Assembly (NCBI GenBank): GCA_016789865.1
Contig: JAEUPC010000230.1
Coordinates: 1-43,692, forward strand
Length of the DNA: 43,692 nt
DNA from: Rubrivivax sp.
GTDB taxonomy: Bacteria > Pseudomonadota > Gammaproteobacteria > Burkholderiales > Burkholderiaceae_C
Reading direction: 5' to 3'
Position 1 is the first letter of the stretch. The number at the start of each line of letters is the position of its first letter. This document shows positions 1 through 43,692 of this stretch, piece by piece. Position numbers and translations under genes: made by a program. The notes below the pieces were generated by a model. It saw only the letters and a program-made list of their open reading frames with translations. It made no database searches and was not told the origin of the DNA.

Positions 1-1
1 G

Positions 2-865
<864 letters not shown>

Positions 866-918
866 CACCGCATCCGCCAAGCCTGCCAGTCCCGAACCCG
901 GCTCGAAGTGGCTGCCGC

Positions 919-947
919 TTGACAGCGCTCAATGCCCGCGCCATCAT
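919..947 (+). promoter_or_regulatory. Promoter of the TetR/hydrolase-glycosyltransferase operon
   Basis: A perfect -35 hexamer TTGACA at 919-924 is followed after 17 bp by CATCAT at 942-947, which matches four of six -10 positions. Transcription would begin at about 953-955, inside the palindrome at 951-973, so a bound repressor would block initiation. Prediction is from motif match only. Confidence 0.55.
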
Positions 948-950
948 TTA

Positions 951-973
951 AACAGATGTTTAGAACATGCGTT
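951..973. promoter_or_regulatory. 23-bp palindromic operator, probable TetR binding site
   Basis: The left arm AACnnATGTT (951-960) and the right arm AACATnnGTT (964-973) are mirror images around a 3-bp centre; sixteen positions (eight symmetric pairs) agree. It overlaps the predicted transcription start and the annotated ATG at 967, an arrangement expected for an autoregulated TetR repressor. That the neighbouring TetR protein binds it is inference. Confidence 0.65.
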
Positions 974-1695
974 CAAACACCCGTGCACCCAAGTCCTCCG
1001 CATCCACCCCGCGCGCCGGCGTGCCGCGGAAACCCGCCCCGCGGCTGGTGGCCGATGCCAACGTCGGCGACACCAAAGGCCGCATCCTCGATGCGACCTT
1101 TCGCTGCCTGGCCACGCGCGGCTATGCGGCGCTGCGTGTCCGCGATATCGCCGAAGAGGCTGGTGTGAACGTCGCCTTGATCAACTATCACTTCGGCAGC
1201 AAGGACCAGCTGGTGCTGGACGTGCTGGATGCGGCCAATGAGAAGCTGCTGGATCGGCAGCGTCAGATGTACCGGGGCAAGGTCGGGTTCGCGGCGAAGT
1301 GGGCCGAGGCCCGGCGCTTCTACGAGAGCGACCTCGCGTCAGGTTTCGTGCGGGTTCAGGCAGAGCTGATGGCGGCCGCGTACGCGAACCCTTGGCTGAA
1401 GGAACACGTCACGCCCAGGGTGGCGGCTTGGGGCAACCCGATCCACGAAACGGTCCGGGAGATCTTCGAAGAAATGGCGGCCCAGGGCGTCGCGCTGCCG
1501 CAGGCGATCACGCCGGAGGTGGTCACCAACTGGGTGTGCAACTTCTGGATCGGCATGGAGGTCGGCGACTTGCTTGGGGGGTGGTCCCCGCCCGAAAGGG
1601 CCAACGCAAAGGCGCTGACCGCCGTACAAGAGCTACTCGACTCATTGGATGCCCGCGCTGCGAAGCGGCTCCCGGCCAGGAGGACAAGGAGATGA
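967..1695 (+). CDS. TetR-family transcriptional regulator
   Basis: A 242-residue protein with a helix-turn-helix at about residues 36-82 (core VRDIAEEAGVNVALINYHFG), the pattern of TetR N-terminal domains, followed by an all-helical ligand and dimer domain. The ATG at 967 has no ribosome binding site and lies inside the operator palindrome, immediately downstream of the promoter. Translation is therefore either leaderless or starts at an in-frame GTG at 1021 or 1048, both still upstream of the DNA-binding domain; the first ~27 residues are Arg/Pro/Ser-rich and look non-domain. The stop overlaps the next start (ATGA at 1692-1695), so the regulator is translationally coupled to the hydrolase-glycosyltransferase. 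Its likely job is repression of this small operon in response to an unknown ligand. Confidence 0.9.
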   Translation: MRSNTRAPKSSASTPRAGVPRKPAPRLVADANVGDTKGRILDATFRCLATRGYAALRVRDIAEEAGVNVALINYHFGSKDQLVLDVLDAANEKLLDRQRQMYRGKVGFAAKWAEARRFYESDLASGFVRVQAELMAAAYANPWLKEHVTPRVAAWGNPIHETVREIFEEMAAQGVALPQAITPEVVTNWVCNFWIGMEVGDLLGGWSPPERANAKALTAVQELLDSLDARAAKRLPARRTRR

Positions 1696-3851
1696 AGCAT
1701 TCAATACCTGCAAGTCTCGCGCGAGTTGTCGGAGAGCTGCCGGAACCGGGCCTACTGCCCGAAGAGCACCGTAGTCCGTTTGAAACGGTCGAGCCGGCCA
1801 CCGAAGGGTTCGTCGACCACGATGGCGTGAAGGTCGCCTACTCGACCTGGGGAACAAGCAGGCCCTGGCTGGCCTTTGCGCCGTTCTTCCAGTTCGGCCA
1901 CATGCGAGGGCTTCGGGCTGTCGTGCCCACCCTGGGGCGTCGATTTCGGGTGATCACCATCGATGGGCTCGGCAACGGTCGATCTGATCGCCCCCAGGAT
2001 CCTGACGCCTACGGTTTCGAGCGAATCTATCAGGGCTTCGTCGCGGTGCTCGACGTCCTTGGGGTCGACCGTGTCGCCCTGGTTGGCATCTCTGCGGCCG
2101 CCCAGCTCGCGATTCGCTTCGCCGGCGAGTACCCTGAGCGTGCCACTCATCTGCTGGTTTGCGGCGGCCTGCCGCACATGCGACTGGACAACGAGAAGTT
2201 CGCTGCCGCGGCCGAACGGGACATCGCGCGGATGCTCGAAGACTGGCCTCGCTACCTCGACGAGTTCATGACCGCCGCGGCAACCGAGCCGCACTCGACG
2301 AAGGTATTCGAGGATGGAGTCCGCCACGCGTGGGCCACCAACGCGCAGGTCATCGAGAAGTGTCGGCGGGGTTGGTTGGGTACCGACGTGCGCGTGTTCG
2401 CCACGCAAGTGAGCTGCCCAACGCTGATCATCCACGGCGATCACGATGCGACGGTCCCACTGGCGCTGGGCAAGTCAATCGGCAAGCTGATCCCTCACGC
2501 TCGTATGTTGACGATCGGGGCGGGCGGGCACTTGCCTTTCTCCCGCGATCCGGTGCAGTTCATTCGTGCGGCAACCGAGTTTGTCATCGGCCCGATGACC
2601 GAGCGCACCTGGGTCCGCTCCCTGAACCGCAAGAAGCGCGCCCTGTTCATCTCCAGCCCCATCGGCCTGGGCCACGTGCAGCGCGACCTGGCCATCGCGC
2701 GCGAGTTGCGCAAGCTGCATGGCGACGTCGAGATCGACTGGTTCACCGTCGACCCCGCTGCCCGGTATCTGCTCAACGAAGGCGAACGGCTGCACCCGGC
2801 GACCGAGAAGCTCGCCAACGAGAGCCGCCACTTCGAAAGCGTGGCCGGCGAGCACGACCTCAACGCCTTCTTCGCGCTGCGCACGATGGACGAGGTAATG
2901 ACGGCCAACTTCATGACCTTCGCCGATCTCATGGAAGCCGAGCACTACGACCTCGTCATCGGCGACGAAGCCTGGGACGTGGACTACTACTACCACGAGA
3001 ACCCGGAGTTGAAGCGCCAGCCGTTCGTCTTCCTCACCGACTTCGTCGGCTGCGTGCCGATGAACAAGGAAGACGAGCGCGAGGCCTACCTGTGCGCCGA
3101 CCGCAATGCGCAGATGCTCGAGCACGTGGGGCGCTACCCGTACCTGCGCGACCGCGCCATCTTCGTGGGCAATCGCGACGACGTGGTCGAAGACCCGTTC
3201 GGCCCCGGCCTGCCCGGCATTCGCGAGTGGACCGACCGCAACTTCTGCTACTGCGGCTACTGCCTGCCGTTCGACCCCGCGGCGCTGGCCGATACCGAGC
3301 GGCTGCGCGCCCGGCACGGCTACCGGCCCGACGAGAAGGTGGTCATCGCGTCGGTGGGCGGTACTGCCGTCGGCCGGCCGCTGCTGCAGCGCATCGCCGC
3401 GGCGTTCCCGCGCATGAAGGCCGCGGAGCCCGGGCTGCGGCTGGTGCTGGTCACCGGCCCGCGGCTGCCTGCCGACACCTTTGCCGAGCAACCCGGCCTG
3501 GAGGTGCGCCCCTATGTCCACAACTTGTATGAACACCTGGCCTGCTGCGACCTTGCGCTGGTGCAGGGTGGGTTGTCCACTTGCATGGAGCTGGTGGCCA
3601 CCGGGCGCCGGTTCCTGAGCTTTCCGCTGCGCAACCACTTCGAACAATGCGTGCACGTGCGCCGGCGCTTGTTCAACTACGGGGCCGACCACAGCGTGAA
3701 CTACCACGAGACCACGCCCGACGAACTGGCCGACCGCGCGCTGCAGGCGATGCACCGGCCGGTGCGATACCGGCCGGTGGAGACCGACGGCGCGGCGCGC
3801 GCCGCGGCGCGCATCGCCGAAGTGCTGGAGAACCGGTGGTGGGCGAGGTAG
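1692..3851 (+). CDS. Fused alpha/beta hydrolase - MurG-like glycosyltransferase
   Basis: Start ATG 1692 follows a good ribosome binding site (AAGGAG) and overlaps the tetR stop. The 719-residue product has two enzymes in one chain. Residues ~35-300 are an alpha/beta hydrolase: nucleophile Ser134 in VGISAAA, candidate acid Asp250 or Asp252 in HGDHDATV, and base His280 in GAGGHLPF. Residues ~315-719 are a GT-B glycosyltransferase of the MurG/family-28 or GT1 type: RALFISSPIGLGHVQRD with the Gly-rich loop at 325-328, and the C-terminal donor-site motif QGGLSTCMELVATGR at 625-639. No signal peptide or membrane segment is visible, so it is probably cytoplasmic. Third-position G/C is visibly lower in the hydrolase half than in the transferase half. 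Substrate is unknown; a glycosylated lipid or secondary metabolite is a guess. I recall similar fusions in Actinobacteria but cannot verify it here. Confidence 0.85.
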   Translation: MKHSIPASLARVVGELPEPGLLPEEHRSPFETVEPATEGFVDHDGVKVAYSTWGTSRPWLAFAPFFQFGHMRGLRAVVPTLGRRFRVITIDGLGNGRSDRPQDPDAYGFERIYQGFVAVLDVLGVDRVALVGISAAAQLAIRFAGEYPERATHLLVCGGLPHMRLDNEKFAAAAERDIARMLEDWPRYLDEFMTAAATEPHSTKVFEDGVRHAWATNAQVIEKCRRGWLGTDVRVFATQVSCPTLIIHGDHDATVPLALGKSIGKLIPHARMLTIGAGGHLPFSRDPVQFIRAATEFVIGPMTERTWVRSLNRKKRALFISSPIGLGHVQRDLAIARELRKLHGDVEIDWFTVDPAARYLLNEGERLHPATEKLANESRHFESVAGEHDLNAFFALRTMDEVMTANFMTFADLMEAEHYDLVIGDEAWDVDYYYHENPELKRQPFVFLTDFVGCVPMNKEDEREAYLCADRNAQMLEHVGRYPYLRDRAIFVGNRDDVVEDPFGPGLPGIREWTDRNFCYCGYCLPFDPAALADTERLRARHGYRPDEKVVIASVGGTAVGRPLLQRIAAAFPRMKAAEPGLRLVLVTGPRLPADTFAEQPGLEVRPYVHNLYEHLACCDLALVQGGLSTCMELVATGRRFLSFPLRNHFEQCVHVRRRLFNYGADHSVNYHETTPDELADRALQAMHRPVRYRPVETDGAARAAARIAEVLENRWWAR

Positions 3852-3929
3852 GGCGGGAGGCGATCGCGCCATGACGAACTGCCGATGCAAGGAGACCCTG
3901 GGCCGCTCGGCCCGGCGCCTGCGATAGAC

Positions 3930-3946
3930 GCCCGCCGCCGGCGGGC
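3930..3946. terminator. Hairpin after the hydrolase-glycosyltransferase gene
   Basis: A 7-bp perfect stem GCCCGCC/GGCGGGC with loop GCC lies in the 208-bp gap between the fusion gene and the secreted-protein gene. A second, smaller hairpin GGGCC/GGCCC is at 3900-3913. There is no T-run, so it may only attenuate transcription. Confidence 0.3.
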
Positions 3947-4059
3947 CTGGTTCGTCGCACTTCCTTCAAACAACCTTCGGCGTCGGCCGACGAGTCGGCA
4001 CGCGTTGCTGCGCGCGCCTCGGCCGCGCCCATGCCCGTTCACGGGCTGGGAGACACCTC

Positions 4060-4575
4060 ATGGCATTTCTCTTCGAGCGATTTCCGCTGCTGCGCCGCGC
4101 CGCGGCCCTGCCCCTTGCTGCGTGGGCCTGTGTTGCCCTGGCTCAGACCCCGCCCGACGCCGTCATCGACCTGCCCGCCGGCCTGGCCTGCCCGGGCTTC
4201 GACCTGCGGCTGGAAGTGCGCGGCGGCTTGCAGCAGAACCGCCTGTTCACCGACCGCGCCGGCAACCCGGTGCGCTTCATCGCGGCCGGCCGCGGTTCGC
4301 AGCTCACGCTGATCAACCTGGCGAGCGGCAGCTCGCTGACCTTGCGGCCCAATGGCGCGGTCTCGAATGTCGTCTTCAACCCCGACGGCACGCAGACGCT
4401 GAGCGCCACCGGGCACAACCTGATCATCATGTTCCCCACCGACAACCCGGCCGGGCCGACCACGGTGCAGTACATCGGTCGCGTGCTGCTGACCGTCAGC
4501 GCTGATGGCAGCAACATGTTCACGTTCCGCCAGGTCAGCGGCACGCGCAACGACATCTGCGCGTTGCTGTCGTAG
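4060..4575 (+). CDS. Small secreted protein with two conserved-looking cysteines, function unknown
   Basis: The 171-residue product begins with an Arg-containing n-region and a hydrophobic stretch ending at about residue 28 (ACVALAQ), a standard Sec signal peptide. The mature ~140-residue domain is rich in beta-prone, Gly/Asn/Thr segments (RPNGAVSNVVFNPDGTQTL, TGHNLIIMFPTDNPAGPTT) and has only two Cys, at 44 and 167, close to its ends, which could form one disulfide. No catalytic motif is recognisable. GGGAGA lies a suitable distance upstream of the ATG. The protein sits between the hydrolase-glycosyltransferase and the methyltransferase on the same strand. I recall secreted proteins of this pattern (N-terminal ACP.FDL, C-terminal DICALLS) in Actinobacteria, but treat that as unverified. 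Function unknown. Confidence 0.75.
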   Translation: MAFLFERFPLLRRAAALPLAAWACVALAQTPPDAVIDLPAGLACPGFDLRLEVRGGLQQNRLFTDRAGNPVRFIAAGRGSQLTLINLASGSSLTLRPNGAVSNVVFNPDGTQTLSATGHNLIIMFPTDNPAGPTTVQYIGRVLLTVSADGSNMFTFRQVSGTRNDICALLS

Positions 4576-4596
4576 CTGCGCCAGGAGGACACCCAC

Positions 4597-5643
4597 ATGG
4601 ACATGGCAAAACTGCAAGACTTCATGGGCAAGCTGGTGGTGGACCTGGGCGGTGCCACGCTGGCGGCCAACATGCTGATCGGCGAGGAGCTGGGCCTGTA
4701 CCGCGCGATGGCCGACAGCGAGCCGGTGACGCCGGCACAGCTGGCCAGGAAGACCGGCTGCCACGAGCGGCTGGTGCGCGAGTGGCTCAGCGGCCAGGCG
4801 GCCGCCGGCTACATCGAGCACAAGGAAGGCGCCTTCCGCCTGCCGCCCGAGCAGGCACTGGCGCTGGCGGTGGAGGACTCGCCGGTGTTCATGGCCGGCG
4901 GCACCTCGGCCATCGCAGCGATGTTCCTCGACAAGGACAAGATCGTCGCGGCGATGCGCGGCAACGGCGCCATCGCCTGGGGCGACCATCACCCGTGCCT
5001 GTTCAAGGGGGTGGAGCGCTTCTTCCGCCCGGGGTACCGCGCGCACCTGGTGGCCGAGTGGCTGCCGGCACTGGAGGGCGTGGTGCCCAAGCTCGAAGCC
5101 GGAGCGAAAGTGGCCGATGTGGGGTGTGGCCACGGCGCCTCGACGGTGATCATGGCGCAGGCCTATCCCAAGTCGCGCTTCCACGGTTTCGATTACCACG
5201 AACCTTCCATTGCCACCGCGCGGCAGCGCGCCGAAGAAGGCGGCGTGGCCGATCGAGCCCGCTTCGCCACGGCCACCGCCAAGGGCTACGCGGAACGCGA
5301 CTTCGACCTCATCTGCTTCTTCGACTGCCTGCACGACCTAGGCGACCCGGTGGGCGCCGCGCGCCACGCGCTGCAGGCGCTGAAGCCCGGCGGCAGCGTG
5401 CTGCTGGTGGAGCCCAACGCGGGCGACTCGCTGGACGAGAACATCAACCCGGTGGGGCGCTTCTTCTACGCGGCTTCCACGTGCCTGTGCACGCCAAACT
5501 CACTCTCTCAGGAAGTGGGCCTGGCGCTGGGCGCGCAAGCCGGCGAGGCGCGGTTGCGCAAGGTGTTCCTGGAGGCCGGCTTCGACATCTTCCGGCGCGC
5601 GACGCAGACGCCGTTCAACTTGATCCTGGAGGCGAGGAAGTAG
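4597..5643 (+). CDS. Winged-helix/SAM-dependent methyltransferase, Rv2258c-like
   Basis: A 348-residue class I methyltransferase starting after a strong AGGAGG site. Residues ~15-85 form a winged-helix domain (TPAQLARKTGCHERLVREWLS) like the dimerisation domains of O-methyltransferases and of mycobacterial Rv2258c. The Rossmann core follows with SAM motif I VADVGCGHGAS at ~172-182, an acidic FHGFDYHEPS strand end near 198, and the motif FDLICFFDCLHDLGDP near 240. The C-terminal part resembles the same family. The start lies 21 bp after the secreted-protein stop, consistent with one transcript. The substrate is unknown; with the upstream glycosyltransferase and hydrolase, modification of a common small molecule or lipid is a reasonable inference only. 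Confidence 0.88.
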   Translation: MDMAKLQDFMGKLVVDLGGATLAANMLIGEELGLYRAMADSEPVTPAQLARKTGCHERLVREWLSGQAAAGYIEHKEGAFRLPPEQALALAVEDSPVFMAGGTSAIAAMFLDKDKIVAAMRGNGAIAWGDHHPCLFKGVERFFRPGYRAHLVAEWLPALEGVVPKLEAGAKVADVGCGHGASTVIMAQAYPKSRFHGFDYHEPSIATARQRAEEGGVADRARFATATAKGYAERDFDLICFFDCLHDLGDPVGAARHALQALKPGGSVLLVEPNAGDSLDENINPVGRFFYAASTCLCTPNSLSQEVGLALGAQAGEARLRKVFLEAGFDIFRRATQTPFNLILEARK

Positions 5644-5668
5644 GCAAGCGGGAGGAGGCAGCAGGGGG

Positions 5669-5698
5669 CTGGCGCCGGGGCTGCGACCCCGGCGCCAG
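5669..5698. terminator. Bidirectional terminator hairpin 1
   Basis: A perfect 12-bp stem CTGGCGCCGGGG/CCCCGGCGCCAG with loop CTGCGA lies between the convergent methyltransferase (ends 5643) and SDR (ends 5739) genes. It has no T-run. It is followed directly by a second hairpin. Confidence 0.6.
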
Positions 5699-5728
5699 GC
5701 ATCCCGCCGCGCCGCGGGGCGGGATGCC
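5698..5728. terminator. Bidirectional terminator hairpin 2
   Basis: A perfect 11-bp stem GGCATCCCGCC/GGCGGGATGCC (5698-5708 and 5718-5728) around a 9-nt loop. It abuts hairpin 1, so the convergent gene ends are separated by tandem stem-loops. Confidence 0.6.
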
Positions 5729-5738
5729 AGTCTCTCCG

Positions 5739-6491
5739 TCAGTGAATGTGGCTGCCGCCGTTGATGTCGATCTCGCTGCCCGTCACGTAGCTGGAGAGAT
5801 CGCTGGCCAGGAACAGCGCGCAGCCGGCCACTTCGTGCGCGTGGCCCACGCGGCCCATCGGCACGCTGGCGATGATCTGCGCCATGCGTTCCTGCGTCAT
5901 CAGCGCGCCGGCGATGTCGGTATCGATGTAGCTCGGGCAGATGGCGTTGACGCGGATGTTGTCGGGGCCGAGTTCGCGCGCGGTGGCCTTGGTGTAGGCG
6001 AGCACCGCGCCTTTGGCCGCCGAGTAGTGGCTGCCGCCGAACACCCCGCCGCCGCGCTGCGCGCTCACGCTGGCCAGGTTGACGATGCTGCCGGCGCGCT
6101 GCTTGCGCATCGGCGGCACCACGGCCTGCGTCATGTACAGGGTGCCGCGCATGTTGATGTCGAAGATGCGGTCGTAGGTGGCGTCGTCCACCTCCATCAG
6201 GCGCTGCGGGCTGGTGATGCCGGCGATGTTGACGAGCACGTCGATGCGCCCCCAGGCGGCCAGCGCCTGAGCGGCGGCGGCCATGCAGTCGGCGCGCCTG
6301 GTCACGTCGCAGCCGGTGTTCAGGTGCCCGCTGCCGGGCAGCGTGGCCGCCGCCGCGGCGGCCTGTTCGGTGTTCAAGTCGCTGATCTGCACCCTGGCGC
6401 CGTGCTCGGCGAAGAGCCTGGCACAGGCGAGGCCCAGGCCGCGCGGGCTGGCGGCGCCGGTGATGAGGACAGTGCGGTCTTTGAGCAGCAT
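5739..6491 (-). CDS. SDR-family NAD(P)-dependent oxidoreductase
   Basis: A 250-residue classical short-chain dehydrogenase. The cofactor loop TGAASPRGLG is at 11-20 and the catalytic set is Ser141, Tyr156 and Lys160 (HYSAAK). It carries the usual C-terminal signature FLASDLSSYVTGSEIDINGG. The NVLVNIAG-type motif reads DVLVNIAG near 84-91. It is the last gene of the leftward tetronate operon, 30 bp after the second beta-hydroxyacid dehydrogenase, and its end meets the convergent double hairpin. In this setting it probably oxidises a sugar acid, polyol or aldose, but the exact substrate cannot be read from sequence. Several SDR families (glucose, galactitol or gluconate dehydrogenases) would look similar. 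Confidence 0.88.
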   Translation of the reverse strand: MLLKDRTVLITGAASPRGLGLACARLFAEHGARVQISDLNTEQAAAAAATLPGSGHLNTGCDVTRRADCMAAAAQALAAWGRIDVLVNIAGITSPQRLMEVDDATYDRIFDINMRGTLYMTQAVVPPMRKQRAGSIVNLASVSAQRGGGVFGGSHYSAAKGAVLAYTKATARELGPDNIRVNAICPSYIDTDIAGALMTQERMAQIIASVPMGRVGHAHEVAGCALFLASDLSSYVTGSEIDINGGSHIH

Positions 6492-6521
6492 GGTCGGTCT
6501 GCGTTCAGTGTCGGTTGTCCG

Positions 6522-7448
6522 CTAGGTGCGTTCGGCCGCCGCCGGCGGCACGCCGTTCAGCGCGGCGATGAAGTCGGCCAGCATCGGCACGTAGCGCTCG
6601 CCCTGGCCGGCGGCCTCCATCGCCGCGAAGCTGTTCTTCACGCCGGCCTGCAGCGGGTTGACGGCACCCAGCTCGCCGGCCATCGCCGCGAGGTAGCGCA
6701 TGTCCTTGTGCGCGTTGGCGATGGTGAAGCGGTGCGCGTTCTCGTCGCCGGCGAGCGACCACTGCATGAAGGTGTCGTAGAAGGGGCTTCTCATGCGGCC
6801 CGAGCCGATGACCGAGTGGAACTGCTGTACCGACAGCCCCGCCTTGCGCGCGATGGCCAGGGCCTCGGCGAACAGCGCCGCGTAACCCATCGCGACGAAG
6901 TTGTTCACGAGCTTCATCTTGTGCCCCAGGCCCACGGGGCCGAGGTGCACCACGTTGCCGGCCCAGCAGCGCAGCACGGGTTCGATGCGTGCGAAGACCT
7001 CGGGCGCGGCGCCGACCATGGTGTCCAGCGTGCCGGCTTCGGCCTCCTTGGGCGTGCGCGACAGCGGCGCGTCGGCGAAGTGCACGCCGCGCGCCGCGCA
7101 CTCTTCGGCCAGCGCCAGCGTGGACACGGGGTTCGAGGTGGAGCAGTCGATGATCACCATGCCCGCCCGCGCGCCGGACAACAACCCCTGCTCGCCGCGC
7201 ACGTTGGCTTCCACCTGCGGCGAGCCGGTGACGCACAGGTGCACGATGTCGCACTGCGCCGCCAGTTCCTTCGGCGACGTGGCCTCGCGGGCGCCGAGGG
7301 CTTTCAGGCGTTCCACCGGCTCGCGGTTGCGGTGGCCGAGGATGACCAGCGGGTGGCCCTTGGTGACGAGGTTCTTGGCCATGCCGGCGCCCATCAGGCC
7401 GACGCCGATGAAGCCGATGGTGGGCTTGTGGGCTGCTGCGGTGTTCAC
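6522..7448 (-). CDS. Beta-hydroxyacid dehydrogenase (3-hydroxyisobutyrate dehydrogenase family)
   Basis: A 308-residue member of the family that includes 3-hydroxyisobutyrate and tartronate-semialdehyde dehydrogenases. The NAD(P) loop is GFIGVGLMGAGMAKNL (12-27), and the catalytic Lys179 lies in GLGHKMKLVNN with the following Asn pair. The substrate loop, normally DAPVSGG, is here DAPLSRTPKEAEAGT (126-140), a marked departure that should change the substrate carboxylate pocket. It overlaps the ltnD stop by 4 bp, so the two are translationally coupled and probably act on related hydroxyacids. It may oxidise a second tetronate or reduce a semialdehyde. Family is firm, substrate open. Confidence 0.87.
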   Translation of the reverse strand: MNTAAAHKPTIGFIGVGLMGAGMAKNLVTKGHPLVILGHRNREPVERLKALGAREATSPKELAAQCDIVHLCVTGSPQVEANVRGEQGLLSGARAGMVIIDCSTSNPVSTLALAEECAARGVHFADAPLSRTPKEAEAGTLDTMVGAAPEVFARIEPVLRCWAGNVVHLGPVGLGHKMKLVNNFVAMGYAALFAEALAIARKAGLSVQQFHSVIGSGRMRSPFYDTFMQWSLAGDENAHRFTIANAHKDMRYLAAMAGELGAVNPLQAGVKNSFAAMEAAGQGERYVPMLADFIAALNGVPPAAAERT

Positions 7449-8347
7449 TTCTTCGGCCCTCCGACCTGCGGCCCGTTCAGCGCGCGATAGGCGCGGATCA
7501 CCTGGCTGTCATCGGCCGCGCCGTGGCCCAGGCCGCTGGCGGCCAGGAACATCTGCATCGCCGCGGCGGCCAGCGGCAGGCCCTGGCGCATCTGCGTGCC
7601 CTGGCCGAGCACGATGCCCAGATCCTTGACGAAGATGTCCACGGCGCTCGTCACCGGCGGCGCGTCGATCATCATGCGCGGGCCGCGGTCGCCCCACATC
7701 CAGCTGTTGCCGGCGCTCACCGAGATGATCTCGTGCATCGTCTGCTTGCTGACGCCGGCGCGCTCGGCCACATGCATGGCCTCGGCGGCGGCGGCGATGT
7801 GCACGCCGCACAGGAGCTGATTGATCATCTTCGCGGTGCTGCCCTTGCCGGCCTCGCGGCCGACATCGAAGATGCGCTTGCCCACCGCTTCGAGCACCGG
7901 GCGGGCGCGCGCGAGCGTGGCCTCGGCGCCGCTGACCATGATGGTGAGCCCGGCCGCCTTGGCGCCGGCGACGCCGCCGCTGACGGGCGCGTCGAGCATC
8001 TCGAGGCCCATCTGTGCGAGGCGCGCCGCGGTGCGCGCCGCCAACGCGGGCGGCTGCGTGCAGGCGGCCACGACGAAGGCGCCTCCTTCGACGTTCGGCA
8101 GGGCGGCCGCGGCGCCATGCTCGAACAGCACCGCCTCGGCCTGCTCGCCGCTGACGACCATCAGCCACAGCAGCTCGGCGCCCCGGGCCGCCTCCGCCGC
8201 AGAAGCGGCGGCGCGGCCTCCGGCGGCCACCAGGCTGTCGGCGGCGCCGGGCCGCACATCGAAGCCGGTGACTTCGTGCCCGGCCTTCAGGAGGTTGATG
8301 GCCATGGGCACGCCCATCGCGCCCAGACCGACGAATGCAATGCGCAT
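7445..8347 (-). CDS. ltnD: L-threonate dehydrogenase (LtnD)
   Basis: A 300-residue beta-hydroxyacid dehydrogenase with the NAD loop FVGLGAMGVPMAINL (5-19), substrate loop DAPVSGGVAGAK (119-130) and catalytic Lys173 in KGSTAKMINQLL. The C-terminal half contains GVHIAAAAEAMHVAERAGV and SAGNSWMWGDRGPRM, followed by SAVDIFVKDLGIVL, which I recognise as typical of LtnD. LtnD oxidises L-threonate to 2-oxo-tetronate with NAD. The assignment is strengthened by otnK, otnC and denD on the other side of the divergent promoter. It begins 119 bp after the ABC permease and is followed with a 4-bp overlap by a second dehydrogenase. A GarR-like or 2-hydroxy-3-oxopropionate reductase role is the alternative, but the DUF1537 kinase context favours threonate. 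Confidence 0.82.
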   Translation of the reverse strand: MRIAFVGLGAMGVPMAINLLKAGHEVTGFDVRPGAADSLVAAGGRAAASAAEAARGAELLWLMVVSGEQAEAVLFEHGAAAALPNVEGGAFVVAACTQPPALAARTAARLAQMGLEMLDAPVSGGVAGAKAAGLTIMVSGAEATLARARPVLEAVGKRIFDVGREAGKGSTAKMINQLLCGVHIAAAAEAMHVAERAGVSKQTMHEIISVSAGNSWMWGDRGPRMMIDAPPVTSAVDIFVKDLGIVLGQGTQMRQGLPLAAAAMQMFLAASGLGHGAADDSQVIRAYRALNGPQVGGPKK

Positions 8348-8466
8348 CGAGCGCTCCTCGTTTCAGAGTGAACCGGTGGTGGCGCCCGTTGCGGCGTCCC
8401 TGTGCCTGGGCGGGGTGGCAAGCGGGTGCGGGCCGGCGCGAGCTGCCGCGCGCGCAAGGGCCGTCG
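8348..8466 (-). other. Intergenic gap between permease and ltnD
   Basis: This 119-bp stretch lies inside the leftward operon. It is GC-rich. I see no convincing promoter or strong hairpin, so ltnD is probably read from the upstream transporter promoter. Confidence 0.4.
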
Positions 8467-9366
8467 CTACTCCTTCACCGCCCCCGTCATCGCCGACACG
8501 TAATGCTCGACGAAGAAGGCGTAGAGGATGACCAGCGGCAGCGAGCCCACCAGCGCGCCCGCCATCAACGAGCCCCAGCGGTACTGGTCACCATCGGTGA
8601 AGGCCGACAGGATGGCCACCGGCACGGTTTTCTTCTCGGCGCTGTTGATGAAGGTGAGCGCGTAGATGAACTCGTTCCAGCACAGCGTGAGGCAGAAGAT
8701 GGAGGCCGAGATCAGCCCCGGCACCGCCAGCGGCAGGATGATCTTGACGAGGATCTGCCAGCGGCTGGCGCCATCGATCAACGCGCACTCTTCCAGCTCG
8801 TACGGGATGGTCTTGAAGTAGCCCATCAAGAGCCACGTGCTGAACGGAATGAGGATGGTCGGGTAGGTGAGGATCAGCGCGAAGGGCGTGTCGAACAGGC
8901 CGTACTGGTACACCACGGTAGACAGCGGAATGAACAGGATCGACGGCGGCACGAGATACGCCAGAAAGATCATGCCGCCCACCAGGTTGGCGCCCTTGTA
9001 GCGCACGCGCGTGATCGCGTAGGCCGCGAAGACACTGGCGATCAGCGACAGGATGGTGGCCGACACGGCGATGAACATGGTGTTCCACAGCCACTGCGGG
9101 TACTCGGTCTTGAACAGCAGGTCCTTGATGTGCTCCAGCGTGGGCGCGATGGTCCAGAACGGGTTGTGCGTGTCCAGGTCGAGCAGGTGTTCCTTGGGCT
9201 TGATGGCGGTGATCACCATCCAGTAGAAGGGAAACAGCAGCACCACGACGATGAGCGCCAGCGGGATGTACAGCGACACCACGCGCTGCGGCACGGTGGA
9301 CAGGTAGCTCATCCCCTCCGAATGGTCAGCCGTGGTGGCCGCGGGTTTGACGGCAGCCTGGCTCAT
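8467..9366 (-). CDS. Carbohydrate ABC transporter permease, MalG-like (CUT1)
   Basis: I start the gene at the ATG ending at 9366 (MSQAAVKPAA), giving 299 residues; the longer frame would overlap deeply with the upstream permease. Six hydrophobic segments are visible, beginning with YIPLALIVVVLLFPFYWMVI. The cytoplasmic EAA loop YELEECALIDGASRWQILVK, which contacts the ATPase, is clear, followed by LPLAVPGL. It is the second permease of a CUT1-type sugar importer and overlaps the first by the ATGA at its start. It works with the binding protein and ATPase encoded upstream in the same leftward operon. Substrate specificity is set by the binding protein and is not evident here. Confidence 0.9.
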   Translation of the reverse strand: MSQAAVKPAATTADHSEGMSYLSTVPQRVVSLYIPLALIVVVLLFPFYWMVITAIKPKEHLLDLDTHNPFWTIAPTLEHIKDLLFKTEYPQWLWNTMFIAVSATILSLIASVFAAYAITRVRYKGANLVGGMIFLAYLVPPSILFIPLSTVVYQYGLFDTPFALILTYPTILIPFSTWLLMGYFKTIPYELEECALIDGASRWQILVKIILPLAVPGLISASIFCLTLCWNEFIYALTFINSAEKKTVPVAILSAFTDGDQYRWGSLMAGALVGSLPLVILYAFFVEHYVSAMTGAVKE

Positions 9367-10274
9367 CAATCCTCTCCCTGCTGCCACTTGCGCCGCTGCA
9401 GCCCGAACCACGAGACCATGATGGCCGCCAGCAGGAACGGCACCATCGCCGTGGAGACCGCGGCGCCTTCGCCGATGCGCCCGCCCAGGATGGCGGTGTT
9501 GTAGGACATGGTGGCCATCAGCTCGGTGGCACCGGCCGGGCCGCCGTTGGTGAGCACCTTGATGAGCTGGAAGTCGGTGAACGTGAAGAGCACCGAGAAC
9601 GTCATCACCACGGCGATGATGGGCGTGAGCAGCGGGTAGGTGATGTTGACGAACATCTGCCAGCGCGTGGCGCCGTCGAGCGTGGCCGCTTCATAGAGCG
9701 ACGGCGGCACGGTCTGCAGGCCGGCCAGCAGCGAGATGGCGATGAACGGCACGCCGCGCCAGACGTTGGCGAAGATGACGCTCCAGCGCGCGTTCCAGGT
9801 GTCGCCGAGGAAGTCGATGTTGCCGTTGATGAGGCCGAGGTTGCGCAGGCTCCAGCTGATGATGGAGAACTGCGGGTCGAAGATCCACCAGAAGGCAATG
9901 GCGCTCAGCACCGTGGGCACGATGAACGGAATGAGCACGATCGCGCGGATGATGGCCTTGAACGGCAGGTGCTGGTTCAGCAGCAGCGCCAGGTACAGGC
10001 CGAGCCCGAACTTCACGATGCTGGCCGCAAGCGTGTAGAAGAGGGTGAAGAAGACGGCCGTCTGGACCTTGCTGTCGCCGATGATCCAGATGTAGTTTTC
10101 CAGGCCGACGAAATCGCCGGGGCGGCCGATCTTCGAATCGGTGAAGCTCAGCCAGATGCCCAGCCCGAGTGGGTAAACGAGAAACAGCACCAGGAAAGCC
10201 GCCGCCGGCAGCATGAACATCCAGCCCAGCAGGTTGCGGTTCGCACCCCATTGGGCCAGGCGGTCAGACCACAT
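9366..10274 (-). CDS. Sugar ABC transporter permease, MalF-like (CUT1)
   Basis: A 302-residue integral membrane protein starting at the ATG ending at 10274. Hydrophobic segments include WMFMLPAAAFLVLFLVYPLG near the N-terminus and a final segment near 275-290. The EAA motif SLYEAATLDGATRWQMFVNI is present before YPLLTPII. With the MalG-like protein it forms the membrane channel of a CUT1 importer. It follows the solute-binding protein gene by 30 bp and overlaps the next permease by 1-3 bp, so the three are co-transcribed. The compact N-terminus, without the extra loop of enterobacterial MalF, is normal for UgpA/LacF-type permeases. Confidence 0.9.
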   Translation of the reverse strand: MWSDRLAQWGANRNLLGWMFMLPAAAFLVLFLVYPLGLGIWLSFTDSKIGRPGDFVGLENYIWIIGDSKVQTAVFFTLFYTLAASIVKFGLGLYLALLLNQHLPFKAIIRAIVLIPFIVPTVLSAIAFWWIFDPQFSIISWSLRNLGLINGNIDFLGDTWNARWSVIFANVWRGVPFIAISLLAGLQTVPPSLYEAATLDGATRWQMFVNITYPLLTPIIAVVMTFSVLFTFTDFQLIKVLTNGGPAGATELMATMSYNTAILGGRIGEGAAVSTAMVPFLLAAIMVSWFGLQRRKWQQGED

Positions 10275-10304
10275 CGGCGGCTTCCCTCGCTTGCGGTGCG
10301 GCGG

Positions 10305-11648
10305 CTAGCGGTAGATGCGCTTGGCTTGGCGCTCGGCGATGGCGATCGCCTCCTTCACCGTGGCACGGCCGGTGGCCACCGAGGCGAACATGTCCAGCAC
10401 CACGAAGTCGGCCAGCGCGGAGGCCGCCTTTTCACCCACCGAACCCATGCCGCCGGCGGTGAGCGTGCGCTTGGCGACGTCGCGCACCAGGCTGAGCTTG
10501 GGGTCGCTGGTCCACACCTTGTTGGCGTCGTAGGCGTTCAGCGGGTGCGTGAGGTAGGCCACCGAGTCTTCCAGCCACTGGTTGTAGTTCTCGGCTTCGA
10601 GCATGAAGGCCATGAAGGCCTTGCCGGCGTTGGGCACCTTGCTGTACTTCATCAGCATCAGCGGGTAGGCGATATGGAACTCGGTGGGCTTGCCCGCAGG
10701 ACCCACGGGCCACAGCGCGTGGTTCATGTCGTCCATCACCTCCTTCATCTTCGCGTCGCCCTTGGCGGCGCCGGACTTGGCCGCCGCGTAGATCGACACG
10801 CCGTTGTTGGTGAGGCTGACTTCGCCGGTGAGGAAGGCCTTGTTGTTGAAGGCGTCGTTCCACGAGGCGGTGCCGCTGACGAAGGATTCCGACATGGTCT
10901 TCACGTATTCCAGCGCCTTGGCGGTTTCAGCCGAGTCGATGACCACCTTGTCCTTGGCATCGACCAGGTTGCCGCCGTGCGACCACAGCGCCCAGTGCAC
11001 CCAGGCATTGCCGTCGCCCGAGGCGCGGCCGAGCGCGAAGCCGCCGGGCACGCTCTTGGCCTTCAGCGCCTTCATCAGTTCGAGGAAGGCCGCCGTGTCC
11101 TTGGGCACCTCCTTGAAGCCCGCCTTCTCGATCATGCTCTGGCGGTAGTTGATGACGTTGCCGTTGTAGGCCACCGGAATGGCGATCCACTTGCCGCCGG
11201 GGCCCTTGCCGTAGGTCTCGGCCGTGGGCACCCAGCCGCCGTACTTCTTGCCCAGGTAGTTGGCGACGTCGGTGACATCGACGCACTTGGTCGGGAACAG
11301 GTGCGGCAGCGAATACAGGCCCCAGAAGAGGTCGGGGCCCTGGCCGGTGTTGGCCGACACGCTGGCCTTGGGCTGCACGTCATCGAGGCTCTCGTGCGTG
11401 ACCTTCACTTCCACGCCGGTGGCCTTGGTGAAGGCAGCGACCAGCTTCATGAAGCTGTCTTCCTCGGCCTGGATGAAGCGCTTCCAGCGCATCAGCGAGA
11501 GCTTGGCGCCCTTTTCGGGCTTGAAGGGTGAGCTCTGCGCCCAGGCTTGCGCCCACGCCAGCAGGTTGGCCGAGCCGGCGGCGCCGAGCGCGGCGCCGGC
11601 CTTCAGCACCGTGCGGCGGTTGAGGTTCTTCAGGGGGCTTTGGATCAT
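10305..11648 (-). CDS. Extracellular sugar-binding protein of the ABC importer (Tat-type leader)
   Basis: A 447-residue solute-binding protein. The N-terminus contains a twin-arginine motif LNRRTVLKAGAALG and an Ala-rich stretch ending AWAQAWAQSS near residue 39, so export by the Tat route is likely. The mature region has the CUT1 pattern: FTKATGVEVKVTHESL near the N-terminus and GPDLFWGLYSLPHLFP; a conserved aromatic-rich ligand region follows. A ribosome binding site AGGAGA precedes the ATG. The gene lies between the ATPase and the two permeases. The neighbouring catabolic enzymes suggest a tetronate, polyol or small sugar as the ligand, but CUT1 proteins commonly bind neutral sugars or glycerophosphates, so the ligand is uncertain. 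Confidence 0.9.
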   Translation of the reverse strand: MIQSPLKNLNRRTVLKAGAALGAAGSANLLAWAQAWAQSSPFKPEKGAKLSLMRWKRFIQAEEDSFMKLVAAFTKATGVEVKVTHESLDDVQPKASVSANTGQGPDLFWGLYSLPHLFPTKCVDVTDVANYLGKKYGGWVPTAETYGKGPGGKWIAIPVAYNGNVINYRQSMIEKAGFKEVPKDTAAFLELMKALKAKSVPGGFALGRASGDGNAWVHWALWSHGGNLVDAKDKVVIDSAETAKALEYVKTMSESFVSGTASWNDAFNNKAFLTGEVSLTNNGVSIYAAAKSGAAKGDAKMKEVMDDMNHALWPVGPAGKPTEFHIAYPLMLMKYSKVPNAGKAFMAFMLEAENYNQWLEDSVAYLTHPLNAYDANKVWTSDPKLSLVRDVAKRTLTAGGMGSVGEKAASALADFVVLDMFASVATGRATVKEAIAIAERQAKRIYR

Positions 11649-11729
11649 CGCGGTCTCCTGCTTGCGAGAGAAAGTGCGCCGTGCGGCGGGCTCGGGTGGA
11701 TCGTCGTGGAAGGAACGCGGGAAGCAGCC

Positions 11730-12791
<1,062 letters not shown>

Positions 12792-12930
12792 GGACAGGGA
12801 TGTGCGTGGTGGCGTGGGCAGGTGGCGGCGGAACGTGGGCCGCCCGCAAGGCGCAGACGGGGGCGGTCGGGCGGATGAGACGGGTCGGAACCATAAGGCC
12901 GGTGACAGGCAGGCGCTTCAGGGCTTACCC

Positions 12931-12959
12931 GTTGTCGGGCCCGAAAGTTGTCTGATAAC
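12931..12959 (+). promoter_or_regulatory. Promoter and GntR operator in the divergent region
   Basis: GTTGTCTGATAAC at 12947-12959 is a nearly perfect 13-bp palindrome of the kind bound by FadR-subfamily GntR regulators. Sixteen bp upstream (12931) the same GTTGTC hexamer recurs beside the palindrome TCGGGCCCGA (12935-12944). TTGTCG (12932-12937) and GATAAC (12954-12959), 16 bp apart, could be the -35 and -10 for the rightward operon, so a bound regulator would block it. The site is well placed to control the divergent transporter operon too. Confidence 0.5.
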
Positions 12960-12968
12960 CTGACGAAT

Positions 12969-13814
12969 ATGCCCATCGAACCCCGGCCCGGCGTGCGCCG
13001 CGGCCCGCCCGTCGGCGCGGGCGGGGCCGGCGGCACGGGCTGGGCGACCGAGCGCCTCTCCGACCGCCTGGCCGCCGCGCTCATCGCCCAGATCGACAGC
13101 GGTGCGTTGCGCCCCGGCGACCGCCTGCCCACCGAGGCGCAGCTGAGCGCCAGCCACGGCGTTTCGCGCTCGGTGGTGCGCGAGGCGGTGCAGCGCATCA
13201 AGTCACGCGGGCTCCTGCTGTCGCGCCAGGGCAGCGGGGTCTATGTGGCGCCGCCGCCGGCGCATCGGTCGCTGGCCTTCGACCCCTCGGTGCTGGATTC
13301 GATGCAGGCGGTGGTGCAGGTGGTGGAACTGCGCCGCGTGCTCGAAGGCGAGATCGCCGCGCTGGCCGCCGAGCGCAGCACGCGGGCCCAGCAGGCGGGC
13401 CTGAAGCGCTCGCTGAAGGCCATCGACACCGCCATGGCCGCCGGCCACGACGGCGTGGCCGAGGACATGGCCTTCCACCGCGCCATCGGCGAAGCGACCG
13501 GCAACCCGCAGTTCAGCCGGCTGCTGGCGTTCCTGGAGCAGTACCTGCGCGAGGCGATGCGCGTGACCAAGGGCAACGAGGCGCGGCGCGAGGACTTCAT
13601 GCGCCAGGTGCGCGAGGAGCACCGTGCCATCGTCGAGGCGATCGAGGCGCGTGACGCCGCGAAGGCGCGGGCCGCGGCCGTGAACCACCTCTTCAACGGT
13701 GAAGAACGCCTGGTGCAGGGCGGCCTGATCGAGAGCGACGGCCGTGCGGCGCCGGCTGCGGTGCGTACGCTGCGCCGCCGTGGGCTGGCGGCCGCCGGGC
13801 GGGGGCGCAAGTGA
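12969..13814 (+). CDS. FadR/GntR-family regulator of the tetronate locus
   Basis: I prefer the ATG at 12969 (281 residues), because the in-frame TTG at 12948 lies within the predicted operator and -10 region. After a Gly/Pro-rich stretch (residues ~3-25) comes the winged helix: LSDRLAAALIAQIDSGALRP, GDRLPTEAQLSASHGVSRS and GLLLSRQGSGVYV at ~30-95. The C-terminal FCD ligand domain follows (ELRRVLEGEIAALAAERSTR, DMAFHRAIGEATGNPQF, EEHRAIVEAIEARDA), with Asp/His residues that bind a metal in many FCD proteins. The stop overlaps the otnK start. FadR-type regulators beside otnK/otnC operons usually sense a pathway sugar acid; that role is inferred here. Confidence 0.88.
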   Translation: MPIEPRPGVRRGPPVGAGGAGGTGWATERLSDRLAAALIAQIDSGALRPGDRLPTEAQLSASHGVSRSVVREAVQRIKSRGLLLSRQGSGVYVAPPPAHRSLAFDPSVLDSMQAVVQVVELRRVLEGEIAALAAERSTRAQQAGLKRSLKAIDTAMAAGHDGVAEDMAFHRAIGEATGNPQFSRLLAFLEQYLREAMRVTKGNEARREDFMRQVREEHRAIVEAIEARDAAKARAAAVNHLFNGEERLVQGGLIESDGRAAPAAVRTLRRRGLAAAGRGRK

Positions 13815-15196
13815 GCGCCCTGGCCGGTGCAGGGGCCGTCACGCTGGGCGTGATCGCCGACGACTTCACCGGCGCCACCGACGTGGCCAGCATGCTGGTG
13901 CGCGGCGGCATGCGCACGGTGCAGCTGATCGGCGTGCCCACCGGCGACGTGCGGGCGCTGGGGCCCGCGGCGACGCAGGCCGACGCGGTGGTGGTGGCGT
14001 TGAAGTCGCGCACCACGCCGGCGGCCGACGCGGTGGCCGAGTCGCTGGCCGCATGGCGCTGGCTGCGCGCTGCCGGCGCCAGGCACTGCTACTTCAAGTA
14101 CTGCTCGACCTTCGACTCCACGCCGGCCGGCAACATCGGCCCGGTGACCGAGGCGCTGATGAACGAACTGGGCACCGACTTCACCATCGCGTGCCCGGCG
14201 TTCCCCGAGAACGGCCGCACGATCTTTCGCGGGCACTTGTTCGTTGGCGACCAGCTGCTGTCGGACTCGGGGATGCGCGACCACCCCCTCACGCCGATGC
14301 GCGACAGCAACCTCGTGCGCGTGCTGCAGGCGCAGTGCCGGGCGGAAACGAAGGTGGGGTTGCTGCGCTACGACAGCGTGGCGCGCGGTGCGGCCGGTGT
14401 GCGCGGCGGCGCGGCGGCACTGCGTGCCGCCGGGGTGCGCGTCGCCGTGGCCGACGCCCTGCATGACGCCGACCTGCGCGCGCTGGGCGAGGCGCTGGGC
14501 GACCTGCCGCTGCTCACCGCGGGCTCGGGGCTGGCGCTCGGCCTGCCCGAGTTCTATGAACGGCAGGGGCTCGTGCAGCGCCGCGGCGATGCCGCCGAGA
14601 TCGGCCCGATGGGTGGGCGCGCGGTGGTGTTGTCGGGCTCCTGCTCGGTGGCCACGCAGGGGCAGGTGGCGCACTGGCGGGCGGCGCAGCGGCCGGCGCG
14701 GGCGCTGGAGGTTGGTGCGCTGCTCGCAGATGCGGCCTCGGCGGCGGCCGAAGAGGCCGCGGTTCTGGCGTGGGCGCGAGGCGTGCTGGCCGGGGGCGGC
14801 GTGCCGCTGGTGCACTCCACGGTTGATGCGGCGCAGCTGCATGCCGTGCAGGGACAGTGGGGCGCCCAGGCCGCGGGTGCGCGGGTCGAGCAGGCGCTGG
14901 CGGCGCTGGCGCGCGGGCTGGCACGCGATGGCGTGCAGCGCTTCGTGGTGGCCGGCGGCGAGACCAGCGGTGCGGTCGTGCAGGCGCTGGGCGTGCGCGG
15001 CCTGCGCATCGGCCCCACCATCTGCCCGGGGGTGCCGTGGACCGAAGCGCTGGCCGGTGTGTCGGCAGAGGGCCCCGCCGCACCGATGTGGCTGGCGCTG
15101 AAGTCAGGCAACTTCGGCGCGCCCGATTTCTTCAGCACGGCGCTGGCCATGGGCAGTGCACACCGCGCTGCCCGTGCCTCCGGAGCGCAGGCGTGA
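13811..15196 (+). CDS. otnK: 3-oxo-tetronate kinase OtnK (DUF1537)
   Basis: A 461-residue protein from GTG 13811, overlapping the regulator's stop. The N-terminal domain has the family hallmark GVIADDFTGATDVASML (about 13-29) plus the substrate-site region YFKYCSTFDSTPAGNIGPV. The C-terminal nucleotide-binding domain has VVAGGETSGAVVQALG and the final LALKSGNFGAPDFF. DUF1537 proteins were shown to be ATP-dependent kinases of four-carbon acid sugars; OtnK phosphorylates 3-oxo-tetronate at C4. The following gene is the matching decarboxylating aldolase, and ltnD and denD are nearby, which supports the tetronate kinase subtype over DtnK or threonate-specific kinases. It is probably cytoplasmic and co-transcribed from the gntR promoter. 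Confidence 0.88.
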   Translation: MSALAGAGAVTLGVIADDFTGATDVASMLVRGGMRTVQLIGVPTGDVRALGPAATQADAVVVALKSRTTPAADAVAESLAAWRWLRAAGARHCYFKYCSTFDSTPAGNIGPVTEALMNELGTDFTIACPAFPENGRTIFRGHLFVGDQLLSDSGMRDHPLTPMRDSNLVRVLQAQCRAETKVGLLRYDSVARGAAGVRGGAAALRAAGVRVAVADALHDADLRALGEALGDLPLLTAGSGLALGLPEFYERQGLVQRRGDAAEIGPMGGRAVVLSGSCSVATQGQVAHWRAAQRPARALEVGALLADAASAAAEEAAVLAWARGVLAGGGVPLVHSTVDAAQLHAVQGQWGAQAAGARVEQALAALARGLARDGVQRFVVAGGETSGAVVQALGVRGLRIGPTICPGVPWTEALAGVSAEGPAAPMWLALKSGNFGAPDFFSTALAMGSAHRAARASGAQA

Positions 15197-15858
15197 TGAA
15201 CGAAGACGCCTTGCGCGAGGAGATCTGCCGCGTCGGCCGCTCCCTGTTCGAGCGCGGCTACGTGCACGCCACCGCCGGCAACATCAGCGTGCGTCTGGCG
15301 GGCGATGCGGGCTATCTGATCACGCCCACCGATGCCTGCCTGGGCTTCCTCGCGCCCGAGCGGCTTGCCCATGTGCGCGTGGACGGCACGCAGGCCGCGG
15401 GCGACCGGGCGAGCAAGACGCTGGCGCTGCACCGGCGCATCTACGCCAGCGCGCCCGAAGCCCGCTGCGTGATCCACACGCACAGCACGCACCTCGTGGC
15501 ACTGACGCTGGCCGGCGTTTGGAGCGAAGCCGACATCCTGCCGCCGATCACGCCGTACTACGTGATGAAGGTGGGCCATGTGCCGCTGATCCCGTACCAC
15601 CGGCCCGGCGACCCCGAAGCGGCTGCGCGGGTGGCCGCAACCATCGAGGCCGCGGCGGCGCGCGGCGTGCCGCTGCGCGCGGTGATGCTCGACCGGCTCG
15701 GGCCCAACGTCTGGCACGCCAGCCCCGCCGAAGCGATGGCGGTGCTGGAAGAATTGGAAGAGACGGCGCGGCTGTGGCTGCTGTGCGAGCGCAAGCCGCC
15801 GCCGCTGGCCGAGGTGCGGCTGCACGAGCTGCGGCAGCACTTCGGCGCGCGCTGGTAG
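15196..15858 (+). CDS. otnC: 3-oxo-tetronate 4-phosphate decarboxylase OtnC (class II aldolase family)
   Basis: The ATG at 15196 shares its first base with the otnK stop, so the two are translationally coupled. The 220-residue product belongs to the class II aldolase/adducin fold: N-terminal GNISVRLAGDAGYLITPTD, zinc-ligand cluster HTHSTH at 94-99, and a later His135 in PYHRPGDPE. SKTLALH (73-79) replaces the usual Glu-containing aldolase motif, in keeping with decarboxylation rather than retro-aldol cleavage. OtnC splits 3-oxo-tetronate 4-phosphate into dihydroxyacetone phosphate and carbon dioxide, feeding glycolysis. The pairing with otnK is the strongest evidence. A general L-fuculose phosphate aldolase is the alternative and less likely. 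Confidence 0.85.
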   Translation: MNEDALREEICRVGRSLFERGYVHATAGNISVRLAGDAGYLITPTDACLGFLAPERLAHVRVDGTQAAGDRASKTLALHRRIYASAPEARCVIHTHSTHLVALTLAGVWSEADILPPITPYYVMKVGHVPLIPYHRPGDPEAAARVAATIEAAAARGVPLRAVMLDRLGPNVWHASPAEAMAVLEELEETARLWLLCERKPPPLAEVRLHELRQHFGARW

Positions 15859-15918
15859 GCGTGGCGCGCAGGGCATTGCGCCGCGAGAGATGGAACGGAC
15901 CGTGAAGGACCTGGGACC

Positions 15919-16935
15919 ATGAGAGTGCTGATCACCGGCGGCGCCGGCTTCGTCGGCGTGCGCCTGGCGCGCACGCTGCTTGCGCGCGAAAGGCTGGACG
16001 GCCGGCGCATCGAGCAGATCGTGCTCACCGACCAGGCGCCCGCGCCGGCCGACCTGCTGGCCGACCGGCGCGTGCTGGGCCGCGTGGGCAAGCTGCTGCC
16101 CGAAGTGCAGGCGCTGCGCGACGAGGAGTTCGACGGCATCTTCCACCTTGCTTCGGCCGTCTCGGGCGAGTGCGAGCTGGACTTCGACCTCGGCATGGGC
16201 TCCAACCTGGACAGCACACGTGCGCTGCTCGACGCGATGCGCGCGCGCCAGCAGCGCAGCGGCAAGGTCGCCAAGCTGGTGTTCTCCAGCTCGATCGCGG
16301 TGTTCGGGCCCGACCCGGCGTACCCGTTCCCGGCGCGGGTGGGCGACGACACGCTGCCCACGCCGCAGACCAGCTACGGCGCGCAGAAGCACATCTGCGA
16401 GCACCTGATCGCCGACTACACGCGCAAGGGGTTTCTCGATGGGCGCGCCGCGCGGCTGGTGACGGTGACGGTGCGCCCCGGGCGGCCCAACGGGGCGGCC
16501 AGTTCGTTCTTCAGCGGCATCATCCGCGAGCCGCTGGCGGGCGAGGAGGCGCAACTGCCGGTGGACCCCGCCGTGACGCACGCGGTGGCTTCGCCGCAGA
16601 GCATGGTCGACGGGCTCGTCGCGGTGCACGAAGCCAGCCGCGAGGCCTTCGTCGGCCGCTCTGCAATGACCATGCCGGGGCTCAACGTCAGCGTGCAGCA
16701 GATGCTCGACGCGCTGGCCAGGGTGGCCGGCCCGCGCGTGAGGGCGCTGGTCAAGCCGCAGCGCGACGAGCGCATCGCGGGCATCGTGGCCAATTGGCCG
16801 GGCGGTGTCGTCGCCGATCGGGCCACGGCGCTGGGCATCCGGGCCGAGGCGAACTTCGAAGAGATCATCCGGCAGTACATCGCCGACCACCAGAACCACC
16901 CCACCGCACTGAAGGGCCTGAAGGAGCTGGCATGA
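15919..16935 (+). CDS. denD: D-erythronate dehydrogenase DenD (extended SDR)
   Basis: A 338-residue extended short-chain dehydrogenase with the N-terminal dinucleotide loop ITGGAGFVGVRLAR (5-18), the active-site Ser123-125 group in LVFSSSIAVFG, and Tyr153/Lys157 in TSYGAQKHICEHL. The segment VTVRPGRPNGAASSFFSGI is typical of DenD and the related nucleoside-sugar-like epimerase family. DenD oxidises D-erythronate to 2-oxo-tetronate with NAD, entering the OtnK/OtnC route. It starts 60 bp after otnC and overlaps the next SDR by ATGA. With ltnD, the locus would cover both tetronate stereoisomers. A general epimerase annotation is the fallback, but the neighbours make DenD most likely. Confidence 0.84.
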   Translation: MRVLITGGAGFVGVRLARTLLARERLDGRRIEQIVLTDQAPAPADLLADRRVLGRVGKLLPEVQALRDEEFDGIFHLASAVSGECELDFDLGMGSNLDSTRALLDAMRARQQRSGKVAKLVFSSSIAVFGPDPAYPFPARVGDDTLPTPQTSYGAQKHICEHLIADYTRKGFLDGRAARLVTVTVRPGRPNGAASSFFSGIIREPLAGEEAQLPVDPAVTHAVASPQSMVDGLVAVHEASREAFVGRSAMTMPGLNVSVQQMLDALARVAGPRVRALVKPQRDERIAGIVANWPGGVVADRATALGIRAEANFEEIIRQYIADHQNHPTALKGLKELA

Positions 16936-17714
16936 ACCGAATCGACCTGGAAGGCCGCGTTGCCGTGGTGACCGGCGGCGCGCAAGGCATCGGCCTGGCG
17001 ATCACCGAGCGCTTCCTCGCCTCGGGCGCGCGGGTGGTCATCTGGGACATCGACGGCAAGGCGATGGACGACACCGTGGCGCGCCTGGCCAAGGAGCATG
17101 CCGGCCGGGTAGGCGGCCAGCGTGTGGAGCTCACCGACGATGCGGCGGTGGCTGCCGCCACCGCGAAGACGCTGGCGGACGCCGGCCGCATCGACATCCT
17201 CGTCAACAACGCCGGCATCACCGGCGGCAACGGCACCACCTGGGAGCTGGACCCGGCGGTGTGGCGGCGCACGATCGAGGTCAACCTGATCGGGCCCTAC
17301 CTCACCTGCCGGCATGTGGTGCCGGTGATGATGAGGGCCGCCGGCGGCCAGGCGAATGGCCAAGGCTATGGCCGCATCGTCAACATTGCCTCGGTGGCCG
17401 GCAAGGAAGGCAATCCGAACGCCAGCCACTACAGCGCCAGCAAGGCCGGCGTCATCGCGCTGACCAAGTCGCTGAGCAAGGAACTGGCCACCAAGGGCAT
17501 CCTCGTCAACGCCATCGCGCCGGCGGTGGCCAAGACGGCCATGTTCGCGCAGATGAAACAGGAGCACATCGACTACATGCTGGGCAAGATTCCGATGGGC
17601 CGCTTCGTCAGCGTGGACGAAATCGCCGCGATGGCCGCGTGGCTGGCCAGCGAAGACTGCTCGTTCTCGACTGCGGCGGTGTTCGACATCACGGGCGGGC
17701 GTTCGACGTACTGA
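16932..17714 (+). CDS. SDR-family oxidoreductase (sugar or ketoacyl-type dehydrogenase)
   Basis: The ATG at 16932 overlaps the denD stop. The 260-residue product has the NAD(P) loop VVTGGAQGIGLAI (12-24), DILVNNAGITGG (88-99), active-site Ser154, and Tyr167/Lys171 in HYSASKAGVIALTKS. It ends FDITGGRSTY, close to the C-termini of L-rhamnose or L-fucose dehydrogenases of the SDR type. The coupling to denD suggests it makes or uses an acid-sugar intermediate, for example oxidising an aldose or interconverting a keto acid. FabG-like annotation would be superficially possible, but core FabG is normally in a fatty-acid operon. The exact substrate is unresolved. Confidence 0.86.
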   Translation: MNRIDLEGRVAVVTGGAQGIGLAITERFLASGARVVIWDIDGKAMDDTVARLAKEHAGRVGGQRVELTDDAAVAAATAKTLADAGRIDILVNNAGITGGNGTTWELDPAVWRRTIEVNLIGPYLTCRHVVPVMMRAAGGQANGQGYGRIVNIASVAGKEGNPNASHYSASKAGVIALTKSLSKELATKGILVNAIAPAVAKTAMFAQMKQEHIDYMLGKIPMGRFVSVDEIAAMAAWLASEDCSFSTAAVFDITGGRSTY

Positions 17715-17756
17715 CGGGCCGGCGGCGATTGGAGCTGCGCTGCCCGGAGCAGCACC

Positions 17757-19085
17757 GTGAGCCCCGCCGTGAGCCGCCCCGTCACCCCGCCGGCCGGGGC
17801 CGGTGGAACGGGCGCGACGAACATGCCGAACATGCCGAACATGTCGAGCGTGCCGAACGTGCCGAACGTGCCGAACGTGCCGAGCGGCGTCGGCCTGTAC
17901 CTGGCCGGCGTGCAGCTGCTGTTTGCTCTGGGCTGGATCACCTACGCGATCTACCTGCCCGAGCTGGCGCAGCAGGTCGGCCTGGAGCGCAAGTGGGTGC
18001 CGTGGATCCTGGCGCTGGACCAGCTTGTCTTCATTGTCACCGACCTTGTGGTGGGCGTGTGGAGCGACAAGGCCGCGAAGGTGCAGGGGCGCATCGCGCG
18101 AGTGGTGCTGCTGGCCACGCTCGTGTCGTCGTTGGCGTTCCTGCTGCTGCCCTGGCTGGCGCCGCAGGGCTCGGCGGCGCTGTTCCTCGGCGTGACGGTG
18201 GTGTGGGCGGTGACATCGTCGGCGCTGCGCGCGCCGCCGCTCACGCTGCTCGGGCGCTACGTGGCCAAGTCGGCGCTGCCGGCGATGGTGGCGTTGATGG
18301 CGCTCGGGCTCGGCCTGGCGAACGCGGCCGCGCCGTACCTGGGGCTCGCGCTCAAGGGCATCGATCCGCGCTGGCCGTTCCTGCTCTCGGCGCTGTCGCT
18401 TGCGGCGGTCACGTTGGGCATGGTGGCCGCCGAGCGTGCACTGGCCCGCCAAGGCGCAGCAGCGACGGGTGCGGGTGCGGTGCCGGCGCCGCCGCCGCCG
18501 CCGATTTCATCGACCAGCGGGGTCTTCCTGGTGGCCGTGGTGATCGCCGCGGTGAGCTTCCAGGTGCATGTCTTCCTGGCCAGTGCGCCGCTGTACCGCG
18601 CTGCCGGTGGGGCGGCATGGATCTCGCACCTGATGCCCGTGTTCTGGGTCGGGTTCAACCTGGCGTTGTGGCCCGCGGCACGCTGGGTGAAGCGTGTCGG
18701 CGCACCGCTGGCGATGGCGCAGGCCGCCGTGGCCGGGGCGTTGGCGGTGGCTGCGGCCCATGCCGCTGGCCACACCGCGCCGAACCTGCCCGCGCTGGTG
18801 GTGTCGCAGCTGGCGGCCGGCGCGGCCTGGGCGGGGATGCTGTGCAGCGCCTTCATCGGATCGCTGGCCTTCGGCAAGACCGGCCGCGAAGGGTTCTTCA
18901 ACGGCTCGCTGCAATCGCTGCTGGCGGTGGCGGCCCTGTCGCGCCTGTTGATGGTGGTGCTCGTCGCACCGACGCCGCAGCAGCTGGTGGCCTGGGCCGG
19001 GTTGCCGGCGCTGAGCTTCGCACTGGCTGGCCTGTTGATGGTGGCCGCGCTGGCGCGGCTGCGCGGGTGGCCGGCGACGAAGTAG
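17757..19085 (+). CDS. MFS transporter with a repetitive N-terminal tail
   Basis: The GTG at 17757 follows CCGGAG at a good distance. The 442-residue product has about twelve hydrophobic segments, beginning GLYLAGVQLLFALGWITYAI near residue 43. The loop GVWSDKAAKVQGRIAR after the second segment is the MFS signature region. The first ~40 residues are not membrane-spanning and consist of a Pro/Gly stretch followed by Asn-Met/Val-Pro repeats encoded by seven 9-bp units. It is 42 bp downstream of the SDR and is the last gene before a 484-bp noncoding region, so it probably imports or exports a substrate of the locus. It may complement the ABC importer, for example as tetronate uptake; this is inference. 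Confidence 0.85.
   Translation: MSPAVSRPVTPPAGAGGTGATNMPNMPNMSSVPNVPNVPNVPSGVGLYLAGVQLLFALGWITYAIYLPELAQQVGLERKWVPWILALDQLVFIVTDLVVGVWSDKAAKVQGRIARVVLLATLVSSLAFLLLPWLAPQGSAALFLGVTVVWAVTSSALRAPPLTLLGRYVAKSALPAMVALMALGLGLANAAAPYLGLALKGIDPRWPFLLSALSLAAVTLGMVAAERALARQGAAATGAGAVPAPPPPPISSTSGVFLVAVVIAAVSFQVHVFLASAPLYRAAGGAAWISHLMPVFWVGFNLALWPAARWVKRVGAPLAMAQAAVAGALAVAAAHAAGHTAPNLPALVVSQLAAGAAWAGMLCSAFIGSLAFGKTGREGFFNGSLQSLLAVAALSRLLMVVLVAPTPQQLVAWAGLPALSFALAGLLMVAALARLRGWPATK
17820..17882 (+). repeat. Seven 9-bp tandem repeats inside the MFS gene
   Basis: Units read AACATGCCG twice, AACATGTCG, AGCGTGCCG, then AACGTGCCG three times. They encode Asn/Ser-Met/Val-Pro/Ser tripeptides in the predicted cytoplasmic tail. 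Because units are a multiple of three, copy-number change would keep the frame. Confidence 0.9.
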
Positions 19086-19253
19086 CTGCGCGGGGCTGAA
19101 GGACCGGCGCCCTGCCTCGCCCGGCGCCCGCGCTGATGGCGGGTCTTGTCGCTGCCTGCGCGGCGGGTGGGTCGCGCCGGTCCGGTCCTGACGACTCATG
19201 CGCACTTGCGTTCGAAAACACAGAAAGGCCTTCGACGAGGTGGTGGCGCCGAG

Positions 19254-19354
19254 GACGCCGGGTGGTCGGCTCCGCGAATGTCCTTTTTCAGCGGCCCAGC
19301 TTCGCTGGACCCCTGAATGCATCCTCTATTTCGCTGCGCCGACCACCCGCCGTC
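19254..19354 (+). repeat. Structured repeat element, copy 1
   Basis: The basal stem pairs GGGTGGTCGGC (19260-19270) with GCCGACCACCC (19338-19348) and extends outward for five more pairs with one mismatch, to 19254/19354. Inside are GCGAA (19274-19278) with TTCGC (19330-19334), TTCAG (19287-19291) with CTGAA (19313-19317), and the apical hairpin CCAGC-TTC-GCTGG (19296-19308). The 71-bp core (19269-19339) is about 85% identical, by hand alignment, to the reverse complement of copy 2, while the outer stem differs. It could be a MITE/REP-like element or a structured RNA. Confidence 0.75.
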
Positions 19355-19360
19355 GTCGGT

Positions 19361-19405
19361 GGCACCTGGGTGGGTCTTCGTCGGCCAAGTCCCGACGCGG
19401 GTGCC
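19361..19405. repeat. Spacer hairpin between the two structured elements
   Basis: GGCACC (19361-19366) pairs with GGTGCC (19400-19405), and CGTCGG (19379-19384) with CCGACG (19392-19397). The DNA between the two larger hairpins is thus itself foldable. Confidence 0.5.
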
Positions 19406-19522
19406 GGATCGGGACGACGGGGTGCCCTGCGCAGCGAAATCAAGGGGGCATGCGGGGGACCGGCGAAGCTGGGCCGCCGCAAGAGGACATTCGCGGAGCA
19501 GGGCACCCCGTCGGCCCGATCC
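19406..19522 (-). repeat. Structured repeat element, copy 2 (inverted)
   Basis: The basal stem joins 19406-19430 to 19498-19522: 25 positions with one mismatch (19414/19514), including GGGGTGCCCTGC and GCAGGGCACCCC. Inner pairs are TGCGG (19451-19455) with CCGCA (19477-19481), and the apical CCGGC-GAA-GCTGG (19460-19472), which contains GCGAAGC. Read on the minus strand the core aligns to copy 1. The basal stem has a different sequence from copy 1 but is equally well paired, and the inner stem differs by two compensatory changes. Confidence 0.75.
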
Positions 19523-19569
19523 CGCCACGGTCTCTTGCCCTGACCTGTTCGATCGATCGCGAAGCCGTA

Positions 19570-20262
19570 TCAGAACAGCGTGTTCGCCTGCCGCTGCTGG
19601 AGTTCGCCGTCGTACGCGGCGCCGTCGATCGAGCGCCCGCTCAGGCACTCGAGGATCGCGCCGGGCGTGGGCAGCGCGCCGCGCTGCACATGCCGCGCCG
19701 GGTTCCACAGCTGGCTGCGCTTGATGGCGCGCGCGCACTGGAAGTAGCACGAGGTCACCGTGACCACGAGCACCGAGGCCGGCAGCTGGCCCGAGACGGC
19801 GAAGCGCTCGCGCAGGGCCGGCAGCGCGCTGATGCGCGCGTTGCCGTTGACGCGCAGCGCCTCGCCGAGGCCGGGCACCAGGAACAGCAGCGTCACGCGC
19901 GGGTCGCGCGCGATGTTGGTGAGGCTGTCGATGCGCTGGTTGCCGCGCCGGTCGGGCAGCAGCAGCGTCTTCTCGTCGAGCACAAGCACGAAGCCCGGCG
20001 CGTCGCCGCGCGGCGAGGTGTCCAAGCCGTGCTCGCCCACCGTGGCCAGCACCGCAAAGGGGCTGGCCTCGATGTACGGCCGGTACAGCGGGTGGATGTG
20101 GTCGGCGACCTTGGCCAGCGAGGTGGCACCGGGGCCGGTGCTGTAGGCGCGGCGCAGCGCGGCGGTGTCGGTCAGGTCGGCCGAGGTGTCGGCGGCCAGC
20201 GCGCGCAGGTCGTCGGCGGGCGAGGGAGGCATGAGGCTGCGCGCAGTGGCTGTCTGCTCCAT
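19570..20262 (-). CDS. Pyridoxamine 5'-phosphate oxidase-family (PPOX) flavin-binding protein
   Basis: The start ATG ends at 20262, overlapping the argF stop, giving 230 residues. The split-barrel FMN fold is indicated by HIHPLYRPYIEASPFAVLATVG, followed by GLDTSPRGDAPGFVLVLD, LLLPDRRGNQRIDSLTNI and RVTLLFLVPGLGEALRVNG. These match the MSMEG_1061-type PPOX family, which binds FMN or a related flavin; the substrate is unknown. The C-terminal CYFQCARAIKRSQLWNPARH is also typical. It is the third gene of the argD-argF unit by overlap, although it has no known role in arginine synthesis; a housekeeping redox function is likely. A later Met ten residues in (MPPSPADD) could also start translation. 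Confidence 0.87.
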   Translation of the reverse strand: MEQTATARSLMPPSPADDLRALAADTSADLTDTAALRRAYSTGPGATSLAKVADHIHPLYRPYIEASPFAVLATVGEHGLDTSPRGDAPGFVLVLDEKTLLLPDRRGNQRIDSLTNIARDPRVTLLFLVPGLGEALRVNGNARISALPALRERFAVSGQLPASVLVVTVTSCYFQCARAIKRSQLWNPARHVQRGALPTPGAILECLSGRSIDGAAYDGELQQRQANTLF

Positions 20263-21194
20263 CAACCGATGCGGCCCAGCAGCAGGTACTCCATGAGCGC
20301 CTTCTGAACGTGCATGCGGTTCTCGGCTTCGTCCCACACCACCGACTGCGGGCCGTCGAGGACCTCGGCGGTGACCTCCTCGCCGCGGTGTGCGGGCAGG
20401 CAGTGCATGAACAGCGCATCGCGCTGCGCCACGGCCATCATCTCGTCGTCGACGCACCAGTCGACGAAGGCCTTGCGGCGTTCTTCGTTCTGGGCCTCGT
20501 AGCCCATGCTCGTCCACACGTCGGTGGTGACGAGGTGGGCGCCCTCGCAGGCCTGCATCGGGTGGTCGAAGACGCGGTAGCAGGAGCGGTCGGCGATGCC
20601 GGCCACGGCCGGGTCGACCTCGTAGCCGCCGGGCGTGCTGATGTGCACCGTGAAGCCCATCACCTCGGCGGCCTGCAGCCAGGTGTTGGCCATGTTGTTG
20701 CCGTCGCCGACCCAGGCCACGGTCTTGCCCTGGATCGAGCCGCGGTGCTCGATGAAGGTGAAGATGTCGGCCAGGATCTGGCAGGGGTGGTACTCGTTGG
20801 TCAGGCCGTTGATCACCGGCACCCGCGAGTGCGCAGCGAAGCGCTCGATCTTGGCCTGCTCGTAGGTGCGGATCATCACCAGATCCACCATGCGGCTGAT
20901 GACCCGCGCGGTGTCTTCCACTGGCTCGGCACGGCCCAGGTGCGTGTCGCCGGTGGTGAGGTGCACCACCGAGCCGCCCATCTGGTACATGCCGGCCTCG
21001 AAGCTGACGCGCGTGCGCGTGCTGGCCTTCTCGAAGATCATTGCCAGCGTTCGGTCCACCAGTGGCTGGTAGCGCTCGTAGTTCTTGAAGCGCGACTTGA
21101 TGATCCTGGTGCGTTCGAAGAGGTAGCCGTACTCCTCGGCGCGCAGGTCCTTGATCTGCAGGAAGTGCCTCGACAGCCCGGGCGCAGGCTTCAT
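20262..21194 (-). CDS. argF: Ornithine carbamoyltransferase
   Basis: The 310-residue protein begins MKPAPGLSRHFLQIKDL at the ATG ending at 21194, overlapping the upstream argD stop by 4 bp. The carbamoyl-phosphate site STRTR is at 58-62, HPCQ near 135 and the ornithine/catalytic HCLP near 267, with VWTSMG before it. It condenses carbamoyl phosphate with ornithine to citrulline in arginine synthesis, acting as a cytoplasmic trimer. The longer open frame extending upstream runs antisense-like through argD and is not used. The argD-argF pair is a common betaproteobacterial arrangement. The PPOX gene downstream also overlaps by ATGA. Confidence 0.96.
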   Translation of the reverse strand: MKPAPGLSRHFLQIKDLRAEEYGYLFERTRIIKSRFKNYERYQPLVDRTLAMIFEKASTRTRVSFEAGMYQMGGSVVHLTTGDTHLGRAEPVEDTARVISRMVDLVMIRTYEQAKIERFAAHSRVPVINGLTNEYHPCQILADIFTFIEHRGSIQGKTVAWVGDGNNMANTWLQAAEVMGFTVHISTPGGYEVDPAVAGIADRSCYRVFDHPMQACEGAHLVTTDVWTSMGYEAQNEERRKAFVDWCVDDEMMAVAQRDALFMHCLPAHRGEEVTAEVLDGPQSVVWDEAENRMHVQKALMEYLLLGRIG

Positions 21195-22399
21195 GGCCGC
21201 GGCTCCGCGAGGAACGCCTTGATCAGCGGGCAGAGGATGGCCGCGATCTGCCGCGCCTCGTCGGCCGACAGGATGAGCGGCGGCAACAGGCGCACGACGC
21301 GGTCGGCGGTGACGCTGATCATCAGGCCCGCGTCCGCGGCGCGCTGCACCAGCACGCCGCAGGGACGGTCGAGCTCGATGCCGACCATCAGCCCCTGGCC
21401 GCGGAACTCGACCACGCCTTTTTCGCCGGCCAGGTCGGCCTTCAGCGCGCCATGCAGCACCTCGCCCACGGCAGCGGCGTGCGCCAGCAGGCCGTCTTCT
21501 TCCATGATGCGCAGCGTCTCGACACCGGCGCGCATGGCCAGCGGGTTGCCGCCGAAGGTGGTGCCGTGGTTGCCGGGGCCGAGCACGTGCCTGGCCTTTT
21601 CGCCCACGACGATGGCGCCGATGGGCACACCCGAGCCCAGCCCCTTGGCCAGCGGCATCACGTCGGGCACGATGCCGGCCCATTGGTGCGCGAACCACTT
21701 GCCCGTGCGGCCCAGGCCGCACTGCACCTCGTCGAGCATCAGCAGCCAGCCCTTGTCGTCGCACAGCCGGCGCAGCTGGCGCAGGTAGTCGGTGCGCGTG
21801 GCGTTGATGCCGCCTTCACCTTGAATGACTTCGAGGAACACGGCGGCCACGTTGGGATTCGTGCGCGCCACCTGCTCGACGGCGGCGAAGTCGTTCAGCG
21901 GCACGCGCACGAAGCCCTCGACCAGCGGCTCGAATCCCTGCTGCACCTTCGGGTTGCCGGTGGCCGACAGCGTGGCGATGCTGCGGCCATGGAAGGCCTT
22001 CTCGTAGACGATGATCTCGGGGCGCTCGATGCCCCTGTCGTGGCCCCACTTGCGCGCGATCTTGAGCGCGCCCTCGTTGGCCTCGAGGCCGCTGTTGCAG
22101 AAGAAGGCGGCGGCAAGGCCCGAGATCTCGCACAGCCTGGACGCCAGCTGCTCCTGCAGCGGCACTTCGTAGTAGTTGCTGCAGTGGATGAGCCTGGCCA
22201 CCTGCTCCTGCAGCGCCGGCACGAGCTTGGGGTGGCCGTGGCCCAGCGTGTTGACGGCGATGCCGCCCAGGCCGTCGAGGTACTTTCGGCCCTGCGTGTC
22301 CCACACCCAGCAGCCTCGGCCATGCGAGAGCGCCAGCGGCAGGCGGCCGTAGGTGTTCATCACATGCGGCATCGTGGCGGGGGCGGCGGGGGCGTTCAT
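21191..22399 (-). CDS. argD: Acetylornithine aminotransferase
   Basis: A 402-residue class III PLP aminotransferase. Recognisable parts are GCWVWDTQGRKYLDGLGGIA, NTLGHGHPKLV, FFCNSGLEANEGALKIARKW (pyridine-ring contacts), VFLEVIQGEGGI, and LLMLDEVQCGLGRTGKWF. The PLP-lysine region is MPLAKGLGSGVPIGA at about 250-264. It interconverts N-acetylornithine and N-acetylglutamate semialdehyde. The adjacent argF confirms the arginine role over related GABA or succinylornithine enzymes, although ArgD proteins often share the succinyl-DapC activity. A -10-like TAGAAT on the minus strand at 22516-22521 could serve this operon, leaving a leader of about 110 bases. Confidence 0.94.
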   Translation of the reverse strand: MNAPAAPATMPHVMNTYGRLPLALSHGRGCWVWDTQGRKYLDGLGGIAVNTLGHGHPKLVPALQEQVARLIHCSNYYEVPLQEQLASRLCEISGLAAAFFCNSGLEANEGALKIARKWGHDRGIERPEIIVYEKAFHGRSIATLSATGNPKVQQGFEPLVEGFVRVPLNDFAAVEQVARTNPNVAAVFLEVIQGEGGINATRTDYLRQLRRLCDDKGWLLMLDEVQCGLGRTGKWFAHQWAGIVPDVMPLAKGLGSGVPIGAIVVGEKARHVLGPGNHGTTFGGNPLAMRAGVETLRIMEEDGLLAHAAAVGEVLHGALKADLAGEKGVVEFRGQGLMVGIELDRPCGVLVQRAADAGLMISVTADRVVRLLPPLILSADEARQIAAILCPLIKAFLAEPRP

Positions 22400-22722
22400 C
22401 GACGCGAAGCTCCTTCAAGCGGGCCTGGGGAACGGGCGGCTCGGCGCAAGCCGGCGCGGCCCGGAAGACAAAGCGCCGGGCGGCGACACATGGGTCACGG
22501 TCCGGCGCTTGGTGCATTCTAGGGTGGGGTCAAGCGCGGCCAGGTTCGGGCCGAACTTGATCGGGTCGAAGCGACCTCGGGCTGATCATGCATGCTGCAA
22601 CGCAGCAACACCTTGGCACAATGCGATCTGCGCCGGGCAGGGCGGTGGCCTTGCCGTGGCTGCAGCCGGTGCCCGCTGCGGTGGGCCTGGCCGGGTTGCC
22701 GGTTGCGGCGCGCGGAACCTCC
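22400..22722. other. Divergent intergenic region argD / DUF3579
   Basis: This 323-bp stretch has no gene I would call, although an upstream ATG at 22588 or 22621 could lengthen the DUF3579 protein. It contains a minus-strand TAGAAT (22516-22521) for argD, a plus-strand CACAAT (22617-22622) close to the DUF3579 gene, and a small perfect hairpin TGCTGC-AAC-GCAGCA at 22593-22607. No -35 elements are convincing. Confidence 0.5.
22516..22521 (-). promoter_or_regulatory. -10 element for the argD-argF-PPOX operon
   Basis: The minus strand reads TAGAAT, five of six matches to the consensus. No clear -35 is found 16-18 bp upstream. Its position would give a leader of about 110 bases before argD. Confidence 0.4.
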
Positions 22723-23073
22723 ATGCACAGCCCTTCCCGACCTCTGACCAAGCCGCGGCAGTTTCACATCCACGGCATCACCATGGCCGGCAAGGTGTTC
22801 CGCCCCAGCGACTGGGCCGAGCGGCTGGCCGGTGCGATGTCGTCGTTCCGCCCGGGGGGCGCGGGTGCCGGCGGCATCGGCGCTTTCATCGGCTACTCGC
22901 CTTACTGCGTGCCGCAGGTCATCGACGAGGTGCGCTGCGTACTGGTGAGCGAGGCGCTGCGCGACATCGAACCGATGGCCTGGGACTTCGTCATGAGCTT
23001 CGCGCGGGACAACGACCTGCGTGTGACGCAGGCGTGCGCTGTGGCGGAGGCGGCCGCGCCCGGGTGCTCCTGA
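22723..23073 (+). CDS. DUF3579 family protein
   Basis: I chose the ATG at 22723 (116 residues) because it leaves about 20 residues before the conserved start of the domain, FHIHGITMAGKVFRPSDWAERL; upstream in-frame ATGs at 22588 and 22621 would add a low-complexity tail. The rest includes IGYSPYCVPQVIDEVRCVLV and DIEPMAWDFVMSFARDNDLRV, standard for this betaproteobacterial family. The family is usually about 100 residues and is found beside rpsT and murJ as here. Its function is unknown. It has no signal peptide or membrane segment and is probably a small cytoplasmic protein. Confidence 0.82.
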   Translation: MHSPSRPLTKPRQFHIHGITMAGKVFRPSDWAERLAGAMSSFRPGGAGAGGIGAFIGYSPYCVPQVIDEVRCVLVSEALRDIEPMAWDFVMSFARDNDLRVTQACAVAEAAAPGCS

Positions 23074-23113
23074 GCCAACGGCGGCGCGCGCGGCTGCCGC
23101 GCGGAAACGAAAA

Positions 23114-23133
23114 AGCCCGCCGGTCGGCGGGCT
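23114..23133 (-). terminator. Rho-independent terminator of rpsT
   Basis: On the minus strand the stem AGCCCGCC/GGCGGGCT with a 4-nt loop is followed by TTTTTCGTTT, a classic intrinsic terminator for rpsT. It is also in place to serve the convergent DUF3579 gene. Confidence 0.85.
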
Positions 23134-23160
23134 CGTTCAGGGGCGCCGGGCGGCGCGCGA

Positions 23161-23460
23161 TCAGGCGGTGGCGAGTGCCTTCACCTTGGCGGCCAGGCGG
23201 CTCTTGGTGCGCGCAGCCTTGTTCTTGTGGAAGATGCCCTTGTCGGCCACCGAGTCGATGACGTTCTGCGCGGCCTTGAACACTTCACCAGCCTTGGCCT
23301 TGTCGCCGCTGGCCACCGCCTTGATGACGCTCTTGACCATCGTGCGGAACTCGGAGCGCAGCGCGCTGTTGTGGGCGTTCAGCGCCACGTCCTGGCGGGC
23401 GCGCTTGCGGCCGGAGGCGAGGCGGACGGTTCTCTTCTTGGCTTTGGATGAAGTGGCCAT
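23161..23460 (-). CDS. rpsT: 30S ribosomal protein S20
   Basis: A 99-residue Lys/Ala-rich protein starting [20 protein letters not shown] at the ATG ending at 23460 and ending [14 protein letters not shown]. The composition, length and the segments [19 protein letters not shown] and [14 protein letters not shown] are those of S20, which binds 16S rRNA in the small subunit. It has its own extended -10 promoter and an intrinsic terminator, so it is a single-gene unit, the normal state in Betaproteobacteria next to murJ. The open frame continuing upstream for 3 kb is antisense to murJ and not coding. Autoregulation by S20, known in E. coli, cannot be judged from this sequence. Confidence 0.97.
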
Positions 23461-23594
23461 GGGAGCGTAGGGGCGTGACGACGTGAAGGCGTGACGGCGG
23501 TGAACGGGGCACCGGGCGAGGTGTGCAGGTCGAACCGCGGCGGCTGCCGCTGGCAGCCCCCTCGGGACCACCTGGGGCCCGGCAAAGACTGCGA

Positions 23595-23603
23595 AGTATA
23601 GCA
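23595..23603 (-). promoter_or_regulatory. Extended -10 promoter of rpsT
   Basis: The minus strand reads TGCTATACT, an extended -10 with five of six -10 matches. The -35 region is weak, as is normal for TGn promoters. The leader to the rpsT ATG is about 130 bases. Confidence 0.55.
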
Positions 23604-23643
23604 CCGGCACCGAACCGACCCCGGGCCCGCCGAGGGCCGCTGA

Positions 23644-23649
23644 CATAAT
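23644..23649 (+). promoter_or_regulatory. -10 element for murJ
   Basis: CATAAT lies 24 bp before the murJ GTG, inside GACATAATCGCG. It matches five of six consensus bases; no clear -35 is seen. Confidence 0.4.
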
Positions 23650-23673
23650 CGCGCGCGCCGTGAACCCGACGCC

Positions 23674-25230
23674 GTGAACCTCCTCCGGGCCGCCTCCACC
23701 GTCTCGCTGTTGACGCTGGTGTCCCGCATCACCGGGCTGGTGCGCGAGCAGCTGATCGCCGCCATGTTCGGTGCCGGTGCTGCCACCGACGCCTTCAACG
23801 TGGCGTTCCGCATCCCGAACCTGTTCCGGCGCCTGTTCGCCGAGGGTGCCTTTTCGCAGGCCTTCGTGCCGCTGATCGGCGCCACCCGCGAACGCGAAGG
23901 CGAAGCTGCAGCCCAGGCGCTGATCGACGCGGTGGCCACGGTGCTCGCGTGGGTGCTGTTGGCCGTGTGCTGCGCGGGGGTCGTCGGTGCGCCGGTGCTG
24001 GTGTGGCTCATCGGCGCGGGCCTGGCGCAGTTCGACACCGCCGTGCTGCTGACGCGATGGATGTTTCCGTACATCGGGCTGATGTCGATGGTGGCGCTGG
24101 CCGCGGGCATCCTGAACACGTGGCGGCGCTTCGCGGTGCCGGCGGTGACGCCCGTTCTGCTGAACGTGGCGGTCATTGCCGCGGCGTGGTGGGGAGCGCC
24201 CTGGTTCGAGCGGATGGGTGTGCCGCCGATCCTCGCGCTGGGGGCCGGGGTGATGTTCGGGGGCGTGCTGCAGGCGGCGGTGCAGGTGCCGGCGCTGCGC
24301 TCCATCGGCAAGATGCCCCACATCGCCTGGGTGCCGGCAAAGGTTGCCGCGGCCTGGCGCCACGAAGGCACACGGCGCGTGCTCAAGCAGATGGCACCGG
24401 CATTGCTGGGCGTGTCGGTGGCGCAGCTGTCGCTCGTCGTCAACACGCAGATCGCGTCGCATGTGGCGGTGGGCGCCGTCTCGTGGCTGAGCTACGCCGA
24501 CCGGTTGATGGAGTTTCCAACGGCGTTGCTGGGCGTGGCGCTGGGCGTCGTGCTGCTGCCGCAGCTGAGCGCGGCCGATGCGCGCGCCGATGCGGCGCGC
24601 TACAGCGACCTGCTGGACTGGGGCCTGCGCCTGGTGCTGCTGCTGGCGCTGCCATGCGCGCTGGCGCTGCTGATCTTCCCGGCGGGGCTGGTGAGCGTGC
24701 TGTACCACTATGGCCGCTTCGCGCCGGAAGACGTCCAGGCCACGGTGCTGGCGCTGCGCGGCTACGGCGTGGGTCTCGTCGGCATCATCGCCATCAAGGT
24801 GCTGGCGCCGGCGTTCTATGCGCGCGGCGACGTGCGCACCCCGGTGAAGGTGGCCCTGGGCGTGCTGGTCGCCACGCAGGCGCTGAACCTCGTGCTCGTG
24901 CCCTGGCTCGGTCACGGAGGGCTCGCACTGTCGATCGGACTGGCCGCGCTGTTGAACGCCGGGCTGCTGCTGGGCGGGTTGCTGCGCCGCGGCACCTATG
25001 TGCCCGGCGCGGGCTGGTCCGGCTTCGTGGCCAAGGTGCTGCTGGCCAACGTGGCGCTCGGTGCGGTGCTGGCGTGGGCCGCGTTCTCGATCGACTGGAT
25101 CGGGCTGCGGGCGCTGCCGTGGTCGCGCGCGGCGTGGGTGGCGGCGGTGCTGGGCACGTCGGCGGTGATGTACTTCGCGGTGCTGCTGGCTTGCGGGCTG
25201 CGGCCGCGGCATTTCGCGCGCCGCGATTGA
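23674..25230 (+). CDS. murJ: Lipid II flippase MurJ
   Basis: A 518-residue integral membrane protein from a GTG start. The N-terminus [20 protein letters not shown] and the nearby [19 protein letters not shown] and [19 protein letters not shown] are diagnostic of MurJ, which moves lipid-linked peptidoglycan precursors across the inner membrane. About fourteen hydrophobic segments are visible, with charged Arg residues in the first helices that are known to be functionally important in the family. The position beside rpsT is standard in this group of bacteria. The gene ends 123 bp before the SirB1-like gene and has its own -10 element upstream. It is essential in most species that have it. Confidence 0.96.
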
Positions 25231-25299
25231 TCTGACCTGTGCCGGGTCGGGCAGCCGACTTGCGCCCGACAAGCGGGGGGTGCGAGGCCGGCACAGCGC

Positions 25300-25327
25300 G
25301 GCGGGCGCCTCGTGGCGGGCGCCTCGT
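25300..25327. repeat. 14-bp tandem duplication upstream of the SirB1-like gene
   Basis: GGCGGGCGCCTCGT occurs twice in succession (25300-25313 and 25314-25327), just ahead of a possible -10 TACACT (25338-25343). It looks like a simple slippage duplication. Confidence 0.8.
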
Positions 25328-25353
25328 CGAGGCCCGATACACTGCCGTCCGCC

Positions 25354-26223
25354 ATGGGCACCCCCATCCACTTCGAGGCCCCGACCGCACTGGAGTACTT
25401 CGCCACCCTGGTGGCTGACGACGCCTCGCTGTCGGTGCTCGAAGCCGCGGTCGCCGTGGCGCAGGAAGATCTGCCCGGCGTCGACCCGCAAGCCGTGCTG
25501 GCCGAGGTCGACGCGCTGGCCGAACGGCTGCGCCGGCGCATCCCGGCCGACGCCGTGCCGGTGCAGAAGCTCAGACTGCTCAACCGCTACTTCTTCCAGG
25601 AGCTCGGCTTCGCGGGCAACGTCAACAACTACTACGACCGGCGCAACAGCTACGTGCCCGAGGTGCTGCGCACCCGACGCGGCATCCCGATCACGCTGGC
25701 GCTGCTGCACGTGGAGATGGCGCAGCAGGTGGGTCTGAAGGCCTGCGGTGTGTCCTTCCCGGGCCATTTCCTGGTCAAGGTGCATCTGCCCGGTGGCGAG
25801 GTGGTGATCGACCCGTTCGACGGGCGCTCGCTGTCGCGCGAGGCGCTGGAGGAGCGCCTGCTGCCGTACCGCCGCCGCCGTGGCGCCTTCGGTGACGAAG
25901 AGGTTCCGCTGGGTCTGTACCTGCAGAAGGCCGAGCCGCGCGCCATCGTCGCGCGCCTGCTGCGCAACCTGAAGGAGATCCATCGCGCCGCGCGCGACTG
26001 GCAGCGCCTGCTGTCGGTGCTCGACCGCCTCGTCGCGCTGCTGCCCGAAGACTGGGACGAGCGGCGCGACCGCGCGCTGGTGCGTGCCGAACTCGGCCGC
26101 CTCGACGACGCGGCGCTCGATGTCGCGGCCTACCTGCGCGAGCGGCCGCAGGCGCACGACGCCGCCGGCCTGCGCTCGTTGCTCGAGGCATGGCGCCGCC
26201 GCGGTGCGGGCCGCATCCGTTGA
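25354..26223 (+). CDS. SirB1/transglutaminase-like tetratricopeptide protein
   Basis: I start at the ATG at 25354 (289 residues); the longer frame adds residues across the duplicated GC-rich DNA. The product matches the SirB1 (YchA) family: [20 protein letters not shown] and [20 protein letters not shown], followed by [14 protein letters not shown] with a conserved His/Asp set reminiscent of a transglutaminase core. The C-terminal third ([23 protein letters not shown]-free helices) looks like TPR repeats. No catalytic Cys is found in the expected transglutaminase position that I can identify. The molecular role is not established. It stops 4 bp before the hda start, so the two are co-transcribed. 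Confidence 0.85.
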
Positions 26224-26227
26224 CTCG

Positions 26228-27040
26228 ATGAGGCAGATACCGCTGGACCTCGGGTTCGAGGCCGTTCCGAGCTTCGACAACTTCGTCCCCGGCGTCAATG
26301 CGGGGGCGCTGCAGCACCTGCGCACGCTCGGCGCGGCGGCGGCGCCCGTGTACCTGTGGGGCGCCAGCGGCGCCGGCAAGACCCACCTGCTGCGTGCGCT
26401 GGCGCAGCGTGTGCAGTCGGCCGGTGGCCGTGTGGGCAGCTTCGACCCCGCCGTGGAACTGCCCTGGGAACTGGACAGCGCGTGGGGTCTGGTGACGCTG
26501 GACCGCTGCGACGAACTCGGCGAGGAGGCGCAGCGGGCCGCCTTCGCCCTGTTCGAAGAAGCGGCGGCCTGTGCCGTGCCGTTCGCAGCGGCCGGCCGCC
26601 TGCCGCCGGTGGACCTGCCGCTGCGCGACGACCTGCGCACGCGGCTGGGGTGGGGCCATGTGTTTGCGCTCGAGGCCCTGTCGGAACCGGAGACGCGCGC
26701 GGCGCTCAGGCGCGAGGCCGACCGCCGGGCGGTGTTTCTCGGCGACGACCTGATGGACCACCTGCTGACGCACCACCCGCGCGACCTGGCGCACCTCGTG
26801 CACCTGGTCGAGCGGCTGGACCGCTACTCGCTGGAGCGCTTGCGCCCGGTGACCGTGACGCTGCTGCGCCAGATGCTCGCGCAGGAGGATGCCGAAGCAC
26901 AGCGTGCGGCCGCGGCGGGACCGGTTTTGGCGGCGGCGGCGCCCGCAGCGGCCGGGTGCGTCGGGACTGCCGGTGCGACGGGGATGACAGGGGCGACAGG
27001 GGCGACAGGGGCCACAGGGGCGACAGGGGCCGCGCCATGA
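26228..27040 (+). CDS. hda: DnaA regulatory inactivator Hda, with a repeat-derived C-terminal tail
   Basis: The ATG at 26228 gives 270 residues. The N-terminal RQIPLDLGF fits the beta-clamp-binding motif of Hda. The AAA+ domain has Walker A GASGAGKT at 45-52, a weak Walker B around [10 protein letters not shown], and an arginine-finger region [19 protein letters not shown]. Hda with the loaded clamp promotes ATP hydrolysis by DnaA and so prevents re-initiation. The core of about 230 residues has a normal length. It is followed by an Ala-rich and Gly-Ala-Thr tail encoded by 9-bp repeats (26982-27026), which is unusual for this family. The stop overlaps the following phosphatase start by ATGA. 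Confidence 0.88.
26982..27026 (+). repeat. Five 9-bp tandem repeats in the hda 3' end
   Basis: Units read GGATGACAG, then GGGCGACAG twice, GGGCCACAG and GGGCGACAG. They encode Gly-Ala/Met-Thr triplets. The frame would be kept by any change in unit number. Confidence 0.88.
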
Positions 27041-27705
27041 GGCTCGCGTTGTTCGACCTGGACGGCACGCTGCTGCAGGGCGACTCCGACCACGCGTTCG
27101 GCGAGTACCTGGTGCGGCTGGGCTGGGCCGATGCCGACGAGTTTGCCCGGCGCAACGACCGGTTCTATGTCGACTACCAGGCCGGGCGCCTCGACATCCA
27201 CGACTACATCGAGTTCATCACCGAACCGTGGCGCGCCCGGCCGCTGCACGAAGCCCAGGCCGCCTCGCGCACATTCATCGACGACATTGTGCGGCCGATG
27301 CTGCGGCCCGCGGCGATGGCGCTCGTCGAGCGCCACCGTGCCGCTGGTGACCGGCTGGCCATCGTCACCGCCACCAACGACTTCGTCACGCGCCCGATCG
27401 CGGCGCTGCTGGGCGTGGCCGACCTCATCGCCACCGAACTGGAGCGCGACGGCGCCGGCCGCGCCACGGGCGCGATCCGCGGCGTGCCGTCTTTCCGCGA
27501 GGGCAAGGTGGCCCGGGTCCAGGCGTGGCTGGCCGCGCAGGGCGCGACGCTCGCCAGCTGCGAGCGCAGCGTGTTCTACAGTGACTCCACCAACGACCTG
27601 CCCCTGCTCGAGTGCGTGAGCGACCCGGTCGCCACCAACCCCGCGCCGGCGCTTGAACGCCTGGCCCGCCAACGCGGTTGGCCGGTGCTGAAGCTTTTCG
27701 AATGA
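27037..27705 (+). CDS. HAD-superfamily IB phosphatase (SerB-like)
   Basis: A 222-residue hydrolase. The catalytic motif DLDGTLL (7-13) supplies the nucleophile Asp7 and general acid Asp9; motif II is LAIVTATNDF (Thr near 111), motif III the Lys in SFREGKVARVQ, and motif IV YSDSTNDLPLL. These belong to the IB subfamily, which includes phosphoserine phosphatase and CicA-like phosphatases. The substrate is unknown. It overlaps the hda stop by ATGA and its own stop overlaps the pcnB start by ATGA, so hda, this gene and pcnB form a tight unit. A phosphatase in this position between hda and pcnB is common in Burkholderiales. Confidence 0.9.
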   Translation: MRLALFDLDGTLLQGDSDHAFGEYLVRLGWADADEFARRNDRFYVDYQAGRLDIHDYIEFITEPWRARPLHEAQAASRTFIDDIVRPMLRPAAMALVERHRAAGDRLAIVTATNDFVTRPIAALLGVADLIATELERDGAGRATGAIRGVPSFREGKVARVQAWLAAQGATLASCERSVFYSDSTNDLPLLECVSDPVATNPAPALERLARQRGWPVLKLFE

Positions 27706-29375
27706 TCAAGAAGTTCATCAAGCGGCTGCTGGGCCGCGGCACCCCCCCGGCCGCTGCGGCCGATGCGGCGACGCCTGCCGCCATCCCGCTGGGCGTGCGG
27801 CGCGAGGCGCCTCGCGAGGGGCACGGCATCGACGCCGCGCTGCTGGACGCCAACGCCGTGCGTGTGGTGCGCACGCTCAAGGAGGCCGGCTACCAGGCCT
27901 ACGTCGTGGGCGGCGCGGTGCGCGACCTGATCGTGGGCCTGCGGCCGAAGGACTTCGACGTCGCCACCGACGCCACGCCCGAGCAGGTGAAGGCGCTGTT
28001 CCGCCGCGCGTTCATCATCGGCCGCCGTTTCCGCCTGGTGCACGTGGTGTTCGGGCGTGGGCGCGAGCACGAGACGATCGAGGTATCCACGTTCCGCGCC
28101 TACCTCGATGCCAGTGCCGCCGAGCAGGTGGCGGGCAACGAGAAGACGGCCAAGAGCGAGATCGCAGGCAAAGGGCAGCACGTCATCGACGCCAGCGGCC
28201 GCGTGCTGCGCGACAACGTCTGGGGGCCCCAGGTCGAAGACGCCGCGCGGCGCGACTTCACGATCAATGCGATGTACTACGACCCGCTGACCGAGACCGT
28301 GGTCGACTACCACGGCGGCCTGGCGGACGCGAAGGCGCGGCTGATCCGCATGATCGGCGACCCCGAGACGCGCTACCGCGAAGACCCGGTGCGCATCGTG
28401 CGCGTGGTGCGCTTTGCCGCCAAGCTCGGTTTCACGGTCGAGCCGGCCACCGAGGCCCCTATCCGCCGCATGGCGGCGCTGCTGGCCAACGTGCCGATCT
28501 CGCGGCTGTTCGACGAGATGGTCAAGCTGCTGCAGACCGGGCATGCGATCGCCAGCGTCGAGCAGCTGCGCAAGCGCGGGCTGGAGCGCGGCGTGTTCCC
28601 GGTGCTGGAGGCCTCGCTCGCGCCGCCGGCGGGCACAGGCGCCGATACCGCGGCCGGTGAGACCTTCGTGCGATTGGCGCTCGACGACACCGACCGGCGC
28701 GTGGCCGAAGGGCGTTCGGTGGCACCGAGCTTCCTGCTCTCGTGCCTGCTTTGGCGCGAGGTGCAGCAGCGCTGGAGTGCCAACCGCACCGCCGGCGAGC
28801 CGCCGGTTCCGGCGCTGCAGCAGGCGGTGGATGCGGTGTTCGACGCGCGCATCGGCGACATCAGCGGTCGTGGCAAGCTGGCCGCCGACATGCGCGAGAT
28901 CTGGCTCATGCAGCCGCGGTTCGAGCGCCGCACCGCGGCCAGCGTGCCGGCGCTGGCGGCGCAGCCGCGCTTCCGTGCGGGCTACGACTTCCTGCGCTTG
29001 CGCGCCGATGCCGGCGAGGTGCCCACCGAGCTGGCCGACTGGTGGGAGGACTTCCACCTCGGCGGCGACGACGACCGCGAGGCGCTGCTGCGCGATCTGC
29101 GTGCCGCCAGCACGACGCGCGTGCGCCGCGGCAGTGCCGAGCGGGCGGCCGCCCAAGGCCCGGATGACTTGCCGGCGCAGCGCGAGACGCCGCCGTCGCC
29201 GGGCCGGCGTGCCACCCCGAGGCCAGAGCCGGCCAGCGTGGAGCAGGTCGACCTCGAGGTCGGCGCCGACGAAGGGCCGCATGGCCCTGATGAACCGCAC
29301 GACGCGCCGGCGCGGCGACGTCGCCGCCGGCGGCGGCGTGGCCCGCGCGGCGAGGCACCGCCGCAGGCCGGCTGA
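27702..29375 (+). CDS. pcnB: Poly(A) polymerase I
   Basis: The ATG at 27702 overlaps the phosphatase stop; the product has 557 residues. The nucleotidyltransferase core has AYVVGGAVRDLIVG and RPKDFDVATDATPEQ with the metal-binding Asp pair, then RRDFTINAMYYDP, matching PcnB rather than CCA-adding enzymes by the long FRRAFIIGRRFRLVHV segment. A C-terminal Arg-rich tail (RRRRRRRRRGPR region near 540) matches RNA-binding tails of PcnB. It adds poly(A) to RNA 3' ends, which speeds decay of sRNAs and mRNA fragments. In related genomes pcnB is often followed by folK; here it is followed by the DUF47 gene after 36 bp. Confidence 0.93.
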   Translation: MIKKFIKRLLGRGTPPAAAADAATPAAIPLGVRREAPREGHGIDAALLDANAVRVVRTLKEAGYQAYVVGGAVRDLIVGLRPKDFDVATDATPEQVKALFRRAFIIGRRFRLVHVVFGRGREHETIEVSTFRAYLDASAAEQVAGNEKTAKSEIAGKGQHVIDASGRVLRDNVWGPQVEDAARRDFTINAMYYDPLTETVVDYHGGLADAKARLIRMIGDPETRYREDPVRIVRVVRFAAKLGFTVEPATEAPIRRMAALLANVPISRLFDEMVKLLQTGHAIASVEQLRKRGLERGVFPVLEASLAPPAGTGADTAAGETFVRLALDDTDRRVAEGRSVAPSFLLSCLLWREVQQRWSANRTAGEPPVPALQQAVDAVFDARIGDISGRGKLAADMREIWLMQPRFERRTAASVPALAAQPRFRAGYDFLRLRADAGEVPTELADWWEDFHLGGDDDREALLRDLRAASTTRVRRGSAERAAAQGPDDLPAQRETPPSPGRRATPRPEPASVEQVDLEVGADEGPHGPDEPHDAPARRRRRRRRRGPRGEAPPQAG

Positions 29376-29411
29376 GCCGCGCCGGCCGGCAACCACCAAC
29401 GAGGCAGCCCC

Positions 29412-30059
29412 ATGGTTTTCCGCAAACTGCTCCCGCGTGAGGGCAACTTCTTCGAGCTGTTCAACCAGCATGGGCAGCACATCGCCGAAGGCGCCCAGGC
29501 CTTCCTGCGCCTGGTGCACCACTATGGCGACACCGACGCCCGCGAACGCCACGCGCGCGAGGTGGGCGACAGCGAGCGCGCCGCCGACAAGGTGACCGCC
29601 GAGGTGCACCGCCTGCTGCACCGCACCTTCATCACCCCTCTGGATCGCGAGCAGATCCACAGCCTCATCAACGCCATGGACGACGTGCTCGACCTGCTGC
29701 AGGACGTGTGCGAGGTGATGCAGCTGTACGACTTGCAGAAGCTGCCCGAAGACGTGCTGCGGCTGTCGGAGATCTCGGTGCGCTGCTGCGACCGCGTGCA
29801 GCACGTCGTGACGCTCCTGCCGCGGTTGCGCGATGCGGCGGTGGCCGAGTCGGCGCTGAAGAACTGCGAGGAGATCGATCAGCTCGAAAGCGATGCCGAC
29901 CGCGTGATGCGCTCGGCGATGTCGCGCCTGTTCCGCGAGGAGCCCGACACGCGCGAGCTGATCAAGCTGAAGGCCGTGTACGAGCACCTGGAGTCGATCT
30001 CCGACCGCTGCGAGGACGTGGCCAACCTGGTCGAGGGCGTGGTCCTCGAGAACAGCTGA
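29412..30059 (+). CDS. DUF47/PhoU-like phosphate transport accessory protein
   Basis: A 215-residue, mostly alpha-helical protein starting MVFRKLLPREGNFFELFNQH. The pattern of acidic helices, ADKVTAEVHRLLHRTFITPL and REQIHSLINAMDDVLDLLQD, and the ending YEHLESISDRCEDVANLVEG are typical of the DUF47 (TIGR00153) family, which has a PhoU-like fold. Such proteins are nearly always encoded just upstream of a Pit-type transporter, as here, and are thought to regulate it. It starts 36 bp after pcnB and ends 46 bp before the transporter, so the pair is probably one transcript. Its exact biochemical activity is not established. Confidence 0.9.
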   Translation: MVFRKLLPREGNFFELFNQHGQHIAEGAQAFLRLVHHYGDTDARERHAREVGDSERAADKVTAEVHRLLHRTFITPLDREQIHSLINAMDDVLDLLQDVCEVMQLYDLQKLPEDVLRLSEISVRCCDRVQHVVTLLPRLRDAAVAESALKNCEEIDQLESDADRVMRSAMSRLFREEPDTRELIKLKAVYEHLESISDRCEDVANLVEGVVLENS

Positions 30060-30105
30060 GCGGCGCCGCCGCCGGCCTGGATCACCTGCCGCCGAGGGGT
30101 CATCG

Positions 30106-31107
30106 ATGCAGATCGCGTTGTGGGTGGTCGTGATGCTCGTCGTGCTGGCGCTGCTGTTCGACTTCATGAACGGCTTCCACGACGCGGCCAACAGCATCGC
30201 CACCGTCGTCTCCACCGGCGTGCTCAAGCCTTACCAGGCGGTGGCCTTCGCGGCGTTCTTCAACGTCGTGGCGATCTTCTTCTTCCAGCTGAAGGTGGCG
30301 GCCACGGTGGGCAAGGGCATCGTCGAGCCCGGCATCGTCGACCAGCACGTGGTGTTCGGCGCGCTGGTGGGCGCGATCGCCTGGAACGTGATCACGTGGT
30401 GGTACGGCATCCCGTCGTCGAGTTCGCACGCGCTGATCGGCGGCATCGTCGGTGCGGCCATCGCCAAGGCCGGCATCGCGCCACTCATCGCCACCGGCGT
30501 ACTGCGCACGGTGGCCTTCATCTTCGTCTCGCCGGCGCTGGGCTTCCTGTTCGGCTCGCTGCTGATGGTGGCCACGGCGTGGGTGTGCCGGCGAACGTCG
30601 CCGTTGAGGGTGGACAAGTTCTTCCGGCGGGCCCAGCTCGTCTCGGCCGGGCTGTACTCGCTCGGGCACGGCGGCAACGACGCGCAGAAGACCATCGGCA
30701 TCATCTGGCTGCTGCTCATTGCCGCGGGCATTGCGGCCACGGCGGACAAGGCGCCGCCGGCCTGGGTGATCTGGAGCTGCTACATCGCCATCGGCCTGGG
30801 TACGATGTTCGGCGGCTGGCGCATCGTGAAGACCATGGGGCAGCGCATCACCAAGCTGAAACCGGTGGGCGGCTTTTGCGCCGAGACGGGCGGCGCGATC
30901 ACGCTGGTCCTGGCCACCGGGCTGGGCGTGCCGGTGTCGACCACGCACACCATCACCGGGGCGATCTATGGCGTGGGCTCGGTGCGCAGCGCCTCGGCGG
31001 TGCGCTGGGGTCTGGCGGCCAACATCCTGCTGGCCTGGATCTTCACCATCCCGGCCACGGCGTTCATCGCCGCGGTGTTCTACGGCTTGAGCGTCTGGCT
31101 GTTCTGA
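30106..31107 (+). CDS. Inorganic phosphate transporter, PiT family
   Basis: A 333-residue membrane protein with the two PiT repeats: [20 protein letters not shown] near the N-terminus and [19 protein letters not shown] in the second half, each with the family's GxxDxxN signature, plus [14 protein letters not shown] and [13 protein letters not shown], the serine/threonine-rich reentrant segments. About ten membrane segments are visible. The gene follows the DUF47 gene, an arrangement known for low-affinity proton- or sodium-coupled phosphate import. It overlaps the convergent TM2-like gene by 28 bp at the 3' ends. Metal-phosphate uptake is the usual activity. A sulfate role, seen in some relatives, is less likely with the DUF47 partner. 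Confidence 0.93.
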
Positions 31108-31586
31108 GGTCCCCCGGCGGAGCGCTGATCAGGTACCACCGGGGCCGAAGCGGCCAGCTGCCACTCGAAGAACCTCTGGATCGAGAACGCAAGCGTGCCG
31201 ATGAGCACGATGCCGCCGACCATCAGCGCGGCGATCGCGGCGAGCACCGGAGCCCAGCGGGTGGCGGGGCCGGGGCGGCCCGGGTTCCGACGGGCATCCC
31301 AGCGCTCATCGGGGGTCAGCGCATAGAGGATGGCCAGCAGCGCCGCCTGCGACAGCATCAGCCCGAGGATCGGGATCAGCGCCCAGGCCAGCCGGTCGTC
31401 CTGACCGAAGCTGACCATGCGCTCGATGCCCACGAGCCCCAAGGCGGTGAGCGGCACGTGCGCCCAGGCCAGCTTGTCGCCCGCACCGTGCAGGTAGATG
31501 CGGTGCAGGCCGACCGCGCCGCCCAGCAGGGCCAGCCATGCCGCCCAGCTCTTGGATCGGTAGGCGGGCGAGGGCGGGGCGTTCAT
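31080..31586 (-). CDS. TM2-like small membrane protein
   Basis: A 168-residue protein from the ATG ending at 31586. The N-terminal half reads [21 protein letters not shown], close to the TM2/NINE-domain pattern (hydrophobic helix followed by GxHRxYLG), then three further hydrophobic segments, including [20 protein letters not shown] and [19 protein letters not shown]. It therefore has about four membrane helices. The function is unknown. It is transcribed toward Pit and overlaps it by 28 bp. Its start lies only 12 bp from the rpsP -10 on the opposite strand, so the two promoters must be back to back and compact. Confidence 0.78.
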
Positions 31587-31597
31587 CGGGAGGTCAC

Positions 31598-31603
31598 TAT
31601 AAT
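31598..31603 (+). promoter_or_regulatory. -10 element of the rpsP operon
   Basis: A perfect TATAAT at 31598-31603, preceded by CACT. The -35 region is GC-rich and unconvincing. The leader to rpsP is about 190 bases, long enough for regulation, but I see no recognisable riboswitch or ribosomal-protein site. Confidence 0.65.
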
Positions 31604-31799
31604 CGCCGGTTTTCCACCGACGGCTTCCTTGCTTGCAAGCTTGGGGCGTATCTACGGCGGTGGGGCGCGGGGCCCGGTGGCCGACCTGTCGAAGGTCGAT
31701 CGGCCGCGGGGCTCTTCCGATGGCCAGCCCGGTGTGTCTCCCGTGGCCGGTGATCAGCTCAGCAGTGATCTGCACATTCCGTACACAAGGCTTGTCAGC

Positions 31800-32048
31800 A
31801 TGGTCGTCATCCGTCTGGCCCGTGGCGGCGCGAAGAAGCGCCCCTTCTACAACATCGTCGTCGCCGATTCGCGCGAGCGCCGCGACGGCCGCTTCATCGA
31901 GCGCGTCGGCTTCTACAACCCGATGGCCGCCGGCGGCGACCAGCCGATGCGCCTGGCGCTGGACCGCGTGACCTACTGGCACGGCGTGGGCGCGCAGCTT
32001 TCGCCCACCGTGCAGCGCCTGGTCGACCAGGCGAAGAAGGCGGCCTGA
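31800..32048 (+). CDS. rpsP: 30S ribosomal protein S16
   Basis: The ATG at 31800 gives 82 residues: [20 protein letters not shown], then [20 protein letters not shown], standard S16. S16 binds 16S rRNA and is needed for small-subunit assembly. The length matches the family. The gene opens the conserved rpsP-rimM-trmD-rplS block and is preceded by a good -10. The much longer open frame around it is a shadow of GC-rich DNA. The stop at 32048 is 5 bp before the rimM start. Confidence is high because all signature segments are intact. Confidence 0.97.
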
Positions 32049-32053
32049 AGCCG

Positions 32054-32797
32054 ATGTCCATCGCCGGCGACGGGCCGGCTTCGATGGACAACGGCGACCG
32101 GCCGGCTTCGATGGCCCACGGAGACAAGCCGGGCTCGATGGGCCCCGGCGACAAGCCGGCATCGGCGCCAGAGGCCGGTCTCGATGCGGCCGGCGCGGGC
32201 CCTGGCGCCGAGGCGGCATTCCCCGACGACGCGATCGAAGTGGCACGCGTGGTCGGCGCCTTTGGGGTGAAGGGCGACATCAAGGTCAAGCCGTTGTCGC
32301 GCGACCCGCAGGCGCTGTTCTCCTCCAAGCGCTGGTTTCTGCAGGCCCCGTCGGCTGGCGCGGGCCCTGGCCCGAAGCGGCCCACCGCGGCGCTGTCGTG
32401 GCCCAGGCTGCTGCGCGTCGTGCGCGCGCGCATGCACACCGACCATGTGGTGGCCTCGGTCCACGACCTGCAGGACCGCGACGCCGCCGAAGCGTTGGCC
32501 GGCGCGCGGTTGTTCGTCTCGCGCGCCAGCTTCCCCACCCCCGAGGCCGACGAGTTCTACTGGGTCGACCTGATCGGCACCAGCGTGATCAACCGCGAGG
32601 GGCTGAGGCTGGGCACCGTGGCCGGGCTGCTGGAGACGGGGCCGGTGTGCCTGCTGCGCATCGAGGGCAACCCTCAGCCCGACAACGGGGCCGATGCCGC
32701 AACGGGTGAGCTGCTGATCCCCTTCGTCTCGGCCTATGTCGACCGCGTCGACCTGCCGCTCCGCTGCATCCATGTCGACTGGCAGCCCGACTACTGA
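32054..32797 (+). CDS. rimM: Ribosome maturation factor RimM, with a repeat-encoded N-terminal extension
   Basis: The conserved RimM domain starts at about residue 61 ([20 protein letters not shown]), with the downstream PRC-barrel ending [10 protein letters not shown]. RimM helps 16S rRNA 3' domain maturation and binds S19. The product is 247 residues, well above the usual ~170-185. The excess is mostly the N-terminus: four 9-residue repeats (Gly-Asp-Xaa-Pro-Xaa-Ser) encoded at 32066-32173. The internal [12 protein letters not shown] and [12 protein letters not shown] are also probable loop insertions. No other in-frame Met before the domain has a better site; a start after the repeats would need a weaker codon. 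It overlaps trmD by 26 bp. Confidence 0.92.
32066..32173 (+). repeat. Four 27-bp tandem repeats in rimM
   Basis: Each unit encodes Gly-Asp-X-Pro-(Ala/Gly)-Ser plus three more residues: [27 protein letters not shown] and GDKPASAPE. The units are imperfect at the DNA level, so the array is not very recent. Confidence 0.9.
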
Positions 32798-33647
32798 GCC
32801 GGCCGGCGCAGGCCCCGGTGCAACGGCCGGTGGCCTGCGCTTCGACGTCATCACGCTGTTCCCGGAGTTGTTCGCGGCGCACCTCGGCCACGGCGTGACC
32901 CGGCGCGCCTTCGGTGCCGGGGCCGTGCAGGTGCGGCTGTGGCCGCTGCGCGACTTCGCCGAAGGTGCCCACCGCCGCGTGGACGACCGCCCCTTCGGTG
33001 GCGGCCCCGGGATGGTGATGCTGGCCCAGCCGCTGCTGCGGGCCTGCGCCGCGGTGCGTGCTGACCGGGGCCTGCCTGCCGCGATGCCGCCGCCGCCGGC
33101 CGCCGAGGGGCTGCCCGTCGTGCACTTCACGCCCACCGGCCGGCGCATCGACCAGGCCGTCGTGCACGAGCTGGCCAGCGGCGAGGGCGCCTTGCTCGTG
33201 TGCGGGCGCTACGAGGGCGTCGACCAGCGCTTCATCGACCAGTGCGTGACGCACGAGCTGAGCCTGGGTGACTTCGTGCTCTCGGGCGGCGAGATCGCCG
33301 CGCTGGCCGTGCTCGATGCGGTGGCAAGGCTTCAGGAGGGTGTGATCCGGCGCGACTCGCACCAGCAGGACAGCTTCTCCGACGGCCTGCTCGAAGGGCC
33401 TCACTACAGCCGCCCGGAGCAGTTGCTCGTGGACGGGCGGGCGCTCGAGGTCCCGCCGGTGCTGCTGGGCGGCCACCATGGCCAGATCGAGCGCTGGCGC
33501 CGTGACCGCTCGCTGGAGCTGACGGCGCGCCGGCGACCGGACCTCATCGCTGCGGCGCGTGCCGCGGGCCGCTTGAGCCGGGACGACGAGCGTTCCCTCG
33601 CGCATCTGGGGCCGGCGCCTGCGCCGGGCGAACCGCCGCCGCGTTGA
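32772..33647 (+). CDS. trmD: tRNA (guanine37-N1)-methyltransferase
   Basis: I start at the ATG at 32772 (291 residues), inside the end of rimM; an earlier in-frame ATG at 32736 is possible. The SPOUT knot is clear: [54 protein letters not shown] and [14 protein letters not shown]. TrmD makes m1G37 in tRNAs and so prevents frameshifting; it is essential in most bacteria. The C-terminal YSRPEQL and [17 protein letters not shown] are also standard. Extra N-terminal residues [19 protein letters not shown] before the domain are atypical and contain an AGAGPG motif shared with RimM. Confidence 0.95.
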
Positions 33648-33723
33648 CCCGCTGGGCATGCAGGGCAGGGAACCGAAGGTGCCTTGGGCCCTGAGCATCG
33701 ACGACCCCATCGATGCCCGCTGC

Positions 33724-33729
33724 TAGAAT
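33724..33729 (+). promoter_or_regulatory. Extended -10 promoter of rplS
   Basis: TGCTAGAAT (33721-33729) is an extended -10 with TAGAAT at 33724-33729. It lies about 150 bp before rplS, which can therefore be made independently of trmD. Confidence 0.5.
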
Positions 33730-33877
33730 CCGCAGCTTTTCGATCCTCTGCCGGGCCACCACCGTGGGCATGTCGCCTGCGATTCCTCCAAAGCCCGTCA
33801 CGTCGTCGTGAGTGAACGCCGCCCGCGGGCCACCGCGCCCGGGCGCCGGGTGCCGCAAGATCGAACGGAGAAGCTCC

Positions 33878-34231
33878 TTGGACCTCATCGCCACGCTCGA
33901 GCGGGAAGAGATCGCCCGCCTGGACCGCAAGTTTCCCGAGTTCGCCCCGGGCGACACGGTGATCGTCAATGTCAACGTTGTCGAAGGCAGTCGCAAGCGC
34001 GTCCAGGCCTACGAGGGCGTGGTCATCGCCAAGCGCAACCGTGGCCTGAACTCCAGCTTCATCGTGCGCAAGATGAGCGGCGGCGAAGGCGTGGAGCGCA
34101 CGTTCCAGCTATACAGCCCGCTCATCGCCGGCATCGAAGTCAAGCGCCGCGGCGACGTGCGCCGCGCCAAGCTGTACTTCCTGCGCGAGCGCAGCGGCAA
34201 GTCGGCGCGCATCAAGGCCAAGCTGGCCTGA
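33878..34231 (+). CDS. rplS: 50S ribosomal protein L19 (TTG start)
   Basis: The product begins at the TTG 33878, which has a GGAG at 33867-33870 seven bases upstream; this gives [15 protein letters not shown] after the initiator, exactly where L19 starts (MNLIxxLExEEI). The 117-residue length fits. Segments [39 protein letters not shown] and [20 protein letters not shown] are all L19. A longer GTG start at 33812 would add an Arg/Pro-rich leader. L19 sits at the subunit interface of the 50S. It ends the rpsP-rimM-trmD-rplS block but has its own promoter. Confidence 0.95.
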
Positions 34232-34240
34232 CCTGGCGGG

Positions 34241-35008
34241 GTGCTCGCCGCGACGCGCGGCGCGGCGCCCCGGCTGTCCCCCCGGCCGCACCCCCGCGCG
34301 CGCATCGCCTTGACCCGCCCGCCGCGCATCCTCGATCCCCACCAGGTGCCGGTGGTCGGGCATGACGCGCACCTGCTGCCGATCGCTCCCGAGCGGCTGA
34401 ACGCCCGCACGATCATCGAGCGCTTTGCGGTCCGGCGCGACTTCGCACCCGAATTCGGCGGCGACGGTCGCCCTCACTTCACCGAGCAGCAACGGCCGGC
34501 CGCCGTGCTGGTGCCGCTGGTCGATCGCCCCGAGGGTCTGCGCGTGCTGCTCACGCGCCGCACCGACCACCTGCGCGACCACGCCGGGCAGATCAGCTTC
34601 CCCGGTGGCGGCTGCGAACCGGCCGACGACAGTGCCGCCGCGACCGCGCTGCGCGAGGCCGAGGAAGAGGTGGGGCTGGCGCGCCGCCACGTGCAGGTGG
34701 TGGGCGAACTGCCCGTCTACCAGACCGTCACCGGCTTTCACGTCACGCCGGTGGTCGCGCTGGTGCAGCCGCAGTTCGAGCTCGCGCTGGACAGCTTCGA
34801 GGTCGCCGAGGCGTTCGAAGTGCCGCTGGCGTTCCTCATGATGCCCGCGCACCATCGGCGTCACGTCTTCACCTACGAGGGTGGCCAGCGACAGTTCCTG
34901 TCGATGCCCTGGCACGGCACGGGCAGCGAGGGCAGGCCGCGCGAGTACTTCATCTGGGGCGCCACGGCAGCGATGCTGCGCAACCTGTACCGCTTCCTCG
35001 CGGACTGA
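34241..35008 (+). CDS. Nudix hydrolase, CoA pyrophosphatase (NudL-like)
   Basis: A 255-residue protein if the GTG at 34241 is used; an in-frame TTG at 34310 would trim the Arg/Pro-rich leader. The Nudix box is GGGCEPADDSAAATALREAE, continuing EEVGL, which fits GX5EX7REUXEEXGU. The CoA-type feature is the preceding RTDHLRDHAGQISFPGG, the UPF0035 motif of CoA pyrophosphatases. These cleave CoA or its derivatives to 3'-phosphoadenosine and phosphopantetheine. The gene follows rplS closely and is in the same direction, as in other Burkholderiales. Family is firm; the exact start is uncertain. Confidence 0.88.
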   Translation: MLAATRGAAPRLSPRPHPRARIALTRPPRILDPHQVPVVGHDAHLLPIAPERLNARTIIERFAVRRDFAPEFGGDGRPHFTEQQRPAAVLVPLVDRPEGLRVLLTRRTDHLRDHAGQISFPGGGCEPADDSAAATALREAEEEVGLARRHVQVVGELPVYQTVTGFHVTPVVALVQPQFELALDSFEVAEAFEVPLAFLMMPAHHRRHVFTYEGGQRQFLSMPWHGTGSEGRPREYFIWGATAAMLRNLYRFLAD

Positions 35009-35070
35009 GCGCAGGTGCGCTGCGGGGCGGTCGCCGGCTGCCCGCAGCCTCGCCCCTATCATCGCCGCCG

Positions 35071-36060
35071 ATGGGGTTCTTCGCGGTTCTTCTGGCGCTG
35101 GCGGCCGAGCAGGTCAGGCCGCTGTCGCGTGGCTCGTCGCTGCACGAGTCGCTGCGGTCCTTCGTGGCGTGGTGCGGCCGCAACCTCGACGCGGGCAAGT
35201 CGCATCATGCGTGGGTGGCCTGGTGTGCCGCGGTGCTGCTGCCGACCCTGTTGACCGTGCTGCTGTACTGGGGCGTCGCGACGCAAGGCGACTGGCTTGC
35301 CCTGATGTTCGATGTGCTCGTGCTGTACCTGACCCTGGGCTTCCGCCAGTTCAGCCACTACTTCACCGACATCCGCGAGGCCCTGGAGCGCGGCGACGAG
35401 GACGAAGCGCGCCGCCTGCTCGCCCAGTGGCGACACCTGGACACCGCCGAGCTGCCGCGCACCGAGGTGCTGCGCCACGTCATCGAGCACGCGCTGCTGG
35501 CCGCGCACTGGCATGTCTTCGGCGTGTTCTTCTGGTTCATCGCGCTGTCGGCGCTGGGGCTCGGGCCGGCCGGTGCGGTGCTGTACCGCCTGGCCGAGTT
35601 CTGCAGCCGCTACTGGGGCTTCCGCCAGCAGGCGATGGACGAGCCGGTGAACGCCACGCTGCTGGCGCGGTCGCGGCAGCTGTTCGCGCTCATCGACCAT
35701 GTTCCGGCGCGCCTCACGGCGTTCGGCTTTGCGGTGGTCGGCAACTTCGAGGACGCGGTGGCCGGATGGCGGCGCGATGCAGGCCTGTGGCTGCACCCCA
35801 ACGAAGGCGTCATCCTGGCCGCCGCTGCGGGTGCGGTGGGCGTGCAGCTGGGCGGCGCGGCACCGGCCGGCGTCACCCCGGACCGGCGCAAGACCTTCAG
35901 CAGTGGCGCCACGCCCGACCTGGCGGCCGCGGCCGGTTCCACCAGCGGTGCCCTGGCGCAGACGGGGCACCTGGCCAGCGTTGTCGGCCTGGTCTGGCGC
36001 TCGGTGGTGCTGTGGCTCGCGCTGGTGGCGCTGCTGACGGCGGCCAACGTGCTGGGCTGA
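35071..36060 (+). CDS. CobD/CbiB-family membrane protein
   Basis: A 329-residue protein that begins MGFFAVLLALAAEQVRPLSR and has several membrane segments (AWCAAVLLPTLLTVLLYWG, VFGVFFWFIALSALGLG and a C-terminal one). The pattern AHWHVFGVFFWFIALSALGL, FDVLVLYLTLGFRQFSHY and WRRDAGLWLHPNEGVIL fits the CobD/CbiB family, which includes an AmpE-like branch in Betaproteobacteria. True CobD makes adenosylcobinamide from aminopropanol and cobyric acid; this family member sits away from any cobalamin genes, so it is better called CobD/CbiB-like. It faces rsgA in a convergent pair separated by 65 bp with hairpins. Confidence 0.8.
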   Translation: MGFFAVLLALAAEQVRPLSRGSSLHESLRSFVAWCGRNLDAGKSHHAWVAWCAAVLLPTLLTVLLYWGVATQGDWLALMFDVLVLYLTLGFRQFSHYFTDIREALERGDEDEARRLLAQWRHLDTAELPRTEVLRHVIEHALLAAHWHVFGVFFWFIALSALGLGPAGAVLYRLAEFCSRYWGFRQQAMDEPVNATLLARSRQLFALIDHVPARLTAFGFAVVGNFEDAVAGWRRDAGLWLHPNEGVILAAAAGAVGVQLGGAAPAGVTPDRRKTFSSGATPDLAAAAGSTSGALAQTGHLASVVGLVWRSVVLWLALVALLTAANVLG

Positions 36061-36074
36061 TTCTTCCGCGGCCG

Positions 36075-36091
36075 CTGGCACGCCGTGCCAG
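36075..36091. terminator. Hairpin between convergent cobD-like gene and rsgA
   Basis: A perfect 7-bp stem CTGGCAC/GTGCCAG with loop GCC, followed by the palindrome CCGGCGCGCCGG (36094-36105). It lies between the gene ends; there is no T-run. Confidence 0.4.
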
Positions 36092-36125
36092 GCCGGCGCG
36101 CCGGGGACCGCGGCGACCGGCCCGC

Positions 36126-37028
36126 TCACCAGGCCTTGCGCGAAAGCTCTTCGTGCAGCGCTTCGTAGATGCGCAGCCGGCTCGCACTGACGAGCCCGGC
36201 CTCGGCCGCGGCGCGCACGCCGCAGCCGGGTTCCTGGCGGTGCGTGCAGTTGGTGAAGCGGCATCGGCCGGCATGGGCCGCGAGGTCGGGCATCAGCGCA
36301 GCCAGCGCCTGCGGCGCGATATGCGCCAGGCCGAACTCCTGGAAGCCCGGCGAGTCGATGAGCGCGCCGGTGTGCGTGTCGTCCAGCCAATACCACGTCG
36401 TGCTGGTGGTGGTGTGGCGGCCGGCGTTCAGGGCCTGTGACACCTCGCCCACCTGGGCCTGGGCACCGTCGACGAAGCGGTTGATGAGCGTGCTCTTGCC
36501 CATGCCGCTGGGGCCCAGCACCAGCGTCGCCTTGCCTTCCAGCCGGGGCATCAGCCGAGCGCGTGCGGCGGCCGGGTCGTGCTTGAGCGACAACTCGATG
36601 ACCTCGGCGCCCATCGCCGAGTAGGGCGCCAGGCGCGCCCGCGCTGCGTCGGCGCCCGCAAGGTCGGTCTTGTTCAGCCCGATGAACGCGGGGATGCCGG
36701 CCTCCCGCGCCGCGATCAACGCGCGCGTCAGCTGCCCTTCCGAGTAGGGCGGGTCCACCGCCAGCAGCACCAGCAGCTGGTCGAGGTTGGCGGCAAAGCT
36801 CTTGGTGCGCCAGGCGTCCTGCCGGTGCAGCAGGTTCCTGCGCGGTACAAGCTGGGTGACGATGCCGCCGTCGCCGGCCGGCTGCCAGTGGACGCGGTCG
36901 CCGACCACGAGCTCGCTCTTCTTGCCGCGGGTGAGGCAGCGCACGCGATGGCCGGCCGGTGTGGCCACCAGCACCTGCCGGCCGTAGGTGGCGACGACCA
37001 GCGACGCTGCAGCGGCCGTCTCGTTCAC
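36126..37028 (-). CDS. rsgA: Ribosome small-subunit-dependent GTPase A
   Basis: A 300-residue protein starting at a GTG (NETAAAASLVVATYGRQVLV). The OB-fold N-domain is followed by the circularly permuted GTPase: G4 GLNKTDL, G1 LGPSGMGKSTLIN and G3 IDSPGFQEFGL in the unusual order G4-G1-G3. The C-terminal zinc knuckle CRFTNCTHRQEPGC is intact. RsgA checks maturation of the 30S subunit and is stimulated by it. The length is normal. It lies 46 bp after the M48 peptidase gene and in the same direction. Family members of this size in Burkholderiales are usually placed near orn and the M48 gene, as here. Confidence 0.94.
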   Translation of the reverse strand: MNETAAAASLVVATYGRQVLVATPAGHRVRCLTRGKKSELVVGDRVHWQPAGDGGIVTQLVPRRNLLHRQDAWRTKSFAANLDQLLVLLAVDPPYSEGQLTRALIAAREAGIPAFIGLNKTDLAGADAARARLAPYSAMGAEVIELSLKHDPAAARARLMPRLEGKATLVLGPSGMGKSTLINRFVDGAQAQVGEVSQALNAGRHTTTSTTWYWLDDTHTGALIDSPGFQEFGLAHIAPQALAALMPDLAAHAGRCRFTNCTHRQEPGCGVRAAAEAGLVSASRLRIYEALHEELSRKAW

Positions 37029-37074
37029 GGCTGCCGCGGCGGCATGCCGCCAGGCGTGCCCCTCGCGCGGCCCT

Positions 37075-38343
37075 TCATGCCGGCGCGGGCAGTGCCGCCA
37101 GGCGCTCGGAGGCCGGAGGATGCGAGTAGTAGAAGCGCACGTACACCGGGTCGGGCGTGAGCGTGGCCGCGTTGTCCTCGTGCAGCTTGAGCAGGGCCTG
37201 GGCGAGGTCGCGCCCGTCGGCCTGCGCGCAGGCGAAGGCGTCGGCCTCGAACTCGTGCCGGCGCGACAGCTGCGCCGCCAGCGGCGAGATGAAGAACGTG
37301 AACGGCGGCAGCGCCAGCGTGAACAGCGCCAGGGCCAGCGCGTCGTTGGCCGCGCCGAGGTTGGGCGAGACGCCCAGCCCCGCGTAGAAGCCGCTTTGCC
37401 CAGCCAGCCAGCCCAGCAGTGCCAGGCCCGCCAGGCTCATGCCGAAGATGCCCACCATGCGCTTGAGCACATGCCGGTGCTTGAAGTGGCCCAGTTCGTG
37501 GGCCAGCACGGCTTCCACCTCGCCCGGGGTCAGGCGGGCCAGCAGCGTATCGAAGAAGACCACGCGCTTGGCGGTGCCCAGCCCGGTGAAGTAGGCATTG
37601 GCGTGCGCCGATCGCCGGCTGCCGTCCATCACGAACAGGCCCTTGGCCGCGAAGCCGCAGCGCTGCATCAGGGCGCGCACGCGCTCTTCGAGCAGCTTGT
37701 CGGCCAGGGGCTCGAACTTGTTGAACAGCGGCGCGATCAGCGTCGGGTACCCCACCAGCAGCAGCAGGTTGAAGGCCACCCACGCCACCCACGCCCACAG
37801 CCACCACAGACCGCCCGAGGCGGCCATCAGCCACAGCACCAGCGCGGCCAGCGGCAGGCCGATGACCAGCGCCACCGAGGTGGCCTTGAGCAGGTCCAGC
37901 AGCCACAGGCCGACAGTCATGCGGTTGAAGCCGAAACGCTGCTCGATGCGAAAAGTCTCGTACCAGCCCAGCGGCAGTTCGAGCAGCGAGCCGAGCAGCA
38001 CGAAAGCGCTCAGCAGCGCCAGCTGATAGCCGAGGTCGCCCACGTGCGGCTGCAGCATCGGCAGCAGCCAGGCGTTCAGCGCATCGAGGCCGCCCAGCAG
38101 CGTCCAGCCCAGCGTGACGGCGGCCGCCACACCGGCGCCGAGCATGCCGAAGCGCACATGCGCCATCGTGTAGTCGGCTGCCTTGCGGTGCGCTTCGGGC
38201 GACACGGTGGCGGCAAAAGCCGGCGGCACGGCGCCGCGGTGCCGCGCCACGTGGCGCAGCTGGCGCGAAGCCAGCCAAATGCGGGCGGCGTAGGCGGCCA
38301 GCAGCGCGGCCACGAAGACGGCAGTGAACCATGCAGCGGACAT
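37075..38343 (-). CDS. M48-family membrane metallopeptidase
   Basis: The ATG ending at 38343 gives 422 residues, MSAAWFTAVFVAALLAAYAA, with several membrane segments. The zinc motif is VLAHELGHFKHRHVLK (HELGH), and a later Glu-rich FEADAFACAQADG supplies the third ligand. The size and Ste24-like topology (CAAX prenyl protease 1 branch, with KMELPLGWYETFRIEQRFGF-type segment) separate it from the short HtpX. It probably degrades or trims membrane proteins in the inner membrane. In related genomes it sits next to orn, which here is divergent at 38473. Function beyond proteolysis is not known. Confidence 0.88.
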   Translation of the reverse strand: MSAAWFTAVFVAALLAAYAARIWLASRQLRHVARHRGAVPPAFAATVSPEAHRKAADYTMAHVRFGMLGAGVAAAVTLGWTLLGGLDALNAWLLPMLQPHVGDLGYQLALLSAFVLLGSLLELPLGWYETFRIEQRFGFNRMTVGLWLLDLLKATSVALVIGLPLAALVLWLMAASGGLWWLWAWVAWVAFNLLLLVGYPTLIAPLFNKFEPLADKLLEERVRALMQRCGFAAKGLFVMDGSRRSAHANAYFTGLGTAKRVVFFDTLLARLTPGEVEAVLAHELGHFKHRHVLKRMVGIFGMSLAGLALLGWLAGQSGFYAGLGVSPNLGAANDALALALFTLALPPFTFFISPLAAQLSRRHEFEADAFACAQADGRDLAQALLKLHEDNAATLTPDPVYVRFYYSHPPASERLAALPAPA

Positions 38344-38366
38344 GCCCGAAGTGTAGGCGGGGGTCG

Positions 38367-38392
38367 TGAGGCGCTCTCATGAGGCGCTCTCA
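38367..38392. repeat. 13-bp tandem duplication upstream of orn
   Basis: TGAGGCGCTCTCA is repeated directly (38367-38379, 38380-38392) in the divergent region between the M48 gene and orn. Each unit is partly palindromic. Confidence 0.8.
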
Positions 38393-38459
38393 TGGGCGGC
38401 GGCAGCCAAGCGGGGCCGCCGGGGGCAGCGCATCAGCGTGGGCGAGCGGGGCGATGCCG

Positions 38460-38465
38460 GACAAT
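38460..38465 (+). promoter_or_regulatory. -10 element for orn
   Basis: GACAAT is 8 bp before the orn ATG, in the pattern CGGACAATCC seen before several starts in this window. The short distance means a nearly leaderless message. Weak evidence. Confidence 0.3.
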
Positions 38466-38472
38466 CCTGCCC

Positions 38473-39054
38473 ATGACTTCATCCCCGCCCACCCCGCCGG
38501 CCCCACCTCTCGCGACCAGCGAGCACAACCTGATCTGGATCGATCTCGAGATGACCGGCCTGGTGCCCGAGCGCGACCGCATCATCGAGGTGGCCGTCGT
38601 CGTCACCGATGCGCAACTCACGGTGCGCGTGGAAGGGCCGGTGTTCGCCGTTCACCAGAGCGATGCGGTGCTCGATTCGATGGACGCGTGGAACAAGGGC
38701 ACGCACGGCAGGAGCGGCCTCACCGAGCGCGTGCGCGCTTCCACCGTGGACGAGGCCGCCGCCAGCGCGCAGGTGATGGCCTTCCTGCAGCGCTACGTCG
38801 GGGCCGGCAAGAGCCCCATGTGCGGCAACAGCGTGTGCCAGGACCGCCGGTTCCTGGCCATTCACATGCCGCAGCTGGAAGCCTTTTTTCACTACCGCAA
38901 CCTCGATGTGAGCACGCTCAAGGAGCTGGCCCGGCGCTGGAAGCCTTCCGCGCTGGAAGGCTTCAAGAAGGCCCAGTCGCATACCGCGCTGGCCGACGTG
39001 CACGAGTCGATCGACGAGCTCTTGCATTACCGCCGGCACCTGCTGGCGGCCTGA
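38473..39054 (+). CDS. orn: Oligoribonuclease
   Basis: The ATG at 38473 gives 193 residues: after a short Pro/Ser-rich start comes [20 protein letters not shown] (the DEDDh exonuclease motif I), then [20 protein letters not shown] (motif II, Asp) and [18 protein letters not shown] (motif III with His and Asp). The C-terminal [11 protein letters not shown] is typical. Orn degrades 2-5-nt RNA and pGpG to mononucleotides and is essential in many Proteobacteria. The GACAAT -10 is close. The gene after it is 159 bp away, a GC-rich stretch with short CAGCGC repeats and another GACAAT element. Confidence 0.95.
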
Positions 39055-39174
39055 CTGGTGGCCCGACTGGCGGCCTGACCGGCCTGGCGCCCCGCCAGCG
39101 CAGCGCCAGCGCAGCGCAGCGGCCCACCGCCCGAGCGCAAGTCCCTGCCGCGGCCCGCGGCGCTCGACGCTCGC

Positions 39175-39180
39175 GACAAT
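39175..39180 (+). promoter_or_regulatory. -10 element for the dienelactone hydrolase/ZIP pair
   Basis: GACAAT lies 33 bp before the ATG at 39214 and upstream of the site AAGGAG. No -35 is convincing. Confidence 0.3.
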
Positions 39181-39213
39181 GGCGGCCCGATCCACTCTTG
39201 AAGGAGATGTGCG

Positions 39214-40098
39214 ATGACCCTGCAGGCCGACTTCGACACCCTGGTGCCCCCGGGCGAAGGCCCGACGCGGCGCGGCTTCGTGCGCCAGGCGCTGGGCAGC
39301 GGCTTTGCCGCGGCCGTGCTGCCGGTGGCGGCGCAGACGACCATCAAGACCGGCACCACCGGCCTGGTGGCCGACGAGGTGCTGATCCCGGTGGGTGACT
39401 TCAAGCTCCCCGCCTATCGCGCCGCGCCGGCGGGCAAGACGGGCGCGCCGGTGGTGCTGGTGGTCAGCGAGATCTTCGGCGTGCACGAGTACATCGCCGA
39501 CGTGGCGCGCCGGCTTGCCCACGCCGGCTGCTTCGCCATCGCGCCGGAACTGTTCGTGCGCCAGGGTGACGCGCAGTCCTACGGCGAGATCGGCAAGCTC
39601 ATCGCCGAGGTCATCTCCAAGGTCCCCGACGAGCAGGTGATGCGCGACCTCGACGCCTGCGTGGCCTGGGCGCGCGGGCAGGGGGCGGATGCCGGCCGGC
39701 TGGGCGTGACGGGCTTTTGCTGGGGCGGGCGCATCACGTGGCTCTACGCGGCGCACAACCCGGGCGTGAAGGCCGGTGTGGCCTGGTACGGGCGGCTCGT
39801 CGGCCAGGGCAGCCCGCTGCAGCCGCGCCACCCGCTGGACGTGGCGAGTGCGCTGCACGGGCCGGTGCTCGGCCTGTACGGCGAGAAGGACACCGGCATC
39901 CCGCTGGACGGCGTCGAGCGCATGAAGGCCGCGTTGGCCGCCGGTGGCGAGGCCGCCAAGCGAAGCGAGTTCGTCGTCTACCCCGGAGCGCCGCACGCCT
40001 TTCACGCGGACTACCGGCCGTCCTACGTCAAGGAAGCCGCTGAAGACGGCTGGAAGCGCTGCCTCGCCTGGTTCCGGCGCCACGGTGTATCCGGATGA
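39214..40098 (+). CDS. Dienelactone hydrolase-family protein with Tat-type leader
   Basis: A 294-residue protein following AAGGAG. The N-terminus TRRGFVRQALGSGFAAAVLP has a twin-arginine motif and hydrophobic stretch, so export is likely. The hydrolase core has the nucleophile Cys in VTGFCWGGRIT, Asp in LYGEKDTGIP and His in PGAPHAFHADY, the dienelactone hydrolase triad. In dienelactone enzymes the substrate is the muconate lactone of chlorocatechol breakdown, but many members act on other esters. No aromatic catabolic genes surround it. It overlaps the ZIP transporter by 4 bp (ATGA). An exported, alpha/beta hydrolase of unknown substrate is the safest call. Confidence 0.87.
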   Translation: MTLQADFDTLVPPGEGPTRRGFVRQALGSGFAAAVLPVAAQTTIKTGTTGLVADEVLIPVGDFKLPAYRAAPAGKTGAPVVLVVSEIFGVHEYIADVARRLAHAGCFAIAPELFVRQGDAQSYGEIGKLIAEVISKVPDEQVMRDLDACVAWARGQGADAGRLGVTGFCWGGRITWLYAAHNPGVKAGVAWYGRLVGQGSPLQPRHPLDVASALHGPVLGLYGEKDTGIPLDGVERMKAALAAGGEAAKRSEFVVYPGAPHAFHADYRPSYVKEAAEDGWKRCLAWFRRHGVSG

Positions 40099-40925
40099 CG
40101 CTGCTCTACATCGCGCTGGCCACGGCGGCCGGCGGGCTGTTGTCGGTGCTGATCGCCGCCACCCTGACCGTGGGCGTGCTTGGCCGGGTGGTGAAGAGCC
40201 TGGTCAGCCTGTCGGCCGGGGTATTGCTGGCGACCTCGCTGCTGCACGTGCTGCCCGAGGCGTTCGCCGGCATCGGCGGGCACGACCACGGGCACGCTGC
40301 GGCCGGGGCGCTGCACCACCAGCCGACGGCCGCGACGCTGTTCGCCACGCTGCTGGCCGGGTTGATCTTCTTCTGGCTGCTGGAGAAGGCGGAGCTGTAC
40401 CGCCATGTCCACCACCATGAAGGCGACGGTCACGACCACCATCACCACTTCGATGCACAACAGGCCGGCCGCGGTGGCCTGGCGGTGCTGGTGGGCGACG
40501 GCGTGCACAACTTCTGCGACGGGGTGATCATCGCCGCGGCGTTCCTGGCCGACCCGGGGCTGGGCGTGGTCACGGCGCTGGCCGTGGCGCTGCACGAGAT
40601 CCCGCAGGAGGCGGGCGACTTCATCGTGCTGCTGAATGCCGGCTTCGGGCGCCAGCGCGCGCTGGCGTTCAACCTGCTGTCGGGCGCGGCGGCGGTGGCC
40701 GGCGGCATTGCCGGCTACTTCCTCGTGGGTCCGTTCCAGAACCTGCTGCCGTACCTGCTGGTCCTGGCCGCCAGCAGCTTCATCTACATCGCGGTGGCCG
40801 ACCTGCTGCCGCAGTTGCAGCAGCGGCTGTCATGGCGCGAGACGGCTGCGCAGGTCGGCTGGCTGGCCGCCGGCCTGGTGCTGGTGGTGGCGGCGCGCGA
40901 ACTGCTGCACCTGCACGGGCACTGA
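40095..40925 (+). CDS. ZIP-family metal transporter
   Basis: The 276-residue protein has about eight membrane segments and a cytoplasmic His-rich loop HHEGDGHDHHHHFD near residue 112, the usual metal-binding loop. The conserved helices are VLVGDGVHNFCDGVIIAAAF and VALHEIPQEAGDFIVLL, with His, Asn, Asp and Glu that bind metal in ZIP proteins. It moves zinc or another divalent cation into the cytoplasm, although direction cannot be told from sequence. It overlaps the dienelactone hydrolase stop by ATGA, and ends 80 bp before the convergent usp gene. Zinc for a periplasmic enzyme partner is only a guess. Confidence 0.92.
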   Translation: MTLLYIALATAAGGLLSVLIAATLTVGVLGRVVKSLVSLSAGVLLATSLLHVLPEAFAGIGGHDHGHAAAGALHHQPTAATLFATLLAGLIFFWLLEKAELYRHVHHHEGDGHDHHHHFDAQQAGRGGLAVLVGDGVHNFCDGVIIAAAFLADPGLGVVTALAVALHEIPQEAGDFIVLLNAGFGRQRALAFNLLSGAAAVAGGIAGYFLVGPFQNLLPYLLVLAASSFIYIAVADLLPQLQQRLSWRETAAQVGWLAAGLVLVVAARELLHLHGH

Positions 40926-40942
40926 GCGCCGGGCTGCGGCGC

Positions 40943-40975
40943 CAGTGCAGCCGCAGTGCAGCCGCAGCGCAGCCG
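40943..40975. repeat. Three 11-bp tandem repeats between zip and usp
   Basis: CAGTGCAGCCG occurs twice and CAGCGCAGCCG once, in succession. They lie between the convergent ZIP (ends 40925) and universal stress protein (ends 41005) genes; no terminator is clear beyond this. Confidence 0.85.
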
Positions 40976-41004
40976 CACTGTCGCTCTTGCGCCTTGGCTG
41001 CCGC

Positions 41005-41439
41005 TCAGCGCACCACGAGTACCGGCAGCGGGCTGTGCGTCAGCACGCGCGAGGTTTCGCTGCCCAGCAGCAGCGCGCTCACGCCGCGCCGGCCATGCGA
41101 GGCCATGACGATGACGTCGCAGCCCTGGGCCTTCGCGTGGTCGAGGATGGCCTCCCAGGGGTGCAGTGCCTCCACCGTGTGCGCATGGCAGGTGACACCG
41201 GCACCGCGCGCCGCATCGGCGGCGGTCTGCACGCGCGCCGAGGCGATGCGCTCCTGCGCGTCGTAGAACTCCTGCGGCGGCACGGGCTGCATCTCGGAGA
41301 TGGCGCTGTACGGGAAGGGCTCCTTCACCGACAGGGCATACATCTCGGCCCCGGTGAGCTTGGCCAGTGCGATGGCCGATTGCAGCGCCTTCAGCGTGAC
41401 CTCGGAACCGTCGGTGGGGAACAGGATGCGCTTGTACAT
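41005..41439 (-). CDS. Universal stress protein
   Basis: The ATG ending at 41439 follows a perfect GGAGGG on the minus strand, giving 144 residues (MYKRILFPTDGSEVTLKALQ). The C-terminal ATP-binding motif GRRGVSALLLGSETSRVL fits the G-2x-G-9x-G(S/T) rule of ATP-binding UspA-family members. The N-terminal Asp in FPTDGSE is also conserved. Such proteins support survival under starvation or stress, often binding ATP or acting on signalling. A -10 TCTAAT on the minus strand at 41482-41487, 17 bp from ATGACG (41505-41510), is a likely promoter. It is a single-gene unit. Confidence 0.94.
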   Translation of the reverse strand: MYKRILFPTDGSEVTLKALQSAIALAKLTGAEMYALSVKEPFPYSAISEMQPVPPQEFYDAQERIASARVQTAADAARGAGVTCHAHTVEALHPWEAILDHAKAQGCDVIVMASHGRRGVSALLLGSETSRVLTHSPLPVLVVR

Positions 41440-41481
41440 GGTGACCCTCCAAAGCCGCGTGGGTGGTGCTGTCTGCAATGC

Positions 41482-41510
41482 ATTAGACCGCTGCCGCGGC
41501 GCCGCGTCAT
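41482..41510 (-). promoter_or_regulatory. Promoter of the universal stress protein gene
   Basis: On the minus strand ATGACG (-35, four matches) is 17 bp from TCTAAT (-10, four matches), about 45 bp before the start codon. Plausible but not strong. Confidence 0.4.
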
Positions 41511-41559
41511 CCCCTGCAGCGCGCTCGCTTGACCGCCATCAACCGCGGTCCGCGTGGCC

Positions 41560-42450
41560 TCAGCCGCGGGCCACCGGCCGGCGCGGGTCGGCACACCACT
41601 CGCTCCACGAGCCGGGGTACAGCGCCGAGCCGTGCAGGCCCGCGTGGGCCATGGCCAGCAGGTTGTGGCAGGCCGTGACGCCCGAGCCGCACTGGTGGAC
41701 CACGCTAGCCGGCCCGCGCCGCGCCGCGGCGGCACCGAGCGCGGCGAACTCCGCGGCCAGCACCCCGGGCGACTTGAAGCAGCCGCCGGCGCCCAGGTTG
41801 TCCTTGAAGAAGCGGTTCAGCGCGCCGGGGATGTGGCCGGCCACCGGGTCGAGCGGCTCGATGTCGCCGCGGAACCGCTCGGGCGCCCGGGCGTCGATGA
41901 CGATCGCTTCGCCGCGGGCCATCGCCTCCTGCAGAGCTTCGACCTCGATGCTGGGGGCCAGGGGCGTGCCTGGCGCCGACGCCGAAGCAGGGTAGGCCGG
42001 ACCGGGCGTGCGCGCTCCAGGGCGCGTCTCCAACACGCCGCCCTGCGCCAGCCAGGCCGCCGATCCCCCGTCGAGCACGGCGGCCGCCTCGTGCCCCAGC
42101 CAGCGCAGCATCCACCACGCGCGCGCCGCGTAGACGCCGCCCTGGGCGTCGTAGGCCACTACCAGCGTGCGCGGCCCGATGCCCCAGGCCCCCACCCGCG
42201 CGGCGAACGCGGCGCGTTCGGGCAGCGGGTGGCGCCCGTTGCGGCCGGTCTTCGCCCCGCAGAGATCGCGATCGAGATGGGCATACAGCGCCCCGGGGAG
42301 GTGCCCCTGGGCGAAGGCACGCTCGCCGGCTGCGGTGTCGGCGAGGTCGAAGCCGCAGTCCAGCAAAGCGACGTCGGCCCCGTCGGCCAGCCGCTCGCGC
42401 AGCTGGCCGGCCGAAACCAGCGTGCGCCAGGGCGCCGGGGTGGCCGTCAC
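41560..42450 (-). CDS. Sulfurtransferase (tandem rhodanese)
   Basis: The GTG ending at 42450 overlaps the Rieske gene's stop by 4 bp; the product has 296 residues. Two rhodanese repeats are visible: an inactive first one (VALLDCGFDLADTAAGERAF) and a second with the active-site loop VHQCGSGVTACHNLLAM, the catalytic Cys being in CGSGVTA. The loop fits the mercaptopyruvate/thiosulfate sulfurtransferase group (SseA-like). Its sulfur acceptor is unknown. Coupling to a Rieske oxygenase alpha subunit is unusual; a role in iron-sulfur upkeep would be attractive but is inference. Confidence 0.9.
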   Translation of the reverse strand: MTATPAPWRTLVSAGQLRERLADGADVALLDCGFDLADTAAGERAFAQGHLPGALYAHLDRDLCGAKTGRNGRHPLPERAAFAARVGAWGIGPRTLVVAYDAQGGVYAARAWWMLRWLGHEAAAVLDGGSAAWLAQGGVLETRPGARTPGPAYPASASAPGTPLAPSIEVEALQEAMARGEAIVIDARAPERFRGDIEPLDPVAGHIPGALNRFFKDNLGAGGCFKSPGVLAAEFAALGAAAARRGPASVVHQCGSGVTACHNLLAMAHAGLHGSALYPGSWSEWCADPRRPVARG

Positions 42451-43601
42451 GCCGCCACCGGCGGGAAGCCGCCTTCACCGGGCAGCCCCATCTCGCGCCG
42501 GTACCACTCGTGGAAGTGCAGCATGCCGTCCTCCATCGGGCTCTGGTAGGGCCCTACCTCGTTGTCGCCGCGCGCCATCAGCGCCGCGCGCCCTTCGTCC
42601 ATGCGGATGGCGATCTCGTCGTCCTCGACGCAGGTCTCGAGGTAGGCCGCCTGCTGGGCCTCGATGAACTCGCGCTCGAAGGCCGCGATCTCCTCGGGGT
42701 AGAAGAACTCCACCAGGTTGAGCGTCTTGCGCGGACCCTGCGGGAACAGCGTGGAAACCACCAGCACGTGCGGATACCACTCGACCATCGTCGTCGGGTA
42801 CAGCGTGAGCCACACCGCGCCGTGCGGCGGCGGCTGGCCCTGGCGGAAGTTCATTACCGCGTCGTGCCAGCGCCGGTAGACAGCCGAGCCGGGCTTGCCC
42901 AGCGCCTGGTGCACCCCCACCGTCTGCACCGAGTGGTGGCGCCCGAACTCCCAGCGCAGGTCGTCGCAGGTGACGAAGTGACCCAGGCCCGGGTGGAACG
43001 GCCCGACGTGGTAGTCCTCGAGGTACACCTCGATGAAGGTCTTCCAGTTGTACTCGCACGGGTGCAGGTGGGCGCGGTCGAACACGTAGCCGCTGAAATC
43101 GAACATGCCGCCTGCGGCCGCGCTCAGGCCCTCCAGGTCGTGCCGGACCGGCCGGCCCTGTGCCTCGAAGAGCAGGCCGTTCCAGCTCTGCAGCGGGTAG
43201 TTGCGCAGGTTCAGGCAGGGGTCGTGGTCGAAATGGGGCGCACCCACGAGCTGCCCGTCGAGGCCGTAGGTCCAGCGGTGCAGCGGGCACACGATGTGGC
43301 TGCCGCCGGCCACCCGGCCGCGCCCGCGCAGCATTACCGCCTGGCGGTGCCGGCACACGTTGGAGATGAGCGACAGCCCCTCTGGCCCCGGCTGCCGGCG
43401 CACCAGCGCGCGGCCCTCGCCCTCCTGCGGCAGCGCGAGGTGGTCGCCGACCTCTGGCAGCGCGAGCTCGTGCCCGAGGTACCGCGGGGCGAGCTCGAAG
43501 ATCTTCTTCTGTTCTTGTCGGAACAGACCCTCCTCGAAATAGCTGTGGACAGGAAGCTGCGCCTGGGCGCGAGCGTCGAGGGGGATGCTGAGGTCCGACA
43601 T
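42447..43601 (-). CDS. Rieske [2Fe-2S] ring-hydroxylating oxygenase, alpha subunit
   Basis: The ATG ending at 43601 (MSDLSIPLDARAQ) gives 384 residues. The Rieske site is CRH at ~84 and CPLHRW, the CXH-CXXH arrangement. The mononuclear iron site is EDYHVGPFHPGLGHF, with two His and an expected Asp near the C-terminus. It oxidises an aromatic or other substrate using electrons from a separate reductase; the substrate is unknown, and no reductase is in the window. Choline or carnitine monooxygenase-like members are possible. The GGAGGAA upstream is somewhat far from the ATG. It is the first gene of the pair with the sulfurtransferase; the remaining 91 bp to the window end hold only its leader. 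Confidence 0.92.
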   Translation of the reverse strand: MSDLSIPLDARAQAQLPVHSYFEEGLFRQEQKKIFELAPRYLGHELALPEVGDHLALPQEGEGRALVRRQPGPEGLSLISNVCRHRQAVMLRGRGRVAGGSHIVCPLHRWTYGLDGQLVGAPHFDHDPCLNLRNYPLQSWNGLLFEAQGRPVRHDLEGLSAAAGGMFDFSGYVFDRAHLHPCEYNWKTFIEVYLEDYHVGPFHPGLGHFVTCDDLRWEFGRHHSVQTVGVHQALGKPGSAVYRRWHDAVMNFRQGQPPPHGAVWLTLYPTTMVEWYPHVLVVSTLFPQGPRKTLNLVEFFYPEEIAAFEREFIEAQQAAYLETCVEDDEIAIRMDEGRAALMARGDNEVGPYQSPMEDGMLHFHEWYRREMGLPGEGGFPPVAA

Positions 43602-43692
43602 GATCCGAACCGTTCCTCCATGGCAGGCAAGAGGGCAACGACACCGAACCAGCCACCCGCGGGGCGGGCGTCGCAAGCGACGTGCCGCGGGG

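Follow-up and report, generated by a model that had tools for sequence, protein, structure and literature searches.

The inverted pair of hairpins at about 19247-19522 of the window, by which we mean the whole 43,692-nucleotide stretch of Rubrivivax sp. DNA that was analysed, belongs, outer stems included, to a repeated family, of which it forms a single inverted doublet. Across this family, we observe a strand-specific structure under selection, a doublet architecture, and repeated spread and decay. On balance, we lean towards reading the pair as a copy of a non-autonomous, REPIN-like mobile element, the ends of which are recognised as folded single-stranded DNA.

The window pair and its surroundings

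The pair sits between two convergent genes, which end at 19085 and 19570. The features of this region are:

17757..19085, plus strand: flanking gene of the major facilitator family (PF07690), context only
19196..19198: TCA, left copy of a putative 3-bp target duplication
19199..19569: 371-bp MITE-like unit carrying the window doublet, seen in an alignment of 16 long copies
19199..19216, plus strand: left imperfect terminal inverted repeat, 2 mismatches to the consensus
19247..19361, minus strand: hairpin unit A; the minus strand is inferred to fold from the family-wide wobble bias
19362..19403: spacer between units A and B, with a weak stem of its own (GGCACC/GGTGCC)
19404..19522, plus strand: hairpin unit B, inverted with respect to A; the plus strand is inferred to fold from the family-wide wobble bias
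19552..19569, minus strand: right imperfect terminal inverted repeat, 0 mismatches to the consensus
19570..19572: TCA, right copy of the putative duplication, identical with the TGA stop codon of the minus-strand gene
19570..20517, minus strand: convergent flanking gene with a pyridoxamine 5'-phosphate oxidase domain (PF01243), context only

The inverted arms (19260-19348 and 19420-19508) are 81% complementary across 89 nt. In addition, each copy has a stem of its own, which spans 37 nt at 84% in copy A (19242-19278/19330-19366) and 36 nt at 89% in copy B (19403-19438/19490-19525), and both units out-fold 200 of 200 dinucleotide-shuffled sequences, whichever strand is taken (z -7.7 to -8.2). 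These values agree with the sequence-only reading of this DNA, which had described two inverted copies, each within a long basal stem; the inner-stem change from TTCAG/CTGAA to TGCGG/CCGCA that it had pointed out, paired on both sides, is also found in the two window units. Its view of two elements held in part, as both copies are real, but they are not independent and form one composite inverted doublet with fixed spacing. Of the insertion into hairpin loops that it had considered, we saw no sign.

The observation in the window is confirmed and is larger than two copies. Chance is no explanation for the pair, since there are 15 other near-full-length copies in the genome and the stem beats shuffles over 79 units. 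At the gathering score, none of the 4227 Rfam families matches the window, and the hits below threshold are miRNA or snoRNA look-alikes only. Hence, none of the outcomes that had been named beforehand as speaking against the sequence-only reading, namely a restriction to two copies, a lack of covariation or identity with a known terminator, occurred.

Copy number and distribution

Within the window's own genome, 80 matches were found and grouped by hand into 40 places; 40 of the 110 first-look candidates were scored for this count, and more places are possible. The 15 other near-full-length copies are 93-98% identical and, together with the 40 places, support a recent spread. Moreover, the genome contains nine full doublets of 74-81% identity. 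Since the sequence beyond the doublet is unrelated in these nine cases, the doublet is the older repeated thing. The suggestion of a REP-like or MITE-like repeat, made from the window alone, is supported.

In a first search of 61 genomes, 11 matched, in one genus of the 25. An exact pattern scan of named genomes returned at least 116 stretches, which is a lower bound and no random sample; as the pattern fixes many core letters, their conservation in this set is by construction and the free letters alone count as evidence. Among the matches listed, most belong to Comamonadaceae and other Burkholderiales genera (Rhodoferax, Hydrogenophaga, Variovorax, Rubrivivax, Ramlibacter, Polaromonas, Aquabacterium, Caldimonas), alongside a few others, e.g. 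Sulfurisoma and two MAGs, of Rhodocyclales and of Stagnimonas. Within the window's family, 100 of 299 genomes match by pattern, with a maximum of 66 matches per genome, although some single matches in this table look like chance by sequence; two matches were noticed in the reversed-pattern control of the family table. In the other families of the class, 3 of 149 genomes match: G371 carries five canonical units, and the remaining two have one match each with a chance-like sequence. One query of phage records gave no match. Searches of the literature, which included the core strings and had subscription journals mostly outside their coverage, found no paper describing the repeat; the sequence-only reading had no name for the element, and none was found here either.

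The 371-bp unit

The doublet in the window lies within a unit of 371 bp, the inverted ends of which are imperfect and 18 bp long; this unit is present in about 16 near-identical copies in the genome; doublets elsewhere occur without the ends of this unit. At both borders of the unit stands a TSA triplet, the middle letter of which is equal at the two borders in 13 of 15 copies (Fisher p 0.017), and all three letters agree in 9 of 15. The triplet is the TGA stop of a Pfam-supported in-frame flanking gene in 8 of the 15 copies, the stop being retained, and three further copies end open frames of 193-258 codons without Pfam match. The remaining copies are ambiguous, at a contig end, or off any stop.

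The sister genome G009 is without the element and has CTGAG at the same stop codon, with 95 bp in place of the 460 bp of the window between flanks of 90-93% identity. The intergenic stretch of G009 differs as well, and the site is not a clean empty site. An IS5-like parent of the 371-bp unit was sought in the window's own genome (G000, 76.86% complete) by the domains PF01609 and PF13359, which are both absent there, and none was found.

A second MITE-like repeat of about 103-105 bp has the inverted ends TACGGCTTCGCATTCAAY and is bordered by TCA/TCA or TGA/TGA. It was seen at L235:532-636 and L236:447-549 (G000, C38 and C228), with further close pairs in C17, C70, C71, C82 and C103, and has ends and target in common with the 371-bp unit.

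Covariation, folding strand and core

A unit comprises about 105-120 nt and consists of an outer stem of about 24 bp, the sequence of which is free, a core that is conserved, and an apical hairpin that is likewise free. The outer stem of 79 aligned units from many species contains 24 pairs, 23 of them with double changes. In this stem, 95.0% of the cells are paired, compared to 62.9% with partners re-dealt and 35-46% when slid, and there are 639 double-change cells compared to 175.5 after shuffling, related units being counted as independent here as well as in the wobble and core coupling counts. On four of five measures, the stem beats 500 of 500 shuffles; the fifth, which counts the pairs showing a double change (23), is reached by 16 of 500 and is less telling. 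The covariation of the outer stem is overwhelming, and the selection for structure that had been proposed from two copies is thereby upheld over the family.

The mismatches also identify the strand that folds. In the first 13 pairs of 115 non-redundant units, we counted 1275 Watson-Crick pairs, 156 A.C, 12 G.T and 52 others on the ATGTCC strand. Read on the complement, this corresponds to 156 G.T/U versus 12 A.C, and it is therefore the complement of the ATGTCC strand that is kept foldable. In the apical stems, the wobble bias is not significant (45 G.T, 30 A.C, p 0.105). The distinct apical hairpins, folded with RNA parameters, have triloops in 90 of 116 cases and C(GNA)G in 68 of 116, with one GNRA and one UUCG loop. 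GNA triloops are unusually stable in DNA. The prevalence of C(GNA)G suggests that the folded molecule is DNA and not RNA, and it is our main, though indirect, reason for preferring DNA.

Free letters of the core are coupled to each other. In 127 units, GA occurs with T in 62 and TC with C in 62, compared to two units of GA with C and one of GT with T. A second coupling in the same 127 units combines C with T (90) or T with C (33), T with T (3) and C with C (1) making up the rest. Watson-Crick pairing of these letters is impossible on the ATGTCC strand; read on the folding strand, the first coupling would set G-C/A-U against tandem G.A/A.G, and the second A.G against G.A. Downstream (3') of a tyrosyl-tRNA-synthetase-type gene, a label for which Pfam PF00579 was tested on one locus, three loci have AGTGAGGT/GACACGAACG and two have AGCGAAAT/GACATTCGCG, which, judged from these sequences, would fit a compensatory change inside the core.

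Arrangement, gain and loss of units

The units at the 116 loci form 56 doublets and 66 singles. All doublets except one are inverted in a single arrangement (55 of 56), and the gap is 91-111 bp in 54 of the 56 and 143 and 152 bp in the other two. The sole doublet in the opposite arrangement (L188:6324-6572) has the same gap, 95 bp. At L215:1452-1976 (G142), two tandem doublets follow each other at 336 bp start to start and resemble REPIN tandem clusters. In 53 doublets, the ends of the spacer pair at -12.8 versus -11.2 when re-dealt (sd 0.47, 0 of 200 as low), and the outer flanks likewise pair above the re-dealt level (z -2.0 to -4.6). Together, these values hint at a closing stem and a spacer stem. 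Singles are paired at 0.928 and doublet units at 0.957 (p 0.084), and a difference in decay is not clear from these values.

Gene calls for neighbours, context and stop codons were composition-based, and 15 units fell inside such a call; on this basis, the 94 groups with both neighbours assessable divide into 58 tandem, 31 convergent and 5 divergent contexts, and the singles in tandem contexts into 13 sense and 15 antisense. A stop codon precedes the core by at least 48 bp in 69 of 70 cases, and the one exception, with the stop codon at 33, could stem from an error in the gene calls. Among the 17 printed cases at 99-129 bp, six were seen by eye to have a terminator-like hairpin with a T-run between the stop codon and the unit. 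With a separate terminator before it, the unit is not the terminator in those six cases. The consensus of the unit, again judged by eye, has no T-run after the stem.

At a Variovorax site with both flanks 96% identical, about 185 bp have been lost between two CCCCG stretches, and the outer ends are left. Judging from this site, single units probably originate as remnants of doublets by deletion. At a second Variovorax site, with about 96% identity, both strains carry the element; the search of Variovorax replicons for a generic doublet's clean empty site yielded a partial deletion and remnants instead. Units are retained in several species 3' of the tyrosyl-tRNA-synthetase-type gene (5 loci) and 3' of a LigB-type gene (4 aligned loci). 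Copies come and go between relatives, yet persist at orthologous sites.

Apart from the close doublets, some pairs of units stand 1.3-3.5 kb apart and enclose accessory genes (L214:1708-3110, L216:1456-3394, L217:1359-4972), among them those for an Mrr-type nuclease, a HipA/HTH pair and an HNH protein. Units may serve as homology for gene gain.

Search for a partner enzyme

The sequence-only reading had proposed to look for a linked REP-associated tyrosine transposase (RAYT), and such a link did not emerge. PF01797 is missing both from the window's genome and from G012, a 99% complete genome with many copies. In a hand count over the 299 family genomes, this domain, which covers non-RAYT transposases too, so that the test concerns the domain, is found in 31 of 42 genomes with at least four matches and in 190 of 257 others (Fisher p 1.0). 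None of 14 PF01797 loci of 6 kb carries a unit by the loose pattern, and a very loose pattern gave two short matches on them. By the distribution and linkage of PF01797, we reject RAYT as the partner, and the searches brought up no other candidate.

Among the genes within 1.5 kb of units, there is no recurrent transposase. A recurrent neighbour as the partner was also rejected because the neighbour clusters (ABC transporters, carboxylases, the LigB-type and the synthetase-type gene) are ordinary genes common to orthologous sites. The same applies to an autonomous version, in which two units would enclose a gene: in two genomes, with 56-66 matches each, the listed units are either close doublets or far apart. 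The wider unit pairs that were fetched contain accessory genes and no recognised transposase. In the window's genome, two copies at a distance of 0.7 kb enclose an FMN-reductase-type gene.

Interpretation and alternatives

As a REPIN-like mobile element, the doublet would depend on an enzyme that binds or cuts DNA and is other than a PF01797 transposase. Whenever the strand becomes exposed, as during replication, this enzyme would read the core at each of the folded ends and would copy or move the doublet, which would be the moving unit, with single units as its remnants. In the window's genome, one doublet is carried in the 371-bp unit with its short terminal inverted repeats and TSA target, and this unit has spread to about 16 near-identical copies. 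In its most specific form, this is a tentative proposal: the family possibly spreads without RAYT, and a putative enzyme reads the folded single-stranded DNA ends via a core coupled by non-Watson-Crick purine pairs (GA/TC, A/G), with free stems above and below it. Against a mobile element stand the lack of a mobiliser, of a recurrent transposase nearby and of a clean empty site in our searches, as well as the apical stems, which show no significant wobble bias, and the singles, which are not clearly more decayed than doublet units; the long persistence 3' of the synthetase-type gene at 5 loci would also fit a host function.

Strong covariation and G.U-type wobble on one strand are what a structured RNA would leave, and the location mostly 3' of genes, with divergent contexts rare (5 of 94 assessable groups), fits a folding strand that acts as RNA, e.g. 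in the 3' regions of messages, where it might serve stability, RNase III processing or protein binding. We nevertheless consider this rather unlikely since singles in tandem contexts show no orientation bias (13 sense versus 15 antisense), and between convergent genes the geometry is such that each message meets the non-folding strand of the doublet first. Furthermore, the apical loops are of the DNA type, terminators precede the unit in several cases, and no Rfam family matches in the window at the gathering score. BIMEs in enterobacteria have been proposed as sites that bind gyrase, IHF or other chromosome proteins. Sites of this kind, once mobile and now kept in place for use by the host chromosome, would account for the orthologous retention with compensatory change, core included, at the 5 synthetase and 4 LigB-type loci, and for a presence that is wide but patchy (100 of 299 family genomes). 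However, the pattern is absent from the other 199 of 299, which argues against an essential role, and the recent multiplication in the window's genome does not fit either, making this explanation an unlikely one.

Quasi-palindrome correction is a known mutational process, and template switching at hairpins could in this way keep stems palindromic without selection, leaving the element as inert debris. However, this process predicts no strand difference, whereas the mismatches stand at 156 to 12, and it neither conserves a non-palindromic core nor couples the letters of this core; we regard it as very unlikely. Ordinary bidirectional intrinsic terminators that became alike by convergence would share the intergenic location and the strong hairpins, but a conserved core common to unrelated loci and genera, a consensus without a T-run after the stem and the separate terminators upstream leave hardly any room for them. 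A REPIN-like mobile element is the reading that we prefer.

Relation to known systems

IS5/IS1031-type MITEs follow a TNA target rule. The 371-bp unit likewise ends in imperfect terminal inverted repeats of 18 bp, with TSA on either side, but no transposase was found for it, and doublets elsewhere are without its ends. Integron attC sites recombine in the form of a single folded strand, the apical part of which is free, and in this they are like the present element, which differs in being dispersed as single doublets and not in arrays, and in having no attC consensus. In enterobacteria, BIMEs are alternating inverted palindromes at gene 3' ends, as found here; in contrast to them, the present element usually is one doublet, with larger units, a different sequence and no adjoining RAYT gene.

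The element has the architecture of the REPs with RAYTs described in PMC2817692, in which BIMEs are mentioned as well, and differs from them in size, in its core and in the lack of the enzyme. A REP-type GTRG or CGTC head is not seen as an invariant column in the A2 alignment, which ends near the foot of the outer stem. In a term search, the main text of PMC3733652 has no mention of Variovorax, Polaromonas, Acidovorax, Burkholderia or Delftia. The host bacteria of the present element are a common and genetically tractable group in which the enzyme could be found, and the coupled core letters provide a direct handle for binding tests.

The REPINs or REP doublets of Pseudomonas and others (PMC3116915) have inverted palindromic ends, a near-constant spacer, an intergenic location, many copies, compensatory changes and singles explained as what deletion has left, and all those features are common to the present element. 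However, the units of REPINs measure 20-40 bp, compared to about 105-120 nt here, with two nested stems and a conserved core, and neither distribution nor linkage points to PF01797 as a partner of the present element. A single enzyme family goes with REPINs; if true, their architecture in a family with larger ends and without this enzyme would imply more than one origin of folded-DNA repeat populations.
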